From Roseobacter sinensis (lineage in GTDB: Bacteria; Pseudomonadota; Alphaproteobacteria; Rhodobacterales; Rhodobacteraceae): a stretch of 64,000 nt of DNA. Location of the stretch: positions 62,001-126,000 of the forward strand of contig NZ_JALIEB010000004.1 of the NCBI RefSeq assembly GCF_025755255.1. The letters run 5' to 3'. The notes under the pieces are model-generated. The model was not told the DNA's origin and ran no database searches. It saw only the letters and a list, made by a program, of their open reading frames with translations. The position numbers and the translations under genes are program-made. Of this stretch, positions 1 through 64,000 are shown one piece after another. The stretch's first letter is position 1. Each line of letters starts with the position of its first letter.

Positions 1-333
1 GGCCAGCCAGTCCAAGGGATGACGGCCCGGCCCATCGCGAAACGGACGCGCGCTGTAGAGAAGAAACCCCAGGATCAGCGCACCGGCGATGTGCACGATG
101 CGGAAGTTCCAGGTTTCCATCGGGAAGACCGGCAGTCCCGGTATGTCGACACCGGTCCAGTCGCGGATCGACCACCCGTTCAGAACCGCCATGTGGAAGA
201 TCGCGTAGAGCCCGGCAAATATCGCAACAGCGAGTTTCAACGTGCCGGAAAAAACGCTGCGATTCTTCTCGACGAGCTCTTCGTCGACGACCGCTGTATC
301 GAGGGGAGAGGCGCTTTGAGGATCGGATGTCAT
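1..333 (-). CDS. TRAP transporter fused permease, TAXI-associated (partial, N-terminus only)
   Basis: This is the N-terminal 111 codons of an inner-membrane TRAP permease that runs off the left edge. The start is ATG at 333 and the frame stays open to base 1. A short acidic cytoplasmic head is followed by a membrane segment at about residues 30-52. A second segment begins near residue 85, around IVHIAGALILGFLLY. It lies 90 nt downstream of a TAXI-type binding protein on the same strand, the usual order for TAXI-TRAP systems, whose membrane subunit is a single large fused DctQM-like protein. The family call rests mainly on this context and the hydrophobic pattern, because the conserved core lies outside the window. 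Confidence 0.75.
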   Translation of the reverse strand, partial: MTSDPQSASPLDTAVVDEELVEKNRSVFSGTLKLAVAIFAGLYAIFHMAVLNGWSIRDWTGVDIPGLPVFPMETWNFRIVHIAGALILGFLLYSARPFRDGPGRHPLDWLA

Positions 334-387
334 AGGCAGGGCCGCCGCATCTTGTAAGGGACTTCGGAAAGACGCCAAACGGCGTGC

Positions 388-417
388 AAAAAGGGCTCCG
401 CAGGGTCTGCGGAGCCC
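388..417 (-). terminator. Hairpin with T-run between TAXI binding protein and permease
   Basis: A perfect 10-bp stem (393-402 with 408-417, GGGCTCCGCA) has a 5-base loop. On the minus strand it is followed by five T (388-392). It sits inside the apparent operon, so it probably acts as a leaky terminator or 3' stabiliser that gives more binding protein than permease. Confidence 0.7.
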
Positions 418-423
418 GTTCGA

Positions 424-1404
424 TCAGCCGCCGTGGATCTGATCAGCGGGAATGTCGGCGCCCGCATTCTCGATGAACCAGCGCGCCGCACCGGGGTGCC
501 AGGCGATGACGCCGTTGTTCTTGTCCCAGTTCTCCGGAATGGTGGAGCGGGCCGCGCGGTGTATGTTCACCATCCGCTCGTTGTCGGACATGATGATATC
601 GACCACCGCATGCACGAAGCTTTCGGGCAGGTCACAGTTCGCGATGGCGAAGTTCCACATCGAGACCGACCGCGCATCCTCGGTCAGAGTGGTGTAGGTG
701 TCGGCCGCAATGTCGAACTGCGCGACGGGGAACGCCTCCATGATGGTGGCCTGTTCCTCCTCGGTGAACTCGATGATGTTCACATCGGTCTGGACCTCAA
801 GCTGGCTGACCGCCGGCACCGGAACACCCGCCGCAAAGGCGATCACGTCGATCAGCCCGTCCTGCAGCTGTCCGCCGAGGTCAGACCAGGAGCCGTTGCG
901 GCGGTCGAAGTTGACGCCCAGCGTTTCCATCATCCGCGGAAAATAGGTATCGGAGGTGGAACCTGCCGGGCCGAACCCGATCCGCGCGCCATCCGGGATC
1001 TCCGAGATCGAGGTGATCCCCGACGACGACAGCGCCGTGACCGAGAACGGCGTCTGGTACATTGGGAACATCGCGCAGGCATTGGTCATTTGCAGGCCGG
1101 GCGCAATCGGGCTTTCGCCGCGGATCGCTTCGGCCGCCGGACCCATGGTGGTCATGCCGAATTGCGTATCGCCGGTATGGACCAGTGCCATGTTCTGACC
1201 CGGGCCGCCCGTCACCTCGCCGCCACCGGTCAGGCCGAGCTCTTCCGCGACCAGGTTGGCCCAGCCCGAGCCGTAGGCGAAGTAGGTGCCGCCCTGGGAT
1301 GCGGTGGCGACAGTGAAGCTGTCAGGCCAGCCGGTGCGGTCTTCTTCGGCAAAGGCTGCGGTCGAGATAAGCAAACTCGCAAGCGCGAAAGCTGAGTATT
1401 TCAT
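424..1404 (-). CDS. TAXI family TRAP transporter solute-binding protein
   Basis: 326 residues, periplasmic. A signal peptide is clear (MKYSAFALASLLISTAAFA, cleavage near residue 19). The mature start GWPDSFTVATASQGGTYFAYGS matches the TAXI pattern in which the family binds glutamate-like or dicarboxylate ligands (family knowledge; the ligand here is unknown). The body has the expected second-domain phrases, such as GARIGFGPAGSTSDTYFPRM. A strong GGAGG ribosome site precedes the ATG at 1404. It is followed on the same strand by the fused TRAP permease, with a hairpin between them. The length is normal for the family. Confidence 0.88.
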   Translation of the reverse strand: MKYSAFALASLLISTAAFAEEDRTGWPDSFTVATASQGGTYFAYGSGWANLVAEELGLTGGGEVTGGPGQNMALVHTGDTQFGMTTMGPAAEAIRGESPIAPGLQMTNACAMFPMYQTPFSVTALSSSGITSISEIPDGARIGFGPAGSTSDTYFPRMMETLGVNFDRRNGSWSDLGGQLQDGLIDVIAFAAGVPVPAVSQLEVQTDVNIIEFTEEEQATIMEAFPVAQFDIAADTYTTLTEDARSVSMWNFAIANCDLPESFVHAVVDIIMSDNERMVNIHRAARSTIPENWDKNNGVIAWHPGAARWFIENAGADIPADQIHGG

Positions 1405-1780
1405 TCATTTTCCTCCAATGTTGGTACCGACCTTGCCCGATCGGGTGTTTTCAACAAAGTGTGAATTGTGCGGACAGGCCGCAATCTCAAGTCAAAAACC
1501 GAGTGTTGACGCCGAATTTACCCCCAATTCGTCCACAAGTTGTCGGCCCGTGACATTAGAGTGTGCTGTCGCCAAACCGCAAGGCCGAAGTGACAGCTTT
1601 TGCGTCATTTCCCGGTGGCCTGCCACCGGGTGTACGGAGCTTGCCGAACCGCCAGTTTGGTGGGCTACAGTCGGCCAGCCTTTGCCGATGCTGGCCGATG
1701 CGCCTCACCTCGCGCACTTCCTGCTTGATGACTGTTATTTTATAAAATAACAAAATCACGGGAGAAGGCGGAGGCACCCC
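1405..1780. other. Divergent intergenic region between TAXI-TRAP and zur operons
   Basis: 376 bp with no credible gene. It must hold the leftward TRAP promoter and the rightward zur promoter. The only strong signal is the 20-bp palindrome at 1733-1752. No other repeat or RNA structure is obvious. Confidence 0.6.
1733..1752. promoter_or_regulatory. Predicted Zur operator
   Basis: TGTTATTTTATAAAATAACA is a perfect 20-bp palindrome whose arms match the GTTAT/ATAAC arms of alphaproteobacterial Zur boxes. It ends 28 bp before the zur start codon, so bound repressor would cover the promoter. This implies autoregulation and zinc control of the whole zur-zrg operon. Confidence 0.85.
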
Positions 1781-2167
1781 ATGCGCAAGCAGGCCGCGAC
1801 ACGTCAGTCGGACATTCTGTCGGTCTTGACCGCATCTGAGACGCCGATGACCGCGTATCAGATCCTCGAGGAACTGCAGCGGGACGAGCCCGAGATCGCG
1901 CCGCCGACGGTCTATCGCGCACTGGCCGCGCTGACAGAGCAAGGTCGCGCGCACCGGTTGGAATCGCTCAAGTCCTTTGTCCCGTGCCGCTGCGATCATG
2001 CACAAAGCATGGCGCTGCTGACGATCTGTGAAAGCTGCGGTGTCGTCGAAGAACATGACGGTGGCCCGCTGCTGCCCGAGCTGACGGCGCTGATTGCAGC
2101 GACGAACTTCAAACCCGCCCGCCATATCTTCGAACTCCGCGGTCAATGCGGAAACTGTGCCGCGTGA
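1781..2167 (+). CDS. zur: Fur-family zinc uptake regulator Zur
   Basis: 128 residues. The N-terminal winged helix includes PPTVYRALAALTEQG, the recognition-helix phrase typical of Fur/Zur. The C-terminal half carries the metal-binding pattern: PCRCDHAQ, then ICESCG, and a terminal CGNC, so two CxxC pairs that would hold the structural zinc. Zur is favoured over Fur, PerR and Mur because the next genes are a zinc-type cluster with a His-rich periplasmic protein, and because a perfect Zur-like palindrome overlaps the promoter. The start ATG at 1781 follows a GGAGAAGG-type ribosome site. zrgA begins 34 nt downstream. Confidence 0.87.
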   Translation: MRKQAATRQSDILSVLTASETPMTAYQILEELQRDEPEIAPPTVYRALAALTEQGRAHRLESLKSFVPCRCDHAQSMALLTICESCGVVEEHDGGPLLPELTALIAATNFKPARHIFELRGQCGNCAA

Positions 2168-2201
2168 CGCGGCGACATACATTGCCTTGGAAAGGTCTGA
2201 C

Positions 2202-2789
2202 ATGAAACACGGTTTTCCTCTCTTTCTGGTTCTTCTTGCAAGCCCCGCACTCGCTGACGAGACGCGTCAACTCGGTGCGCACGAACATGGCGTTGGCCAG
2301 CTCAACATGGCGATGGAGGGAACGACGCTGGCGCTGGAGCTTCATGCGCCGGGCGCCGACATCGTCGGGTTCGAATACGCCGCCAAGACCGCGGAAGAAC
2401 GCGCGGCGATCGATGCTGCCGTCGCCACGCTGGCGCGCCCGCTCGATCTTTTCGTCGTTCCCGCGACGGCAGAGTGCACGGTGGTCGAAGCTAGCGCGAA
2501 GCTGCAGGGGGCTGACACTCACGACGACCACGACCACGGTCACAGCCACGATGACCACGCCCATGCAGAGCATGACCACGATGCGGCCGAAGCCGAGCAT
2601 GCGGAATTCCATGCGGCTTACGTGCTGAACTGCGCCAATCCCGACGCGCTGTCGGAGATCGGCTTTGCCTATTTCGAGACGTTCGAGAACGCGCGCAAAC
2701 TGGAGGTTCAGATCGTATCGGAGACAGGCGCACAGGCGGCGGAGGTGACCCGGTCCGCGCCAGAGTTGAACCTGCGCGGCATGTTCTGA
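2202..2789 (+). CDS. zrgA: ZrgA-like periplasmic zinc protein (DUF2796)
   Basis: 195 residues. A signal peptide (MKHGFPLFLVLLASPALA) precedes a DUF2796 body that opens with HEHGVGQLNMAMEG. A His/Asp-rich stretch at about residues 107-137 is a clear metal-chelating segment. It is followed by a conserved tail with NCANPDALSEI. DUF2796 proteins are the ZrgA component of the Vibrio cholerae zrgABCDE zinc-acquisition system (family knowledge). Here the protein would capture Zn2+ in the periplasm for the ABC genes that follow. The ATG at 2202 is chosen because it starts exactly at the signal peptide; an upstream in-frame start would add residues overlapping zur. Confidence 0.83.
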   Translation: MKHGFPLFLVLLASPALADETRQLGAHEHGVGQLNMAMEGTTLALELHAPGADIVGFEYAAKTAEERAAIDAAVATLARPLDLFVVPATAECTVVEASAKLQGADTHDDHDHGHSHDDHAHAEHDHDAAEAEHAEFHAAYVLNCANPDALSEIGFAYFETFENARKLEVQIVSETGAQAAEVTRSAPELNLRGMF

Positions 2790-2791
2790 CG

Positions 2792-3493
2792 GTGACGGGG
2801 TCCGGGCCGATGTTGCGGCTGCACGAGGTGCGTTTCAGATGGGCCGGGCGGTCAGGGTTTTCGGTGTCGGTGCCCGACTTGCAGGTGATGCCGGGCGAGA
2901 CGGTTCTGCTGCTGGGGGAAAGCGGCTCGGGGAAGTCGACGCTTCTGTCGCTGATCTGTGGCACGGTTCTTGCGGATTCGGGCCGTGTCGAGGTGTACGG
3001 ACAGGATATCGCGGCCCTCTCCGGCGGCGCGCATGATCGGTTTCGCGCTGAACGGATCGGAATGATCTTCCAGCAGTTCAACCTGCTGCCCTTCGGTTCG
3101 GTCCTGGACAACATCCTGCTGCCGATCCGGTTTGCGCCCGAGCGTCGCGCGCGGGCCGGTGATGCGCGGGCGGAAGCGGTTGAGTTGTGTCACGCGCTGG
3201 GGCTTCCGGCCGGGATTACATCGGCCAAAGCCGCCACGCTCAGCGTCGGGCAGCAGCAGCGGGTCGCCGTGGCGCGGGCGCTCATCGGGCGTCCGCCCAT
3301 CGTGATCGCGGATGAGCCGACCTCCGCGCTTGATGCGGGCACGCAAACGGCCTTTCTCGATCTGCTCTTCGCGCAGGTTCGGGGGCACGGGACGACCTTG
3401 TTGATGGTCAGTCACGATCCGCGGCTGGCGGACCGTTTCGATCGCGTCTTGCACATGCAGGACATCGCCCAGATCGCGCGGCAGGCGGCGTGA
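2792..3493 (+). CDS. ABC transporter ATP-binding protein (LolD/MacB type, zinc cluster)
   Basis: 233 residues, with Walker A GESGSGKST near residue 41, signature SVGQQQRV and Walker B VIADEP. It is the small soluble ATPase of the family that pairs with FtsX-like permeases (LolD, FtsE, MacB). The start is GTG at 2792, two bases after the zrgA stop; an internal ATG at 2810 is an alternative. The next gene overlaps it by 4 nt, so the two are translationally coupled. In the zrg system the matching ATPase is needed for zinc-limited growth (family knowledge). Such ATPases usually drive mechanotransmission or extraction rather than classical import, so its precise action is open. Confidence 0.8.
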   Translation: MTGSGPMLRLHEVRFRWAGRSGFSVSVPDLQVMPGETVLLLGESGSGKSTLLSLICGTVLADSGRVEVYGQDIAALSGGAHDRFRAERIGMIFQQFNLLPFGSVLDNILLPIRFAPERRARAGDARAEAVELCHALGLPAGITSAKAATLSVGQQQRVAVARALIGRPPIVIADEPTSALDAGTQTAFLDLLFAQVRGHGTTLLMVSHDPRLADRFDRVLHMQDIAQIARQAA

Positions 3494-4740
3494 TCCTGCG
3501 GCTTGCCATCGGCTCGCTCGGCGCGCGGGCTCTGACGGTCGGCATGACCGTGCTCGCAATCGCGCTGTCGGTGGTGCTGTTTCTGGGGGTCGAGAAGGTG
3601 CGCACCGGCGCAAAGGCCAGTTTCGCCGACACGATCTCGGGCACGGATCTCATCGTGGGTGCCCGCTCGGGCTCGGTTCAACTGCTGCTCTACTCGGTGT
3701 TCCGCATCGGGAATGCGACGAACAACATCACTTGGCAGAGTTATGAGGCCATCGCGGCGCAGCCGCAGGTGGATTGGATCGTACCGATCTCGCTGGGTGA
3801 CAGCCACCGGCAATTCCGGGTCATGGGCACCAGCGATGCGTTTTTCGACCGCTACAAGTATCGCGGCGGGCGCAGCCTGGCCATGGCCGACGGCGCGCGC
3901 ATGGCCGATCTCTTCGATGCGGTCATCGGTGCCGATGTGGCGGCAACGCTCGGCTATCGGCTGGGCGACCCGATTGTCGTTGCGCATGGCATCGCCTCCT
4001 TCACCGAGCACAAGGACCAACCCTTTCGCATCTCAGGCATTCTGGAGAAGACCGGTACGCCGGTCGACCGGACCGTGATCGTCAGCATGGAGGCGATCGA
4101 GGCGATCCACGTGGATTGGCGCAATGGGGCGCAGGTACCGGGGCAGGCGACACCGGTGGAGACGATCCGGCAGATGGATCTGACACCGAAGGCGGTGACC
4201 GCGGCGCTGGTCGGCGTCAGCAGCCCGCTCCAGACCTTCGCGCTTCAGCGTGCGATCAACGAATTTCCGCAGGAGCCCCTGCTGGCGGTCTTGCCCGGCG
4301 TCGCATTGCAGGAACTCTGGGCCATTGTCGGTGTGGCCGAAACCGCATTGCTCGCTGTTTCAGCCATGGTGGTGGTCACCGCGTTGATCGGGATGATGGC
4401 CACGATCTTCTCCAGTCTGAACGAACGGCGGCGCGAAATGGCCATTCTGCGCGCGATGGGCGCGCGGCCGCGCACCATCGTGGGGCTGCTGGTGCTGGAA
4501 GCGGCGCTGACCGCGGCGGTGGGCGCCATGCTCGGGCTTGGCCTGCTTTACGGTGTCCTGAGTCTTACGCAGCCGATTGTCGACAGCGCCTTTGGTCTCT
4601 GGCTGCCCATCGAGCCGCCGTCGCTGCGCGAAGTCCTGGTCCTGGTCGGAGTGGTGGCTGCTGGCGCAATTGTGAGCCTCGTGCCGGCGCTGCGGGCCTA
4701 TCGCCTGTCGCTGGCCGATGGTATGATGGTGCGGACATGA
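3490..4740 (+). CDS. FtsX-like ABC transporter permease (zinc cluster)
   Basis: 416 residues. One N-terminal membrane helix (about residues 15-35) is followed by a large periplasmic domain (about 40-270, MacB_PCD-like) and three C-terminal helices in an FtsX fold with the motif NERRREMAILRAMGARPRTI. It starts at GTG 3490, overlapping the ATPase stop (GTGA). The periplasmic domain could receive zinc or a loaded partner from ZrgA or the DUF3299 protein, but that is inference. The topology fits MacB/LolC-type permeases and not the ZnuB type, which sets this system apart from classical zinc importers. Confidence 0.82.
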   Translation: MILRLAIGSLGARALTVGMTVLAIALSVVLFLGVEKVRTGAKASFADTISGTDLIVGARSGSVQLLLYSVFRIGNATNNITWQSYEAIAAQPQVDWIVPISLGDSHRQFRVMGTSDAFFDRYKYRGGRSLAMADGARMADLFDAVIGADVAATLGYRLGDPIVVAHGIASFTEHKDQPFRISGILEKTGTPVDRTVIVSMEAIEAIHVDWRNGAQVPGQATPVETIRQMDLTPKAVTAALVGVSSPLQTFALQRAINEFPQEPLLAVLPGVALQELWAIVGVAETALLAVSAMVVVTALIGMMATIFSSLNERRREMAILRAMGARPRTIVGLLVLEAALTAAVGAMLGLGLLYGVLSLTQPIVDSAFGLWLPIEPPSLREVLVLVGVVAAGAIVSLVPALRAYRLSLADGMMVRT

Positions 4741-5243
4741 CCCGATTGACCCGCAGAAATCTCATCGCCGCCGGCCTGGCGGGTGCGACCTGGCCCGCCA
4801 CCGCCCTGGCGACAGCGCCGCGCGCCGTTGCGTGGGACGATCTGATCCCGCCTGGCGTGCCCTATGCCGAGATCATCGGCGAAGGCGAGATGGACGTGGT
4901 CAACGACACCTGGAACCCGATCTATGACGCCAATGCCACCAAGCTGAACGCGGCGCTCGACGGGGCCTACATCCGGATGCCGGGCTACATCATCCCGATG
5001 GAGGTCAGCGCGAATGGGGTGTCGGAGTTCATTCTTGTGCCCTACGTTGGCGCCTGCATTCACGTGCCGCCGCCACCGCCCAACCAACTCGTCTTCGTGA
5101 CAACCGAGATCCCGTGGCCCGGCAATCAGCTTTGGGAAGCCGTTTGGGTCACCGGGACGATGCGCACGCAGCTGCAATCGACGGATCTCGCCGACATCGG
5201 CTATGCGCTCACGGCAGCGGAGATCGAACTCTACGAGTGGTGA
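4737..5243 (+). CDS. DUF3299 exported protein of zinc cluster
   Basis: 168 residues. A twin-arginine-like leader (LTRRNLIAAGLAGATW) suggests Tat export. The body contains WDDLIPPGVPYAEIIGEG, then YIIPMEV and VPYVGACIHVPPPPPNQ, the hallmark of DUF3299. The single Cys-His pair in ACIHVP is a plausible metal or redox site. It starts at ATG 4737, overlapping the permease stop by 4 nt (ATGA). DUF3299 genes habitually follow the zrg-type ATPase and permease. The molecular role is unknown. Confidence 0.8.
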   Translation: MTRLTRRNLIAAGLAGATWPATALATAPRAVAWDDLIPPGVPYAEIIGEGEMDVVNDTWNPIYDANATKLNAALDGAYIRMPGYIIPMEVSANGVSEFILVPYVGACIHVPPPPPNQLVFVTTEIPWPGNQLWEAVWVTGTMRTQLQSTDLADIGYALTAAEIELYEW

Positions 5244-5300
5244 TTGGAGCCGCCGCGCAAGCGGTTCGGCGAGAGTGTGCGCAGATGCAACAGCCTGTCT

Positions 5301-5375
5301 TTTCACCAAGATGAACATTCGGTGAAAGCACCGTTAAGGCGTTATGAAATTACCATTAAAATCAATATCTTGATT
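5301..5375. promoter_or_regulatory. AT-rich leader with two inverted repeats upstream of dioxygenase cassette
   Basis: The 250-bp gap 5244-5493 has no gene. It is locally AT-rich and holds TTTCACC/GGTGAAA arms at 5301-5307 and 5321-5327. A second repeat, AATCAA/TTGATT, lies at 5360-5365 and 5370-5375 with a 4-base loop. These are candidate operator or leader structures for the cassette that begins at 5494. No known factor is assigned. Confidence 0.4.
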
Positions 5376-5493
5376 GATTGGGAGCGTCACCGGTCTCATC
5401 TTTGGTGCAGCGCCGTGGCTCCCCTGCGAGAGGGCTGCGGCCGCTTTTTATCACGTGCGGTTCCCATGTCGCCGAACTTGAGAGGAGTTCCAC

Positions 5494-6066
5494 ATGAAAT
5501 ACTTCAAATGCTTAAAATCAGATATCGACCCAGCGCCGTTTCTGGAGGAAATCGGCAGCATCTCTGACGCCTGGGATCTGTCGACCGGTCGGCAGGACAA
5601 GATCGCCGTTCAGCGTGAGGCCAAGGCGATCCCGCTGAGGGGTCTGCGGAAATCGGCGATCCGCGGGCGCGCGCGCCGAGACGTGCACGAAAGCCGCTGG
5701 ACGACCGGCTCGGCGCAGTATCCCGTCGCGCGGGCGTTCCTGGAAAGCTTTGCAAAGGAGCAGGCCAGCATCCTCGGGCGTGCCAAGATCGTCTGCCTGC
5801 CGGCAGGCAAGCGGGTCTACCCGCATATCGACCGTGGCGAGTACTACCGCGTGCGCAACCGCTATCACCTCGTTCTTACCTCGACCCACGGCTCCTGGAT
5901 GAAGGCCGGTGACGAAGAGGTGCGCATGCAGCAGGGCGAGCTGTGGTGGTTCGACAACGACCAGATGCATGAAGCCAACAACGACGGGGATCAGGACCGC
6001 GTCCATATGATCTTCGACATGCTGCCGTCACACCTCGCCGAGGATGTTCTGGGCAGCGCCGCCTGA
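5494..6066 (+). CDS. Aspartyl/asparaginyl beta-hydroxylase-family dioxygenase
   Basis: 190 residues, cytoplasmic. It contains the Asp_Arg_Hydrox cupin core: H111-x-D113 in YPHIDRGEYYRVRNRYHLVL, distal H159 in WWFDNDQMHEANN, and R169 in DRVHMIFDML. These are the Fe(II) ligands and the 2-oxoglutarate-binding Arg. The family hydroxylates Asp, Asn, Pro or Arg side chains or free small molecules. A GAGAGGAG ribosome site precedes ATG 5494. It heads a three-gene run with a hydrolase and an ABC transporter, so its substrate may be a peptide or metabolite that is then exported. The substrate cannot be read from the sequence. Confidence 0.83.
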   Translation: MKYFKCLKSDIDPAPFLEEIGSISDAWDLSTGRQDKIAVQREAKAIPLRGLRKSAIRGRARRDVHESRWTTGSAQYPVARAFLESFAKEQASILGRAKIVCLPAGKRVYPHIDRGEYYRVRNRYHLVLTSTHGSWMKAGDEEVRMQQGELWWFDNDQMHEANNDGDQDRVHMIFDMLPSHLAEDVLGSAA

Positions 6067-6094
6067 CGGTCAGGCAAAAAAGGGAGTGCCACCC

Positions 6095-6997
6095 ATGTGT
6101 ATTCGATCCAACACCATGCTCAGATATCCGCAGGCCTACCGGCTGGTCTATCGGCCGCCGACCGGCCCGTCAGGTCTGGCGTGCTGGCTGGCGCTTCCTC
6201 AGGTCATCGCGCCGGATGCAACCCCGCTTGTGGCGGTGCATGGCATCCGGCGCGGCGCCGATCTGCAGGCGACGCTCTTTGCGCGCCGCGCTGCGGTGCA
6301 GGGCCGGCCCGTGATCGCACCGATCTTCGACAAGGAGAACTGGTTGGGCTATCAGCAGGCGGTTCTCTGCGGGCGGGCTGACCTCGCGCTTCTCGACCTC
6401 CTGCTCCGGCTGCGGCGAGAGGGCGTGGTCCGGACCGAACAGATCGCGCTTTTCGGCTTCTCTGGTGGTGCTCAGTTCGCGCATCGCTTTGCCCTGCTGC
6501 ACCCTGAGCGGGTGGCGCGGCTGAGCATTGCGTCTCCCGGCTGGTATACCTTCCCCGATGCGGAATCCTACCTCTACGGCCTGTGGCCGCGGCCGGATCA
6601 CGCGGACGAGTGGAGCTATCGGATGGTGGCCGGGCTCGACCGGTTTCTCGCGATCCCAATGCGGGTGACGGTTGGCGAAAAGGACTGCGCGCGCGACAAG
6701 AACACCCGCAGTGGACCGGCCATTGATGCGCAGCAAGGCTTGCATCGCCGCGCGCGGGCCGCTCGCTGGACCCGGGCGGTGCGGCAGGCCGCCGAAGAGC
6801 TGAAGGTTCGTCCCGATATCGAGCTGCACGTGCTGCCAAACTGCGGTCACGATTTCGAAACCTGTGTGCGGCGCGGCGGCCTCGACCGGATCGTCCTCCC
6901 AGAGGTGCCAGAGCCCGCCGCTTGCACCGGAACCTGTTCCCCAGCCGAACGCCGGGCTTGCGCGCATCAGCAAGGCCGACTGGAGGTGGTGTCATGA
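6095..6997 (+). CDS. Alpha/beta hydrolase
   Basis: 300 residues. The nucleophile elbow is LFGFSGGAQFAHRFA (S123), with an oxyanion-side phrase VAVHGIRRGAD near residue 48 and a late His in LPNCGHDFE (H252). The acid residue is not certain. No signal peptide is seen, so it is cytoplasmic. ATG 6095 has a good AGGGAG site; an upstream in-frame ATG at 6044 lies inside the dioxygenase gene. The 3' end overlaps the ABC gene by 4 nt (ATGA). The segment after the His is Cys- and Arg-rich and poorly conserved in appearance. The specific reaction is unknown. Confidence 0.78.
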   Translation: MCIRSNTMLRYPQAYRLVYRPPTGPSGLACWLALPQVIAPDATPLVAVHGIRRGADLQATLFARRAAVQGRPVIAPIFDKENWLGYQQAVLCGRADLALLDLLLRLRREGVVRTEQIALFGFSGGAQFAHRFALLHPERVARLSIASPGWYTFPDAESYLYGLWPRPDHADEWSYRMVAGLDRFLAIPMRVTVGEKDCARDKNTRSGPAIDAQQGLHRRARAARWTRAVRQAAEELKVRPDIELHVLPNCGHDFETCVRRGGLDRIVLPEVPEPAACTGTCSPAERRACAHQQGRLEVVS

Positions 6998-8640
6998 GCG
7001 CGCTTCCCAGGATTCTCGGCGGCGGTCGAGGTCGCAGCGTTGCGCTGCTGGTTGTGCTTGCCCTGGGGCAGGCCGCGGCCACAGGGCTTGCCGCCTTCGC
7101 CACCCGCGATGTCTTTGCCGCCTTTCGCGCGCCTGCTGCCGCGTTGCCATGGCTGGCGCTCTGCGCCCTGGCAGCAACCGGCCTCATCATTGGCGCGCTG
7201 CGCTTCTACGAACGGCTGACCGCCGAGAAAGTGGGGCAGCACTTTGCCGCGGCCCTGCGCATGAAACTCTTCAAGCATATGGCGCGGGTCTCGGCGCGTG
7301 ATCTTGCGGCGCGGCGCAACGGGGCGCTGGCATTGCGGTTCGTGGGCGACCTCACGGCCGTGCGCGCCTGGGTCAGCCTGGGTCTCGCACGGCTGATCTC
7401 GGCGCTGATCGTGCTGCCGATTGCCACCGGTGTGTTGTTTTACATGAACCCCGAGATCGGCCTCGCAGTGGCGGTGCCGGTTGCGGCAGGGCTCGTGCTC
7501 TCGGCCCTCCTCGGGCCGCGGCTTGGTCCCGCGCACCGGCGGTTGCGGTCGCGCCGCGCCCGTTTGGCCGCTGACATGAGCGAGCGGATCCCGCACGCGC
7601 CGGAGCTGCGCCTTCTGGGTCGAATGCAGATCGAAACCCGCAGGCTTCAAACCCGGACAGAGAAGCTCGTCGATGCTGCCCTGATCCGTGCGCGCGGTGC
7701 TGCACTATTGCGGGCGATCCCCGATGTGATCTCGGGCATAGCGGCCACCTGTGTGTTCGGCGTGGCGCTCTGGCGCGATTTGCCGGCCGCGGAGGCGGCA
7801 GGGGCGCTGGCGGCAGTGGGTCTGATGCTGCAACCGATGCGCGCGCTCGCCGGGGTTTGGGACCGTCATCGCGCCTGGCGGATCGCGCGCGAGAAGTGTC
7901 TCAACCTGCTGATGGTGCCGAAGCTCGAGATCGAGCGGGATGAGGACGTGACCTTGCCGCCGGCCCTGCCCAACCTGATCTTCGCAGATGTTTCTGCAGG
8001 CGCGCTCACCGATATGACGGCAACAGCGCTCCCCGGTCAGCGGATCGGGATCATCGGTGGGAACGGGGCCGGCAAATCCACGCTGCTGAGCCTCGCGGCA
8101 GGACTCGAACACCCGGAGGCCGGTCAGGTTTTGATGGGTGATCTTTCACCCGCAGCCCTCAGCCCGCGGGAGCGACGCGAGACGATTGCGCTCATCGGTG
8201 CGCGGTCGCCGGTGCTGAAGGGATCGCTGCGCCGCGCGCTGACGATGGGCGTGCAGGGACGGCCCAGCGATGCGCAAATTCTCGAACTGGCGGACGACTT
8301 CGGCCTGAGCAAGGTTGTTCGCCGCCTCGGTGGCCTCGACGGAACTGTTGCCGAAGCCGGGCGGAACCTTTCGGCGGGCGAGTTGCGCCGGGTGCTGCTG
8401 ACCCGCGCCGCGCTGTCCAAGCCGCGGCTGTTGCTGATGGATGAACCTGATGATGCGCTCGACCAGGATGGTCCAGCGCTGGTGCAGAAGCTGATCGAAG
8501 ACTGCGATGCGACCACCTTGCTGATCACCCACAACATGCGGATCGCGCGGATGATGGATGTGCTGTGGCGTGTCGAGGACGGTCGCATCGTCGAGACCGG
8601 TGCCCCGGACGATCTGCTGGTCGACACGGATCTGACCTAG
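6994..8640 (+). CDS. ABC transporter with fused permease and ATPase (exporter type)
   Basis: 548 residues. The N-terminal membrane domain has about six helices (residues 16-290). The ATPase follows, with Walker A GGNGAGKST at about 355-363, signature LSAGELRRVLL near 455, Walker B LLLMDEP and the H-loop LITHNM. This is the half-transporter architecture of type IV exporters, which dimerise. It lacks an N-terminal peptidase domain, so it is not a classical bacteriocin processor-exporter. Translational coupling to the hydrolase (ATGA overlap) argues that one product line is made and exported by the cassette. A strong terminator follows at 8655. Confidence 0.85.
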   Translation: MSALPRILGGGRGRSVALLVVLALGQAAATGLAAFATRDVFAAFRAPAAALPWLALCALAATGLIIGALRFYERLTAEKVGQHFAAALRMKLFKHMARVSARDLAARRNGALALRFVGDLTAVRAWVSLGLARLISALIVLPIATGVLFYMNPEIGLAVAVPVAAGLVLSALLGPRLGPAHRRLRSRRARLAADMSERIPHAPELRLLGRMQIETRRLQTRTEKLVDAALIRARGAALLRAIPDVISGIAATCVFGVALWRDLPAAEAAGALAAVGLMLQPMRALAGVWDRHRAWRIAREKCLNLLMVPKLEIERDEDVTLPPALPNLIFADVSAGALTDMTATALPGQRIGIIGGNGAGKSTLLSLAAGLEHPEAGQVLMGDLSPAALSPRERRETIALIGARSPVLKGSLRRALTMGVQGRPSDAQILELADDFGLSKVVRRLGGLDGTVAEAGRNLSAGELRRVLLTRAALSKPRLLLMDEPDDALDQDGPALVQKLIEDCDATTLLITHNMRIARMMDVLWRVEDGRIVETGAPDDLLVDTDLT

Positions 8641-8654
8641 CTGATGCGGGCACC

Positions 8655-8700
8655 AGCGCGTCTCGGGGTAGGCTCCCATCCCCGAGACGCGCTTTTGTTT
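8655..8700. terminator. Bidirectional intrinsic terminator
   Basis: A perfect 14-bp stem (8655-8668 AGCGCGTCTCGGGG with 8680-8693) is followed on the plus strand by a T-rich run (8693-8700). It lies between the convergent ABC transporter and response regulator genes and would serve the rightward transcript best. Confidence 0.85.
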
Positions 8701-8726
8701 GCGTGTAAGAATGTGGACCGACCGGC

Positions 8727-9398
8727 TCAGCCGAAGCGATAGCCGGCACCGCGCACGGTCGTGATCAGCGAGCCGTAGGGGCCCAGCTTCTTGCGCAGGC
8801 GCCCGATGTAGACATCAACTACATTTGTCATCGGGTCTTCATGTGTTCCCCAGACCGAATTCAGGATGCGTTCGCGGCTGAGGGCGCGGTTCCTGCTCCC
8901 CATCAGGATCGCGATCAACTCGCGCTCCTTTGCAGAGAGGTCGACGACCTTTCCATCCACCGTCAGCACCATGGCGACGCTGTCATAAACAAGGCCTTCG
9001 TGCCGCAGCTTGCCGTCGTCATCGTCGCTGGCATAGCCTGTGACCCGCCGGTGCAGCGCGTGGATGCGGGCGATCAACTCGTCGAAATCGAAAGGCTTCG
9101 GCAGGTAGTCATCCGCGCCCAGCCGAAGTCCGGCAACGCGTTCGTCGGTGCTGTCAAGTGCGGTGAGCATCAGGACGGGTGTCTTGCTGCCGCGTGCGCG
9201 CAGCTTCTGGCAGACCTGCTGACCGCTGATGCCGGGCAGCATCAAGTCGAGAACGATCACGTCAAAGCCGCGATCCTGAAGTATCTCAAGCCCGGTCTCG
9301 CCGTCTTCTGCATGTTCGACCACCCAGCCTTCGGCCTTGAGCCCACGGCGAATGAAATCCGCGACCCGCAGTTCGTCTTCGATCAATAGAATATTCAT
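8727..9398 (-). CDS. OmpR-family response regulator
   Basis: 223 residues. The receiver domain begins MNILLIEDE, with acidic pocket E7/D8, phospho-acceptor D51 in VIVLDLMLPG, conserved T near 79 and K near 101 in YLPKPFD. The C-terminal winged helix has LSAKERELIAILM and VDVYIGRLRKKLG, characteristic of OmpR/PhoB DNA binding. ATG 9398 is preferred over an upstream in-frame start because it begins the receiver fold exactly. It lies 119 bp downstream of its kinase gene. An ECF-type promoter motif in that gap suggests it can be transcribed separately from the kinase. Confidence 0.9.
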   Translation of the reverse strand: MNILLIEDELRVADFIRRGLKAEGWVVEHAEDGETGLEILQDRGFDVIVLDLMLPGISGQQVCQKLRARGSKTPVLMLTALDSTDERVAGLRLGADDYLPKPFDFDELIARIHALHRRVTGYASDDDDGKLRHEGLVYDSVAMVLTVDGKVVDLSAKERELIAILMGSRNRALSRERILNSVWGTHEDPMTNVVDVYIGRLRKKLGPYGSLITTVRGAGYRFG

Positions 9399-9453
9399 GT
9401 CTCTGCGCCTTCCAGTGTCTTGCGGGCGCGCGGCCGTCGCCCGTTCTATCATG

Positions 9454-9480
9454 CAAACGGGCGACAGCGCAGGTTATTCC
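9454..9480 (-). promoter_or_regulatory. ECF-type promoter upstream of response regulator
   Basis: On the minus strand, GGAATA (9475-9480), a 15-bp spacer and CGTTTG (9454-9459). It matches four other copies in this region. The -10 element ends 55 bp before the response regulator ATG at 9398. Confidence 0.65.
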
Positions 9481-9517
9481 CCGTTCACAGTCGTATGGTC
9501 GTTTTTTTGAGACGGTT

Positions 9518-11083
9518 TCAGTTTTGTGAAACAACGCGCAAGGGCGGCGTGATCGGCAAGTCCATGATGCTCGAAAGTCCGCCGCCGTCGCGGTCAGCAA
9601 GCAGCGCGTTTCCGCCGTGGGCCCGCGCGATGGAGCGCACGACCGGCAGGCCGAGCCCGGCGCCGTCTTCGTATCGGTCGGCGGCGTTCGAGCCGCGGAA
9701 AAAGCGCTCGAATGCCTTCTCTTTCTCGCCATCGGGCAATCCCGGGCCGTTGTCCTCGACGCTGAGGCGATACCCCGCACCGGTCCGCAACAGCCGCACG
9801 ACGATCTCGGGGCCACCATAGCGGCGCGCGTTCTGGATCATCGCGGCGATACACTGACGGATTCGTGCCACATCGAGAGATATCTCCGCCTGATCCAGAT
9901 CAGTGATCACCGGGATATCGGGGCCAAAGACGGCGACCGCCTCCTCGAGTAGAGTCCTCAGGTCAACGCGTTCGCGCTTGAGCTTGGTCTGCCCGGCTTC
10001 CTCGCGCGAGATGAACAGAAGGTCGTTGACCAGCAGATTGGTGTGTTTCGCCGTCTCGCGCGTGCGGCGCAGGGCTTCGCGGTATTCCTCGGGTGTCTTG
10101 TCGCCCCCGCGCAGGGCGACATCGCTTTCCCCCTGGATGATCGTCAGGGGCGTGCGCAACTCATGGCTTACATCGGCGAGCATCTGGCGGCGCGCCTCTT
10201 CCGCGAGGCGGGATTTCTGCAGCAGGCTTTCAAGCTCTGCCGTACGGGCGTGTACCGCTTCTTCCAGCGCGGTGTTCTGCGAGGTGAGCGATTTGGTCCG
10301 TGCCTCGACCATGGCGGCCATATCGTCCATCACGCCGCCGATCTCGGCGATCTCGGTGCGGCCAGGCAGGGCCATGCGGTGATCGAACCGTCCTTGGGCG
10401 AGTGCGTTCACGCCGGTCATGAGCTGCTGCATCGGCTGGACGATTTGCCGCGTGTAGATCCACAGCGCCACCGCAACCACCCCCAGTGCCAGCACCGCGA
10501 GGAAGAGCCCCAGGCTGTTGGCCGTCTTCAGATGCCGTTGGGCGGCGATCCGGGTCTCTTGAACTTCCTCCAGCTCCTCGGCGAGTGCGGCTTCGATCAT
10601 CGAGTGAAAGTCCCGGTCGATGTCGTCGTCGAGCATCACCGACATCCCGGCCCAGTTGTGCCCGAACTGCTCGGCTCCAGTGTCCAGACGCACGACTTCG
10701 AAACGGGCGATCAGATCCTCGATCTTGCGCTCGATTTCGGCGAGCAGCTGAAGCTCCTCAATCTCCTCGTCGCCCACGAGGTCGATCTCGCGCCCGATCA
10801 GCGCGCGGATCGAACGGATGTTCTGGCGGATCAGCCGGATCAGCTCGGCCTCGCCCGCGCCTTGGTCCCTGTCGCCGATCAGCATCGCGTCGCCATATTG
10901 CTTGAAGAGCTGGTACGTATTGCTGGTCAGCTTGAGGTGATACTCGTAGGATTCATGGGCCAGGTTGATCCGCTCGTTGAAGAAGGCGGCGCGCTGGGCG
11001 CTCCAATACGCCAAGGCGGTGCCGCCAAGCGCGATGACCAGCATCAGGGCGGCGAGGCCGCGCAGCAAAATGGCGATGCTCAT
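9518..11083 (-). CDS. Membrane sensor histidine kinase
   Basis: 521 residues. Order of parts: a membrane helix at about 8-27, a mainly helical periplasmic sensor (about 30-188), a second helix at about 190-210, a HAMP segment (about 211-265) and a coiled coil. HisKA follows with H307 in DVSHELRTPLT, then the ATPase with N-box RIRQCIAAMIQNARRYGG, G1 VEDNGPGLPDGE and G2 GAGLGLPVV. It should phosphorylate the adjacent OmpR-type regulator. The sensor domain is strongly acidic and helical (4HB-like), so the ligand is not predictable. It is followed by a 119-bp gap before the regulator gene, unusual for such a pair. Confidence 0.9.
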   Translation of the reverse strand: MSIAILLRGLAALMLVIALGGTALAYWSAQRAAFFNERINLAHESYEYHLKLTSNTYQLFKQYGDAMLIGDRDQGAGEAELIRLIRQNIRSIRALIGREIDLVGDEEIEELQLLAEIERKIEDLIARFEVVRLDTGAEQFGHNWAGMSVMLDDDIDRDFHSMIEAALAEELEEVQETRIAAQRHLKTANSLGLFLAVLALGVVAVALWIYTRQIVQPMQQLMTGVNALAQGRFDHRMALPGRTEIAEIGGVMDDMAAMVEARTKSLTSQNTALEEAVHARTAELESLLQKSRLAEEARRQMLADVSHELRTPLTIIQGESDVALRGGDKTPEEYREALRRTRETAKHTNLLVNDLLFISREEAGQTKLKRERVDLRTLLEEAVAVFGPDIPVITDLDQAEISLDVARIRQCIAAMIQNARRYGGPEIVVRLLRTGAGYRLSVEDNGPGLPDGEKEKAFERFFRGSNAADRYEDGAGLGLPVVRSIARAHGGNALLADRDGGGLSSIMDLPITPPLRVVSQN

Positions 11084-11184
11084 GATCCTGTCTCCGATGC
11101 TTCGGACTGCACGATGTTCGGGGGATTATGCGTTCTGCTGCGCGTGTTGCCCAGCCCGTTCCTGAGGTGCAGGCGCGCAGCTTT

Positions 11185-11211
11185 GGGGGCCGCACGGTCA
11201 ATGCGGCCCCC
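11185..11211. terminator. Strong hairpin downstream of P-loop gene
   Basis: A perfect 10-bp stem (11185-11194 GGGGGCCGCA with 11202-11211) has a 7-base loop, 24 bp past the stop of the minus-strand P-loop gene. There is no T-run, so it may block exonucleases more than it terminates. Confidence 0.5.
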
Positions 11212-11234
11212 ACTCTCCGATCCCAGAGCCCCGA

Positions 11235-12338
11235 TCAAGCGGCTGTCATCTTCTGGATCAGCGGGGGGTCTTCCGCGGCCGCAGCCTGTTGGGGACGCAG
11301 GAAAGGCCCTACCACGGACATGACCGCGGATGGATTACACAGGTCTTCGCGCGACAGTTGCGGGATGCCGGTCGCCGCCCGGGCTTCCATGACCGCCAGC
11401 GGCGATAGGGTCAGCTTGCCGGATATGGCGAAGGGCTTCAGACCGTGATCGGCAAGAACCCGCGTGCCACCCACCGCGCCGAGCGCGTCCGGCGTGGCAA
11501 AGAGGATCGCGTCCAACCGATCGCGGATCCGCGACCCCGCGAGGATTTCCCGTGTCTCCTGCTGAAAGACGCCATCGGCAATCTCAACGACGACAATGTC
11601 GGCGCCATTCTCCGCGGCCGTGCCAACCAGGGTTTCGAAGCCTGTTTCGATCCGGTCCATCGGCATGCGGTAGGTGGTGGGCATCCCGGCGTCTGTAAAG
11701 TCCATGGCGCTGACGCCGGCATCTTCGAAGGCGTTGAAATCGCTGAACGCACCGGTGCCGGTGGCCTTCACGCCAGCCACGCCGAAGCCCGCTTGTGCGA
11801 GACCGTGCGCCAGGCTGACAGCCGCGGTTGTCTTGCCGGCGTTCATCGATGCGCCAAAGACGCCGATCACGGTGACATGCTCGGGGATTTTCCGTTCGGA
11901 CAGACCATAGCGCGCGATGTTGATGACCTCGCCGCTGCGATCGGTCAGCAGGGCGATGGGCCGCAGCTTCGTCGGCTCTGCCATGCGGGCATGCGCGTGT
12001 TCCATCGTGCCGACCACGCCGCCGCCTGCCAGCAGGTCTGCGCCGCCGCTCGTGATGCGGGCCGCTCCTTCGAACTGGTCGGGCGCGTAGCGATCGCCGA
12101 TGCACAGCACCACCTTGTCGCCGAGATAGCTGGTCGACGCGCGCCCGCTGGCGAGCTGAATCTTCTGATGCTGATTGATCTCGGTGATCTCGCAGAGCAC
12201 CAGATCACCGGCGACGCCAAGGTCGACGGCGGGGTCAAGGCCGGCCACATCCTCGTGGTTGACCCGGCGGGTCGTGAAGGCCCACTTCGCATTCAAGTGA
12301 AGCATCGTCAGATCGAAATCGAAACTGTGAACGGTCAT
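11235..12338 (-). CDS. P-loop NTPase-domain protein (DUF1611/MobB-like)
   Basis: About 367 residues. The N-terminal half is a beta-rich region of unknown type (LCEITEINQHQKIQLASGR). The C-terminal half is a P-loop domain with Walker A GASMNAGKTTAA near residue 165 and a possible Walker B DIVVVEIADGVFQQ. The layout recalls DUF1611 and MobB-like GTPase proteins but I do not recognise a closer family. ATG 12338 is favoured because the AGAAGG ribosome site stands 9 nt before it; ATG 12347 directly abuts that site. It is monocistronic, lying between the kinase and the anti-sigma gene. Function is unknown. Confidence 0.6.
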   Translation of the reverse strand: MTVHSFDFDLTMLHLNAKWAFTTRRVNHEDVAGLDPAVDLGVAGDLVLCEITEINQHQKIQLASGRASTSYLGDKVVLCIGDRYAPDQFEGAARITSGGADLLAGGGVVGTMEHAHARMAEPTKLRPIALLTDRSGEVINIARYGLSERKIPEHVTVIGVFGASMNAGKTTAAVSLAHGLAQAGFGVAGVKATGTGAFSDFNAFEDAGVSAMDFTDAGMPTTYRMPMDRIETGFETLVGTAAENGADIVVVEIADGVFQQETREILAGSRIRDRLDAILFATPDALGAVGGTRVLADHGLKPFAISGKLTLSPLAVMEARAATGIPQLSREDLCNPSAVMSVVGPFLRPQQAAAAEDPPLIQKMTAA

Positions 12339-12474
12339 GTCAGTCATCCTTCTGGTTTAGTGCGTTCGATAATCAATCTAAGACGCCTGTCTGTCGGCTT
12401 CCTGTTGGCCCAGTGAACGGTTCGATAAAAGAAGATGAACACCAGATGAACGTTCAGCGCATTGTTTTTAAACA

Positions 12475-12503
12475 TAAAAAAATCGGCCGAGCAGAGGCTC
12501 GGC
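12475..12503 (-). terminator. Intrinsic terminator of sigma/anti-sigma operon
   Basis: On the minus strand, a 7-bp stem GCCGAGC/GCTCGGC (12486-12492 with 12497-12503, loop of 4) is followed by CG, A and a run of T (12475-12482). It is 28 bp past the anti-sigma stop codon. Confidence 0.8.
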
Positions 12504-12530
12504 TGGATCGTTTCAAACCTCTCTAGAGGA

Positions 12531-13298
12531 TCAGCGCAGTGCGTCGAGTGCTGCGGCTTCGGCGTCTGGATCAAGCGGCGGACCGGCCTCATTCGCCGTC
12601 AGATAGGCATCGAGCACATCGAGCGAGGAGGCTGGCGCATAGCCGGTGTCGGTCGCGGCCGTAGCGGCGACGGCCATCTGCACATCCCACTGGCCCTCCC
12701 GCTGGCAGGCGACAGACACGACCGTCATGCCATCCGCGCGATCAAATTCGAACTCGCGGCACAGGCTTTGCGCCCCATCGAAGAACGTCGCAATCGGCGC
12801 GATCCGCGCCCCGTCGTCGAGACGCAGATCTGCGCCCGACGGCAGCGTATTGAGCGCGTCAACGATGCGGCTGTCGGTGAGGGCCGCGATCTCAATACCG
12901 CCGGTGCCGGTGTTCGGTTGCGGTGCGAGGCCGAGACCGGCGCCCAGCCCGATGGCCGCTGCCAGCCCGGCAGCGAGGGGTAGCCGCCAGAAGGGCGTCG
13001 CGGCCGGCGTTTCGGACCGCTTCGGAAAGGCCACAACCGTATCGTCTGATGCCGGCGGCGCGTCTGTTTCGGCGGCAAGCGCGCGCACATGCTCGACCAG
13101 GTGGGCGGGCACCGGATCCTCCAGGCTGGGGGTCCAGGCGTCCTTGGCCACAGCGCGGGTGGTGACGAAAAGCGCCAGCCGGTCGGACAGCGCCGGGCTC
13201 TCCGCCAAGGCAAGGTCCAATTCGGTCGCCCGCTCTTCCGCAAGCTCCCCATCCGCGTAGGCCATCAGTTCTTCATCAGTGAATTCAGGATGTTGCAT
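12531..13298 (-). CDS. Membrane anti-sigma factor
   Basis: 255 residues. The N-terminus FTDEELMAYADGELAEE is the zinc-less anti-sigma domain pattern that embraces ECF sigma factors. A membrane helix follows near residues 145-165 (LPLAAGLAAAIGLGAGLGL), then a periplasmic tail of about 90 residues with two Cys. It lies directly after the ECF sigma gene. ATG 13298 is chosen over ATG 13313 because a GGAGAAAG site stands 7 nt before it. This gives an ATG one base past the sigma stop overlap region, consistent with coupled synthesis. The periplasmic tail would be the sensory or proteolysis target. Confidence 0.82.
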   Translation of the reverse strand: MQHPEFTDEELMAYADGELAEERATELDLALAESPALSDRLALFVTTRAVAKDAWTPSLEDPVPAHLVEHVRALAAETDAPPASDDTVVAFPKRSETPAATPFWRLPLAAGLAAAIGLGAGLGLAPQPNTGTGGIEIAALTDSRIVDALNTLPSGADLRLDDGARIAPIATFFDGAQSLCREFEFDRADGMTVVSVACQREGQWDVQMAVAATAATDTGYAPASSLDVLDAYLTANEAGPPLDPDAEAAALDALR

Positions 13299-13299
13299 C

Positions 13300-13830
13300 T
13301 CAGCTTTCTCCATGGCTCTCAGAAGAACGTGCCGGGTCCTGGTTTATTCCGAGTTTTTTTGCAAGGGCAATCCGCGCGCGCGAGAGACGGCTCATAATGG
13401 TGCCGACAGGCGTCTCGAGCACTTCCGCAGCTTCCTTGTAGCTCATCTCTTCCACGCAGATCAGCATGATCACGTCGCGCTGCGCCTCCGGCAGCGTGTC
13501 GATGGCCGATTTGGCCGCCTTGAGCATCAGGGCGGTTTCCGTGACCTTGGTGCCGTCGACAGTGCTGGCATCCGGCGCGTCATCGATGTCGATTTCAGTG
13601 CCGCGGGTCTTGCTGCGGCGGGTCATGTCGATCCAGGCGTTGCGCAGAATGCGGAACAACCAGGCATCAAGCCGTGTCTCCGGATCGAACTGATGCCGCG
13701 CGGCGAAGGCCCGCTCGACCGTAATCTGAACGAGATCGTCGGCCGTATCCGGCGCCCGGCACAGCGACAGCGCAAACCTTCGGAGGTTCGGGAGCAGCGC
13801 GATGATGCCATCTGCGAAGGTATCTGACAT
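13300..13830 (-). CDS. ECF sigma-70 factor
   Basis: 176 residues. Region 2 has DDLVQITVERAFAARH and LDAWLFRILRNAWIDMTRR. Region 4 has LPEAQRDVIMLICVEEMSYKEAAEVL followed by GTIMSRLSRARIAL, the -35-reading helix-turn-helix. ATG 13830 begins just before the sigma2 fold; longer in-frame starts add an unlike extension. It is co-transcribed with its anti-sigma factor and divergent from a subtilase gene. Five GGAATA/CGTT promoters nearby are the natural candidates for its targets. No copy of that promoter was found directly upstream of the sigma gene itself. Confidence 0.9.
   Translation of the reverse strand: MSDTFADGIIALLPNLRRFALSLCRAPDTADDLVQITVERAFAARHQFDPETRLDAWLFRILRNAWIDMTRRSKTRGTEIDIDDAPDASTVDGTKVTETALMLKAAKSAIDTLPEAQRDVIMLICVEEMSYKEAAEVLETPVGTIMSRLSRARIALAKKLGINQDPARSSESHGES
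13324..13350 (-). promoter_or_regulatory. ECF-type promoter inside sigma gene, ahead of anti-sigma gene
   Basis: On the minus strand, GGAATA (13345-13350), a 15-bp spacer and CGTTCT (13324-13329). It lies within the last codons of the sigma gene and 26 bp before the anti-sigma ATG at 13298. It would give sigma-driven synthesis of the inhibitor. It is less certain than the intergenic copies because the bases are also coding. Confidence 0.5.
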
Positions 13831-13859
13831 CCGTGTTAGACTCCCGAGCGAAAAATCGT

Positions 13860-13887
13860 GGAATAATTGGGTCGCGCGCCCCGTTAT
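13860..13887 (+). promoter_or_regulatory. ECF-type promoter of subtilase gene
   Basis: GGAATA (13860-13865), a 16-bp spacer and CGTTAT (13882-13887), 88 bp ahead of the subtilase ATG. The eleven bases GGAATAATTGG are shared exactly with the copy upstream of the SLC13 gene at 15549. Confidence 0.72.
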
Positions 13888-13974
13888 CATTAAGGCAATC
13901 CCGAACTGCGGTGCAACAACGCGCCGTATGAGGCATGCCAAACCCGCAAGTTGCGGCTGAGATGGAGACCCAGA

Positions 13975-15432
13975 ATGCGACAGTACCTCTTCCTGCTCCT
14001 TCTATCCTGCGGTTTCGCCTTTGTCCTACCTGCGCTCTGGGTCGGCAGCCCCATATCAGCCATCGCCTGGGCCGATGACGACAACGGTGACAACGGTGAC
14101 AATGGGGGCGATAGCGACAATGGCGACAGCGATAACGGCGATAACGGCGACGATGATGATGACCGGGATGACGACCGGGACGATGACGACCGGGATGACC
14201 GAAGCCAGCAGCAGCGCAGCGGATCGGGCGGTGGCAACTTCCTCGACCGTCTATTCGGTCGTCCAGCGCCTGCCCAACAGGCCCCGCGCCCGGCACCCGC
14301 GCCGCCGCTTCCCGAGCGGGCGGCGGATGAGATCGTGGTGCTCGATCTCTCGGAGGCCGATCTCGCGACCTTGACGGGGCTGGGCTATGAGGTGTTGCGG
14401 GAAGCTCAGATCGCGACCCTCGGCAGCACTGTCCGCCGGTTGCGTGTGCCGCCCGGTACCGCGCTTGAGGCGGCGCTTGACCAGATCCAGCAGCTGCCGA
14501 CTGGCCAATCGGCGGATTTCAATCATTTCTACCGGGCCAACGAAGGCATTGTCGGCGCCTGCGAAGGCTTGCATTGCGCGTCTTTCGATCTTGTCGGTCT
14601 GCGTCCATCGGGTGCAACGGCAGCGGGCTGCGGCCAGATCACCGCGCGGATCGGCCTGATCGACACCGGCATCAACCCTGATCACGAGGCATTCGACGGC
14701 GGGCGGCTCTCGGTGCTCGCGTTCGACGGGGGGGATGAGGAGGCCTCGGGCGCGCAACACGGCACTGCTGTTGCAGCTATCCTTATCGGGTCGCGCGCGG
14801 GCCGCGCGCACGGTCTCTTGCCAGAGGCGGAGCTTGTCGCGGTCGATGCCTTTTATCGGGCAGGGCGGGACGAACGGAGCGATGTCTTCAGCCTGGTGCA
14901 GGCCATGGATCAGCTCGCGGTCGCGGAGGTGCGCGTCATCAACATGAGCCTTGCCGGGCCGCATAACGTCCTTCTCGAACAGATGGTCATGCGCCTCCAT
15001 GAGGCGCAGATCCTGATCGTCTCCGCCGCCGGCAACGAGGGACCGCGCGCCGATCCGGTGTTTCCCGGCGGCTATGCACCGGTGCTGACGGTCACGGCGG
15101 TCGATGCGTCGGGGCGCGTCTATCGTCGGGCGGGGCGCGGGCCCCACCTGGATCTTGCGGCCCCCGGCGTCGAGGTCTGGACGGCCGCGTCGATCCGCGG
15201 CGTGCGGTCCAAAACCGGCACCTCCTTCGCCGCGCCCTTCGCCACGGCCGCCGCCGCCATGCTGATCTCTTCGCGACCTGAGTTGACGGTTGCAGAGGTA
15301 AAATCCTTCCTCAAGACCACCGCGCTCGATCTGGGCGACGAAGGGCCGGACGAGGTCTTTGGGTCGGGTCTTGTACAGTTTGCGCCGATCTGTAGCGGAC
15401 CATCGGGCACACCGCCCTTGCTGCTGGAGTAG
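13975..15432 (+). CDS. Exported S8 (subtilisin-like) serine protease with acidic N-terminal segment
   Basis: 485 residues. A signal peptide (about 1-33) is followed by an extreme Asp/Asn/Gly-rich tract at about residues 34-76 that could bind calcium, then a Pro/Ala linker. The S8 domain has D230 in RIGLIDTGINPDHEAF, H262 in QHGTAVAAIL, N354 in AAGNEG and S417 in GTSFAAP. The catalytic set is complete. It should act in the periplasm or outside the cell. ATG 13975 is used, as it begins the signal peptide. It is divergent from the ECF sigma gene and preceded by an ECF-type promoter, so it may be an envelope-stress protease or part of signalling to the anti-sigma factor (inference). Confidence 0.9.
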   Translation: MRQYLFLLLLSCGFAFVLPALWVGSPISAIAWADDDNGDNGDNGGDSDNGDSDNGDNGDDDDDRDDDRDDDDRDDRSQQQRSGSGGGNFLDRLFGRPAPAQQAPRPAPAPPLPERAADEIVVLDLSEADLATLTGLGYEVLREAQIATLGSTVRRLRVPPGTALEAALDQIQQLPTGQSADFNHFYRANEGIVGACEGLHCASFDLVGLRPSGATAAGCGQITARIGLIDTGINPDHEAFDGGRLSVLAFDGGDEEASGAQHGTAVAAILIGSRAGRAHGLLPEAELVAVDAFYRAGRDERSDVFSLVQAMDQLAVAEVRVINMSLAGPHNVLLEQMVMRLHEAQILIVSAAGNEGPRADPVFPGGYAPVLTVTAVDASGRVYRRAGRGPHLDLAAPGVEVWTAASIRGVRSKTGTSFAAPFATAAAAMLISSRPELTVAEVKSFLKTTALDLGDEGPDEVFGSGLVQFAPICSGPSGTPPLLLE

Positions 15433-15548
15433 ACCACACGCAAGACGCCGTCTGCCACGCGGTTGGGGGCGATCAGAACCAGCTTACCGCTGATGCGCGA
15501 AGGCTTGCCCAGGCGCGCCCACCCTATGACGGTCTTGTAGCGCCTGCC

Positions 15549-15575
15549 GGAATAATTGGCGGTCCGTCCCGTTGT
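15549..15575 (+). promoter_or_regulatory. ECF-type promoter of SLC13 carrier gene
   Basis: GGAATA (15549-15554), a 15-bp spacer and CGTTGT (15570-15575), 36 bp ahead of the carrier ATG at 15612. The upstream half is nearly identical to the subtilase promoter. Confidence 0.72.
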
Positions 15576-15611
15576 CCGTCCATCGCGCAACCTCTTTCGG
15601 AAGGACATGTT

Positions 15612-17306
15612 ATGACCGGCCTCGCTCTCTCCCCGACATTTGGGACCATCTGCCCACTGACGCGGACGGAGCTGCTTGCCCTTCCGCTGGCCGCCACGGC
15701 GGCGCTCCTGCTCTGGAGCGCGCCCGACGCGCTGGCCCCTGCGGGCCGCATGGCCCTTACGATCACCGTGCTGGCCATCCTCGGCTGGACGATGACGCGC
15801 GTGCCGGATTCTCTCGTGGCGATCTCGGCGGCGCTGGGGCTGGTGCTCACCGGCACCGTCCCCGAACCAAAGCTTTTTGCAGCGCTCGGGCGCGAGCTTG
15901 TCTGGCTTCTGGTGAGCGCCTTCGTGATCGCTTCGATCCTGAAATCGAGCGGGCTGATGGAGCATCTCGTCGGCCGGGCGCTGGTTCCGTTTCGCAGTTT
16001 TGCGGCGATGGCCTATGCGCTCACCTGCCTGATCGCATCGACCGCCTTCTTTATCCCGTCGACCTCAGGACGCGCCGCGCTCTTGTTGCCGGTCTTCCTA
16101 GCGGTCTCCAGTCAGGTGCCGGACCCGCGGCTTGTCCGCCCGCTTGCGCTGCTCTTTCCAACGGTGATCCTGCTCTCGGCGGGCAGCTCTTTGCTGGGCG
16201 CAGGCGCGCATCTGATTGCGGTCGATGCCATCGCAGCGGCGGGCGGTCCGAAGATCGGCTATCTGGAGTGGATTCTGCTCGGACTGCCGGTCTCGCTCGT
16301 CTCCTGCCTGCTGGCCACCGCACTGATCCTCCGGCTCTTTACGCCCGCGGAGCTGTGCCACACGCCCCTGACGCTTGCACCTCCGACGGATCCGCTGACC
16401 GTTCGGCAGAAGCGGCTGGCGCTGGTTCTGGTTGCGCTGCTTGCACTTTGGACGACAACCGACTTGCACGGTCTTTCGATTGTGGTGATCTCGCTCGGCG
16501 GCGCATTGGTGTTGTTGTCGCGACCGTTCACGGACCGGAAGACGAAGGAGATCTTCCGCGATGTCGATATGGAGCTGATCCTCTATCTCACCGCGACGAT
16601 TGTGATCGCGGATGCGGTGATCGGCACCGGGGTGGACAAATGGCTGGCCGATGGTCTGCTCGGCGTTCTGCCCGAGGCACTGGTCCGAAACCGGGTGATC
16701 GCGGTGATGGTGATGACCGGCGTTGCCGTGCTCTGCCATCTGGTGATTACGTCGCGCAGCGCGCGGGCCGCCGTGCTGATCCCCGCCGTGGCGCTGCCCA
16801 TTGCAGCCTTCGGACACGACCCGGCGCTCATCGTGATGGTCGCTGTTCTTGGCACGGGGTTCTGCCAGACCATGATGGCGAGTGCGAAACCTGTCGCGAT
16901 CTACGGCTCGCTCGATCAGCCCACATTTACCCAGCAGGATCTGTTCCGCCTGGCTCTGCCGCTGATGCCGGCGGTTGCAGGTCCGCTGTGCCTCGTTGCG
17001 CTGACCCTCTGGCCTGCACAGCTTGATCGGCCGATGCCCACAGCGACAGCGTTCAACGTCGTGCAGCCTGCGATGGCCGAGCCGGTCGCAGCTGGTCGCG
17101 CAGCCACGATCCCGACGGCAAGCCTGCGGCCCGTGATGCGTCCGGTGCAACCGCAGCCGGTGGCTGCAACAGCAAGCACCGTTCGACCCCGGCAGGGCAG
17201 CGGCGTCTCGCACCACCTTGAACAGCTGGAAGCGGACCTCTCCACCGTCGCCCGTGGTGTGAATCGCGGCATGCGCCGTCTGGGCGATCAACTCGGGCTG
17301 CGGTAG
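15612..17306 (+). CDS. SLC13/DASS-family anion transporter
   Basis: 564 residues and about 11-12 membrane helices. Repeat-type hairpins appear in SSGLMEHLVGRALVPF and in the motif STAFFIPSTSGRAALLLPVF, which resembles the substrate loop SNTATAA/SNT of DASS carriers. A second hairpin lies around LVITSRSARAAVLIPA. These carriers move dicarboxylates, sulfate or related anions with Na+ (family knowledge). After about residue 475 there is an unusual hydrophilic Ala/Pro-rich tail of about 90 residues ending in a short amphipathic helix (HHLEQLEADLSTVARGVNRG). An ECF-type promoter precedes it. Confidence 0.82.
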   Translation: MTGLALSPTFGTICPLTRTELLALPLAATAALLLWSAPDALAPAGRMALTITVLAILGWTMTRVPDSLVAISAALGLVLTGTVPEPKLFAALGRELVWLLVSAFVIASILKSSGLMEHLVGRALVPFRSFAAMAYALTCLIASTAFFIPSTSGRAALLLPVFLAVSSQVPDPRLVRPLALLFPTVILLSAGSSLLGAGAHLIAVDAIAAAGGPKIGYLEWILLGLPVSLVSCLLATALILRLFTPAELCHTPLTLAPPTDPLTVRQKRLALVLVALLALWTTTDLHGLSIVVISLGGALVLLSRPFTDRKTKEIFRDVDMELILYLTATIVIADAVIGTGVDKWLADGLLGVLPEALVRNRVIAVMVMTGVAVLCHLVITSRSARAAVLIPAVALPIAAFGHDPALIVMVAVLGTGFCQTMMASAKPVAIYGSLDQPTFTQQDLFRLALPLMPAVAGPLCLVALTLWPAQLDRPMPTATAFNVVQPAMAEPVAAGRAATIPTASLRPVMRPVQPQPVAATASTVRPRQGSGVSHHLEQLEADLSTVARGVNRGMRRLGDQLGLR

Positions 17307-17348
17307 GCGGCGAAACCCCGCCGGACAGGCAGATAATATGTCGGGCGG

Positions 17349-17375
17349 GGAATAAACACGCGCCCTCACCGTTCT
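17349..17375 (+). promoter_or_regulatory. ECF-type promoter of glycerate kinase gene
   Basis: GGAATA (17349-17354), a 15-bp spacer and CGTTCT (17370-17375), 33 bp ahead of the ATG at 17409. Confidence 0.7.
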
Positions 17376-17408
17376 CCTTTTGTGACACGAATACAAGGAG
17401 ATAAGAAA

Positions 17409-18560
17409 ATGACTTTCACGATCTTGGTTGCGCCATCCGGCTTCAAGGAATCGCTTTCGGTTGATGACGTCACCCGCGCTATCAGTAAGGGCGTCCGCAG
17501 CGCGCTGCCCGCCGCCCGGGTGCTCGAAGCGCCGATGGTCGATGGCGGCGAAGGCTTTACGCAAGCGCTTGTGAACGCCACCGGGGGAAGGCTGCACGAG
17601 GCCACGGTCACCGGCCCGGTCGGTGCCCCGGTCTCATCCTTCTTCGGGATCATGGGCGGGCCGGGCCCCCGGACCGCGGTGCTTGAAATGGCGGCGGCAG
17701 CGGGGCTGAGCCTCGTGCCCAAGACCATGCGCGATCCCGGGCGCACAACCAGCTACGGTGTGGGCGAGTTGATCCTGCGCGCCCTCGATCAGGGCGTGGA
17801 CCGGATCCTTGTTGGGTGCGGGGACAGTGGCATCAACGATGGCGGCGCTGGCATGGCACAGGCGCTCGGCGCGCGTCTTCTCGACTGTGCGGGCGAAGAG
17901 ATCGGACTAGGCGGGTACGAGCTGTCGCGGCTCAGCCACATCGACACCAGCGGGCTTGATCCGCGGCTCGCTCAGGTCACGATCGACGTCGCCGTGAATT
18001 GGCACAATGTCCTGCTGGGGCCTAAAGGGGTCGCTCGCGTGTTCGGGCCGCAGAAGGGCGCATCACCCGAGCAGGTCGATGCGCTGGAGGCGGGGCTTGC
18101 GCGCTACGCTTCGGTCATTCGCGCGCAGACAGGCCTCGATCTGGCGCATGCAAATGGCTCCGGCGCGTCCGGCGGGCTGGGAACAGGTCTCGTCGCCTTT
18201 GCCGGGGCGACGTTGCACCCGCGGTTTGATGTGGTGATGCAGTATCTGAGGTTTGACGAGATGCTGGCCGAGGCCGACCTCGTGATTACGGCCGAGGGGT
18301 CGTTGGACGGCCAGTCACCCTACGGCAAGGTGCCCTGTGAGGTGGCGCGCCGCGCGAGAGAGCGGGGCATCCAGACCATCGCGCTGGCCGGCACCCTGGG
18401 CAAGGGTGTGCGGGAGACGCTGGACAATGGGATCGACGCCTTTGCCTCGATCATCAAACGCCCCTGTTCGCTCGACGAGGCGATCCACAAGGGGGAGAAG
18501 CTGCTGCGCCGCGCGGCCGAGGATGCGATGCGCATGATGATCGTCGGCATGCGCTTGTAG
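17409..18560 (+). CDS. Glycerate 2-kinase (GarK/GlxK family)
   Basis: 383 residues, the normal size for the GarK/GlxK family. Motifs are APSGFKESLS at the N-terminus, PMVDGGEGF near 46 and ILVGCGDSGINDGGAGMAQALG near 137, the glycine-rich nucleotide or substrate loop. It phosphorylates D-glycerate with ATP, feeding lower glycolysis or the serine pathway. ATG 17409 follows AAGGAGATAAGAAA, a good ribosome site; the longer reading from 17382 has none. It is preceded by an ECF-type promoter, unusual for a central carbon enzyme. Glycerate could also come from the mannosylglycerate-type hydrolase at 59309. Confidence 0.9.
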   Translation: MTFTILVAPSGFKESLSVDDVTRAISKGVRSALPAARVLEAPMVDGGEGFTQALVNATGGRLHEATVTGPVGAPVSSFFGIMGGPGPRTAVLEMAAAAGLSLVPKTMRDPGRTTSYGVGELILRALDQGVDRILVGCGDSGINDGGAGMAQALGARLLDCAGEEIGLGGYELSRLSHIDTSGLDPRLAQVTIDVAVNWHNVLLGPKGVARVFGPQKGASPEQVDALEAGLARYASVIRAQTGLDLAHANGSGASGGLGTGLVAFAGATLHPRFDVVMQYLRFDEMLAEADLVITAEGSLDGQSPYGKVPCEVARRARERGIQTIALAGTLGKGVRETLDNGIDAFASIIKRPCSLDEAIHKGEKLLRRAAEDAMRMMIVGMRL

Positions 18561-18613
18561 GGTCGGGATATGACCGCCCGCGCCGCCTGAGGCACATCCG
18601 CAGAACCCCCCAG

Positions 18614-18650
18614 GCCGCCAGCGATCCGCATCCGGGGTCGCTGGCGGTTC
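18614..18650. terminator. Terminator-like hairpin after glycerate kinase
   Basis: A 10-bp stem CCGCCAGCGA/TCGCTGGCGG (18615-18624 with 18639-18648) is followed by a short T-containing run. The rest of 18561-18792 shows no gene. Confidence 0.6.
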
Positions 18651-18792
18651 TTCGGCGCAGATCCCGGCCCAAGGCGCGCGCGAATGCGGTCCCGCGAGAA
18701 ATCACGCTTTCCCGACCTCGACATGATCGGCTAAGCCTGCGGCTGGGAACAGTCCCGCGCCGCAGCCGACATCGCAGAGAGGTCCCCAGGAT

Positions 18793-19743
18793 ATGATGCC
18801 GCCCCTTGAGAGCCACTCGACCCATGACGCGGAGGATGATCCGCGCAACGCCAGCCTGCAGATTTTCCTGAACGGCAGCCTGGTCCCCCGCGAGGAGGCC
18901 CGCGTCTCGGTCTACGATTCCGGCTTCATGCTGGGTGACGGCATGTGGGAGGGGTTGCGAATGTACGATGGGGTATGGGCCTTCTTTGATGCGCATATGG
19001 ATCGGCTGTTCGACTCCTGTAAAGCCGTGTCGCTGGAGATCGGGATGAGCCGGGACGAGATCCGACGGGCTCTGGACGCCACGGCGGCTGCGAATGGCAT
19101 GACAACCGATGCGCATTGTCGCTTCATGGTCACGCGCGGGGTGAAGGCCAAACCGTTCCAGCACCCCGGCCTCAGCCGATCCGGGCCCACGGTGGTTGCG
19201 ATCGTCGAGCACTCGAAGCCCGTGGACAGCCTACAGAGCCGGGGCATCCGTTTGGCGACCGTGCCGCAGGTGCGCGGCCTGCCGATGTCTCAGGATGCGA
19301 AATACAACAGCCATTCCAAGCTGAACTGTGTGATCGCCTGCTTGCAGGCCGAGCAGGCCGGTGCCGACGAGGCGCTGATGCTGGACCCACATGGGTTCGT
19401 CAACACGACCAACGCGTGCAACTTCTTCATCGTGCGCCGCGGCGAGGTTTGGACCTCGACGGGCGACTACTGCATGAACGGCGTGACCCGGCAGAAGGTG
19501 ATTGACCTGTGCCATGCAAACGGCATCCCGGTGCGCGAGAAAAACTTCTCGCTCTACGAGGCCTACGGCGCCGAGGAAGCCTTTCTGACCGGCACGTTCG
19601 GGGCGCAGACACCGGTGGCCGAAATCGATGGCAAACCTGTTGGTGAGGGCATCGGCGCGGGACCGGTCACGTGCCGCATCCGTGCGCTCTACAAGGACCT
19701 GGTGGCGCGCCATGTGGCCGAGATAAAGGCGACCGGGACCTGA
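18793..19743 (+). CDS. Class IV PLP-dependent aminotransferase
   Basis: 316 residues, fold type IV. The N-terminal domain has FLNGSLVPREEARVSVYDSGFMLGDGMWEG, and the Schiff-base lysine is K176 in NSHSKLNCV. Further motifs are DEALMLDPHGFVNTTNACNFF and the late EAFLTGTFG. The family holds branched-chain aminotransferase, D-amino-acid aminotransferase and aminodeoxychorismate lyase. The motif EAF(L)TGTFG and the overall length favour an ilvE- or DAAT-like aminotransferase over the lyase, but the substrate is not set. The start could be ATG 18793 or 18796. It stands alone after glycerate kinase. Confidence 0.85.
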   Translation: MMPPLESHSTHDAEDDPRNASLQIFLNGSLVPREEARVSVYDSGFMLGDGMWEGLRMYDGVWAFFDAHMDRLFDSCKAVSLEIGMSRDEIRRALDATAAANGMTTDAHCRFMVTRGVKAKPFQHPGLSRSGPTVVAIVEHSKPVDSLQSRGIRLATVPQVRGLPMSQDAKYNSHSKLNCVIACLQAEQAGADEALMLDPHGFVNTTNACNFFIVRRGEVWTSTGDYCMNGVTRQKVIDLCHANGIPVREKNFSLYEAYGAEEAFLTGTFGAQTPVAEIDGKPVGEGIGAGPVTCRIRALYKDLVARHVAEIKATGT

Positions 19744-19766
19744 CAGGGCACAGGCGACGGACAGCT

Positions 19767-20630
19767 CTATGCCACGGGTTGGGGCTCGACCAGCTGTTCC
19801 TTCAGAACAGCGGCCAGTGTCTTGACCTCGGACGATGCGGTCTTTGGATCGCAATAGAGCGACAGGGCCACGTCCTTGAGCGGGGGCAGCTCCAGCCTGT
19901 GGCCCAGATCGACCAGCGGAGGGGTCACCGCGGTGGCCGGCATCACCGTGACCGCGAGACCGGCGAGCACGAAGGCCCGCACACCGATTGGATGCGGGCT
20001 CAGGTGTGCCAGATATCCGACGCGCCCGGTCCGGTCCAGCGCTTCGAAGGCATAGCCGCGCAAGTCCCGACCATCGGTGAGAAAGACGAGCGGGACGTCC
20101 CCCGTCGTTGTGCCCGGGACCTCGTCGGTGCCCACCCAGACCAGCGCCGTCGCTTCCACGAACTCACGGCCCGGACGGCGCCCTTGATCCATCATGAAGG
20201 CCATGTCGATCTCGCCCGCGTCCAGCAGCGCGAGCAGGGCATCGCTGCGTTCGCATTGGATGTGGATCTGCACGTCCGGTTCAAGTGCCGCGAAGCTTTG
20301 CAAGGCCTTGGTGACCGCGGACATGGCGAGGGTCACGGTGGTGCCCAGCCGAACGCGGCGGGGCGTGCGAGCTGCCCGGACAGCCCTGATCGCCTCGTCG
20401 GAGAGCCCGAGGATTCGGCGTGCATAGACGACAAAGGCTTCGCCTTCGGCCGTCAGTGACATCGCCCTCCCGCGGCCCCGATTGAAGAGCGCGCAGCCCA
20501 ATTCCTCCTCCAGCTTGCGGATATGCGCGCTGACGGCGGATTGAACCGTGTTGCGCCGATCCGCGGCGGCGGAGAAGTTCAGCGTTTCGGCGGCGACCAC
20601 AAAGCTTTCAAGGGCGTTCAAATCTTTCAT
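19767..20630 (-). CDS. LysR-family transcriptional regulator
   Basis: 287 residues. The N-terminal helix-turn-helix reads LNALESFVVAAETLNFSAAADRRNTVQSAVSAHIRKLEEELGC in sense, the classical LysR pattern. A periplasmic-binding-like effector domain follows from about residue 90. ATG 20630 is chosen because it begins the DNA-binding domain at residue 1; longer readings extend across the divergent promoter. It is transcribed away from a TauE-type exporter gene, its probable target. A 19-bp inverted repeat in the shared promoter is a likely binding site. Confidence 0.9.
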   Translation of the reverse strand: MKDLNALESFVVAAETLNFSAAADRRNTVQSAVSAHIRKLEEELGCALFNRGRGRAMSLTAEGEAFVVYARRILGLSDEAIRAVRAARTPRRVRLGTTVTLAMSAVTKALQSFAALEPDVQIHIQCERSDALLALLDAGEIDMAFMMDQGRRPGREFVEATALVWVGTDEVPGTTTGDVPLVFLTDGRDLRGYAFEALDRTGRVGYLAHLSPHPIGVRAFVLAGLAVTVMPATAVTPPLVDLGHRLELPPLKDVALSLYCDPKTASSEVKTLAAVLKEQLVEPQPVA

Positions 20631-20641
20631 TGATCTGAATT

Positions 20642-20660
20642 TACGATTTTTTCTATCGTA
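20642..20660. promoter_or_regulatory. Candidate LysR operator
   Basis: TACGAT (20642-20647) and ATCGTA (20655-20660) are separated by 7 bp of mainly T. The site is in the 91-bp gap between the LysR gene and the TauE gene and fits a LysR-type dyad. Confidence 0.55.
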
Positions 20661-20721
20661 GAAAACCGTTTTTGGTATTCCAGCCGATTGCTTAGGTCGA
20701 AAGCATGGCATGGAGACCTCG

Positions 20722-21501
20722 ATGGATCTGAGCACCTCCTTCTATCTCGTTGCAGGCGCGGCAGTTCTGATCACCGGACTGTCGAAAAGTGGATTTGGCG
20801 GTGGGCTTGGCGTGATGTCGGTGCCTTTGATGAGCCTCTACATCCCGCCCCAACTCGCCGTTGCAATCCTGATGCCGGTCTTGCTTGCGATGGATGTGAT
20901 CGTCGTTTGGAAGTATCGGATGCTCTGGAACGGGCGGGTGGTCGGGATGTTGCTGCCGGGCGCGGCGGTCGGGCTGATCGCAGGTGGTATCACGTTCCAG
21001 TGGATGAGTGCCGATGTGATCCGCTTTGCCATTGGCGTGTTGGCGGTTCTCTTCGTGGCGCAGTTCGCCGTGAGCCGATGGCGCGCAAGGCCCGTGACGC
21101 GGTCTCGGCCCGGCACCGTGTTCGCCCTCGGCGCGCTGTCCGGTTTCGCCAGCTTTGTCGCCCATGCGGGCGGGCCGCCGGTCAAGGGCATTCTTCTGCG
21201 CCAGGACATGGAGAAATCGGTTTTCGTCGGGACCAACACGATGTTCTTCTTCGTCATGAATGCGGTCAAGACGGTTGCGTACGGTTTGATGGGCCAATTC
21301 ACAAGCGACACTCTTGCGGTCAGCCTCACGCTGGCGCCGATGCTCTTTCTTGGTATTGGGTTGGGCCTTTGCCTGCACCACGCGATCGCGCCAGCGGTCT
21401 TCACCCGGCTGGTCTATGGATTCTTGCTGCTGGCGGGCATCAAGCTGCTGTTTGACAGCGCTGGTCCCATCTGGCGCGACCTTGCCGTCCTGCCGGTTTA
21501 G
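20722..21501 (+). CDS. TauE/SafE-family (TSUP) membrane exporter
   Basis: 259 residues with about eight membrane helices and the family repeats: ITGLSKSGFGGGLGVMSVPLM near the N-terminus and GFASFVAHAGGPPVKGILL midway. TSUP proteins carry sulfite, sulfonates, sulfoacetate or organic acids (family knowledge). ATG 20722 is preferred, since GGAGA stands 6-7 nt before it; ATG 20710 is in frame with no clear site. The divergent LysR gene likely controls it. The substrate is unknown. Confidence 0.87.
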   Translation: MDLSTSFYLVAGAAVLITGLSKSGFGGGLGVMSVPLMSLYIPPQLAVAILMPVLLAMDVIVVWKYRMLWNGRVVGMLLPGAAVGLIAGGITFQWMSADVIRFAIGVLAVLFVAQFAVSRWRARPVTRSRPGTVFALGALSGFASFVAHAGGPPVKGILLRQDMEKSVFVGTNTMFFFVMNAVKTVAYGLMGQFTSDTLAVSLTLAPMLFLGIGLGLCLHHAIAPAVFTRLVYGFLLLAGIKLLFDSAGPIWRDLAVLPV

Positions 21502-21829
21502 TGCGCCCTGTCTGACGGTGAGTCGTCCGAGCGGCGACAGCTGCGGCTGGGCCAATGTATGCGCCTGTGGGGGTGCGAAAACTGTGCTGAATACGCGCCC
21601 GAGGTTCGACGCGATCGCGCCGTAACAGCGCGGTACAATCTCTTATTTTCAATGTGATAGGTAGATACCACACGGACCTCGGTTGCGCGTCGAACGCTTC
21701 AGGTGCCATGGGTTCGGACAACGCCTGCCACTCCCGATTGCTGGGCCGGAGACGTCCGCTCGCTTGACGGGAAACGCAGGGCTGTGTCACCATCCACACA
21801 TTGTTTGAGCTATTTTTAGGCGTTTTCAG
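21502..21829. other. Intergenic region without recognised content
   Basis: 328 bp between the TauE gene and a lipoprotein gene. I see no convincing coding frame, RNA structure or operator. The segment near 21640-21670 is locally AT-rich and could hold the lipoprotein promoter. Confidence 0.5.
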
Positions 21830-22642
21830 ATGGTCGATATTCGTCGATGGGCCACGTTGCTGGTCTGCATTCTTGCAATCGGATGCACCGTTCCCGGATC
21901 AGCTGCATTTCAGGACTATGCGGAATCCTATGACGCTGCGCGCGAGGCGTCGCTCCAAGTTGTGGATGCCTACAACCAATACGACAAGATGTCCCGGCGC
22001 CGGCAAACGGACCCTGCAACCTTCGATCCGGACTTTGCTGATGTCTACGCGCCGACGGCACTGTCGCCGATCAGCCTGACCATCACGGAAGGGTTTGCAG
22101 CGGCCACGACCTTCAACGAGGTGCTGGCGCGCTATGCGGACAACGACACGCTGCGCTTGCAGAAGGACGAGATCGAACGACTCAACGCCGCATCGGCAAA
22201 TACCGCCACGCTGGTTGCCGGGCCCGGTGCGGGTGGCCAGGTGCGCGCGGTGATCGGTGCGACCCAGGTGCTGGCAAACCTCTCGCAGGCGCGTGCTGAC
22301 CGGGACGCCTTTGTGCGAAACGTGCGGGAGAACACCGCGACGGTCGATGCTTTCCTGAAGATTATCCGGGATGACACGGCCGACATGTACCAGACCGCGC
22401 GGCTCGCCACGGCCCTCTCGGGTGGCAGCGTTGAAAAGCTCGAAACCTTCCGGGGCATGTTGGCGACCTGGGTTCTGCTGATTGATCAGACGCGCAAGGA
22501 CCTGGATATCCTCAGACTTCGGGTCGAGGCGGGGGCGGATGGGCAGAGCGGGCTGAGCCTGCTTTCGGAGTCGGCAGTCCGGATTGACCGGCACGTCACC
22601 GATATCGACGCGGCCTACACGGCCCTCGTGGGTGTTTTTTAA
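21830..22642 (+). CDS. Predicted lipoprotein, unknown function
   Basis: 270 residues. The N-terminal leader ends in a lipobox with C19 (ILAIGC), so it is probably a lipid-anchored envelope protein. The remainder is largely helical with several heptad-like stretches, such as LRLQKDEIERLNAASANTA and TRKDLDILRLRVEAG, so coiled-coil packing is likely. No enzyme motif is seen. It is followed 35 nt later by a cell-wall hydrolase gene, which suggests a joint role at the peptidoglycan or outer membrane. I do not recognise the family. Confidence 0.7.
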   Translation: MVDIRRWATLLVCILAIGCTVPGSAAFQDYAESYDAAREASLQVVDAYNQYDKMSRRRQTDPATFDPDFADVYAPTALSPISLTITEGFAAATTFNEVLARYADNDTLRLQKDEIERLNAASANTATLVAGPGAGGQVRAVIGATQVLANLSQARADRDAFVRNVRENTATVDAFLKIIRDDTADMYQTARLATALSGGSVEKLETFRGMLATWVLLIDQTRKDLDILRLRVEAGADGQSGLSLLSESAVRIDRHVTDIDAAYTALVGVF

Positions 22643-22677
22643 GGCGATTTTAAAGGGGTGACTTTGGGGGAAGGGCA

Positions 22678-24225
22678 ATGTCAGAGAATCCGTATCGGTC
22701 TGAAATCACGCAGATCACAACCGCCATCATCGACTTGCAGATGGAGCTTGCTGCGCGCAGCGGGGCCGAGCGCGAGCAGCTCCAGCAGGAACTGAACGCC
22801 AAGAGCGAGGTTGCGATCAAGCTGAAGGCCCAGTCCGACGCCTGGCGCCAAGGCCGGCTCACCCAGGCGGTCACCGCCTTGCAGGAGCTGGCCGCATCGG
22901 AATTGGCGAAGCAGGCGCGGGTCGTGGCCCGTCTCAGGCGCATGCTGGAGAGCCAGGGCGTGCCGCAGCAGCCCTCAGCCCAGCCGGAGGCGACGCAAAC
23001 CCCACCGCCTGCTGCACCCATCACACCTGCCGCCCCGGCAAGCGGTGATCATCTTCGCATCGACATCACGCCGCAGGACTTCGACGCGCTGGCCCGTGTT
23101 GCGCAAAGCGAAGTGGGCCACTTTGGAAAGTACGGCAACGACCAGCTGACAGGCGGCCTGGGCGCGGTCGTCGAAACGGTCCTGAACCGCGTCGCTCACA
23201 AGGCCTTTCCCGAGAGCATTCAAGCAGTGGTTGATCAGCCATTCCAGTTCTCCGCGATCAATGCCACGGGGAGCTGGTCCGGTCTGAAGCCGGCCGAGGC
23301 GCAGGTCGCCGGGATCGTGCGCGACTATCTGCAGGGTCGCGTGAATGGGCGCAGCGGTCTGCTGGGCGGGGCCACGCATTTTCTCAACCCCTTCCTGTCG
23401 TCCATGACGGCCCTGTCGCAGTGGGGCAACCACGTGGTGGCGAATGCGGTCGCGATCTTCGGCGATGAGAGCCGGGAGGACGTGCATTATCATGGCTTCG
23501 CACCGGGAACACCGCTGCCGCGCCCCTATACCATCCATTTCGAAGGCGGCTCCCCGGTGTTCGACGCGCGTGGCGCGGCACCCGGTGCAATCCAGGCCAA
23601 AGGCCTGCGCGCGGGGCTGATCGCGACCCTGACCGCAGAGCTTGCGCGGTTCGACAATGGCAAGCACAAGGAACACGAAGAGACGCATTTCGCACGCATC
23701 GGTGATTATTGGACCGTACTGGGATTGCCCTATCACGGTCGCTCCGTTGTCACCTTCGCTGATGGCAGCACCGGTAATCCGGCCTGGTCGGCCGCTTTCA
23801 TCAGCTGGGTGATCTCCCAGCAGGCGGTAAGCGCGCAGCGCTTCAAGGGCGCGCAGGCCCATTGGAAGTATGTCGAGGACATCGTCGAAAACCGCCTCGA
23901 CTCTCCGCTCTTCGAAGTGATGGATCCGCGGCTCTATCCGCCGCGGCCCGGAGACATCGTGCACTATGGCCGAGGGACGGCCTCGCGCTTCGACCTTCCC
24001 GCCGCGCTCGATCACCTGAAGATCGACGGCTACTACCCCTCGCACTCCGATTTCGTCACCGATGTGGATCTGGACGAGGGGGTGATCACGACCGTCGGCG
24101 GCAATGTGGAGAATTCCGTCAAGGCAAAGCGACCAAGCGTTGACGGAAACGGGCTGTTGAACCCGCGGCGCCAGCGCGGAGAGGACTACCCCTGGATTGC
24201 GGTGCTGCGCTTGCGGGATGCCTGA
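22678..24225 (+). CDS. Cell wall hydrolase: SleB-like domain fused to DUF2272
   Basis: 515 residues. An N-terminal helical coiled coil (about 1-95) is followed by a Pro/Ala linker (about 96-122). The SleB/Hydrolase_2 domain has ALARVAQSEVGHFG with the catalytic-type Glu and AVVETVLNRVAH (about 135-265). A C-terminal DUF2272 module carries WSAAFISWV and RPGDIVHYGR. No standard signal peptide is visible. SleB domains cleave peptidoglycan as lytic transglycosylases or amidases, while DUF2272 resembles NlpC/P60-like peptidases (family knowledge). The combination suggests a two-activity wall enzyme, perhaps phage- or secretion-derived. It follows the lipoprotein gene in one probable operon. Confidence 0.8.
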   Translation: MSENPYRSEITQITTAIIDLQMELAARSGAEREQLQQELNAKSEVAIKLKAQSDAWRQGRLTQAVTALQELAASELAKQARVVARLRRMLESQGVPQQPSAQPEATQTPPPAAPITPAAPASGDHLRIDITPQDFDALARVAQSEVGHFGKYGNDQLTGGLGAVVETVLNRVAHKAFPESIQAVVDQPFQFSAINATGSWSGLKPAEAQVAGIVRDYLQGRVNGRSGLLGGATHFLNPFLSSMTALSQWGNHVVANAVAIFGDESREDVHYHGFAPGTPLPRPYTIHFEGGSPVFDARGAAPGAIQAKGLRAGLIATLTAELARFDNGKHKEHEETHFARIGDYWTVLGLPYHGRSVVTFADGSTGNPAWSAAFISWVISQQAVSAQRFKGAQAHWKYVEDIVENRLDSPLFEVMDPRLYPPRPGDIVHYGRGTASRFDLPAALDHLKIDGYYPSHSDFVTDVDLDEGVITTVGGNVENSVKAKRPSVDGNGLLNPRRQRGEDYPWIAVLRLRDA

Positions 24226-24280
24226 CAGCGTCGTCTGATGCGGCTTGGATGATCGGCGCACGACGCGGAGCCAAGCGAGT

Positions 24281-24294
24281 TTGATCTATGTCAA
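24281..24294. promoter_or_regulatory. Fnr/FnrL-type box upstream of bchE
   Basis: TTGAT (24281-24285), CTAT, GTCAA (24290-24294) matches the Fnr consensus TTGAT-N4-ATCAA at 9 of 10 bases. It overlaps the distal PpsR-like site. FnrL control of bchE is known in Rhodobacter sphaeroides. Confidence 0.65.
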
Positions 24295-24331
24295 CTAAAA
24301 CTGACGTTCAATATGTCAAGTTGAATTGACA
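24289..24331. promoter_or_regulatory. Paired PpsR/CrtJ-type palindromes upstream of bchE
   Basis: The proximal site TGTCAAGTTGAATTGACA (24314-24331) is a perfect TGT-N12-ACA palindrome, extended to ATATGTCAA/TTGACATAT at 24311-24334. The distal site at 24289-24306 is TGT-N12-ACG, one mismatch. The 7-bp gap matches the closely spaced pairs that PpsR/CrtJ binds cooperatively at bch promoters. The proximal site ends 14 bp before the bchE start. Confidence 0.85.
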
Positions 24332-24345
24332 TATGGGAGCTCAGC

Positions 24346-26010
24346 ATGCGCATTCTCTTCGTTCACCCCAATTACCGGTCCGGCGGCGCCGAGATCGCCG
24401 GCACGTGGCCTCCGGCATGGGTGGCCTATCTGACAGGTCACCTCAGGCAAGCGGGCTTTGACGACATTCACTTTATCGACGCGATGACCGATAATCTGTG
24501 CGACGCCGACCTCGCGGAACGGATGGAGGCGCTGCGGCCCGATGTTGTCGGCGTGACCGCCATTACGCCGTCGATCTACCGTGCCGAAGATGTGCTCAAG
24601 ATCGCCAGCGAGAGTGTGCCCGATGCGGTGCGCGTCATGGGCGGTGTTCATGCCACATTCATGTTCAAGCAGGTGCTCTCGGAAGCCCCGTGGATCGACG
24701 TGATCGTCCGCGGCGAAGGCGAGGAGATCTGCACCGCACTGATGCTGGCCATCGGCGACGGGCGCTGGCCTGCCGACCGGCGCAAGATCAACGGGCTGGC
24801 GTTCCGGGACGGCGAGGAGATCGTGGCCACACCGGCCGCCTCCACGGTCAAGGACCTCGCGGCGATCAAGCCGGACTGGACGGTGCTCGACTGGGAGAAG
24901 TACATCTACATCCCCTTGGGCACGCGCGTGGCCATCCCGAACCTCGCGCGGGGCTGCCCGTTCACCTGCTCCTTCTGCAGCCAATGGAAATTCTGGCGCG
25001 ACTACCGCGTGCGCGATCCCAAGGACGTGGTCGACGAGATCGAGGATCTGGTCGAAAACCACGGTGTCGGCTTCTTTATCCTGGCGGACGAAGAACCGAC
25101 CATCAACAAGAAGAAATTCGTCGCCTTCTGTCAGGAACTGATCGACCGCGGGCTGCCTGATCGTGTCAAATGGGGCATCAACACTCGCGTCACCGACATC
25201 TATCGGGACCGGGATTTGCTGAAATTCTACCGCGCGGCGGGCCTCGTGCATGTGTCGCTGGGCACCGAAGCCGCGGCCCAGATGAAGCTCGATCAATTCA
25301 ACAAGGAGACCAAGGTCGAGGAGAACAAGACCGCGATCCGGCTGCTGCGTGAAGCGGATATTCTGGTCGAGGCGCAGTTCATCGTTGGCCTCGACAATGA
25401 AACGCCGGAGACGCTGGAAGAGACCTTCCGGATGGCCTGGGACTGGCAGCCGGATCTCGCGAACTGGTCGATGTATACCCCCTGGCCCTTCACGCCTCTG
25501 TTTCAGGAGTTGAAGGACCAGGTCCAGATATACGATTTCTCGAAGTATAACTTCGTCACGCCCATCATGAAGCCGGCTGCGATGGACCGAGGGGAGCTGC
25601 TGGACGGCGTGATGAACAACTATCGGCGGTTCTATTCGCGCAAGGCGCTCTTCCATTATCCTTGGCGGGGCACCGGGTTTCGGCGGAGATACCTGCTTGG
25701 TTGCCTTTATGCCTTCCTCAAGGCCGGGTTTCAGCGCACCTTCTACGACCTGGGCAAGGCGGGCTACTGGGGCCCACAAACCAAGAACACCGTTGATTTT
25801 CATTTCGATGACACCCGGCAATTGGCCGAGGCGCAGCTGGACGATTGGGAGGCCTCGGCGGACCGTGCCGCGCGCGCGGCCGAACGGCGCGCAGCCGTGC
25901 GTGACCAAATGAAAGACCGGGCTGTGGTGCGGCGCGAGAGCTTTCAGATGCCCAATGGCGCCCAGGTGCGGGCCTGTGGCGGGAGCGACGCGCAAATGAA
26001 GGAGACCTGA
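24346..26010 (+). CDS. bchE: Anaerobic Mg-protoporphyrin IX monomethyl ester cyclase BchE
   Basis: 554 residues. The N-terminal B12-binding domain begins [22 protein letters not shown] and includes VMGGVHATF. The radical SAM core has the cluster motif C204-x3-C208-x2-C211 in [13 protein letters not shown], and the C-terminal extension is typical of BchE. The enzyme closes the isocyclic ring E of bacteriochlorophyll without O2, taking the oxygen from water. ATG 24346 follows GGGAG. It is co-transcribed with bchJ, and the promoter carries PpsR and Fnr-type sites. No other bch, crt or puf gene is in this window, so the unit is separate from the main photosynthesis cluster. Confidence 0.95.
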
Positions 26011-26012
26011 TC

Positions 26013-26615
26013 ATGGCGGGCGCTGCAGAGGGCCTCATCGGGCCAAATGCGGTGCTGCAGATGCTGCCCCAGATCGAGCGGCTTGGCGGTCGAGACCGGG
26101 TTGACCGGATGCTTGCAGCCGCGGGCATTCTCGAGGTCCCGGATGGCAGCGCGATGATCCCTGAGGGTGACGCAGCGCGATTGCACCGTCTCATTCGTGC
26201 AGAGGAACCGGTGCTCGCCCCCGAACTGGCAGCCGCCGCCGGAGACGCAACGGCGCGGTACATTCTGGCCCATCGGATCCCGAAGGCCGCGCAACATCTC
26301 ATGCGCGTGCTGCCGGCCTGGGGTGCGGTGCGCTTGCTCTCCCGAGCCATTGCCGCACATGCGTGGACCTTTGCCGGCTCGGGTGAGTTTTCAGCACAGA
26401 GCCCCTGGCGTTTCGAGATCCTCAGCAATCCGGTGATCCGAGGCGAGGTCAGCACCACGCCGCTCTGCGCCTGGCATGCGGCGGTCTTCGAAGGGCTTTA
26501 CCGAACCCTGGTTCATCCCGCTTGCCGCTGTGTCGAGACCCGCTGCGGGGCGCAGCCAGGGTGTGACACCTGCGCGTTCGAGATCTCGCTGGCCGCGACC
26601 AATCCATCACGTTAA
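26013..26615 (+). CDS. bchJ: BchJ, bacteriochlorophyll biosynthesis protein (4VR/V4R-type)
   Basis: 200 residues, starting 2 nt after the bchE stop with a shared GGAGA ribosome site. The fold is the V4R type with the terminal Cys-rich stretch HPACRCVETRCGAQPGCDTCAFEI. BchJ was first called 4-vinyl reductase. Later work assigns that reaction mainly to BciA or BciB and leaves BchJ as a likely substrate carrier or assembly factor (family knowledge). The bchE-bchJ order matches Rhodobacter. In Rhodobacter bchG and bchP follow, but here they are absent and the next gene is unrelated. Confidence 0.88.
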   Translation: MAGAAEGLIGPNAVLQMLPQIERLGGRDRVDRMLAAAGILEVPDGSAMIPEGDAARLHRLIRAEEPVLAPELAAAAGDATARYILAHRIPKAAQHLMRVLPAWGAVRLLSRAIAAHAWTFAGSGEFSAQSPWRFEILSNPVIRGEVSTTPLCAWHAAVFEGLYRTLVHPACRCVETRCGAQPGCDTCAFEISLAATNPSR

Positions 26616-26836
26616 TGCGCCGCATCTGCCGCGCCATCAGGGCAAAGCCGTGGTGCCACAAACCTGTCTGACAAAGGTCAGGCCGGGGATCGCCATCTGT
26701 CTCCACACCCGAAAGTCGAACTGTATCAGAGGCTTGATGCAGAAGGCACGAATTGGACGCGGCCAGATGTCGGGGGGCCGACCCCGCAAGACCTCCTCGC
26801 AGACTTTGCAAAACAATCGGAATGGTTGTAAACCTG

Positions 26837-26866
26837 AACAATAAATTAATAGATTCGCTTATTGTT
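26837..26866. promoter_or_regulatory. AT-rich inverted repeat upstream of 553-residue protein gene
   Basis: AACAATAA (26837-26844) and TTATTGTT (26859-26866) are separated by 14 bp. It is the most AT-rich segment of the 281-bp gap 26616-26896 and probably belongs to the promoter of the gene at 26897. Confidence 0.4.
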
Positions 26867-26896
26867 AACTAACGTGCAGTCTGGGGGCTGTAGTGT

Positions 26897-28558
26897 ATGT
26901 CAGCCAGTATAGGGCCCAACACATCTGACTCATCGCTGAAGCAAAACGAAGCACCGACGGCGGCCGAGCGGGCGGCGCTTCAGGCCGATTTGGAAGAGCG
27001 CCTGGCCGAGGCCCGGATCCAGCGGGCCAAAGTCCTCGCCGCGCGCGAGCTGGCCAAGAAGAAAGCGAACCTCGAACAGACAAACAAGCCGGTTCCGCAG
27101 GGGGGACCCGCGACCGGCAAGCCACCGCTCTCGACAGGCAAGCCATCGGATATACCCAAACCGGTCCCACGAGGCCGGGTGCGTCCGGATATTTCGGTGC
27201 CTGCTGTGCCCATCATCGCCGAGCAGATGGCCGAGCCTGAACAGCGGCGGCGGCGCGCGGTCCCGCTGTCGGTGATGATCGCCTTTGCCTGTTTCTTTGG
27301 CCTTGGCTTCGGTGTGGTTGCGAGCCTTGGGCTTGTCGTGGGTCTGGGCTGGGTGTCGGTGTCCGACCTGAACCGCCCCGCAGTGTCTAACACGGCGCCG
27401 GAGGTTTCTCCCGTCGCACCCGCCGCGCTCGCTGTCGATGCTTATGCCGATGTCCCTTCGGGCATCGATGTCGCCAGGCCGACGCCAAGGGCCGCTGTCG
27501 TTGCGAGCCAGCCCTCGGCGATACCGCAGCTGGGCGAAAGCGGCGATGGCACTTTGGCTGCCGTCATGTCGCCGGCCCCCCAGGTCGAGGCCGCGCTCAC
27601 CAACATCGTCTGGACCTCTTTCCCACAGGAGACGCCCAAGTCGCTTGCGCCCGTGAGCGCCAATCCCGCGCCCGCGGTTTGGTCCAAGCCGCCCAAGGCT
27701 CTTGCGCGGCCCTTTCCCGAAGCCATGCCAGCTGTGCTGGAGCGCAGCCCCGTCCGAGCGCGCGCCTTGGCCGTCTCCCTGTCCGGGCCGGTGATCGAAG
27801 CTGCTCTGCCGGCGCTGCCGGCTCAAGCCGTCGTGCCGCCCGATCATGGCCCGATCGTTGCTCTTTTTGATGTTCAGGAAGACCAGCGCCCCGAGGTGCA
27901 GCAGGCTCCGATGGGCAGACCGGTGCTGGAGCCACTGCTGCGCGCCAGCTTGAGCCCATCGGCTTCCGCGCCCGTCACGGCTGTCGCGCCCATTGACCAA
28001 TTCGGCGCCGTGCCGCGCGTTGTACAGCCAGCGGCGCTGCTCGCGCAGCCGAAGCCGCTCCGCGGTCTGCCGCAGATCGGCGGCCCGGTGGAGCGCCCGC
28101 TGACACTCGCAGCAAAACTCGGCGGCGCGGGCGAAGACGTAAGCCAGATCGCGCTTTTTGCTTATGCGCCGACAAGTGTGAGCGCCGACGCTCTGAACGA
28201 GAAACTCGGAGATCTGGCGACAACCGGGTTTCCTCTGGCCGAGACCAGCCGCGTGAATTTCCGGGTCTCGAAAACCCATGTCCGGTACTACACGCGCGCG
28301 GATGAAACCGTCGCCCGGGCGATCGCGGCGGAGTTGGGCGGGGCCGCGCGGGATTTCACGCGCGAGAGGATTGCGGCTCCTGCGGGGCGTATCGAGGTTT
28401 GGATGGCCGGGACCCGTGTCGGCGCACCCAAACCAAGGACAGTGGCGGCGAGTCCGCAGCGCCGGGCGGCCTTGAAGGCCGAGCAACAGGCGCGCGTACG
28501 GACGCAACTCAAGAACCGGCTCGTGGACAGTTTGAGAAGCAAGGAGTATCTGCGTTAA
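26897..28558 (+). CDS. Single-pass membrane protein with Pro/Ala-rich periplasmic region, unknown function
   Basis: 553 residues. The cytoplasmic N-terminus has a charged helix (about 15-55). One membrane helix lies near 120-145 (VMIAFACFFGLGFGVVASLGLVVGLG). A long Pro/Ala/Val-rich low-complexity stretch (about 160-395) follows, then a C-terminal globular domain (about 400-520) with HVRYYTRADETVARAIAAELGG that resembles LytR_C/SPOR-like folds. The C-terminal domain suggests peptidoglycan or glycan association. ATG 26897 is used. It precedes a small exported protein and glycosyltransferase-type genes, so it may anchor or organise an envelope glycan system (inference). Confidence 0.68.
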   Translation: MSASIGPNTSDSSLKQNEAPTAAERAALQADLEERLAEARIQRAKVLAARELAKKKANLEQTNKPVPQGGPATGKPPLSTGKPSDIPKPVPRGRVRPDISVPAVPIIAEQMAEPEQRRRRAVPLSVMIAFACFFGLGFGVVASLGLVVGLGWVSVSDLNRPAVSNTAPEVSPVAPAALAVDAYADVPSGIDVARPTPRAAVVASQPSAIPQLGESGDGTLAAVMSPAPQVEAALTNIVWTSFPQETPKSLAPVSANPAPAVWSKPPKALARPFPEAMPAVLERSPVRARALAVSLSGPVIEAALPALPAQAVVPPDHGPIVALFDVQEDQRPEVQQAPMGRPVLEPLLRASLSPSASAPVTAVAPIDQFGAVPRVVQPAALLAQPKPLRGLPQIGGPVERPLTLAAKLGGAGEDVSQIALFAYAPTSVSADALNEKLGDLATTGFPLAETSRVNFRVSKTHVRYYTRADETVARAIAAELGGAARDFTRERIAAPAGRIEVWMAGTRVGAPKPRTVAASPQRRAALKAEQQARVRTQLKNRLVDSLRSKEYLR

Positions 28559-28678
28559 GGGCCGTTAACCGTGATTTGCGTTGCGCCCCGACGATGTGTT
28601 AATTCGTTGCGATGCCGCTGGTGGTGGCATTGACGACAAAGTCTTTGATCGAAGTTTTTTCAGCTGTGGATTTCCAGT

Positions 28679-28984
28679 ATGGCGAACAATCGTTTGGTGG
28701 CCGTTGTAACAATGCTCATTCTCATGGGATCTTCCGGCAGTGCACAGGATGATATCTCATTGCAGGAGTTGCGGGCGATCGAAAGCCTGATCTCGGGCAA
28801 AGACTGGCGGGCGCTTTACACCTATGTCGTGGCCAATCCCAAATTCACCGCGGGGAACGACCCTCTGGCCGTCGAGCTTCGGTCCTTTGTCGATGATACC
28901 AAGCGCGGCTTCCTGAACACCTTCGATGCCGATCCGGATCGCACGACAGGTGAGGCGGACCGGACGGCGTCCAGCATCTATTGA
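28679..28984 (+). CDS. Small exported protein, unknown function
   Basis: 101 residues. A signal peptide (about 1-22, ending SGSAQ) precedes a short helical domain with LQELRAIESLISGKDWRALYTYVVANP. No metal or catalytic motif is seen. It ends 19 nt before the glycosyltransferase-like gene and is probably co-transcribed with it. Confidence 0.65.
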   Translation: MANNRLVAVVTMLILMGSSGSAQDDISLQELRAIESLISGKDWRALYTYVVANPKFTAGNDPLAVELRSFVDDTKRGFLNTFDADPDRTTGEADRTASSIY

Positions 28985-29003
28985 CCAGGGGGCCGTGCAG
29001 CCT

Positions 29004-30059
29004 GTGAGCACACCGGCAAAGATTGCCTATGTCATCGATCCGCGGTTTCGCGGGGGGACATCATCGGCTGTTGCAGCAGAGCTTGAGGTGGTGAGCGCCT
29101 TTGCGAAAGTCGAGGTCTATGCCTTGTCGACCGCGATGTTCTCGGGGCAGGCGGTGGCGCCACAACTGGCCCGCGCCTGCGCGCGGCTGAACATTCCCCT
29201 GACGTGGGATCCGGTGGACATCAGCGCTGATCTCGTGATCCTGCACAACCCGTCTTGCCTGAAGTTTCAGGACCGCTTGGGAACGCGGATTCTGACCGAT
29301 CGGTTGATCGTGGTGACACATGAGAATTTTGTCAGGCCGGGCGGGCATGAGGGGTTCGACGTCGCCACATGCCTCGATCAGATCGCGCGCGCATCCGTTG
29401 CCCTGCGCCGGGAGCTCGCGCCGATCTCGGCATGGAACCGCGAAACCGTTTTGCAATGGTCGGCGAAGCACAGCCCTGCCCACGGTTGGGAGGTGCTGGA
29501 GGAGGACTGGTTCAACATCTGCGCCTTCGACTTTCTGCCGCCCAATCCGGCCCCCGCTGACAGGCGGGGTCGCCATTCCAGACCGGGCTTCGAGAAGTTT
29601 CCAGGGCCGGCAGCCATGCTGCAGTGCTTCCCAGAGACGGCGAGGCGCAACCTGATCCTGGGCGCGGATGCCTTTCTGAAGGCCGGCCTCGTGCCGGAAC
29701 ACTGGGATGCACGGCCCTTCGGCGCGATGCCGGTGGCCGACTACTTCGATCAGATCGATTTCTTCGTGTATTTCACCGCACCGACCTGGCGCGAGAGCTT
29801 CGGTCGTGTTCTGGCCGAAGCCATTGCCGCAGGAAAGATCGCGATCACCGATCCGGAGACGGCGAGGACGTTTTCGGGAGCCGCCATCGCCGCCCAACCG
29901 GAGCAGGTGAATGACATCATCGCCTCCTACATCGCGCATCCCAAAGACTACGAGGCGGACGTCCGCGCGGCGCAGGAGCACTTGAAGCAGTTCTCGCCCG
30001 ATTGCTTCGCGGACCGGTTCGGCACGCTTCTGACAGGCCCGGCGAGGGTATACGCATGA
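29004..30059 (+). CDS. Glycosyltransferase-like protein (GT4-type C-terminus)
   Basis: About 351 residues. The N-terminus PAKIAYVIDPRFRGGTSSAV resembles the glycine-rich opening of GT-B glycosyltransferases. The C-terminal half has FVYFTAPTWRESFGRVLAEAIAAGKIAI, the acidic E-x7-E region of GT4 enzymes. The start is uncertain: GTG 29004 (AGGGGG 11 nt upstream) is preferred, GTG 28995 is an alternative, and the longer reading overlaps the previous gene. The end overlaps the next gene by 4 nt. The donor and acceptor sugars are unknown. Confidence 0.7.
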   Translation: MSTPAKIAYVIDPRFRGGTSSAVAAELEVVSAFAKVEVYALSTAMFSGQAVAPQLARACARLNIPLTWDPVDISADLVILHNPSCLKFQDRLGTRILTDRLIVVTHENFVRPGGHEGFDVATCLDQIARASVALRRELAPISAWNRETVLQWSAKHSPAHGWEVLEEDWFNICAFDFLPPNPAPADRRGRHSRPGFEKFPGPAAMLQCFPETARRNLILGADAFLKAGLVPEHWDARPFGAMPVADYFDQIDFFVYFTAPTWRESFGRVLAEAIAAGKIAITDPETARTFSGAAIAAQPEQVNDIIASYIAHPKDYEADVRAAQEHLKQFSPDCFADRFGTLLTGPARVYA

Positions 30060-32119
30060 TCCTACTGTGCAGCGGTCAGGTCTCGGCAAAGCAGTTTGAC
30101 GCGCTGCTGCTCTTCGCGGCACAGCTCGAAGGCCGCGGGCATCCTGTTGCGATCCATCCCGCTGCCTTGCCCGAGGACGTGCTTCAACAGCAGAAGTACG
30201 AGATCGCGCCGTGGCTGACCGATGACGAGGACATTGACGCCGATACCGTTCTGGTCATCGGGTCGGAGGCAATCAGCGATGACTGCCAGCACCTGCTGCG
30301 GACACTGGAGTGCGGCGCAGAAACGCGCATCTGGGCCCTGGGGCATTTCCGGACCTACCAGGAAGAGATCAGCGCCCGGACCAAGATTGCTTATGCCACC
30401 GGTCAGGAGCCCGAGGTGCTCAATTTGATCGGCCCGCAAAGGCCCCTACTGCTCGACGGGCAGGCTGCACCGCTGAGCACGCCGCTGCGTGCGGAACCGG
30501 ATCAGCGCGATGGCGCTGTCACGCGGCTGCTCGTTTTTGTGCCGGCCGAAGAGCTTGAGCCGGGCGAGGCGCTGAGCCGGCTTGCCGAGCTCAACTACAG
30601 CCCCAAGATCGATCTCCATGTGCTGACCAATGCCCGAGGAAAGGGCATCATCCGGCGGTCTAGTCATGCCGAGCTGTCCGTCATCGGGTATGTGGAGCTG
30701 CCACCCGCGCAGATCATCAACTACGTCGATGTGGTTGCGTTTTTCGGGCCGAATGTGCCCGGCGAGCGGATGGCTGCCTTGGCGCTTCTAGCGGCCGGCG
30801 CGGGGAAGGTCGTCATCGACTGTACGACCGCTGCCAGCTTCGCCACCTCGGGTGCTCCGGTCCTGAAGGGGCCAAGCCATCTGGCCAGCCTGCTGGGCTA
30901 TCTCAGCGATGTGGTTCTGGACCAACGGCTCGAGATCGGCCGCCGTACCTTGAAGAGTCCCTGGCTTGCGCAGTTCGACGGGGCTGCGCTCGACCGCGAT
31001 CTGAAGCTCGCACCGCCAAAGCCGGCGGCGGTTCCGCAGGCGCCGCAGACGCTCTTTTTTCCGACAAACGGAAACGGCCTCGGTCACGCGCAGCGCTGCG
31101 CGCTGATCGCCGAGGCGATGTCCGACGCTGTTACCCGACGGTTCGCGGCGTTCCCGAGCTGCATCGACCTGCTCGAGCGGCGCGGGTTTGGTTGTGTTCC
31201 GATGATATCGCGCAGCACGGAGCATGAAGACGACTTCGCCGCCGATCTCGTAAACTATCTGAGGCTGCGCAACGTGTTGAAGCGTGGCGACGGCTTCGTC
31301 TTTGACGGCGGCTACGTGTTTGATTCCGTCTATCGCACGATTTCCGATCTGCAGATTCCGGCCGTCTGGATTCGGCGCGGGTTGTGGCAAGCCGGGCAGA
31401 TCAACCCAACTGCGCTTGAACGCGAGCGCGCCTTTTCGCGCGTGATCGTGCCGCAAGAGTGCTTCCCGGAACTCAATACCGACTATTCCACCGGCGCGCA
31501 TATCAGCAATGTCGGCCCCATCGTCCGGGAGGGGCGGCTGACGTCGGATGAGGTCGCTGGGCTGCGCGAGCGTCTGGGCCGGCATTTCGACCGGTCGGTG
31601 AAGACGCTCGTGTTGACCATGCTCGGCGGAGGGGTCGCCTCAGAACGCACCGCACAGGCCCAACGGCTGTGCAGCCTGCTCGAGCGGCGGCCCGATTGCC
31701 TGCACCTCATCGTGGCCTGGCCCAATGCCATGGTCGCGGATGGGCTGTTTGGCTGGCAGAACAGCCATGTCGTTCGAACCGCGCATACGCTCGACCTGTG
31801 TCAGGCCGCCGATCTGACCGTTTCCGCCGTCGGTTACAATTCCTTCCACGAGATCCTCTACGCCGGGGTGCCCGCCATTTTCATTCCGCAGTCGGCCCCG
31901 TTCCTCGACGATCAGGAACGCAGGGCCCGGGCGGCCGCTGACCGTCATCTGGCCGCCCTGGTACTGGACGAAGAACTCCTGATGCTCGAGCGCGAAGTCA
32001 GCGCGTTTCTCGACGGCTCAAAGGCTGACGAGGTCCGCGCCGCCCTGCGCGAGGCGAACCTGCAGACTCCGGGCAATCGCGATGCCGCAGAACTGATCGA
32101 GAATGAGGTTGCCGCATGA
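30056..32119 (+). CDS. Two-domain glycosyltransferase-like protein (GT28/MurG-type C-terminus)
   Basis: 687 residues. The N-terminal half (about 1-330) looks like a degenerate GT-B half, including INYVDVVAFFGPNVPGERMAAL. The C-terminal half opens FPTNGNGLGHAQRCALIAEAM, the donor-side glycine-rich loop of MurG/MGDG-synthase-type GT28 enzymes. It ends with VSAVGYNSFHEILYAGVPAIFIP, the sugar-nucleotide site. Two GT-like units in one chain is unusual. ATG 30056 overlaps the upstream stop (ATGA), and the downstream gene also overlaps by 4 nt, so the three are tightly coupled. Confidence 0.75.
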   Translation: MILLCSGQVSAKQFDALLLFAAQLEGRGHPVAIHPAALPEDVLQQQKYEIAPWLTDDEDIDADTVLVIGSEAISDDCQHLLRTLECGAETRIWALGHFRTYQEEISARTKIAYATGQEPEVLNLIGPQRPLLLDGQAAPLSTPLRAEPDQRDGAVTRLLVFVPAEELEPGEALSRLAELNYSPKIDLHVLTNARGKGIIRRSSHAELSVIGYVELPPAQIINYVDVVAFFGPNVPGERMAALALLAAGAGKVVIDCTTAASFATSGAPVLKGPSHLASLLGYLSDVVLDQRLEIGRRTLKSPWLAQFDGAALDRDLKLAPPKPAAVPQAPQTLFFPTNGNGLGHAQRCALIAEAMSDAVTRRFAAFPSCIDLLERRGFGCVPMISRSTEHEDDFAADLVNYLRLRNVLKRGDGFVFDGGYVFDSVYRTISDLQIPAVWIRRGLWQAGQINPTALERERAFSRVIVPQECFPELNTDYSTGAHISNVGPIVREGRLTSDEVAGLRERLGRHFDRSVKTLVLTMLGGGVASERTAQAQRLCSLLERRPDCLHLIVAWPNAMVADGLFGWQNSHVVRTAHTLDLCQAADLTVSAVGYNSFHEILYAGVPAIFIPQSAPFLDDQERRARAAADRHLAALVLDEELLMLEREVSAFLDGSKADEVRAALREANLQTPGNRDAAELIENEVAA

Positions 32120-32550
32120 TCCTGGAGCAAGACTACGCCCGCATTCTCGCGAATGTGTCGCCCCACACCCCGCGCGACCTTGACCCGTCTCTCTTCGGCG
32201 CTGGGGCCAAGGCCGAGAGCGGCGGGTTCGACCCGGCCATGCGCGCACCTGCGACAGCGCTCTGGACGCTCTCCGACAAGCGCATCTCGCGGGTCGGCAT
32301 ACGTATTCGTGCGCCGCTGGACGACCCGGCGTTCGTCGCCTCCCGGTTGGCCGCGATCGCGGTCGAACGGCGGGTGCTGCCGATCTTCCTGAGCCATACT
32401 GCGGCAAGCGAAATGCTGCGATTCGGCTTTCGTGTGGAACATGTCAGCGGCGCGACGGCAGAGGAGCGCGCTGTCTGTGAGGAGCAGATCAAACGCTTCT
32501 GGAAGATCGCGATGATTGTCGATGCCGCCGACGTCGAGAAGCTCGGCTAG
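32116..32550 (+). CDS. Hypothetical protein coupled to glycosyltransferase genes
   Basis: 144 residues, soluble and without signal peptide. Phrases such as ISRVGIRIRAPLDDPAFVASRLAAIAVERRVLPIFLSHT and MLRFGFRVEHVSG suggest an alpha/beta fold. No family is recognised. It starts at ATG 32116, overlapping the GT gene stop by 4 nt, so it is probably a partner in the same pathway. Confidence 0.65.
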   Translation: MILEQDYARILANVSPHTPRDLDPSLFGAGAKAESGGFDPAMRAPATALWTLSDKRISRVGIRIRAPLDDPAFVASRLAAIAVERRVLPIFLSHTAASEMLRFGFRVEHVSGATAEERAVCEEQIKRFWKIAMIVDAADVEKLG

Positions 32551-32604
32551 ATCCGGGCGGGGTCTCTCATGGCATGATGGCACAAGCCTGGTCGCCGCCC
32601 CGAC

Positions 32605-33642
32605 CTAGCGCGTTTCCGCAGATTTGACGGTCGATCCGGGGATCAGGCGGAATCCGATGTCGCGGCAGGCCTCTACCGGCTCGTCAGAGAGCCGTGCCAG
32701 CATCATCTCTGCCGCGACCTGCCCGAGCTTCAGATGTGGCACATGCACTGACGTCAGACGCCGCCGCATCACCGCTGCAACCGGCAGATCGCCCCAACCC
32801 GCCACACCGATGTCGTCGGGCACCCGCATGCCCTTGGCATCGCAGAACTGAAGACCGCCGAAGGCCATCGCGTCGTTCTGGTAGTAGATACACTCGATCC
32901 CCCGGGTCGATCCAAGAAGCTGCTCGGTGCCGTAATAGCCGGGATAGTAGGTCGCAGTGTCATGCAGGCAGAGCTGGCGGGCGACACTGCCGCCGCTGCC
33001 TTCGACGGCCTTGCAGAACCCATCGAGCCGCGCAGAGGCCGCGTTGGCCGTGTCATGCGACGTGCCGACGTAGCCGACCTTGCGATAGCCCCGGCTCACG
33101 ATGAACCGGCCCATTTCGAACCCGCTGTCGAAGTGGTTGATCCCAACGCTCATATCCATCGGACTGGAGTTGAGATCCCAGATTTCGACGACCGGCACAT
33201 TCGCATTCCGCAGCATGTCGAGCGCGCGCTTTGAGTGGTACCGACCGGTCAGGATCAGCCCCGCCGGCTGCCAGGACAGCACCGTCCGGATCCAGTTCTC
33301 CTCCTCGCGAAGCGTATGCTGTGTCAGCCCGAGGACGGATTGGTGACCGAAGGCGCCAAGTTTGCGGTCGATGCCCTCAAGCACTTGCGCGAAGACCTCG
33401 TTGCCGAGATCGGGGATCGAGACACCCACGAAGGTCGAGGTCTTGTCGCCGGCAAAGACGGTGGCCAGCCGATTCGGCAGATAGCCAAGCTCATCCACCT
33501 TTTCCATCACTGTGGCGCGGGTCCGCTCGGAATAGCCGCCTTCCCCACGCAGAACCCGGCTTGCCGTCATCTTGGACACACCCGCGGCCAGGGCGACCTC
33601 AGAAAGGCTTACCTTATTGGTTTTGCTTTTCTTTTCGCTCAT
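32605..33642 (-). CDS. LacI-family transcriptional repressor
   Basis: 345 residues. The N-terminal helix-turn-helix and hinge read SLSEVALAAGVSKMTASRVLRGEGG, then VDELGYLPNRLA. A sugar-binding-type effector domain follows from about residue 65. It is divergent from a six-gene sugar import operon. Two copies of GTTACGGGTAAC in the shared promoter are the expected operators. By family logic the imported sugar or a derivative lifts repression. The nature of the sugar cannot be read. Confidence 0.92.
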   Translation of the reverse strand: MSEKKSKTNKVSLSEVALAAGVSKMTASRVLRGEGGYSERTRATVMEKVDELGYLPNRLATVFAGDKTSTFVGVSIPDLGNEVFAQVLEGIDRKLGAFGHQSVLGLTQHTLREEENWIRTVLSWQPAGLILTGRYHSKRALDMLRNANVPVVEIWDLNSSPMDMSVGINHFDSGFEMGRFIVSRGYRKVGYVGTSHDTANAASARLDGFCKAVEGSGGSVARQLCLHDTATYYPGYYGTEQLLGSTRGIECIYYQNDAMAFGGLQFCDAKGMRVPDDIGVAGWGDLPVAAVMRRRLTSVHVPHLKLGQVAAEMMLARLSDEPVEACRDIGFRLIPGSTVKSAETR

Positions 33643-33656
33643 GAGCTCGGATCTAC

Positions 33657-33725
33657 GTTACGGGTAACTTCGGGCTTGACAGATTTCAGCGTTGGGACAA
33701 GCATTAGCGGAACGTTACGGGTAAC
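33657..33725. promoter_or_regulatory. Two LacI operators flanking the sugar-importer promoter
   Basis: GTTACGGGTAAC occurs at 33657-33668 and again at 33714-33725, 57 bp apart. Each is a near-palindrome (GTTAC/GTAAC). A TTGACA -35 candidate lies between them at 33676-33681. The spacing would allow DNA looping by a tetrameric or paired repressor. Confidence 0.82.
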
Positions 33726-33755
33726 TCAACTGTCCGGGCGTGGGAGGAGCTTAAG

Positions 33756-35282
33756 ATGCAGAACCTGCAAGCGGGTCTGTTCTTCGACGGTATCGACAAA
33801 CACTTCGGTGGGACCTACGCCCTGAAGGACGTGTCGCTTTCGGTCGGACGGGGCGAGATTGTGGCCCTGCTTGGTGAGAACGGGGCGGGGAAATCCACGC
33901 TGATCAAGGTGCTCGGGGGAATCCATACGCCCGACGCCGGGCGGGTGCTCATCGACGGCACACCCTACCAGCACCGGCCCGCCGGGTTCGGCGAACGGCA
34001 GAAGGTGGCCTTCATCCACCAGGATCTCGGCTTGATCGAGTGGATGACGGTTGCCGAGAACATCGCACTTGCCCTCGGATTTTCCAAGCGCAACGGGATG
34101 ATCCGTTGGGGCGAGGTGGAGCGCTTCGCGACCGAAGCCCTCAAGAGGGTCGATTGCGACTTTGAGCCAACGACCCGCGTGGAAAACCTCAGCCGTACCG
34201 AGAAGTCGCTTGTGGCCATCGCCCGCGCGCTGGCGGTCGACAGCGAGTTTCTGGTGCTTGATGAGCCGACGGCCTCCTTGCCCGCCGACGAGGTCGGGCG
34301 CCTTTTTGCAGCGATCCGCCCGCTGCGGGACCGTGGCGTGGGGATGATCTACGTGAGCCACCGGCTCGACGAGATCTTCGAGATCGCGGATCGTGTGGCC
34401 GTTTTGCGCGATGGCGAAATGGTCGGTGTCCGCAGCATCGAGCACACCACCCCGGAGGAGCTTGTGCAGAAGATCGTGGGCCGCAAGACGCGCGAGACGG
34501 TGCGGGCCGAAGAGGCGCCCGGGGCCGAGATCCTCGCGCTGAAAGACTTTCGTGTCGGCGGGGTCGGGCCGTTCGACTTTTCCTTGCGGCAGAATGAAAT
34601 CGTCGGGCTCGTCGGGCTGCGCGGCGCCGGGCACGAGGCGATCTCGCGCGCGCTCTTCGGGCTCAAGCCGTTCTCGGGCGAGGTTACGCTAGGTGGTGCC
34701 ACGCCTGATCTGTCGACGCCACAAACCGCGATGACCTCGGGCATCGGTCTGGTCGCAAAGGACCGGACGGAGGAATCCGTCGCGATGAGCCTCAGCATCC
34801 GCGAGAACACCTTTCTCAACCCCGCGGGCCTCGGGCGCCCGCTGCTGAACATGCTGGCGCCGCGGGCCGAGGCGGAACAGGCCGCCATCATCGGTGCGGA
34901 ACTGGGCCTGTCACCGAACGATCCCGAACTGGCGATCGAGGCGCTGTCGGGCGGAAACCAGCAAAAGGTTGTTCTGGGCAGGTGGCTGGCGACACGACGC
35001 ACGCTGCTGCTCTGCGAAGATCCAACCGCGGGCGTCGATGTCGGCGCCAAATCCGAGATCTATGCGCTGCTCAACCGTGCGCTTGCGGATGGTGTTGGCA
35101 TCCTCGTCGTCTCCACCGATTTCGAAGAAATCGCCACCATCTGTCACCGCGCCGTGGTGTTCAGCCAGGGCGCCATCGTGGACGAGCTGTCCGGCACCCG
35201 GCTCAGCACCGAAAACCTCATCCAGTCGGCCTCGGCTGGCAACATGACCAAGACAAAGGACACGCCCCATGCAATCGCTTGA
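33756..35282 (+). CDS. CUT2 sugar ABC importer ATPase, double-domain (system 1)
   Basis: 508 residues with two ATPase units, as in RbsA/MglA. Unit one has Walker A GENGAGKST (near 45) and Walker B FLVLDEP. In unit two the Walker A position reads GLRGAGHEA, which lacks the catalytic Lys-Ser/Thr, the usual degenerate second site of the family. The signature is LSGGNQQKVVLGRWL. It powers import by the adjacent permease. A GGGAGGAG site precedes ATG 33756. Its 3' end overlaps the permease gene by 14 nt. Confidence 0.92.
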   Translation: MQNLQAGLFFDGIDKHFGGTYALKDVSLSVGRGEIVALLGENGAGKSTLIKVLGGIHTPDAGRVLIDGTPYQHRPAGFGERQKVAFIHQDLGLIEWMTVAENIALALGFSKRNGMIRWGEVERFATEALKRVDCDFEPTTRVENLSRTEKSLVAIARALAVDSEFLVLDEPTASLPADEVGRLFAAIRPLRDRGVGMIYVSHRLDEIFEIADRVAVLRDGEMVGVRSIEHTTPEELVQKIVGRKTRETVRAEEAPGAEILALKDFRVGGVGPFDFSLRQNEIVGLVGLRGAGHEAISRALFGLKPFSGEVTLGGATPDLSTPQTAMTSGIGLVAKDRTEESVAMSLSIRENTFLNPAGLGRPLLNMLAPRAEAEQAAIIGAELGLSPNDPELAIEALSGGNQQKVVLGRWLATRRTLLLCEDPTAGVDVGAKSEIYALLNRALADGVGILVVSTDFEEIATICHRAVVFSQGAIVDELSGTRLSTENLIQSASAGNMTKTKDTPHAIA

Positions 35283-36291
35283 CTCGAATGCGCTTGAGCC
35301 GACGAAGGCCGAGTTGCGGGGGCTGCCGTTTGGCAAGCGGCTGATGCGGTTCCTGCCGGTCTACGGGCTGGTGATCCTGACGATCTTCCTGATCGGTCTG
35401 TTCTCGATCCTGCTGCCCAACACCTTCCCCACGATGTTGAACCTGCGTGCCATCGTAAGCGACAAGGCCATCATCGCGTTGTTGAGCCTTGGCGCGATGA
35501 TCCCTATGGCTGCCGGCCGGATCGACCTGACGGTGGGGTACGGGATCGTGCTGTGGCACATCCTCGCGATCAGCCTCCAGACCCTGCTGGGCCTGCCCTG
35601 GCCGATTGCCGTGGCCATGGTGCTGCTGCTGGGGGCGCTGACCGGGTTCCTGAACGGTCTGCTCGTCGAGGTCGCGAAGATCGACAGCTTCATCGCAACG
35701 CTGGGCACGGGGACGGTGCTCTATGCCCTCGCGCTGTGGCACACCGGTGGCCGGCAGATGGTGGGCGTGCTGCCGGATGGGTTCTACGCACTGAACAACA
35801 CCTTCGTCTTCGGCCTGCCGATCACCGGGTACTACTTGCTTGGGATCACCGTCGTGATGTGGCTGGTGCTCGAATACACACCCCTCGGCCGGTACCTCTA
35901 TGCGATCGGGGCCAACCAGCGCGCCGCACAGCTGAACGGTATTCCGACGCGGAAATACGTGATCGGCGCCTTCGTGGCCTCAGGCACGATGACCGCGCTC
36001 GCAGGTGTTCTGCTGGCCGCGAAGCTGCGGATCGGGCAGGCGAGCGTCGGGCTGGAATTCCTGCTGCCTGCGCTTGTGGGTGCCTTTCTCGGCTCCACGA
36101 CGATCAAGCCGGGCCGCGTGAACGTCTGGGGTACCATCGTGGGCGTCGCCATCCTTGCGGTGGGCATTTCCGGCATCCAGCAATTCGGCGGCTCCTTCTG
36201 GGTCGAGCCGCTCTTCAACGGGGTGACCCTGCTGATCGCCATCGGGATCGCAGGCTACGCACAGCGCCGAAAGGGAGCCGAGAAGCGCTGA
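35269..36291 (+). CDS. CUT2 sugar ABC importer permease (system 1)
   Basis: 340 residues with about nine to ten membrane helices (BPD_transp_2 fold). Motifs are SLGAMIPMAAGRIDLTVGYGI and GANQRAAQLNGIPTRKYVIGAFVASG, where the latter is the EAA-like coupling helix contacting the ATPase. It forms the membrane pore for the sugar delivered by the binding protein at 36323. ATG 35269 overlaps the ATPase gene. Confidence 0.9.
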   Translation: MQSLDSNALEPTKAELRGLPFGKRLMRFLPVYGLVILTIFLIGLFSILLPNTFPTMLNLRAIVSDKAIIALLSLGAMIPMAAGRIDLTVGYGIVLWHILAISLQTLLGLPWPIAVAMVLLLGALTGFLNGLLVEVAKIDSFIATLGTGTVLYALALWHTGGRQMVGVLPDGFYALNNTFVFGLPITGYYLLGITVVMWLVLEYTPLGRYLYAIGANQRAAQLNGIPTRKYVIGAFVASGTMTALAGVLLAAKLRIGQASVGLEFLLPALVGAFLGSTTIKPGRVNVWGTIVGVAILAVGISGIQQFGGSFWVEPLFNGVTLLIAIGIAGYAQRRKGAEKR

Positions 36292-36322
36292 ACCAAGTCT
36301 TTTTGTTTCAAGGGAGGAAACC

Positions 36323-37363
36323 ATGAAGAAGAGAACATTCCTGGCCGCACTGGCCGCAACCACAATGCTGACGGCGGCGCCGGGTCTGGCCGCCGACTGG
36401 GACGGTCCGACAACCGGGCCGGCGGCGGCGGAGGGCAAGTCGATCGTCGTGGTCGCGGGCGATCTTAAGAACGGCGGCATTCTCGGTGTGACCGAAGGTG
36501 TCGAAGAAGCCGCCGCGAGGATCGGCTGGGAGGTGCGGGTGCTCGATGGCGCCGGCTCCATCCAGGGGCGTACGGGTGCCATCGGCCAGGCACTGGCTTT
36601 GCAACCCGATGGGATCATCATCAACGGCTTCGATGCGGTTGAACAACAGGCGGCCCTGGAAGGCGTCGTATCCGCCAGCATCCCGATGGTCGCCTGGCAC
36701 TCCGGCCCCAAGATCGGCTGCGACGCGCCGGGCGGGATCTTCGCCAATGTCTCCACCGACGCCATGACCGTGTCCGAAGTGGCGGCGAAATGGGCGCTGG
36801 AAGACGGCGGCGAGGAGATCGGCGTGGTGATCTTCACCGACAGCACCTACCAGATCGCGATCGACAAGGCGGACCGCCTGAAAGAGACGGTCGAGGCTGC
36901 GGGCGGAACGGTGCTGGAGTACGTTGACACTCCCATCGCCGATACATCGAGCCGGATGGGCCCGCTGACCACCAGCCTCCTGCAGAAGTACGGCGACAGC
37001 TGGACCCATGCGCTGGCGATCAACGACCTCTACTTCGACTTCATGGGCCCGTCGCTCGCCGCGGCAGGTCTTGCGCCGGAAAAGGGGCCGCAGGCGGGCT
37101 CGGCCGGGGATGGCTCGGAAGCGGCCTTCCAGCGGATTCGCTCGGGCGGCTATCAGGCGATCACGGTGGCGGAGCCGCTGAATCTGCAAGGCTGGCAGCT
37201 GGTGGATGAGCTGAACCGCGCGATCCAGGGCGAAGCTTGCTCGGGCTACGTCACCGCGCCTGCGCTGGTGACGGCGGAAGGTCTGGCTAAGCTGGGTGAC
37301 GGCAATGCCTTCGATCCGGACATTCCCTACCGCGAAGCCTACGCCGAGATTTGGGGCAAGTAA
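36323..37363 (+). CDS. Periplasmic sugar-binding protein (CUT2 system 1)
   Basis: 346 residues. The signal peptide is MKKRTFLAALAATTMLTAAPGLA. The body is a type 1 periplasmic binding fold: SIVVVAGDLKNGGILGVTEGVEEAA at the first lobe, QPDGIIINGFDAVEQQAAL and AGSAGDGSEAAFQRIRSGGYQAITVAEPL at the hinge side. It captures the sugar for the system 1 pore. GGGAGG lies 7 nt before ATG 36323. A 7-bp-stem hairpin lies 15 nt past the stop. Confidence 0.9.
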   Translation: MKKRTFLAALAATTMLTAAPGLAADWDGPTTGPAAAEGKSIVVVAGDLKNGGILGVTEGVEEAAARIGWEVRVLDGAGSIQGRTGAIGQALALQPDGIIINGFDAVEQQAALEGVVSASIPMVAWHSGPKIGCDAPGGIFANVSTDAMTVSEVAAKWALEDGGEEIGVVIFTDSTYQIAIDKADRLKETVEAAGGTVLEYVDTPIADTSSRMGPLTTSLLQKYGDSWTHALAINDLYFDFMGPSLAAAGLAPEKGPQAGSAGDGSEAAFQRIRSGGYQAITVAEPLNLQGWQLVDELNRAIQGEACSGYVTAPALVTAEGLAKLGDGNAFDPDIPYREAYAEIWGK

Positions 37364-37378
37364 GCTCCAACTCCCAGG

Positions 37379-37404
37379 GGGTCTCTGTCTGCGGATGGAG
37401 ACCC
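37379..37404 (+). terminator. Hairpin after binding protein of CUT2 system 1
   Basis: GGGTCTC (37379-37385) and GAGACCC (37398-37404) form a perfect 7-bp stem in the 112-bp gap before the second ATPase gene. There is no clear T-run, so it may be a partial terminator or mRNA stabiliser. Confidence 0.5.
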
Positions 37405-37475
37405 TGCTCTTGCCCGACATCGCGGACCATGGGGCGCCGTGCGACTGAAATCCGATCAAGATCAAGGAGACACCC

Positions 37476-38231
37476 TTGTCTGACCCTCTTGTGAAAATGC
37501 GTGGGATCACCAAGCGCTTCGGCGGTGTGACCGCGCTGTCGAACGTCGATCTCGACGCCCATGCTGGCGAAGTTCTGGCCATCGTGGGAGACAACGGCGC
37601 GGGCAAGTCCACGCTCATCAAGGTGCTGACCGGCGTCTATCAACCCACCGAGGGCGAGATCTTCCTGGCCGGGCAGAAGGTGGATTTCGCGAGCCACGCC
37701 GAAGCCATCGAGATGGGCATCGACGCGGTCTATCAGACCCTCGCGCTGGCCGATCACCTCGACCCGGCCGCCAACATGTTCCTCGGAAACGAGCTCACCA
37801 AGACGGTCTTCGGTGTGCCCATGCTCGACAACAAGCGCATGCGCAGCGAGACCGAACGCGTGCTGATGGAGCGGCTCGGTGTGACGCTCAAGTCGCTCGA
37901 CGCGCCGACCGAGAGCCTCTCCGGCGGGCAGCGGCAGGCCGTCGCCATCGCGCGCGCCGTCTACCACGAGGGGCTGCGTGTGCTGGTGATGGACGAGCCC
38001 ACAGCCGCGCTCGGTCCGCAAGAGACCGCGCGAACCTTGAAACTGATCCAGACCCTGAAAGATCAGGGGCTCGCCGTGATCCTGATCAGCCATTCGCTCG
38101 ACGATGTCTTTGCCGTCTCGGATCGCATCCATGTGCAGCGGCGCGGGCAATGCGTCGGGCGCGTGGTGACGGCCCAGAGCAACACGCAAGAGGTGCTCGG
38201 CCTGATCGTCGGCGCAGAGGAGGCCGCCTGA
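37476..38231 (+). CDS. CUT2 sugar ABC importer ATPase, single-domain (system 2)
   Basis: 251 residues with one ATPase unit: Walker A GDNGAGKST (near 38), signature LSGGQRQAVAIARAV and Walker B LVMDEP. Single-unit CUT2 ATPases resemble rhizobial FrcA and form homodimers. The start is TTG 37476, supported by AAGGAG 6 nt before it and by the protein start at the expected point. The stop overlaps the permease start by 1 nt (TGATG). Together with the next two genes it forms a second full importer. Confidence 0.88.
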   Translation: MSDPLVKMRGITKRFGGVTALSNVDLDAHAGEVLAIVGDNGAGKSTLIKVLTGVYQPTEGEIFLAGQKVDFASHAEAIEMGIDAVYQTLALADHLDPAANMFLGNELTKTVFGVPMLDNKRMRSETERVLMERLGVTLKSLDAPTESLSGGQRQAVAIARAVYHEGLRVLVMDEPTAALGPQETARTLKLIQTLKDQGLAVILISHSLDDVFAVSDRIHVQRRGQCVGRVVTAQSNTQEVLGLIVGAEEAA

Positions 38232-39349
38232 TGACAACCGCAACCGCAAAAGCGCCGCTGACCGAGCGGCTGGAACCCTACATCGCGATCATCGGCCCGA
38301 TGGTGATGATCCTGGCGATCCTGGTCTTCATGGGGATCGCCGAGCCTGCGCGGTACTTCCGCGCCACGAACCTGAACCTCATCCTGCTGGATGCAGCGCT
38401 CTACATGCCGATGGCGATGGCGATGACCTTCGTCATCACGCTGCGCGGCATCGATCTGTCAATCGGGTCGATTGCCGCGCTCTCCGGCATCCTGATGGCC
38501 TTTCTGATCAAGCAGTATGGCTTCTCGGTCTATGTCGCCGTGCCCATCGCGATCATGCTGGGGGCGCTCATGGGGCTGCTCAACGGGCTGATCATCACGC
38601 GCTTCAACGTACCCGATCTCATCGGCACCCTGGCGATGGATCTTGTCTATCGCGGCTTTGCGCTGGTGCTCGCCAAGGGGCTGGTTCTCGCGCGTTTTCC
38701 TGAGTTCCTGACGGAGATGGGGCGGGGCCAGATCCCCGGTTTCGTCCCGATCCCGGTGCTGATCGGGATCGCCACGATGATCGCGGGCTACGTGCTGCTC
38801 ACCCGCACCTACTTTGGCCGCTACACCATTGCCATCGGGTCGAACCCCGAAGCAGCGGAGCTGACGGGTATCGCGGTGAACCGGCACAAGGTCTACGCCT
38901 ATGTGCTCTGCGGGGCCTGTGCAGCGCTCGCGGGCGTGATGCTCACGGGCAAGCTCAACGCGATTCAGGCGACGTCCGCACCCTATTTCAACCTGCACGT
39001 CATTGCCGCGGTTGTCGTCGGTGGCACGTCGCTCTTTGGCGGGCGCGCCTCGATGCTGGGCTCTTTTGCGGGGGTGCTTCTGCTCAGCATGATGATCAAC
39101 GCGCTGGTGACCCTGCGGATCGAGTTCTTCTGGCAATCGGTCGCGTCGGGCGTCGTGATCGTCAGCTCTGTCGCGCTCTATGCCTGGATGCAGAAGAAGG
39201 ACCGTGACGGGGCAGGCGGCTGGCTGTCCGGCCTGCGCACGCCGGACGGGCAAAAGATGCTGCGCTTCAGCGCCGCTTTGCTGGGCATCCTGATCGCTTT
39301 GCTGGCGCTCGGGGCAATGCTCGCCGGTGATCCCAACCCAAGCGGATGA
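38231..39349 (+). CDS. CUT2 sugar ABC importer permease (system 2)
   Basis: 372 residues with about ten helices. Motifs are ALYMPMAMAMTFVITLRGIDLSIGSIAALSG and GSNPEAAELTGIAVNRHKVYAYVLCG (the ATPase-coupling helix). A charged C-terminal loop (WMQKKDRDGAGGWLSG) is followed by one further helix, a slightly longer end than system 1. ATG 38231 overlaps the ATPase stop by 1 nt. Confidence 0.9.
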   Translation: MTTATAKAPLTERLEPYIAIIGPMVMILAILVFMGIAEPARYFRATNLNLILLDAALYMPMAMAMTFVITLRGIDLSIGSIAALSGILMAFLIKQYGFSVYVAVPIAIMLGALMGLLNGLIITRFNVPDLIGTLAMDLVYRGFALVLAKGLVLARFPEFLTEMGRGQIPGFVPIPVLIGIATMIAGYVLLTRTYFGRYTIAIGSNPEAAELTGIAVNRHKVYAYVLCGACAALAGVMLTGKLNAIQATSAPYFNLHVIAAVVVGGTSLFGGRASMLGSFAGVLLLSMMINALVTLRIEFFWQSVASGVVIVSSVALYAWMQKKDRDGAGGWLSGLRTPDGQKMLRFSAALLGILIALLALGAMLAGDPNPSG

Positions 39350-39361
39350 CCGGCAGGACTC

Positions 39362-39391
39362 GCGGAGGTGCCCGCTGACGGGCGGCTCCGC
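39362..39391 (+). terminator. Hairpin ahead of binding-protein gene of CUT2 system 2
   Basis: Outer arms GCGGAG (39362-39367) and CTCCGC (39386-39391) enclose inner arms GCCCG (39370-39374) and CGGGC (39379-39383). It lies 27 bp before the ATG at 39418. It may separate expression of the binding protein or protect its mRNA. Confidence 0.5.
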
Positions 39392-39417
39392 ACATTCTTT
39401 GAAAGGGAGGAACCATA

Positions 39418-40557
39418 ATGAAACGATTGATGAGCACCACGCTCGTGGCGGGCCTGGCCTTGACGGGCGCAGCCCTTGCGCAAGGCCCGTTGCCGCTGAA
39501 GGAGCTGCCCGACATCGCCGAGCGCGACTATTGGGTGCCTGATGAGGTGAACGCGGACGGCAAGCTTGACGCGCTGCAAGAGGTTGTCGGCTCCGCTGCC
39601 CAGCCCTTCTCCGGCACGCAGGACGCGCCGATTCAGATCGCGCTGATCTACCCGTCGGCGGATACCTCGGACTTCTGGGCGCGCAACTATCTGGCGCTGA
39701 CCAAGCGGCTCGACGAGCTCGGCATCACATACGAGACCACCGAGTTTGCCAGCCGCCAGATCGAGCACTCCTTGCAGTCGACCTATGCAAACCAGGTCGA
39801 GCAGGATGCGGATCTCTATGACTACGTCATCTTCGGCCCCTCCGAATTGGCCATTCAGGCCGACAACATCGACAAGCTGTCGGCCAATGACGGGTTCCGC
39901 ACTTACGTCTGGGCGTTCCATACGCCGTTGAAGGACCTCACCAACCAGCCTGACGCGTGGTTCGATTTCTCCTCGGCTGCCGGTGCGTTGACCATGTGCG
40001 ACTACATGATCGGCCGTCTGGGCGAAGGCATCACGATGGCGATGAACCGCGGGATCCCCGGCATCACCGACAACCAGCGTTCGGGTGATTTCAAAGCCTG
40101 CGTGGAAGAGAAAGCCGGCTGGACCACGGTCTATGAGCACTATGGCGAGTACCAGCGCGAAGGCGGCTTCGAGGGCACATCGCTGATCATGCAGGCCTAT
40201 CCCGAGGCCACGATCATCCACAACGCCAATACGGCCATGGCCATGGGCTCGGTCGAGGCGCAGATCGCGATGGGCAAGGAGAAGGACATCTTCTCGACCG
40301 GCTGGGGCGGGACCGGGCTGGAGCTCGAAGCCATCCGCCGCGGTGAGCTCGACGCCACACCGATGCGGATGGGTGACGATGTGGGTGCTGCCACCGCCGA
40401 GGCGATCAAGGCCGATATGGAAGGGCGTGCCGACGAGCTTCCCTTCGTGTTCCTTGGCCGGATCACGGTGGCGCATGATCAGATGAGCCTGGAAGAAATC
40501 GACGCGCTGGAGCAGGAGGCCTTCCGCTTCTCCGGCGTGGGCGCGCTGGAGCGCTGA
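39418..40557 (+). CDS. Periplasmic sugar-binding protein (CUT2 system 2)
   Basis: 379 residues. The signal peptide (about 1-21, ending ALAQ) is followed by an extra N-terminal arm of about 40 residues. The type 1 binding fold then begins at IQIALIYPSADTSDFWARNYLALTKRL. Later phrases include IHNANTAMAMGSVEAQIAMG and STGWGGTGLELEAI. The extra arm recalls LuxP/TorT-type proteins more than ribose-binding protein, so a ligand other than a simple hexose is possible. GGGAGG precedes ATG 39418. It ends the six-gene importer run. Confidence 0.85.
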   Translation: MKRLMSTTLVAGLALTGAALAQGPLPLKELPDIAERDYWVPDEVNADGKLDALQEVVGSAAQPFSGTQDAPIQIALIYPSADTSDFWARNYLALTKRLDELGITYETTEFASRQIEHSLQSTYANQVEQDADLYDYVIFGPSELAIQADNIDKLSANDGFRTYVWAFHTPLKDLTNQPDAWFDFSSAAGALTMCDYMIGRLGEGITMAMNRGIPGITDNQRSGDFKACVEEKAGWTTVYEHYGEYQREGGFEGTSLIMQAYPEATIIHNANTAMAMGSVEAQIAMGKEKDIFSTGWGGTGLELEAIRRGELDATPMRMGDDVGAATAEAIKADMEGRADELPFVFLGRITVAHDQMSLEEIDALEQEAFRFSGVGALER

Positions 40558-40611
40558 GTCACAGGTCGGGGCGTCGTATCCGCAGATGCCCCGACCTCGC
40601 CTTGCCACCTC

Positions 40612-41247
40612 TCACTCTGGCCGGGGTGTCCCGGCCGAGATTGACTTCAGATCCTGGTAGACGGTGGCGCGGCTGACGCCCACGGCCCGCGCGACTGCCT
40701 GTGCCGCGCGCTTGCGGTCGAAAATGCCCCGCCCCTGCAGTTCGGAGATCAGCGCCTTGCGGTCGCTATGGCGCAGATCTTTCAACAGGACGCCCTGCCG
40801 GGCGCACCATTCGGCGATGAACTGGTGCAAATCCTCCAGCCAGTCGTTGGCCAGTGGATGCGTGGCGGCCGTTGCAGGGATCGAGGTCAGCGCAGCCAGG
40901 AGCCCCTGTGCCCCTTCGAATTGAGAGACATCCATGTTCACGCACAGCAGCGCGTCGGGCGTGCCGCCTGCGTCTCGCAGAACCACGCTGATCGACTTGA
41001 TCGCGCGGCCGTCCGGCAGAACCTTGCGGTAGGGCCCGTGCACATTTTCCGTCCAATCCGCGATGCCGAGCTCTTCGAGGTAGGATGGCTCGCCCACCTG
41101 CCGGCCCGACTGTGCGCCATCGATCGAGGCGATGGTTCCGGAGGGCAGATCATGCAGGATGACCTCGCAGAAGGGCGAGAAGAGCCGCGCGATCCCGCGG
41201 GCCGCGTCCACGACGCTCGCGTGCGTCGAACCGGACCGGCGCATCAT
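40612..41247 (-). CDS. YheO/DauR-like regulator (PAS-type domain plus HTH)
   Basis: 211 residues. The N-terminal YheO-like PAS domain has LFSPFCEVILHDL and a middle phrase IKSISVVLRDAGGTPDALLCVNMD. The C-terminal helix-turn-helix contains GIFDRKRAAQAVARAVGVSRATVYQDLKSI. DauR is the best known member and controls D-arginine catabolism (family knowledge). ATG 41247 overlaps the upstream dehydratase stop by 4 nt (ATGA), so regulator and enzyme are co-translated. It most likely controls the dehydratase operon in response to its amino acid substrate. Confidence 0.82.
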   Translation of the reverse strand: MMRRSGSTHASVVDAARGIARLFSPFCEVILHDLPSGTIASIDGAQSGRQVGEPSYLEELGIADWTENVHGPYRKVLPDGRAIKSISVVLRDAGGTPDALLCVNMDVSQFEGAQGLLAALTSIPATAATHPLANDWLEDLHQFIAEWCARQGVLLKDLRHSDRKALISELQGRGIFDRKRAAQAVARAVGVSRATVYQDLKSISAGTPRPE

Positions 41248-42215
41248 GTGCCGGCGGCGATCACGGGCAGGATCGTGTCTCGGTCGAAATTCGCGCCGCA
41301 GAGGACGACCGCGCTGGCCAGCCCCGCATAGCGAGCCGGATCCAAACGCCATGGGGCAAGCGCCAGGCCGGCCGAGCCTTCCACCAGCATCTTTTCCTCC
41401 CACGCCAGGGCCCGCACACCGTCGGCGATCTGGTCTTCGGAACAGGTGACCCTCTCGTCGATGACTTCGGTGGCGAGGGGCAGCGTGAGTGTGCCCTCGT
41501 CGATCCCGCCGGCGCAGCCATCGGCCAGTGTCTCCTGGTGGCGCACCTCCACCACCCGACCTGCTCCGATGCTGGCATCAAGCGCGGCCGAGTTTGCCGT
41601 GCTGACGCCGACCACCCGGGTCTCTGGCGAAAAGGCTTTCAACACCGATCCGATCCCCGAGATCAGGCCGCCACCGCCCATCGAGATGAACACGACATCG
41701 AGCTTCGGCACCTGCTGGAGAAGCTCGAGCCCGATGGTGCCCTGACCGGCAATGACCGTTTCGTCATTGTAGGGCGAGACATAGATCTTTCCGTCGGTCT
41801 CGGCGAGGGCTCTCGCGTGCTGCTCGGCCAGCCCTGAATCGTCGGAGTGAAGGATCGTCCTTACTCCCAGCGCCTCGATCTTGTCGCGTTTTTCCCGTGC
41901 AACGGTGTGTGGCAGAACAACGCTCAACGCGTGGCCCGTTATCTGCGCTGCGGTGCTCAGCGCCAGCCCGTGGTTGCCGGATGACGCGGTGATGATCGGG
42001 GTGTCCGGGCCGAGCGCCGTCAGCTTGGACAGTGCGCCGCGAAACTTGAACGAACCGGTGCGCTGCAGGTTCTCGGCCTTGAAGACCAGCCCCGTGCCGT
42101 CGGTAAAGTGGCGCCGCGACGGAATGCAGGGCGTCTCGGCCAGGTAGGGGGCGATCCGGCGTTGCGCTGCCACGGACAGCGCGGCTTGCCGCAAGACGGA
42201 AGGCGATGGACTCAT
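41244..42215 (-). CDS. Threonine/serine dehydratase-family PLP enzyme
   Basis: 323 residues, fold type II. The PLP lysine is in TGSFKFRGAL (near residue 50). The phosphate loop is SMGGGGLISGIG and an early substrate loop ASSGNHGLALS is present. It lacks the C-terminal ACT domain of biosynthetic IlvA, so it looks catabolic. Candidates are threonine or serine dehydratase, EutB-like or 3-hydroxyaspartate dehydratase. I see no gene of the hydroxyaspartate cycle or ectoine pathway next to it, so the substrate is left open. ATG 42215 begins the domain. The divergent partner is the AMP-ligase gene at 42407. Confidence 0.83.
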   Translation of the reverse strand: MSPSPSVLRQAALSVAAQRRIAPYLAETPCIPSRRHFTDGTGLVFKAENLQRTGSFKFRGALSKLTALGPDTPIITASSGNHGLALSTAAQITGHALSVVLPHTVAREKRDKIEALGVRTILHSDDSGLAEQHARALAETDGKIYVSPYNDETVIAGQGTIGLELLQQVPKLDVVFISMGGGGLISGIGSVLKAFSPETRVVGVSTANSAALDASIGAGRVVEVRHQETLADGCAGGIDEGTLTLPLATEVIDERVTCSEDQIADGVRALAWEEKMLVEGSAGLALAPWRLDPARYAGLASAVVLCGANFDRDTILPVIAAGT

Positions 42216-42264
42216 GGGCGATGACCTCTCAGGTCTGATCAGGAAAGGCTTAGCGAAACCTGGA

Positions 42265-42280
42265 AGATATGTCCATATCT
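42265..42280. promoter_or_regulatory. Palindromic operator candidate between dehydratase and AMP-ligase genes
   Basis: AGATATGTCCATATCT has perfect 7-bp arms around TC (AGATATG/CATATCT). It sits in the 191-bp divergent region. It is a plausible target of the YheO/DauR-like regulator encoded downstream of the dehydratase. Confidence 0.55.
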
Positions 42281-42406
42281 GCACGATTCGTCCAGTGCGA
42301 GAGACATGCGACTCGAGCCCGGCCGGGCGTCGATCCGGCACGCAGCTATTGCGATTCGTGACCATCAGGCTATGTCGACACACGCGGCAATCTTGGGAGG
42401 ACGACT

Positions 42407-43951
42407 GTGCCGGAAACGATAAGCGATCTCATTTCGGACCATGCGGGCGATGCCCCCGCGCTCGGCGCGCCCGATCGGGCGTGGCTGACATATGACGGCC
42501 TGCGCGACCTGTCGGCGACGGTCGGCGTATCACTCGCTGAGGCAGGCATCGGCACGGGTGACCGGGTGGCAATCGTGCTGCCGAACGGGCCGGAAATGGC
42601 CGCCGCCTTCTTCACCATCGCGCAATCTGCCGTGACCGCGCCGCTCAACCCCGCTTATCGCGAGGAGGAGTTCGCCTTCTATCTCGAGGATCTGAACGCC
42701 AAGGCAATCGTTCTTCTGGATGGAGACAATGGACCGGCCTGTGCTGCGGCCCAGAAGCTGGGCGTCGCCATCCTGAGGCTGGAGGCGGACGCGACAGCAC
42801 CTGCGGGCAGCTTCCAGCTTCGTGCGGACGCCTCATCCACCGCGCGCGGCGGTCCGAAACCGGGTGCCGACGACATCGCGTTGATCCTGCACACCTCCGG
42901 GACGACCTCCCGGCCCAAGATCGTGCCGCTGTTGCAATCGAATGTGGCGGCTTCGGCGCGCAATATCGCGGCCTCCCTGGCGCTGACGGCGGAGGATCGG
43001 TGTCTCAACGTGATGCCGCTCTTTCACATCCACGGACTGGTTGCGGCCGTCTCCGCCACCTTCGCGTCGGGCGGGCAGGTCTGGTGCGCGCCCGGCTTCG
43101 ATGCGCTCAAGTTCTTCGGCTGGATGCGCGATGCCGACCCCACATGGTACACCGCCGTGCCGACGATGCATCAGGCGATCCTGTCGCGTGCGGGGCGCAA
43201 TACCGATGTGATCGAGGCTGCGCGGCTGCGCTTCCTGCGGTCCTCCTCCGCCTCATTGCCGGGCCCGGTGATGACCAAGCTGGCCGAAACCTTCGGCGCG
43301 CCGGTGATCGAAGGCTACGGCATGACCGAGGCCGCGCATCAGATGTGTTCCAACCCCCTGCCGCCGGGCGTGCAGAAGCCCGGCGCCGTCGGGCTGCCCG
43401 CCGGCCCCGAGGTGCGCATTGCACATGAGGCCGAGCCGCAGCTGCTCGACACTGCAGCAGTGGGCGAGGTGGTGATTTCGGGGCCGAACGTGACACCGGG
43501 CTACGAGAACAACCCGACCGCCAATGCCGGCGCCTTCTTCGAGGCGGAGGGCAAGCGCTGGTTCCGCACAGGCGACCAAGGGGCGTTCGATGCGGATGGC
43601 TATCTGGCGCTCACCGGGCGCCTGAAGGAGATCATAAACCGCGGCGGCGAGAAGGTCAGCCCGCTGGAGGTGGACGATGTGCTCTCTGCGCACCCAGATG
43701 TGGCCCAGGCGCTCACCTTCGCGGTTCCGCATGACAAGCTGGGCGAAGAGGTCGCCGCCGCCATCGTGCTGCGGGATGGGGCCGACATCGGCGAGCGCGC
43801 GATCCGGGACTTTGCCTCCGAACGGCTGGCTGATTTCAAGGTGCCGCGTAAGGTGGTGATCCTCGATGAGATCCCCAAGGGCGCCACGGGCAAGCTGCAA
43901 CGCATCGGCCTGGCCGAGAAGCTCGGGCTGGTCAAGGAAGCGGCGTCATGA
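42407..43951 (+). CDS. AMP-forming acyl-CoA synthetase, oxalate-CoA-ligase-like
   Basis: 514 residues. The ATP loop reads LHTSGTTSRPKIVPL, and the RPK variant after TTS is characteristic of the Pcs60/AAE3 oxalyl-CoA synthetase branch (family knowledge). Other motifs are EGYGMTEAAHQM, WFRTGDQGAFDADGYL, GRLKEIINRGGEKVSPLEV and the catalytic lysine region GATGKLQRI. It activates a carboxylate with ATP and CoA; oxalate or another short dicarboxylate is likely. The start is GTG 42407 with GGGAGG 8 nt upstream. It overlaps the next gene by 4 nt. Confidence 0.8.
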   Translation: MPETISDLISDHAGDAPALGAPDRAWLTYDGLRDLSATVGVSLAEAGIGTGDRVAIVLPNGPEMAAAFFTIAQSAVTAPLNPAYREEEFAFYLEDLNAKAIVLLDGDNGPACAAAQKLGVAILRLEADATAPAGSFQLRADASSTARGGPKPGADDIALILHTSGTTSRPKIVPLLQSNVAASARNIAASLALTAEDRCLNVMPLFHIHGLVAAVSATFASGGQVWCAPGFDALKFFGWMRDADPTWYTAVPTMHQAILSRAGRNTDVIEAARLRFLRSSSASLPGPVMTKLAETFGAPVIEGYGMTEAAHQMCSNPLPPGVQKPGAVGLPAGPEVRIAHEAEPQLLDTAAVGEVVISGPNVTPGYENNPTANAGAFFEAEGKRWFRTGDQGAFDADGYLALTGRLKEIINRGGEKVSPLEVDDVLSAHPDVAQALTFAVPHDKLGEEVAAAIVLRDGADIGERAIRDFASERLADFKVPRKVVILDEIPKGATGKLQRIGLAEKLGLVKEAAS

Positions 43952-44925
43952 AGATCTGTATCTTCGGCGCGGGTGCCATCGGCGGCTACATGGGCGCGAA
44001 GCTCGCGCAAGCCGGGGCGGACGTCAGCCTCGTCGCCCGTGGCCCGCACTTGGCGGCGATGCAGTCCAACGGGCTCACGCTGATCGAAGAGAGCGGGCAG
44101 ACCAACGTGCCCGTCACCGTCTCGGAAGACCCGAACGATCTGGGCCCGCAGGACTATGTGATCGTGACGCTGAAGGCGCATTCGGTGCCGCCGGTTGTGG
44201 ACCGGATGCAGCCGCTGATCGGGCCGCAAACGACCGTCGTCTCGGGCGTGAACGGCGTGCCCTGGTGGTACTTTCACAAGATCGGCGGGCCGCTGGAAGG
44301 TACGCGCCTGGCTACTGTCGACCCGGGCGACGCGCAGTGGAACGGCTTCGGCCCCGACCGGGTATTGGGCTGCGTGGTCTATCCAGCCGCCGAGGTGAGC
44401 GAGCCGGGCGTGGTCAAGCACATAGAGGGCAATCGCTTCTCGCTGGGTGAACCGGACGGGTCGAAATCCGAGCGCGCGCTGGCGCTCTCGAAAGCCTTAA
44501 GCGCGGCCGGCCTGAAGGCACCGGTGCGGCCCAAGCTGCGCGACGAGATCTGGGTGAAGCTCTGGGGCAACCTGTCGTTCAACCCGATCTCGGCGCTCAC
44601 CCATGCCACGCTGGACGTGCTCTGCACCGATCCCGGCACGCGTGAAGTCGCGCGGAACATGATGCTGGAAGCGCAGGAGATCGCCGAGAAGTTGGGCGTG
44701 AAGTTCCCCATCGACGTGGACCGGCGCATTCAGGGCGGCGCGGATGTGGGCGCGCATCGCACCTCGATGCTGCAGGACCTCGACGCCGGGCGGCCGATGG
44801 AGATCGACGCACTGGTGGGTTCGGTGCAGGAGTTGGGCCGGATCACCGACACGCCGACCCCGACCATCGACACCGTGCTCGGGCTGATCCAGCTGCGGGG
44901 GCGGGTTGCCGGCCTCTATACCTGA
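43948..44925 (+). CDS. Ketopantoate reductase-family protein (PanE/ApbA)
   Basis: 325 residues. The N-terminal Rossmann loop is FGAGAIGGYMGAKLA. The C-terminal helical domain has KLWGNLSFNPISALTHATLDVL with the conserved Lys-Asn region. NADPH-dependent reduction of a 2-keto acid is expected. The family is broader than pantothenate synthesis, and coupling to the CoA ligase (ATGA overlap at 43948) hints at a catabolic 2-keto acid. The 3' end overlaps the convergent tctA gene by 10 bp. Confidence 0.83.
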   Translation: MKICIFGAGAIGGYMGAKLAQAGADVSLVARGPHLAAMQSNGLTLIEESGQTNVPVTVSEDPNDLGPQDYVIVTLKAHSVPPVVDRMQPLIGPQTTVVSGVNGVPWWYFHKIGGPLEGTRLATVDPGDAQWNGFGPDRVLGCVVYPAAEVSEPGVVKHIEGNRFSLGEPDGSKSERALALSKALSAAGLKAPVRPKLRDEIWVKLWGNLSFNPISALTHATLDVLCTDPGTREVARNMMLEAQEIAEKLGVKFPIDVDRRIQGGADVGAHRTSMLQDLDAGRPMEIDALVGSVQELGRITDTPTPTIDTVLGLIQLRGRVAGLYT

Positions 44926-46427
44926 TCTGCCGTGCGCCGCCGGCGGAGCAGTTTGAACGCGGGCAGGAAGATCAGGATCAGCGCGATCACCGTGATCGGC
45001 CCGGCGATGGGCCGGGTAAAGAAGATCGACGGATCGCCCGAGGACAGCAGCAGCGACTGGCGCAGGGTCGGCTCGGCGATAGGCCCGAGAACGATCGCGA
45101 GAACGGCGGGGGCCAGCGGATAGTCGAACTTGCGCAGGAAAAAGGCGCCGATCCCGAAAATTACCATGAGCCAGATGTCGAACATGTCGCGCGTGGCGGC
45201 ATAGCCGCCGACGATGGAGAGCACGAAGATCATCGGAGCGAGCACCGTGAACGGCATCCGCAGCATCCAGATGAAAAGAGGTATGAAGGCGAGGTTGATC
45301 AGCACCGCCGCCGCATTCGACACATAGAAGGACCCGATCAGACCCCAGACGAACTCGGTCTCATCCACGAAGAGCCGCGGCCCGGGCACCAGCCCCCAGA
45401 TCACCATGCCACCCAGTAGGATCGCGGTTGTGGGCGATCCGGGAATGCCGAGCGTCAGCATGGGCAGCATGGATCCGGTCGACGCGGAGTTGTTGGCGGC
45501 CTCGGGGGCTGCCACGCCATCGGGGTTGCCTTGCCCGAAGGTCTCGGGCTTGCGCGAGATCATCTTGGCCACCCCGTAGGACATGAGCGATCCCGGCGTT
45601 GCACCTGCCGCGGGTAGGACGCCGACGAAAAAGCCGAGGAAAGATCCGACGAAGGTGCCCTTCCAACCGCGTTTCGTGGCTTCCTTGGCGTCCGCGGCCA
45701 TGCCCTTCACGGTCATTTTCGGGGTCGTCTTGCTCACCTCGCCGCGGGACTGCTCGATCGTCCAGAGCATCTCGCCGATCCCATAGACGCCGATGGCGAG
45801 CACCAGAAAGCCGATGCCCTGAAGAAAGCCGTTCATCTCGAAGAGAACGAGGCGGGGCGCGCCTGAAATCTGATCGAATCCGACCGCGCCGAGAACGAGG
45901 CCGAAACAGATTGAGAAGATCGTCTTCGGAATGTCATCGCCGCCCAGACCCACGAAGGTGGCGAAGGCCAGCAGCATCAGCGCAAACACCTCGGGCGGGC
46001 CGAAGGACAGTGCAACGGAGGCGAGGGCGGGCGCGAAGAGCGTGAAGAGCATATTGGCGATGGTGCCGCCGACGAAGGAGGCGAGTGCGGCTGTGACCAG
46101 CGCGAGGCTCGCCCGCCCTTGCCGCGCCAGGGGCCGCCCGTCGAAAGTGGTTGCCACCGCCGTAGAGGCGCCCGGAATGCCCAAGGTCACCGAGGAGATC
46201 GCCCCGCCGTACATCGCGCCATAGTAGATCGCGGCGAGAAAGATGATCGCCGAGTTGGGCGGAACCAGAAAGGTCACCGGCAGCAGGATCGCCACCCCGT
46301 TGACCGAACCCAGACCCGGCATGGCACCGATCAGCAGGCCCACGCTGACACCGATCACGATCATGGTGAGGTTCAGGGGCTGCAAGGCCAGCAGCATGCC
46401 GTCAGCGAGAAGCGCAAGGATGTCCAT
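44916..46427 (-). CDS. tctA: Tripartite tricarboxylate transporter large permease TctA
   Basis: 503 residues with about twelve helices. Signature phrases are GAMPGLGSVNGVAILLPVTF near residue 35, YYGAMYGGAISSVTLGIPGA and a second copy GVLPAAGATPGSLMSYG, which are the repeated Gly/Pro loops of TctA. It is the main Na+-dependent membrane channel of a TTT importer for tricarboxylates or related acids. The gene follows tctB on the same strand. The stop overlaps the convergent ketopantoate-reductase-family gene by 10 bp. Confidence 0.93.
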   Translation of the reverse strand: MDILALLADGMLLALQPLNLTMIVIGVSVGLLIGAMPGLGSVNGVAILLPVTFLVPPNSAIIFLAAIYYGAMYGGAISSVTLGIPGASTAVATTFDGRPLARQGRASLALVTAALASFVGGTIANMLFTLFAPALASVALSFGPPEVFALMLLAFATFVGLGGDDIPKTIFSICFGLVLGAVGFDQISGAPRLVLFEMNGFLQGIGFLVLAIGVYGIGEMLWTIEQSRGEVSKTTPKMTVKGMAADAKEATKRGWKGTFVGSFLGFFVGVLPAAGATPGSLMSYGVAKMISRKPETFGQGNPDGVAAPEAANNSASTGSMLPMLTLGIPGSPTTAILLGGMVIWGLVPGPRLFVDETEFVWGLIGSFYVSNAAAVLINLAFIPLFIWMLRMPFTVLAPMIFVLSIVGGYAATRDMFDIWLMVIFGIGAFFLRKFDYPLAPAVLAIVLGPIAEPTLRQSLLLSSGDPSIFFTRPIAGPITVIALILIFLPAFKLLRRRRTADQV

Positions 46428-46458
46428 GATCAGCCGAGGTCCTTAACAAGCGGGGCGG

Positions 46459-46962
46459 TCAGTAGATGATCTCGTAGAGGATATCGAACACGGGGTCGGT
46501 GAACGGCATGCCTGTTGGCATGGTGATCCGCATCGCGCCCTCGAAGAAGAAGAAAAAGACCAGCGGTGTGATCAGCGCCAGCGCAAGGCTCAGGCCCCAC
46601 CCGTGCCGTCCCAGATATTTGACGTAGTACAGCAGGAAGACCGCGACCGCCCCATACATCGAGATGATGTTGACGAGGCCGACAAATACCACGATGCCGC
46701 CACCCACCATGATCAGCATGCGCCAGCCATGCGCGTCCAGCACCGGCTCGGTTGATTGCGATGGCGGGCTGGTCCCGCGCCACCAGTTGAAGGCGATCAT
46801 CCCACAGCACAACAGCATGATGAGCGACAGCCAAAACGGCCAGGCCCCGCCGCCGGGGCCTTGACCAGCGATGTAGCCCACCGGCAGCTCTGTGCTCTTC
46901 CACATCAGGTAGAGCGAGAAAAGGGCCAGAATGCCCGCGGTTACGATCTCGCCGTTACGCAT
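46459..46962 (-). CDS. tctB: Tripartite tricarboxylate transporter small permease TctB
   Basis: 167 residues with four predicted helices, the normal size and topology for TctB. It sits between tctC and tctA with short gaps (37 nt and 31 nt). TctB is the least conserved subunit and this call rests on topology and position. Confidence 0.87.
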   Translation of the reverse strand: MRNGEIVTAGILALFSLYLMWKSTELPVGYIAGQGPGGGAWPFWLSLIMLLCCGMIAFNWWRGTSPPSQSTEPVLDAHGWRMLIMVGGGIVVFVGLVNIISMYGAVAVFLLYYVKYLGRHGWGLSLALALITPLVFFFFFEGAMRITMPTGMPFTDPVFDILYEIIY

Positions 46963-46999
46963 CTGGCCCTCGTCTTCTTGTGGTCAAACTATGGCCGGC

Positions 47000-47971
47000 T
47001 TACTCGCCGAGGGCGGCCAGCAGCTTCTTGTGGTTCTCGACCTGAAGGCCCCAGTAGTCCTGCTGCTCTGCGGCGTTCATCCACAGCGGCGACAGGCTTT
47101 CGGACTCCAGATACCCCTGCCATTCTTCGCTTTCGAAGATCTGGGTGAAGACATCGCGGTAGTAGGCCGCGGCGTCCTCCGACATGCCCGGGGCACCCAC
47201 AACCGCCCGTTGGTTATAGTACGAGAAATCGTGCCCTTTCTCCTTGATCGTTGGCACATCCGGATAGGCCGGCATGCGTTCGTCCGAGAAGGCAAGCAGC
47301 GGCACGAAGTCGCCGGCCTCGTAGAAACCCTTGGCTTCGGCGGGGTTGTTCACGGTCGCCATGATCTGCTTGCCTGCCAAATCCTTGGCGACGGCGCCGC
47401 CGCCGTCATAGGGGATGTATTTGATGTCGAGATCGAAGGCGTCGGACATATAGGCGATCACGATGGAATCCTCCTGACCCGCTCCGGTGCCGCCCATGAC
47501 GAATTCACCGTTCATGGATTTCACTTCCTCGACGTATTCCTCGAAGGTCGTGATGCCAGAATCCTTATGCACCCAGAGCACGAAGGGGTCGACGCCCATC
47601 ATGGCGATCGGTGTGAAGGTCTGGATATCGATGCCGAGGTTCGCCTGCCGCAGCGGCGTGGTGAAGAACGAGTTCAGCGTGACGAGGATCGTGTGGTCGG
47701 GGTCGTTTGTGCCGCTGACATGGATCAGAGCCTCGGCGCCAGAGCCGCCACCCTTGTTGTTGGGCACCAATGGCCGGTTTGTCAGGTCCTTCTTCTCGGC
47801 CACAGACTGAATGAAACGTGCAATCTGGTCGGCGCCGCCGCCCGGCCCGGCCATGATGGTGAAGTCGATCGGCTTTCTTGGCTGCCATCCGTCGGCAAAG
47901 GCAAACCCCGGCGCAGTGACCAGAAGACCGGCCGCAAGACCACCCAAAAGATGACGTTTCGTGACTCTCAT
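47000..47971 (-). CDS. tctC: Tripartite tricarboxylate transporter binding protein TctC
   Basis: 323 residues. A signal peptide (ending GFAFA) precedes the mature start DGWQPRKPIDFTIMAGPGGGADQIARFIQSV, the TctC/BugT lead pattern. Later phrases, VPNNKGGGSGAEALIHVSG and YDGGGAVAKDLAGKQIMATVNNPAE, belong to the ligand cleft. Ligands in the family include citrate, aromatic acids and dicarboxylates. It is first in the tctCBA operon. The ligand could relate to the CoA-ligase genes next door (inference). Confidence 0.92.
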   Translation of the reverse strand: MRVTKRHLLGGLAAGLLVTAPGFAFADGWQPRKPIDFTIMAGPGGGADQIARFIQSVAEKKDLTNRPLVPNNKGGGSGAEALIHVSGTNDPDHTILVTLNSFFTTPLRQANLGIDIQTFTPIAMMGVDPFVLWVHKDSGITTFEEYVEEVKSMNGEFVMGGTGAGQEDSIVIAYMSDAFDLDIKYIPYDGGGAVAKDLAGKQIMATVNNPAEAKGFYEAGDFVPLLAFSDERMPAYPDVPTIKEKGHDFSYYNQRAVVGAPGMSEDAAAYYRDVFTQIFESEEWQGYLESESLSPLWMNAAEQQDYWGLQVENHKKLLAALGE

Positions 47972-48097
47972 ATCAGCTCCTCCAATTTATCTTGTTGGGC
48001 CTGGCCTGTTGGCGCCAAACCCCTCCGCGCCACTGATGAGAAAGTAACTATCTTGCGCCATCCCGATTTCAACCATTATTTTATTGCGCTTGAGGTC

Positions 48098-48952
48098 TTA
48101 ATGCGCCAGCACAACGGGAATGTCAGCTTGATCTACAACCTCTTGTGTATTTCCGCCAAAAAGAGTTTCGCGTTCGTGGCTCGCGCTATAGGCGCCCATC
48201 ACCAGAAGGCCCGCGCCTGAGGCCTTCGCCTTGTCGAGCAAAACTGCCCCCGGTGACTGCGCATCGAAGCGCTGGATCTCAGCCGAGATGTTGCGCAGCT
48301 TGTAGTAGTCGACAAGCTCTTCCGCGGTGGCGCCGTGCGGCTCGCCGCTGCCGCCGGCGAGGATGACAACCGAGCCTGCAGCCGCAACAAGGTCCAGTGT
48401 GAGTGCCACGCTGCGCGACGCCTCAAGCGAGCCGTTCCAGGCAATGGCAACCCGGTCGCCGAAGTCGGTCGGGACCGCGCCGCCGGTCGGGCACATGAGA
48501 ACCGGGCGCCCGGTCTGGAACAGCGCGGACTTGAGAGAGTTGGTGCCCAGGTTCCTGTCCCGGTCCGGCTTGGCCACGACGATCAGGTCAGCCAACCGGC
48601 CGTTGTGCTTGATCACATCCGCCATGCGCCCGTGCTCTTCGATGAATTCCACGGTTGTGACTGCCTCGGTCGCCGCCTTGGTCTCGTCCAGATCCAGCGT
48701 TTGGGCAAGCCTGTGCAGATCCTCGCGCAGAGCCTGCTCCTGCTGGTCGGCAAGTTCCTGGGCCTGCTTCATCATCGTCTTGCGGGCGAAGGAGGGCATT
48801 GGCACGCCATAGGGCATCAGGTCCTCCCCGCGCGCCCGGCAATGCGCGATAACGATGTGGGCCCGATGGTACTGCGCCAGTGTTGCGGCGTGCCTCAGGA
48901 CTGTCTCGACCAGCCCATCTCCCCTCACGGGAACCAGTATCTTTCTCAACAT
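48098..48952 (-). CDS. Universal stress protein, two UspA domains
   Basis: 284 residues. Domain one starts MLRKILVPVRGDGLVETVLRHAATLAQYHRAHIV. Domain two follows from about residue 155 and contains RVAIAWNGSLEASRSVALTLDLVA, then LLVMGAYSASHERETLFGGNTQEVVDQADIPVVLAH, the ATP-binding G-x2-G-x9-G type ending. It is probably a cytoplasmic nucleotide-binding stress factor. Monocistronic, divergent from the SLC13/TrkA-C gene. Confidence 0.9.
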   Translation of the reverse strand: MLRKILVPVRGDGLVETVLRHAATLAQYHRAHIVIAHCRARGEDLMPYGVPMPSFARKTMMKQAQELADQQEQALREDLHRLAQTLDLDETKAATEAVTTVEFIEEHGRMADVIKHNGRLADLIVVAKPDRDRNLGTNSLKSALFQTGRPVLMCPTGGAVPTDFGDRVAIAWNGSLEASRSVALTLDLVAAAGSVVILAGGSGEPHGATAEELVDYYKLRNISAEIQRFDAQSPGAVLLDKAKASGAGLLVMGAYSASHERETLFGGNTQEVVDQADIPVVLAH

Positions 48953-49147
48953 CTTGCATGCCTTCCGGGCAAAAGTGGTTCAGCAGGTCGAGCCATCGGA
49001 CACAACATACGTATGCGTACTCCCAATGCTCCGAAGGGACCCGAGGCGCACAAGATAGGCCATTCGCAGCAAAAGAGTACTGACCCGGACATATTATTGC
49101 GCAAACCGACCTTTGGATGGTAACAAAAATCAAGGGAGAATTGAGCA

Positions 49148-51031
49148 GTGGAACCCATAAGCCTTACGCTGGAGATGTCGGTGGTGCTCGGCCTGCTGGC
49201 ATTTACGGTCTTCCTGTTTGTCTCCGAAATCGTCCGCATCGACTTGGCTGCGATCATGGTCATGGTGCTGCTCGGATTGCTCAGCCAGCTGCCTGCGCTG
49301 AGCTCTCTGGCCGATGTCAGCCGCCTTTTCGACGGTCTGGCCTCGAACGCGGTGGTGTCGATCATCGCAGTCATGATCATCGGTGCGGGGCTCGACAAGA
49401 CCGGGCTGATGAGCAAGGTCGCCTCGGTCATTCTCAAGCATGGCGGCAAGACGGAAACGCGGATTATCCCGATCATCTCTGGAACCGTGGGGGTGATCTC
49501 ATCTTTCATGCAGAACGTGGGTGCGGCCGCGCTCTTCCTGCCGGTGGTCAGCCGGATTTCGGTCCGGACGGAATTGCCCCTCAGCCGCCTGCTGATGCCC
49601 ATGGGCTTCTGCGCCATTCTCGGCGGGACGATGACGATGGTGGGCTCCTCGCCGCTGATCCTGCTCAACGATTTGCTGCTGAGCGCGAACGAGGCGCTGC
49701 CCGAGGACCAGCAGATGGCGCCCTTCGGGCTGTTCTCGGTCACACCCGTCGGGATTTCGCTGGTGATCACGGGGATCCTCTATTTCGTCGTCTTCGGGCG
49801 CTGGGTGCTGCCCGCAGGCCGCAAGGAGGGCGAGGCGACCAGCGCAACCTCCCTGAAGGACTACCTCAAGAACATCTACGGGCTGAAAACGGACATCTTT
49901 GAAATCTCAGTACCCGAAGGCCACCCGTGCGTCGGCGAAACCTTCGACGACGTGATGCAGCGCTATCACGTCTATATCATTGGCAGCGCGTACCGGGGAA
50001 AGCGCTGGTTCGCGCCGGTCATCCAGACCCAGATCACCGCGCCCTGCCGGCTGGCGATCCTCGGACGCAAGAAGGTCATCGACCAGATGGTGGCCGAGGG
50101 CGGTTATGTTCTGCACCCGCAACTCGACGTCTTTGCCGAGGATTATGCCCCCACCAAATCCGGAGTGGCGGAGATGGTGATCCCGCCCGGCTCGTCCGTG
50201 ATCGGCAAATGCGCGCATGATCTGGTGTTCCGCAAGACCTATGGTGCCAGCCTTCTGGCCATCCACCGTGACGAAGAGACCATGAGCTATGTGGAGACCG
50301 ACGACCATGCGCCCACCGCCGTAGGCGAGGTGCCTTTTCACGCAGGCGACACGTTGGTCATTCACAGCACCTGGGAGGCGCTGACCCGGCTGACCCGCGA
50401 CCGCGATTTCGTGGTGGTCACAACCAACTTCCCGCAGGAAGAGCTGCGTCCCAAGAAGGTGGGCTGGGCGCTCTTGTTCTTCATCATTTCGATCTCGCTG
50501 ATCCTGTTTACGGATCTGCGGCTCTCGCTGTGCCTGCTCACCGGGGCGGTGGGCATGATCCTGACCGGTGTCCTCGATATCGACGACGCCTATGCGGCCG
50601 TCAGTTGGAGCACGGTGTTTCTGCTGGCCAGTCTGATCCCGCTGGGTCAGGCGGTGCAGACCACGGGCACCGCCGAGTGGATCGCACAGCAGATCCTGAC
50701 CCTGCTCAACGGCTGGCCGCTCTGGTCCTTGCAGGCCGGGATTGCAGTGCTGGCCACCGCCTTCACCCTGATCATGTCGAATGTCGGGGCGACGGTGCTG
50801 CTGGTGCCGCTTGCGGTCTCCATTGCCGTTGCGGCGGGTGGCGATCCTGCGATCTTTGCGTTGACCGTTGCGATCTCCACGTCCAACTCCTTCCTGATCC
50901 CCACGCATCAAGTGAATGCGCTGATCATGGGGCCGGCCGGTTACAAGGTGACGGATTTCATGAAGAGCGGCGGGATCATGACGATCCTCTTCCTTGTCGT
51001 CTCGCTGCTGATGATGAACGTGGTGTTCTGA
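49148..51031 (+). CDS. SLC13-type anion carrier with two TrkA-C (RCK_C) domains
   Basis: 627 residues. The N-terminal membrane block (about 1-215) includes MQNVGAAALFLPVVSRIS. The two cytoplasmic TrkA-C regulatory domains lie at about 235-410, and a second membrane block (about 440-627) has LIMSNVGATVLLVPLAVSIAVAAGGDP and STSNSFLIPTHQVNAL. This is the architecture of YfbS/SAC1-like sulfate or organic anion carriers. GTG 49148 is used; GGGAGAA lies upstream. The substrate is unknown. A perfect hairpin follows at 51045. Confidence 0.88.
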   Translation: MEPISLTLEMSVVLGLLAFTVFLFVSEIVRIDLAAIMVMVLLGLLSQLPALSSLADVSRLFDGLASNAVVSIIAVMIIGAGLDKTGLMSKVASVILKHGGKTETRIIPIISGTVGVISSFMQNVGAAALFLPVVSRISVRTELPLSRLLMPMGFCAILGGTMTMVGSSPLILLNDLLLSANEALPEDQQMAPFGLFSVTPVGISLVITGILYFVVFGRWVLPAGRKEGEATSATSLKDYLKNIYGLKTDIFEISVPEGHPCVGETFDDVMQRYHVYIIGSAYRGKRWFAPVIQTQITAPCRLAILGRKKVIDQMVAEGGYVLHPQLDVFAEDYAPTKSGVAEMVIPPGSSVIGKCAHDLVFRKTYGASLLAIHRDEETMSYVETDDHAPTAVGEVPFHAGDTLVIHSTWEALTRLTRDRDFVVVTTNFPQEELRPKKVGWALLFFIISISLILFTDLRLSLCLLTGAVGMILTGVLDIDDAYAAVSWSTVFLLASLIPLGQAVQTTGTAEWIAQQILTLLNGWPLWSLQAGIAVLATAFTLIMSNVGATVLLVPLAVSIAVAAGGDPAIFALTVAISTSNSFLIPTHQVNALIMGPAGYKVTDFMKSGGIMTILFLVVSLLMMNVVF

Positions 51032-51044
51032 GTGAACCGCAATT

Positions 51045-51070
51045 GCCGCCAGCCGGATCGGGCTGGCGGC
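51045..51070. terminator. Convergent-gene hairpin
   Basis: A perfect 10-bp stem GCCGCCAGCC/GGCTGGCGGC (51045-51054 with 51061-51070) lies between the SLC13/TrkA-C gene and the guanidine operon end. It can serve both strands but has no T-run. Confidence 0.6.
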
Positions 51071-51078
51071 GGCATGCG

Positions 51079-51237
51079 CTACCGTACGCGACGCAGGCGC
51101 AGTGCGACGGTGGCCGCGAGGGTCATGAGCACCAGACCGGCGACGAGGCCAGCCGGCGAGGCGGTAGCGACCTCCGGCTCGTGGTGTGCGAGGGCCGGTG
51201 TGGCGACAAGCGCCAGAAGGAAGGAGAGGTGCTTCAT
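51079..51237 (-). CDS. 52-residue exported membrane peptide with HH motif (guanidine operon)
   Basis: Signal-like leader MKHLSFLLALVATPALA, then HHEPEVATASPAG, one hydrophobic helix (LVAGLVLMTLAATVAL) and an Arg-rich end. If cleaved after ALA, the mature protein would begin with two His, a possible metal site. ATG 51237 overlaps the stop of the His-rich gene by 4 nt (ATGA) and GGAGAGG lies upstream, so translation is well supported in spite of its size. It is the last gene of the guanidine operon. The family is unknown. Confidence 0.65.
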   Translation of the reverse strand: MKHLSFLLALVATPALAHHEPEVATASPAGLVAGLVLMTLAATVALRLRRVR

Positions 51238-51665
51238 GTGGTGTCCTTTCCGGAAGCAGGGTGGGTTTGGAGAAAACTGCGCAGGTCCGTGACCTGCTTT
51301 GCCTCGAGCGAGACATAGACGAAGCCCATGTTGGTGCGCTCGGTCACCATCTCGCCGGGGTAGGGCAGATAGCTCAGCTCGCGCGAGCCGAAGGACGGCG
51401 AGGCCGTGCCCACCTGCCATTCGGTGGTCAGGGTCACATCGACCAGCTTCATCGACGGCCCGCCCCCCGGCGCCTCGATCTCCAGCGGCACACCGGCGAT
51501 GCGCAGATACGACATCTTGTCCTTCGCCGCGATGAACCCGTCGATGAACTGCTCGGTGAGCACCTGTAGGTCTGCCGCACCATCGGCCTCGTGCATATGG
51601 CTGTGCAGGTGGTCAGGATGGTCATGGTTGTGGCCGATATGTCCGGGCGCGTGATCATGTGGCAT
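51234..51665 (-). CDS. His-rich protein of guanidine operon, candidate nickel handler
   Basis: 143 residues, no signal peptide. The N-terminal 26 residues hold ten His (MPHDHAPGHIGHNHDHPDHL onward), the type of tail seen in UreE, HypB and SlyD nickel-handling proteins. The remainder is a compact domain (LRIAGVPLEIEAPGGGPSMKLVDVTLTTEW, then SYLPYPGEMVTERTNMGFVYVSL) that I do not recognise. It starts at ATG 51665 with GAAAGAGG upstream and overlaps the hydrolase gene by 11 nt. Guanidine hydrolases need nickel and helper proteins (family knowledge), so a delivery role is inferred. Confidence 0.7.
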   Translation of the reverse strand: MPHDHAPGHIGHNHDHPDHLHSHMHEADGAADLQVLTEQFIDGFIAAKDKMSYLRIAGVPLEIEAPGGGPSMKLVDVTLTTEWQVGTASPSFGSRELSYLPYPGEMVTERTNMGFVYVSLEAKQVTDLRSFLQTHPASGKDTT

Positions 51666-52899
51666 TGGACCACCTCTTTCCTTCAAATTCGCCATGGGGG
51701 ATCTCGACCGGCTTATCGATGTGCCGCTTGTGCGCGCCCATCTTGCCTGCGGCGACCAGCGAGCCCAGCACATCGACGATCACCCGCGTGCCCATGAGGG
51801 CCGTGATCTCCGACTGGTCGTAGGGCGGGGCAACCTCAACCAGCTCCATGCCGCAGATGCCCTCGGCGGCCACTTTCGAGGCGAGCGCCAGCGCCTCGCG
51901 CGGCAGGAAGCCGCCGGGTTCGGGCCAACCGGTGCCCGGTACAAAGCCGCAGTCGATGCTGTCGATATCGAAGGACATATAGACCATGTCGACCCCGTCC
52001 CAGGCCATCTCCAGCGCCATCTCGGCGGTCTTGTCGACGCCCATCTTCTCCATGTCGCCCATGGTGATGATGTTGGTCTCGCGCTCGCGGGCGACCTTCA
52101 CCGCCTCGCGCGGGACTTGCCAGCCGCCGATGCCCACCTGCACGAGGTTCTTCGCGGGCACATTGGGCAGGTTGGTGGAGTGGAACCATGGCGTCGTATG
52201 CATCCGCTCGTCCAGATCCTTCTCCTGAATGTCCGCATGGCGGTCGAAATGTACGATCCCGATCTTCTTCGAGGTGCATTCAGCGATGCCGCGCACGCAG
52301 GGAAAACCGATGGAATGGTCGCCCCCGATCATGATCGGCAAAGACCCCGACGACGCGACGTGGCTGACCGCACGGCTGATCTGATCAAAGGTCTTCTCGA
52401 TATTGGCTGGGATGGTGAAGACATCGCCTGCATCGCAGAGCGTCATCTGCTCGCGCAGGTCGATGCCCATTTCGTAGTTGTAGGGCGTGTAGAGCGCCGA
52501 GATCTTGCGCACGCCCTGCGGCCCGAACCGCGTGCCCGCGCGGTAGGTCGTGCCGCCGTCAAAGGGGATGCCCAGCACCGTGGCGTCATAGTCCTTCACC
52601 TCCGTCACGTCCTCGGCGTAAGGCGCCTTGAGAAAGGTGTTGATCCCGGCGTAATGCGGCAACTCGCCCCGCGCGAAGGTAGGGATCGACTTGTCCTCGA
52701 TGCTGTCTGCGCCGGTCAGCCCCATGCGCAGCGCCCACTTCTTCTCCTGCTCCCAGCCGCTTTCGGGGATATCGCCCTCGGCCTGCATCGCCTTCCAGCC
52801 GCGCAGCTTGGTCAGGTCCGGGTGGTGGCGGTGCGCTTCGCGGCGCCTCTGGTCGGCCGGGTGGTGCGAGCGCGAGCGCTCACGCGGGGTGCAGAACAT
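51655..52899 (-). CDS. gdmH: Guanidine hydrolase-like ureohydrolase (GdmH type)
   Basis: 414 residues, about 100 longer at the N-terminus than agmatinase. Metal ligands of the ureohydrolase fold are present: H195 in GGDHS; D219, H221 and D223 in HFDRHAD; D311 and D313 in SFDIDS. The loop GTGWPEPGG has Trp where agmatinases have Thr. The N-terminal block KWALRMGLTGADSIEDK and IPTFARGELPHYAGINTF is shared with guanidine hydrolases as I recall them. A guanidine-I riboswitch controls the operon. The reaction would be guanidine to urea and ammonia, needing nickel. ATG 52899 has a strong AAGGAGG. It overlaps the ATPase gene by 20 nt. Agmatinase is the alternative. Confidence 0.85.
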   Translation of the reverse strand: MFCTPRERSRSHHPADQRRREAHRHHPDLTKLRGWKAMQAEGDIPESGWEQEKKWALRMGLTGADSIEDKSIPTFARGELPHYAGINTFLKAPYAEDVTEVKDYDATVLGIPFDGGTTYRAGTRFGPQGVRKISALYTPYNYEMGIDLREQMTLCDAGDVFTIPANIEKTFDQISRAVSHVASSGSLPIMIGGDHSIGFPCVRGIAECTSKKIGIVHFDRHADIQEKDLDERMHTTPWFHSTNLPNVPAKNLVQVGIGGWQVPREAVKVARERETNIITMGDMEKMGVDKTAEMALEMAWDGVDMVYMSFDIDSIDCGFVPGTGWPEPGGFLPREALALASKVAAEGICGMELVEVAPPYDQSEITALMGTRVIVDVLGSLVAAGKMGAHKRHIDKPVEIPHGEFEGKRWSNAT

Positions 52900-53647
52900 G
52901 GGTGTCCTCCTTGATGGTTTGGAACGGGATGCCGCCATCGCGGGCGTCGAAGTCGTAGGTGATCGTGGCCCCATAGAGGTTGGGGTCATGCGGGTCCCAG
53001 CGCGGCTTGTCGAAGACCAGAACCCGGTCGCCGAGCTTGAAGGCCTCTTCAAGGTCATGGGTGACCATGAAGACCGTCATGCCCGTCTCCGCCCGCAGGT
53101 CCTGCAGGAAGTCGTGCATCGACAGTCGCGTTCCGGGATCGAGTGCGCCGAAGGGTTCGTCGAGCAGCAGTACGCGGGGCTTTGCGGTCAGCGCCTGCCC
53201 GATGGCCAGCCTCTGCTGCATGCCCCCGGAGAGCGTGGCGGGATACTGATCCGCCACATGGTCGAGCCCGATGCGGGTGAGGGTCTCATCGGCGCGGGTC
53301 TGCGCCTCTGTGCGGGCCGCGCCGAAGAACCGGCCCCAGGGGCTGCGGAAGCTTTCGCCTGCAACGATGTTTTCGCGCACGGTCATATGCGGAAAGACGG
53401 AATAGCGCTGAAACACAATTCCCCGGTCGAGCCCCGGCTCGCGCGCCGGTTCTGCGCCTGCGATGCGAATCTCGCCCCGCGTCGGCCGTTCCTGCGCCAG
53501 CAGCAGCCGCAGGAAGGTAGACTTGCCACAGCCCGAGGCCCCGACAATGGAGACAAACTCGCCTTCGTCCGCCTCCATGTTGACCCGTTCGATGATCGAG
53601 CGCCGACCATAGGTCTGAAAGATGTTTTGAACGGTGACGAAGCTCAC
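52880..53647 (-). CDS. NitT/TauT-type ABC importer ATPase (guanidine operon)
   Basis: 255 residues. Walker A is GASGCGKST (near 41), signature LSGGMQQRLAIGQAL, Walker B LLLDEP and H-loop VTHDLEEAF. The LSGGMQQR and Q-loop pattern fits the nitrate/sulfonate/taurine family. The start is GTG 53647, overlapping the permease stop by 4 nt; the longer upstream reading runs into the permease gene in another frame. It energises uptake by the adjacent permease. Given the riboswitch, guanidine or a guanidinium-bearing compound is the likely substrate. Confidence 0.88.
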   Translation of the reverse strand: MSFVTVQNIFQTYGRRSIIERVNMEADEGEFVSIVGASGCGKSTFLRLLLAQERPTRGEIRIAGAEPAREPGLDRGIVFQRYSVFPHMTVRENIVAGESFRSPWGRFFGAARTEAQTRADETLTRIGLDHVADQYPATLSGGMQQRLAIGQALTAKPRVLLLDEPFGALDPGTRLSMHDFLQDLRAETGMTVFMVTHDLEEAFKLGDRVLVFDKPRWDPHDPNLYGATITYDFDARDGGIPFQTIKEDTHVLHPA

Positions 53648-54456
53648 AAGCCCTCCTCCGCCCAGGGGAAGAACCGTCGTGAGAGCCAGCGCAGGGCCCA
53701 GTCGATCAGGAAGGCGAGCAGGGTGATCCAGATGACGTACGTCAGGATCACATCCATCGCGAGATAGCGGCGGACAAGGAAGATGCGGTAGCCGAGGCCA
53801 AGGTCCGAGGCGATGGCCTCGGCGGCGATCAGGAAGAGCCACGCGGGGCCCAGCGAAAGGCGCACGGCAAGGATCAGGCGCGGCATCAGCTGCGGAAGGG
53901 CCACGCGCAGGGCGATGACCCAGCTGGAGGCGCCGAGCGTCTGCGCCTTAACGATCATCTCCTGAGGCACCTCGATCACACGCTGGCTGAGGTCGCGGAT
54001 CAGAAACGGCAGGGTGCCCACCACGATCAGCACGACCTTCGACAGTTCGCCGAGGCCGAAGACGATGAAGAGGATCGGCAGCAGGGCAAGCGGCGGGATC
54101 ATCGAGAGGACGGCCACGAATTGTGCCAGAAAGCTGCGCATCAGGGGCAAGAGGCCGATGGCCAGCCCGAAGACCAGCCCGATGAAGGCCGAGATGCCGA
54201 TGCCGAGCGCCAGCCGTTGCAGACTGGCCCAGGTGTCATGCCAGAAGAGGATGCGCCCGCTGCGCCGGTCTGCTTCCGTGATCAGCCGCACCGCCGTGTC
54301 CCAGACCGTGCTGGGCGCGGGCAGCAGCTTGTCGGACGGGTTCGCGGCCAGCCGGATCTCCGAGCCGATGGCATAGGCCACGACCACTGCCGCGAAGGGC
54401 AGGAGCATGAGGAACACCGCAAGCGGCCGGCTCGGTTTGATATTGATCAGGCGCAT
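53644..54456 (-). CDS. NitT/TauT-type ABC importer permease (guanidine operon)
   Basis: 270 residues with about six helices. The inner coupling loop is VIEVPQEMIVKAQTLGASSWVIALRVALPQLMPRLI, the EAA motif of SsuC/TauC-type permeases. It is 38 nt past the binding-protein gene with a hairpin between. It overlaps the ATPase gene by 4 nt. Confidence 0.88.
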   Translation of the reverse strand: MRLINIKPSRPLAVFLMLLPFAAVVVAYAIGSEIRLAANPSDKLLPAPSTVWDTAVRLITEADRRSGRILFWHDTWASLQRLALGIGISAFIGLVFGLAIGLLPLMRSFLAQFVAVLSMIPPLALLPILFIVFGLGELSKVVLIVVGTLPFLIRDLSQRVIEVPQEMIVKAQTLGASSWVIALRVALPQLMPRLILAVRLSLGPAWLFLIAAEAIASDLGLGYRIFLVRRYLAMDVILTYVIWITLLAFLIDWALRWLSRRFFPWAEEGL

Positions 54457-54467
54457 CGGAGCAAGAG

Positions 54468-54488
54468 GCCCCGGATCAAGTCCGGGGC
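54468..54488 (-). terminator. Hairpin between binding protein and permease of guanidine importer
   Basis: A perfect 8-bp stem GCCCCGGA/TCCGGGGC (54468-54475 with 54481-54488) with a 5-base loop lies 6 nt past the binding-protein stop. It is probably an mRNA stabiliser or leaky attenuator that raises binding-protein yield. Confidence 0.55.
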
Positions 54489-54494
54489 GCGTTC

Positions 54495-55541
54495 TTACAG
54501 GCTGCCGTCGGCGGCCATTTGCATGTATGTGGTGTCAAAGCGGAACATCACGTTGTTCTCATCTCCGGTCACACTGCCATCGGGGTAGGCGACGCCGACG
54601 AAATCAGCCGAAGGCGCGCCTTCGCCAAGGATGCCCTTGTCAAAGAGGAACTCGGCCACGCTGACCATGGTCTTCGGCAAATCGGCGCTGGAGGCGAAAG
54701 CCACAGCATCCGCCGGGTCGTAGAACATCTCGGTCGAGGCGAGCTGCGCCTTATAGCCTGCAAGGTCGGTGCCGGATGCCTCGGCCATCGCCGTCAGCAC
54801 CTCTTCGTCGCCTGCGGCCATCAGCCCCATGACCTCATACCAGGCCCCCGCCATCGCCTTGCCGAAATCCGGGTTCGCCTCCAGCGTTTCGGTGTTCACG
54901 ACCATCAGGTCGATGATCTCGCCAGGGATGTCGGAGCTGTCAAAAAGCTTGGTGGCGGTTGGATCTTCGAGGATCGAGGACACCAGCGGGTTCCACGTCA
55001 CCACCGCCTGCACGTCGTCGGTGGAGAAGGCCGCGATCATATCTGCATCGGAGGTGTTGATCACCCCGCCCAGATCGGCCTCGGAGAGCCCGACACTGTC
55101 GAGCCCCCGCGCCAGCAGGTAATGCGAGACGGATAGTTCCACCAGGTTCACCGGCTTGTCAGCAAGGCTGGTCAGATCGCCGTCGCCCTTCAGGATCACC
55201 GCGTCATTGCCGTCGGAGTAGTCACCCACGATCAGCGCCGTGGTGTCCACACCGCCGCCTGCGGGGATCGAGAGCGTGTCCATATTGGTGGCCGAAACCC
55301 CATCGAACTGGCCCGCCGTATATTGGTTGATCGACTCGATATAGTCGTTGATCTGAACGATCTCGACGTCGATCCCGTATTTGTCGGCCCATTTATCCAT
55401 GATGCCGCTCTCTTCCAGATAGCCCCAGGGCATCCAGCCCACGTAGATCGACCAGGCCACCTTGAACTCGGTCTTTTCCTGCGCGAAGGCGCCCGTGCTC
55501 AGGCACAGGGCGACTGCGGTCAATGCTGTCAGTTTCTTCAT
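54495..55541 (-). CDS. NitT/TauT-type substrate-binding protein, predicted guanidine binder
   Basis: 348 residues. The signal peptide is MKKLTALTAVALCLSTGAFA. The mature protein begins EKTEFKVAWSIYVGWMPWGYLEES, with two aromatic residues typical of clefts for small cations. Later phrases include VSATNMDTLSIPAGGGVDTTALIVGD and MIAAFSTDDVQAVVTWNP. It is the first gene after the riboswitch, with a 71-nt leader from aptamer end to ATG. By context it should bind guanidine or a close derivative in the periplasm; the fold alone would also fit taurine- or urea-type ligands. Confidence 0.85.
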   Translation of the reverse strand: MKKLTALTAVALCLSTGAFAQEKTEFKVAWSIYVGWMPWGYLEESGIMDKWADKYGIDVEIVQINDYIESINQYTAGQFDGVSATNMDTLSIPAGGGVDTTALIVGDYSDGNDAVILKGDGDLTSLADKPVNLVELSVSHYLLARGLDSVGLSEADLGGVINTSDADMIAAFSTDDVQAVVTWNPLVSSILEDPTATKLFDSSDIPGEIIDLMVVNTETLEANPDFGKAMAGAWYEVMGLMAAGDEEVLTAMAEASGTDLAGYKAQLASTEMFYDPADAVAFASSADLPKTMVSVAEFLFDKGILGEGAPSADFVGVAYPDGSVTGDENNVMFRFDTTYMQMAADGSL

Positions 55542-55891
55542 TTTCGGTCCCCATTGGTTCTTGTCGAATGGAATGACCGCGTGGAGGGCATGAGCGGAGC
55601 GCGGGTCAAACCAGCGCAGTAGCCTCCCGGGATTTTGCCCCGCCGTGTACTGCCCGGTCTGTCGCCGGACAGCGATATCTCTCGGACCTGGCCTTCACGG
55701 CGAAGCGGAACCCTAGATATCCTGCACTCTCGATCAAAGTCCGCTTTGGCGGGTCGCGCCATGGAAAACTGGGCTCCCAGAGTTGTTCCCGGCGCTGTCT
55801 GCCTAAAAAATGAGCAGATCGTCCTGGGTCACGCGACGGTCTGCCACTGACCCGAGAATCCGCGGACGTCTTCCGCCGGTCGTGTCGACCG
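55542..55891. other. Leader and promoter region of guanidine operon
   Basis: 350 bp without genes. It holds the guanidine-I aptamer (55613-55728), a possible expression-platform hairpin (GACCGCG at 55575-55581 with CGCGGGTC at 55600-55607), and the operon promoter beyond 55735. The distal part (55736-55891) shows no further feature apart from the end of the DUF1993 gene region. Confidence 0.6.
55613..55728 (-). promoter_or_regulatory. Guanidine-I (ykkC) riboswitch
   Basis: Read on the minus strand, the conserved ykkC blocks appear in order: CTAGGGTTCCGC (55705-55716), then CAGGTCCGAGAGA (around 55677-55689), then ACACGGCGGGGCAAAA and TCCCGGGAGG (to 55622). A closing P1 stem pairs AGTGCA (55723-55728) with TGCGCT (55613-55618), including one G-U. 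The class binds guanidine and turns on transport and detoxification genes. It lies directly upstream of a NitT/TauT importer and a guanidine-hydrolase-like gene. Confidence 0.92.
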
Positions 55892-56380
55892 TCAGTATTC
55901 GTGCAGCCCGTCGAAATCCGCCTTGCCCAGATCGAGCCCGGCGACACGCAGAGCGGCATAGGCCATCGACATGTGAAATATCATATTCGGCAGCGCGAAG
56001 CGGAGAACATAATCATCCGGCTCCTGCGTAAGCGACGCATCGCCGGCAGTATGGGACACGACATAGCAGAGCTGATCCGGCGTGATCCGACCGACCAGCG
56101 CGGCGATGTCGCGCTGATAGGCAAGAAGGCTTGGGACGCTCAATACGTCAGGGATCTCGGGCACATGCACACCGGCAGGCGGGCCTGCCGCGCGCGCAGC
56201 GAATTGGATCGCGATGGCGAGATGGGTGCCGGTGTCGAAGCTGTCGGGCGCAAGCTGCGTGCTCAACATGTCTTCAGGATTTGCGGCGCCGCCGATCCGC
56301 TGCAGCAGATGCACACAGCGGTCCAGATAGTGCTGAAGGGTGCGCAGCGCGGGCGCGGCGAAATCGGCTGGCATCTGCAA
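55892..56380 (-). CDS. DUF1993 family protein
   Basis: 162 residues, soluble and mainly helical, related to DinB-like four-helix bundles. Phrases LQHYLDRCVHLLQRIGG, TGTHLAIAIQFAAR and NMIFHMSMAYAALRVAGLDLGKADFDGL are characteristic of DUF1993. The start is ATG 56380 or ATG 56374. It lies upstream of the riboswitch on the same strand but is probably a separate unit, because the aptamer and its promoter intervene. Function is unknown. Confidence 0.8.
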   Translation of the reverse strand: MQMPADFAAPALRTLQHYLDRCVHLLQRIGGAANPEDMLSTQLAPDSFDTGTHLAIAIQFAARAAGPPAGVHVPEIPDVLSVPSLLAYQRDIAALVGRITPDQLCYVVSHTAGDASLTQEPDDYVLRFALPNMIFHMSMAYAALRVAGLDLGKADFDGLHEY

Positions 56381-56499
56381 CCTGTCGTGTGGCGGCCAAT
56401 CGGAGGCTCCAATCTCTCACGATTGCTGCTCTCCGACAACGGCATAGAACGGCCACGGCGTCAGGCAGCCGATGCTGCCTGACAGGCGCGCCATTCCGC

Positions 56500-58455
56500 T
56501 CAGAGTGAGATACGGAACCGCGCAAAGCCATCCGGGCCGTCGCCCGCGGGCTCGATCTCTGCATTCACCTGGTCGAGATAGGCTTTGGCGGCGGGTCCGG
56601 TATCGAAGAGCACCGTTGTGCCCTCCATCGGCGCGAAGGACCAGTTGCTGTCCGCGCGCGGGCTGATCGTGCCTTGCTCGACGATGTAGCGCACGATCAC
56701 GTCCCGGTTGGTGTCCGGTCCTTCGAAGATCACGGTTTCCGGCGTCGCTCCGGGGAAGTTGCCGCCGCCGCCGGCACGGTAGTTGTTGGTGGCCACGATG
56801 AACTCCGCGTCCAAGTCCAGCGGCGCGCCGTTATAGGTCAGGTTCACGATGCGATTGGCCGAGGCGTCCAGAAGCTCACCCTTCGGGTCGTACTTCGAGG
56901 GCTGCGAGAGGTCGATCTGATACGCGACCCCGTCGATCACGTCGAAGTTGTAGCTCGGGAACGAGGGGTTGATCAGCATCGCATCCAGCGCGCCTGGGCT
57001 GACCCGGTTGAAGATGCCGGCCGACCGCTCCAGCCAGTCCTTGACCTGTTGCCCGGTGATGCGCACAGCGCGCGCCGTGTTGGGATAAAGATAGAGGTCC
57101 GCCACGTTCTTGATCGCCACATCGCCTGCGGGCACGTCGGTAAAATACTCTGGCCCGCCACGGCCCCCAGCCTTGAAGGGGGCCGCCGCCGAGAGGATGG
57201 GCAGCCCTTCATGCTCGGTGCCCTTCAGCATCTGCTCAATGTACCAGAGCTGCGCGATGGAGACGATCTGTACCGAGGGGTCGTCGGCGACCAGCGCGAA
57301 ATAGCTGTGCAGCGGCGCATCGGTCTTGCCCACCGCGCGGCGGACGTAAGTGAGCGTCTCGTCATGGTCGGTCTGTACCGAGGCGAGGACTGTCTCGTCG
57401 CTCTCGACCAGCGCGGTCACGCTGCGGTCTTCGTTGCGCTTCGAGATCGGCCGCGCTTCGGAGGTGGCCGAGACGACACGCCATTCGTTGCCATCCTTCT
57501 CGATCAGCAGGTCGATGAGCCCCATGTGGCTGCCCCAGAAGCCGCCCATCGTGGCCGGCGTGCCCATCACGGTCCCGGCGCCTACATCGACGCCCGCAAA
57601 GCCGTCGTACTCGGGCGAGGGGAAGACGAGGTGGCTGTGCCCGGTGAGGATCGCGTCCACGCCCTCCAGACCCGCCAGCGGCACAGCCGCGTTTTCCATG
57701 CCTTCGGTCGCATTTGGCGAGCCGATGCCGGAATGCGACAGCACGACGATGATATCGGCGCCCGCTTCCTTCATCTGGGGCAGGTAGGCTTGCGCGCTCT
57801 CCAGGATGTCGCGCGCCTGCACCTTGCCGTCCAAGTGCCGACGGTCCCAGGTCATGATCTGCGGCGGCACGAAGCCGATCAACCCGACCTTGATCGGGTG
57901 CTCTGTGCCCGCGCCATCCGTGACCGTGTGGTCGAGGATCACGTAAGGCGGGATCAGCGTCTTGTCCTGGGTCGGGTCGCTGCCCAGTTCCAGCGCCACA
58001 TTCGCGCAGACCACCGGGAAGTTGGCGCCCGCGAGAGACTTCATCAGGAAGTCGAGCCCGTAGTTGAATTCGTGATTGCCGAGCGTGGATGCATCGAAGC
58101 CAAGCGTGTTCATCGCCTGGATGATCGGGTGCATGTCGCCCTCTTTCATCCCGCGCTCGTACGCGATGTAGTCGCCCATCGGGTTGCCCTGGAGGAAGTC
58201 GCCATTGTCGATCAGCAGCGCGTTTGAGGCTTCGTTGCGAATGTCCTGGATCAGCGCGGCCGTGCGCGCCAGACCGACGGTATCGACGGGTTTGTCGCTG
58301 TAGTAATCGTAGGGAAACACGTGCACATGCAGGTCGGTGGTCTCCATGATGCGCAAATGTGCCTGACCGGCAGCGGCATTGGCAGAGAACGGGTGCAGCG
58401 CGATGAAGCCTGCGGTGCCGGCAAGAAAGCCGCGGCGGCTGAGGGATATCGACAT
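56500..58455 (-). CDS. cpdB: Bifunctional 2',3'-cyclic-nucleotide 2'-phosphodiesterase/3'-nucleotidase
   Basis: 651 residues. A Tat-type leader (SRRGFLAGTAGF) precedes a metallophosphatase domain with METTDLHVHVFPYDYYSD, DNGDFLQGNPMGDY, LGNHEFNYGLDFL, LSHSG and GHSHLVFP. The 5'-nucleotidase C-terminal domain follows, with ILSAAAPFKAGGRGGPEYFTDV and FIVATNNYRAGGGGNFPG. NPMGDYIAYERG and the length match CpdB. It acts in the periplasm on 2',3'-cyclic nucleotides and 3'-AMP for phosphate and nucleoside salvage. ATG 58455 begins the leader. It is monocistronic. Confidence 0.92.
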   Translation of the reverse strand: MSISLSRRGFLAGTAGFIALHPFSANAAAGQAHLRIMETTDLHVHVFPYDYYSDKPVDTVGLARTAALIQDIRNEASNALLIDNGDFLQGNPMGDYIAYERGMKEGDMHPIIQAMNTLGFDASTLGNHEFNYGLDFLMKSLAGANFPVVCANVALELGSDPTQDKTLIPPYVILDHTVTDGAGTEHPIKVGLIGFVPPQIMTWDRRHLDGKVQARDILESAQAYLPQMKEAGADIIVVLSHSGIGSPNATEGMENAAVPLAGLEGVDAILTGHSHLVFPSPEYDGFAGVDVGAGTVMGTPATMGGFWGSHMGLIDLLIEKDGNEWRVVSATSEARPISKRNEDRSVTALVESDETVLASVQTDHDETLTYVRRAVGKTDAPLHSYFALVADDPSVQIVSIAQLWYIEQMLKGTEHEGLPILSAAAPFKAGGRGGPEYFTDVPAGDVAIKNVADLYLYPNTARAVRITGQQVKDWLERSAGIFNRVSPGALDAMLINPSFPSYNFDVIDGVAYQIDLSQPSKYDPKGELLDASANRIVNLTYNGAPLDLDAEFIVATNNYRAGGGGNFPGATPETVIFEGPDTNRDVIVRYIVEQGTISPRADSNWSFAPMEGTTVLFDTGPAAKAYLDQVNAEIEPAGDGPDGFARFRISL

Positions 58456-58625
58456 GATCGGTCCTTTGGGTCTGTCGTCGGGCGGAATCGAGATCGAGTG
58501 TAACCGGCCTGTATCGTGGCGCCAGCCTCCCGTTTTGCGGGTCACGCGCAGCGTCGGCGCCTCTTCGCCGGTCGCGACCCCGGCAGGAACGCGCCTCTGA
58601 GGTCGAGCCGCTTGGCCCCCCGGGG

Positions 58626-59312
58626 CTACATCAACCAGTTTCTATAGTCGCTCACCAGAAGATGCGTGGGAGCGACATCCTCTTCGACCTCGGCAAAGCG
58701 GCCTATGGGCTCACGGAAGATGTTGTCGGTCTCATCATCGTTCACGGTGGAGACCTCGCCGATCAGCACGTCGCCGCCCTCTCCCCAGAAGGCGTGCCAG
58801 TCACCCGGCATCAGCGTGACACTTTCACCGGGGGCGAGCTTGATCTTTTCGCCGGGCCCGAAGTCGCGGCGCAGCCCGTCGCACCACACCGTGCCACCGC
58901 GATCTTCCGCAAACCGGCCTGCGTCATCCGAGCCATAGAGCTCGATCACCAGGGTGGCCCCGCCGCGGTTGATGATGTCTTCGGCCTTGATCCCATGGGT
59001 GTGCATCGGGCTGAGCTGATCCTGCTTCGAGATCAGCAGCTTTTCCGCATAGCACATGCCGCCGCCGCGCTGCAGGTCCGCCAGACGCCCGTTGCGCAGG
59101 GTGAAGAGGAAGAGGCCCATCTCGTCATACCGGTCTGCGCCGTAGTCGGTGATGTCCCAGCCACAGCGCGCCTCGATCACCGCCGCGGCGTCCTGCCGCC
59201 GCGCCTTGAACGCATCGGGCGTCCAATAGGCAAAGGGCGGCAGCACAAACCCGTGCGCGCGGATCATCTCGTCCGCTTCTGCCATGATATCGTTGATGCG
59301 CGAGCGTTTCAT
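58626..59312 (-). CDS. D-lyxose/D-mannose isomerase (cupin type)
   Basis: 228 residues. The cupin metal motif is SPMHTHGIKAEDIINRGG, matching the HTH-x-K-x-ED pattern of D-lyxose ketol-isomerases, with a second half PGDWHAFWGEG. The family interconverts lyxose/xylulose and mannose/fructose using Mn2+. It overlaps the glycosidase gene by 4 nt (ATGA), so the two enzymes are coupled. Mannose released by the glycosidase would become fructose. Confidence 0.87.
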   Translation of the reverse strand: MKRSRINDIMAEADEMIRAHGFVLPPFAYWTPDAFKARRQDAAAVIEARCGWDITDYGADRYDEMGLFLFTLRNGRLADLQRGGGMCYAEKLLISKQDQLSPMHTHGIKAEDIINRGGATLVIELYGSDDAGRFAEDRGGTVWCDGLRRDFGPGEKIKLAPGESVTLMPGDWHAFWGEGGDVLIGEVSTVNDDETDNIFREPIGRFAEVEEDVAPTHLLVSDYRNWLM

Positions 59313-60586
59313 GCGGGTGTGAGTTCCTGGCTAAGCAATTCGATCACGATCGCCGCTGTCCAGGTGAATTGATCCCCACCACAGGGCTCGGCCGTGTGAG
59401 GATCGTAGTACTCGGCAAAGCCGCTCTGTTCAATCAGGCGCAGGCTGTCTGCGATGATGCGCTGAGCGACCGATGCCTGACCGCTGCGGGTCAGACCATC
59501 CGCTATCATGTAGTTCACGATCAGCCAGACCGGCCCCCGCCAGTATCGCAGGCTGTCGAAGGCGGGCTGACTGGGGTCGTGGCTGGGCACCAGATAGTCC
59601 ACCTGCTCTCCCAGCAGAGTGAGCCGCTTGGCGATGGCGGCGGCGCGGGGCGAAGGGAGTTCCGCAAAGCCAGCCAGTAACCCGGCGATCGAGGGGCTCT
59701 GGATGAGCTTCCCGGTTGTGCGGTCCTGACAAAGGTACTGACCCATCGCGTCACTCCACAGCGCCTCCATCGCCGCGACACCACGTTCGGCGAATGCGCG
59801 GGCCTGCGCGGCGATTTCGCCCAGCTCAAACCGCTCCGCCAGGTCCGCAAGGTCGCTGCAGGACCGGATCAGGATTGCATTGAAGCCGGGGTCGACCACC
59901 TGGAACGGAGAGGCATCATGCAGTTTCGTGTTGTCCCAGCCAAGGCTGCGGAACCGTTGCACCAGCCAGATGTAGCGCTCGTACTGCGCCTGCGTGGGGC
60001 GGTGAGAGGGGTTGGCGTGCTGTATGTCGCGGCGGCTGAAGGGCTCGACCCCGTCGGTCGGCACGCGCTCGAACACATCGTCCCAATCGACGGAGTTGTC
60101 GCGCCCGGATTCCCAGGGGTGGATGATCGCAACCAGCCCCGTGCCCTGCGGGTCGCGGCAGCGGTAGAACCACTCGTGCCATGCATGGATTTTCGGCAGC
60201 AGTGCGCGGGCGCGGTCAGCGGCGAGCTCCGGGTCACGTGCCCGGTCCACCAACCGTCGGACGGCAAAGCCCGCCACGGGCGGTTGCGTGATGCCCGAGG
60301 TGGGCACGGGCCGCCCGGTGCGCCAGACGTCCGGCCCGGGAAAATATCCGTCGTCCTCTTCATGGAAGACGATATGTGGCACCATTCCATCGGGCCACTG
60401 ATTGGCGAAGAGCGTGTCGATTTCGGTCCACGCGCGCTCTTCGTCGAAATGCGAAAACCCCAGCGCGCTCAGGCAGCTGTCCCAGTTCCACTGGAAGGGG
60501 TAGAGACCGTGGGTCGGCACCGTGTAGCCGCCCCGGTCATTGCGCCGCAGAATCGCCTTGGCCTGCTCGATCAGATCGTCAGTCAT
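59309..60586 (-). CDS. GH63-like glycosidase, mannosylglycerate-hydrolase-type
   Basis: 425 residues, cytoplasmic (no signal). An (alpha/alpha)6 barrel is suggested by FQWNWDSCLSALGFSHFDEERAWTEIDTLFANQWPDGMVPHI, HPWESGRDNSVDWDDVF and DSLRYWRGPVWLIVNYMIADG. The acid/base candidates are the Asp in WESGRDNS and the Glu near the end. This is the MgHs/GH63 pattern of mannosylglycerate and glucosylglycerate hydrolases. Together with a mannose isomerase and CUT1 importer, it suits uptake and cleavage of mannosyl-type compatible solutes. The exact sugar is inferred. Confidence 0.8.
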   Translation of the reverse strand: MTDDLIEQAKAILRRNDRGGYTVPTHGLYPFQWNWDSCLSALGFSHFDEERAWTEIDTLFANQWPDGMVPHIVFHEEDDGYFPGPDVWRTGRPVPTSGITQPPVAGFAVRRLVDRARDPELAADRARALLPKIHAWHEWFYRCRDPQGTGLVAIIHPWESGRDNSVDWDDVFERVPTDGVEPFSRRDIQHANPSHRPTQAQYERYIWLVQRFRSLGWDNTKLHDASPFQVVDPGFNAILIRSCSDLADLAERFELGEIAAQARAFAERGVAAMEALWSDAMGQYLCQDRTTGKLIQSPSIAGLLAGFAELPSPRAAAIAKRLTLLGEQVDYLVPSHDPSQPAFDSLRYWRGPVWLIVNYMIADGLTRSGQASVAQRIIADSLRLIEQSGFAEYYDPHTAEPCGGDQFTWTAAIVIELLSQELTPA

Positions 60587-60595
60587 GGTGCCTCC

Positions 60596-61639
60596 TTACG
60601 CGACGGCGAGTGTGGTCTGCGGGTCGAACCAGCGCACCCGGTCGGGCTGTGGCGTCAGCGTCAGCACCTCCCCCGGTTTGACCTTGAGGTCACTGTCGAG
60701 CACCGCGCGGAAAAGTTGCCCGTCCACTTCACATGTCACCAGAAGATGCGCGCCCAGGGGCTCCACCACCTTCGCCACCGCCTTGAACCCGGTGTCGGCC
60801 AGGCGCAGGTCTTCCGGCCGGATCGCGAACTTCAGCGACGCGGAGCCCCCACCCGGACCATCCATCATCTGACCGGCGACAGCCCATTTGCCGCTGTCCG
60901 CAGGCTTGGCGGGCAGGAAGTTCATCGGCGGGTTGCCGATAAAGCCTGCAACAAACTCCGCCGACGGGTTGCGATAGACTTCGATGGGCGAGGCGGCCTG
61001 CACGATCTCGCCCTGATGCATCACGCTGATGCGATCCGCCATGCTCATCGCCTCCACCTGATCGTGGGTCACGTAGATCGCTGTCGTCTTGCTTTCGGCC
61101 AGCACGCCTTTCAGCTCTGCCCGCATCTCCATGCGCAGGAGCGCGTCAAGGTTCGAGAGCGGCTCGTCCATCAGGATCACATCCGGTTCCATCGCCAGCG
61201 CGCGCGCGACGGCGACCCGCTGCCGCTGTCCGCCCGAGAGCTCGCCGGAATAGCGCTTGAGCAACTGCTCGATGTGCATCAGCCCCGCCGTGCGTTCGAC
61301 CCGGCGCGTCACCTCGTCATTTGGCAGCTTCTGCATGCGCAGTCCGAAGCCGATGTTCTCGAATACGGACAGATGCGGGAAGACGGCATAGTTCTGAAAC
61401 ACCATCGAGATGCCGCGATCCTTGGGCGAGAGATTGTCGATGCGCCGCCCGCCAATCCAGACCTCGCCGGTGGTGGCCGTCTCGAGCCCCGCGATGATGC
61501 GCAGCAGGGTGGATTTGCCGCAGCCCGAGGCGCCGAGCAGCACCATGAACTCCTGATCCTCGATGGTCAGGTTGATGTCATGCAGCGCCTGATAGGCGCC
61601 AAATGTCTTTGCGACGTTCTTGATTTCAATACGAGCCAT
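60596..61639 (-). CDS. CUT1 ABC importer ATPase (MalK/UgpC type)
   Basis: 347 residues. ATPase: Walker A GASGCGKST (near 37), signature LSGGQRQRVAVARAL, Walker B VILMDEP and H-loop VTHDQVEAMSMADRI. The regulatory TOBE-type C-terminus runs from about 235, with FAIRPEDLRL. The start ATG 61639 opens the domain; the longer reading to 61702 adds a non-homologous extension. It powers the MalF/MalG-type pair upstream. Confidence 0.92.
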   Translation of the reverse strand: MARIEIKNVAKTFGAYQALHDINLTIEDQEFMVLLGASGCGKSTLLRIIAGLETATTGEVWIGGRRIDNLSPKDRGISMVFQNYAVFPHLSVFENIGFGLRMQKLPNDEVTRRVERTAGLMHIEQLLKRYSGELSGGQRQRVAVARALAMEPDVILMDEPLSNLDALLRMEMRAELKGVLAESKTTAIYVTHDQVEAMSMADRISVMHQGEIVQAASPIEVYRNPSAEFVAGFIGNPPMNFLPAKPADSGKWAVAGQMMDGPGGGSASLKFAIRPEDLRLADTGFKAVAKVVEPLGAHLLVTCEVDGQLFRAVLDSDLKVKPGEVLTLTPQPDRVRWFDPQTTLAVA

Positions 61640-61673
61640 ATCTCTGGTTCCCTTTTCTAGTCGCCGACCGCCT

Positions 61674-62513
61674 TCAGCGATTGGCGATGCCCCACATGGC
61701 AAAGAGGTACTTGCGCACCGCGAAGATGAAGATCAGCGCGGGCACAACGAGGATGAAGCCACCGGCGAACTTCAGATGCAGCGGCGAGGTGTCGAGGTTC
61801 TGCAGCAAGAACGCGGTGAGCGTCCGGTTCTCGATGGTCAGCACGGCGGCGGCGAAGACCTCGTTCCACGAGATCACGAAGGCGAAGATCGCCGACGCCG
61901 TGATACCTGGCAGGATCAGCGGCAGAACGACCTTGGTGAAGGCGGTGAGCCGCGTGCAACCCAGCGTCCAGGCCGCCTCTTCCAGCTCCATCGGGATGCC
62001 GGAGAAGAGCGAGAAGGTGATCAGCACCGCGAAAGGGATGGCCAGCGTTGTATGGACCAATGCAAGACCAAAGGCCGTATCATCGAGCCCCGTCTGGATG
62101 AACATCACAGCGAGCGGCAGCGCCAGAAGCGGCAGTGGAAAGGCCCGTGTGAGCAGGATCAAGAGCCGGAAGAGCCCCTTGCCGGGAAACTCGAAGCGCG
62201 AGAGCGCATAACCCGCAGGCGCGCCGATGACGATCGACATCACCATCGTCATCGCCGCCACAATCACCGAATTCTTCAGCGCCGTCAGCATCCCCGCAAA
62301 GCCCGCAAAGAAGGTCAGGCTGCCCAGGTCGAACTCTGGCCAGAACGGCTTGGGGAAGCTGTTCACAGTCTCGGGCGATGAGAGCGTGTTGATCAGCAGG
62401 AAGTAGATCGGCACGATCACCCAGGCGCAGAGGAAGACAACCGAGGCGATATAGAGGGTCCGCCCCGTTGCTCGCGTGTCCGGGGCGACGTCACTTGCAG
62501 TCGCATCGGTCAT
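61674..62513 (-). CDS. CUT1 ABC importer permease (MalG type)
   Basis: 279 residues with about six helices. The EAA coupling loop is LEEAAWTLGCTRLTAFTKVVLPLILPGITA. The last genes of the operon follow it. It overlaps the MalF-type permease gene by 4 nt. Partner of the protein at 62510. Confidence 0.9.
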   Translation of the reverse strand: MTDATASDVAPDTRATGRTLYIASVVFLCAWVIVPIYFLLINTLSSPETVNSFPKPFWPEFDLGSLTFFAGFAGMLTALKNSVIVAAMTMVMSIVIGAPAGYALSRFEFPGKGLFRLLILLTRAFPLPLLALPLAVMFIQTGLDDTAFGLALVHTTLAIPFAVLITFSLFSGIPMELEEAAWTLGCTRLTAFTKVVLPLILPGITASAIFAFVISWNEVFAAAVLTIENRTLTAFLLQNLDTSPLHLKFAGGFILVVPALIFIFAVRKYLFAMWGIANR

Positions 62514-63358
62514 ATCGTTGCTCCTTTCGGGACGCGCAGGACGCGCAGGATGACGAGGGTGAAGGCAATGGAGATGCCGAGGATGATCAGCGCCATCGCC
62601 GCTGCCGCCCCGCTGTTCAGCAGGTCGAACTGATAGGCGTAAGTCTCACCCATGAGGACCGGGAAGAGCGTGCCGCCAAGGGCCGCGACCACCGCGAAGA
62701 TCTCGAAGGCGAGGATCACGCGCAGGACCAGCGCCGTTTGCAGCGAGGGCCGCAGCATCGGCAGGGTGATGCGGGTGAAGCGCTTCCAGGGCGAAGCGCC
62801 GAAGACCTCAGCGGCCTCGTAGTATTCCTTGGGAATGAGCCCGATACCTGCCACGAGGATCACCAGCATGATCGCGGTCGCCCGCCAGATCTCGGCCAGT
62901 GCAATGGCAAGGAAGACGACACCGGGATGCTGGTAGGACAGGAAGTTGACCGGCTGATCGACAATCCCCAGCCCACTCATCATCGAGTTGAGAAAGCCCG
63001 ATTGTTCGAAGATCGCCAGCCAGATGATGCCAGCGGCGAGATCGGAGATGCCCAGCGGGATGGTCCAGATGTAGAGCACGATGTCGCGGCCCTTTTGCAT
63101 CTTGTTGACCATCGTGGCCATGAGCAGCGCCAGCGCCAGTTGCACGGGCACAACAGCGGCGGCGAGCAGCAGCGTGTTCTGCATCGAAATCGGGAACTTC
63201 CAGTAAGAGACGACCTCGCGGAAGTTATCGAGCGTGAAGCCCGCACCCGTGCTGAAGGCCTGCTTCGAGACCAGAACGAAGGGATAGAGGAAGAACAGGC
63301 ACAAAAACAGCGTGACCGGAAGGATCAGGACGTACGGAAGGATCCGGGCGTTCATCAC
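62510..63358 (-). CDS. CUT1 ABC importer permease (MalF type)
   Basis: 282 residues with about six helices. The EAA loop is YYEAAEVFGASPWKRFTRITLPMLRPSLQTA. The start is ATG 63358 or ATG 63355. It is preceded by a 9-bp-stem hairpin after the binding-protein gene, and overlaps the MalG-type gene by 4 nt. Confidence 0.9.
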   Translation of the reverse strand: MMNARILPYVLILPVTLFLCLFFLYPFVLVSKQAFSTGAGFTLDNFREVVSYWKFPISMQNTLLLAAAVVPVQLALALLMATMVNKMQKGRDIVLYIWTIPLGISDLAAGIIWLAIFEQSGFLNSMMSGLGIVDQPVNFLSYQHPGVVFLAIALAEIWRATAIMLVILVAGIGLIPKEYYEAAEVFGASPWKRFTRITLPMLRPSLQTALVLRVILAFEIFAVVAALGGTLFPVLMGETYAYQFDLLNSGAAAAMALIILGISIAFTLVILRVLRVPKGATI

Positions 63359-63411
63359 GACACTCCTGACTGGCGCATCCGCGCCACAAATGCGTTTTCA
63401 GATGGGATGGT

Positions 63412-63439
63412 GTCCGGGCCCGGGAGGGCAGGCCCGGAC
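63412..63439 (-). terminator. Hairpin after CUT1 binding-protein gene
   Basis: A perfect 9-bp stem GTCCGGGCC/GGCCCGGAC (63412-63420 with 63431-63439) lies 14 nt past the binding-protein stop and before the MalF-type gene. It resembles the placement seen in the other importer operons here. Confidence 0.6.
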
Positions 63440-63452
63440 GGGGCCTGCGCGG

Positions 63453-64000
63453 TTATTCGACTGGGCAGGCGCCTTCGGAGGGCGCATCAGGGGCCCAGCA
63501 GGGCGCGCCCGTCTCTTCCATGATCGCAGCAAGACGCGTCTTTTGGTCTTCCAGCACGGCCTCAATCGGCTGTCGCGCGAGAATGATCCGCTCGAAGGTG
63601 TCAACAAAGATACGGTTGAAGTCGCCGCCCTTGTCGCCAAGGCCCGCCGGCAGCAGCCCGGGGTTTGCATCCGGCGCGCTGCTCATCTTAGCGACGGCAG
63701 CGCCTGCCGCCTGTACGGACGGCGGCAGATCATCCGGCAGCTCGACGTCCACAACAGGGAAGAAGCTCGTGGCGCGCAAGGTCGCGATCTGCGTCTCGGG
63801 CGCCATCATATACTTCACCAGGTCTTTGGCCGCATCCATGTCAGGAGCCGTCTTTGGAATCGCAATGCCCGCGATCACAGGCATGAACCCGCGCCCCTTG
63901 GGTCCGGCAGGTGCCGGGAAGGCCACGAAGTCATCGGGCCGCTCGTTGAAGGCCTGCGCCAGACGCGAGGTGTGGTCAAAGACGATCCAGGCGTCCCCCG
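63453..64000 (-). CDS. CUT1 extracellular solute-binding protein (partial, C-terminal part)
   Basis: About 182 C-terminal residues, open in frame to the right edge, so the N-terminus and signal peptide are outside the window. The visible part begins GDAWIVFDHTSRLAQAF and has AFPAPAGPKGRGFMPVIAGIAIPKTAPDMDAAKDLVKYM, the hinge phrase of family 1 sugar-binding proteins. It is the first visible gene of the importer operon that also carries a GH63-like glycosidase and a mannose isomerase. Confidence 0.87.
   Translation of the reverse strand, partial: GDAWIVFDHTSRLAQAFNERPDDFVAFPAPAGPKGRGFMPVIAGIAIPKTAPDMDAAKDLVKYMMAPETQIATLRATSFFPVVDVELPDDLPPSVQAAGAAVAKMSSAPDANPGLLPAGLGDKGGDFNRIFVDTFERIILARQPIEAVLEDQKTRLAAIMEETGAPCWAPDAPSEGACPVE

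Follow-up and report, generated by a model that had tools for sequence, protein, structure and literature searches.

The 64,000-nucleotide stretch of Roseobacter sinensis DNA analysed here (the window) almost certainly carries an operon for guanidine sensing, import and hydrolysis. Its core of aptamer, importer and enzyme belongs to an already known kind of operon; what is new here is an undescribed histidine-rich protein of 143 residues, whose gene lies beside the enzyme gene in nearly all related loci. This protein is probably a nickel accessory protein that replaces HypA/HypB and would bind the metal, deliver it and contact the enzyme.

The operon from aptamer to hydrolase

The aptamer and six genes all lie on the minus strand, at the coordinates assigned by the first-pass annotation. 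That annotation had all six genes running in one direction with overlaps; the direction holds, and the overlaps hold at four of the five junctions, the exception being a 38 nt gap between the binding-protein and permease genes. The Guanidine-I riboswitch aptamer (55622–55727, minus strand, read from 55727 to 55622) is a full-length match to RF00442, scoring 82.8 bits where the gathering threshold is 63 (E = 3e-13 in a search of the window), and is the only match to this family in the whole genome. The aptamer described in the first pass as well formed thus passes the covariance model, failure of which had been named there as a refutation, and its score and single genomic occurrence rule out a chance match. 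Judging from the RNA family, the aptamer with guanidine bound would turn the operon on. The leader between the aptamer and the first gene (55542–55621, minus strand) is strongly conserved in sequence across the nine close relatives shown. Its minimum free energy fold is no better than that of shuffled sequences (z = −0.62), a ten-row consensus fold gave no clear switch, and no terminator-like site was found between the aptamer and the first gene; terminator-like sites across the region occur at chance level (three found, 2.4 expected). Across the 80 loci compared, model R1 finds no aptamer in eight (L052, L079, L083, L084, L088, L089, L090 and L092), and an Rfam search of seven of these also returned none.

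The importer is encoded by three genes on the minus strand. The substrate-binding protein (54495–55541) matches TIGR03427 with 522.9 bits, above the cut-off of 333.9, and its ligand is probably guanidine. The NitT/TauT-type permease (53644–54456) matches PF00528; its best NCBIfam model is TauC, and its matches to TauC, SsuC and NtrB all fall under their respective cut-offs. The ATPase (52880–53647), with a predicted GTG start, matches PF00005. Together these matches bear out the NitT/TauT-type importer that had been read downstream of the aptamer.

The 414-residue protein encoded at 51655–52899 (minus strand) matches PF00491 with an E value of 2.2e-75, in agreement with the ureohydrolase of this length proposed earlier; its exact start is uncertain, since similarity to aligned relatives begins only at about residue 25. 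In phmmer searches its nearest solved relatives are the characterized guanidinases of Synechocystis (7esr/7oi1, E = 1.2e-162) and Nitrospira (9fek, E = 4.2e-160), and the next solved relative follows at 2.1e-49. Thr118 and Trp325 align with Thr97 and Trp305 of the Synechocystis enzyme, which are reported to set guanidine specificity (PMC11410670). All six ligands of the two-metal centre (His195, Asp219, His221, Asp223, Asp311 and Asp313) are present, as are all ten of the key residues tested. These residues and relatives point to a guanidine hydrolase (GdmH) with a nickel-containing centre, and on their strength we reject an agmatinase or other ureohydrolase. Library models give only an arginase-family or an agmatinase-like assignment, the latter under its cut-off, which would fit another guanidino compound as the true substrate; with the threonine and tryptophan specificity residues in place, a guanidine aptamer upstream and no solved relative closer than the guanidinases, we regard this as very improbable.

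The transport genes of the operon encode an importer and no exporter, and the genome encodes urease subunit alpha and UreE. The best inference, because of this importer without an exporter and the genomic urease, is that guanidine is used as a nitrogen source and not merely exported, as the first-pass annotation had suggested. Guanidine would switch on the operon through the aptamer and enter the cell by the ABC importer; GdmH would hydrolyse it to urea and ammonia at its nickel-containing centre, and the urea would then be split by the urease of the cell.

We compared this arrangement with known systems. The guanidine operon of Synechocystis PCC 6803 (Sll1077 GdmH, an ABC importer and GhaA/GhaB) shares the Guanidine-I riboswitch and the ABC importer (PMC12186494, PMC8390497), and its enzyme is closely related, with identical key residues; however, hypA and hypB are missing here, and the 143-residue histidine-rich gene and a 52-residue gene are found instead. 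The Nitrospira inopinata locus also has a Guanidine-I riboswitch and a closely related guanidinase, but its permease is of the APC type where this operon has an ABC importer, and the cited account reports no nickel chaperone there (PMC11410670). In the metformin hydrolase loci (MetAB or HypA/HypB, MetCaCb and HupE), a nickel-dependent ureohydrolase adjoins nickel helpers and hupE (PMC11399263, PMC11271267); the enzyme and substrate are different, and the helpers are HypA/HypB homologues.

The histidine-rich partner and its linkage to the enzyme

The partner gene (51234–51665, minus strand) overlaps the enzyme gene, reaching position 51665 where the latter extends to 51655. The first-pass annotation had correctly ended the operon with two small genes, but gave them no reading, although the operon's most interesting part is the first of the two. 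The N-terminus of the partner contains ten histidines in its first 26 residues and is modelled with low confidence, and a conserved core of about 110 residues begins near residue 26. No Pfam or NCBIfam model matches the protein over its cut-off. The 84 family members collected mostly carry a histidine-rich tail, with a median of 16 histidines. The tail content ranges from 28 histidines down to one (L008), with four in the SAR116 members; thus, the tail cannot be essential in all members. Conservation is far higher in the core than in the tail, and the core has a median of zero cysteines. Its dN is 0.06–0.19 in seven close pairs and its dS is 0.75–2.6 in the six computable pairs, and the core is under purifying selection. 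The 84 members, the low dN relative to dS and the confident fold rule out a spurious reading frame.

Two structure models predict the core fold confidently. Foldseek searches of the PDB with two partner models returned no match at E ≤ 0.001, a second look with VIA gave best Z values of 2.7 and 3.3 with no clear relative, and a viral structure library searched with the core only gave nothing clear. This missing structural match does not show that the fold is new. Tudor-like and COMMD-like rows appear at Z values of 2–3 in the structure search. At E ≤ 0.1, 47 members compared with Pfam and NCBIfam gave no match to a HypA or HypB model, and their matches did not include a UreE domain model either. 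To HypA, HypB and UreE, hhalign aligns the core over just 9, 11 and 22 columns, respectively. A divergent HypA, HypB or UreE is therefore unsupported; the HypB hhalign E value of 3.5e-05 rests on 11 columns, and we do not take it as a sign of kinship. HypB (for example, in G148) and the UreE of this genome resemble the partner in that they join a variable histidine-rich tail to a conserved domain and are encoded next to a nickel enzyme system, but show no convincing sequence kinship with its core. Four of the 47 members weakly match a nickel/cobalt efflux model (best E = 0.042), probably through their histidine-rich stretches.

The partner gene lies directly downstream of the enzyme gene in 79 of 80 alphaproteobacterial loci, and the single exception is a locus that ends within the enzyme gene. 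Enzyme and partner share an identical set of seven genomes among the 398 of a phylum sample, and likewise an identical set of seven among the 289 of a class sample, where three enzyme matches at E ≤ 1e-60 without a partner (G064, G079 and G007) were not counted as guanidinases because threonine replaces the key tryptophan in G079 and the other two sequences are cut short; if they are included, the partner accompanies seven of ten. Partner matches without the enzyme number two over the two samples together, and both are C-terminal fragments. The enzymes with a partner form one clade, so these counts are not independent, and the Fisher tests of co-occurrence ignore kinship. The four actinobacterial plasmid loci (L101–L104) all lack the partner, and the key tryptophan is kept in three. 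A single gain of the partner suffices on a tree of 42 of the 125 aligned enzyme rows, which is midpoint-rooted and carries a long-branch warning. A gain of this kind, at the base of the alphaproteobacterial guanidinase clade, is part of our best reading.

The last gene (51079–51237, minus strand) encodes a 52-residue protein with a predicted signal-like start and one transmembrane stretch, which matches no Pfam or NCBIfam model over the cut-off. At least 33 of 79 loci contain small genes resembling it. In two loci, those of S. fredii NGR234 and G440, a HupE/UreJ-type gene takes its place after the partner, so by analogy the 52-residue protein may assist metal entry. PF04955 (HupE/UreJ) is not among the matches of the window's protein, and a Roseibium counterpart scores 16.5 bits against this model, under the cut-off of 23.

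Proposed nickel delivery and its alternatives

The flanks of the 80 loci showed neither HypA nor HypB, no accessory gene of this type was recognized among the operon proteins with Pfam and NCBIfam, and the genome of the window has no HypA match and no HypB match over the cut-off. This genome is one of eight, among 12 with both enzyme and partner, in which neither passes the cut-off. HypB passes in three of the 12 and HypA in four, so the absence is not general among partner-bearing genomes. Nickel chaperones adjoin nickel-dependent relatives of the enzyme (PMC11271267, PMC11399263), and histidine-rich tails of HypB take up several Ni2+ ions (PMC7055735). Such a helper may not be strictly required, since the Nitrospira guanidinase produced without chaperones in nickel-rich medium is active (PMC11410670) and MetAB had no effect on metformin hydrolase in E. 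coli in one study (PMC11271267).

We favour the nickel accessory role because of the linkage to the enzyme, the co-occurrence, the conserved core, the absence of HypA/HypB in many genomes and the HupE/UreJ-type neighbours. The partner would gather Ni2+ on its flexible histidine-rich N-terminus and pass it through the conserved core to the enzyme, as this clade's equivalent of the HypA/HypB-type GhaA/GhaB that serve the Synechocystis enzyme. Against this role counts that the structure searches gave the modelled core no clear relative suggestive of metal work. A role as a guanidinase subunit, structural or regulatory, with the tail as a minor buffer or incidental, would suit a core so much better conserved than its tail and the few histidines of some members, and metformin hydrolase does require a second, non-catalytic ureohydrolase subunit (PMC11271267). 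We nevertheless consider it unlikely, as the enzymes of Synechocystis and Nitrospira form homohexamers that include no partner of this kind (PMC11410670) and most members carry a long histidine-rich tail. Simple storage or sequestration of nickel or another metal, with insertion unaided or through the urease accessory proteins, would agree with the reported connection of histidine-rich tails with nickel storage (PMC7055735) and with the UreE of this genome, which has its own histidine-rich C-terminal tail; however, it leaves both the tight linkage to one enzyme and the conserved core unexplained, and we judge it a poor candidate.

Building on the accessory role, we tentatively entertain a more specific possibility, to which we give somewhat less than an even chance: the family may form a new class of nickel insertase, a single small protein that lacks a GTPase domain, carries its own nickel store and has a core of unfamiliar fold. 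It would have taken over from HypA/HypB in one event at the root of the alphaproteobacterial guanidinase clade, and would have been tied to that one enzyme ever since. How guanidinases obtain nickel has been called unclear for Nitrospira (PMC11410670), and a one-gene partner linked to the enzyme in diverse alphaproteobacteria makes this question testable with two genes. If the accessory role is true, the partner would be a nickel-delivery protein beyond the HypA/HypB and UreE families, a compact helper for making active guanidine-degrading enzymes, and its gene would be usable as a marker of guanidine users.

The guanidine operon and its enzyme

The guanidine operon extends from 55727 down to 51079 on the − strand. 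The ykkC guanidine-I aptamer that the first-pass annotation had placed ahead of it was recovered in a covariance search, matching the RF00442 family over its full length with 82.8 bits against a cut-off of 63 (E = 3e-13), and it is the only RF00442 match in the whole 4.9 Mb genome. The aptamer is followed by genes for a binding protein (TIGR03427, scoring far over its cut-off), a permease, an ATPase, a 414-residue ureohydrolase (52899–51655), a 143-residue protein (51665–51234) and a 52-residue protein. All six genes share one orientation as described, but the described overlaps hold for only four of the five junctions, as 38 nt separate the binding protein and permease genes. The flanking genes seem to have no relation to the operon; they encode a CitMHS-type transporter carrying a TrkA_C domain (49148–51031) on one side, and a DUF1993 protein and a 5′-nucleotidase-like protein (55892–58545) on the other.

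The assignment as a guanidine operon is supported. In the structure databank, the ureohydrolase is closest to two characterised guanidinases (7esr/7oi1, E = 1.2e-162; 9fek, E = 4.2e-160), and the next solved relative is far weaker (E = 2.1e-49). Mapping the residues described in PMC11410670 places the specificity residues at T118 and W325, two further residues at H234 and E355, and the metal ligands at H195, D219, H221, D223, D311 and D313. The operon core of aptamer, importer and guanidinase belongs to an already known kind. Since the genome contains both this guanidinase-type enzyme and urease genes (the alpha subunit over cut-off, with a UreE gene near it), the gene content is best read as indicating that guanidine serves as a nitrogen source. 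The C-terminus of this UreE (L121:3577–4104, contig 35 of the same genome) is a His-rich tail comparable in kind to the N-terminus of the 143-residue protein. In another genome (locus L122, G096:C17:30000–46000), a single contig carries a guanidinase gene (40275–41429) with urease alpha (33718–35415) and a UreG-like gene a few kb away.

The histidine-rich partner and the conserved operon

Ten of the first 26 residues of the 143-residue partner are histidine, and its core is conserved. Scanning a genome contig collection (84,980 species by its description) with an enzyme alignment confirmed at least 549 related stretches, and the best 80, alphaproteobacterial by record titles, were taken as loci. 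Among these best 80 of at least 549, a partner homologue lies directly downstream of the enzyme in 79; the sole exception, L087, stops within the enzyme gene. Overlap between the enzyme and partner genes is seen at 49 of the 79 loci, with starts picked by rule and a few of them wrong. Our family aptamer model, built from 29 aptamers, detects an aptamer in 72 of the same best 80 loci, one cut by a contig end. Because 28 of the 80 loci were in the training set, the independent finds are 44 of the other 52. The whole operon is a stable unit.

Across 84 members, the median length of the partner tail is 49 residues, its median histidine count is 16 (range 1–28), and the median cysteine count of the core is 0. 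In seven close pairs the core shows dN of 0.06–0.19 against dS of 0.75–2.6 (computable in six); the core is therefore under purifying selection. Pfam/NCBIfam searches with 47 members gave best E values of 0.014 and 0.01, both to unrelated models. AlphaFold2 confidence, as ten-residue block means, is 91–98 for the core and 55–67 for the tail. Foldseek against the PDB, with the full partner and the core alone, returned no match at E ≤ 0.001, and the best Z values in a second structure comparison (VIA) were 2.7 and 3.3. As modelled, the fold has no assigned relative, which does not prove it novel.

Under a strict rule that misses some, at least 33 of the 79 loci (from the best 80 of at least 549) carry a gene of the 52-residue type directly downstream of the partner; its product begins with a signal-like segment, followed by a short loop that frequently includes histidine, a single transmembrane stretch and a basic terminus. 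This gene diverges fast (dN 0.51–0.68 in six pairs), and the Roseibium counterpart gives a sub-threshold match to the HupE/UreJ start (16.5 versus 23 bits). At two loci a DUF1989 gene comes after the partner (L079:10752–11384 and L083:10828–11454; PF09347 tested for L079 only), and the aptamer search found none in either. Carboxyguanidine deiminases are members of the PF09347 family, according to PMC11410670.

Co-occurrence of enzyme and partner

In the class sample, 10 of 289 genomes have the enzyme at E ≤ 1e-60. Seven of these match strongly (E below 1e-200), and each has the partner; the other three, a different subfamily or cut-short sequences, all lack it. The partner occurs in eight class genomes, the eighth (G125) holding a C-terminal fragment. 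In the phylum sample, which shares G000 (the window's genome) and G107 with the class sample, the enzyme occurs in 7 of 398 genomes and the partner in the identical seven, plus a 33-residue fragment in G502. Fisher p values are 2.6e-13 (class, with the three weaker genomes entered as lacking the enzyme) and 2.7e-14 (phylum), kinship being ignored. The C-terminal fragments without a strong enzyme match (L123:4119–4361 in G125; L114:1495–1593 in G502) resemble leftovers of an operon that has since been lost.

In a 42-row enzyme tree, a single branch (100/99) separates 35 partner-bearing enzymes from seven partnerless ones (Synechocystis, Nitrospira, L018 and L101–L104). This is as expected for a single gain of the partner and no loss, with caution for long branches. 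L018 (1501–2673, G079) and L017 (G064) encode ureohydrolases of a second subfamily (about 56% identity) that bear a His-rich insert adjoining a conserved active-site stretch; the G079 enzyme has T where guanidinases have W. No partner gene was found beside either.

Nickel chaperones and the candidate role of the partner

PMC11271267 and PMC11399263 link HypA/HypB-type chaperones to the guanidinase GdmH and to metformin hydrolase, and hupE follows in the latter case. For metformin hydrolase, co-expressed MetAB had no effect (PMC11271267); in contrast, activity depended on HypA/HypB in PMC11399263. According to PMC8390497, hypA, hypB and ABC genes often accompany Sll1077-like genes under guanidine riboswitches, and PMC11410670 reports that no nickel chaperone was found in comammox genomes. 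Searching flanks of up to 9 kb at the best 80 of at least 549 loci with the HypA and HypB of G148 as queries found neither of them. Among 12 genomes with enzyme and partner, HypB is over cut-off in three (G148, G600, G365) and HypA in four (the same three and, partially, G124); neither is over cut-off in eight, including that of R. sinensis. A HupE/UreJ-type gene immediately follows the partner on S. fredii pNGR234b (PF04955, E = 6.4e-45) and in G440 (phmmer to the S. fredii gene, E = 1.3e-31).

The titles, abstract openings and paper passages covered by our literature search make no mention of a His-rich partner of the guanidinase, and mentions elsewhere may exist. The partner is widespread and, within that search, undescribed. 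Its most likely candidate role is nickel supply in place of HypA/HypB.
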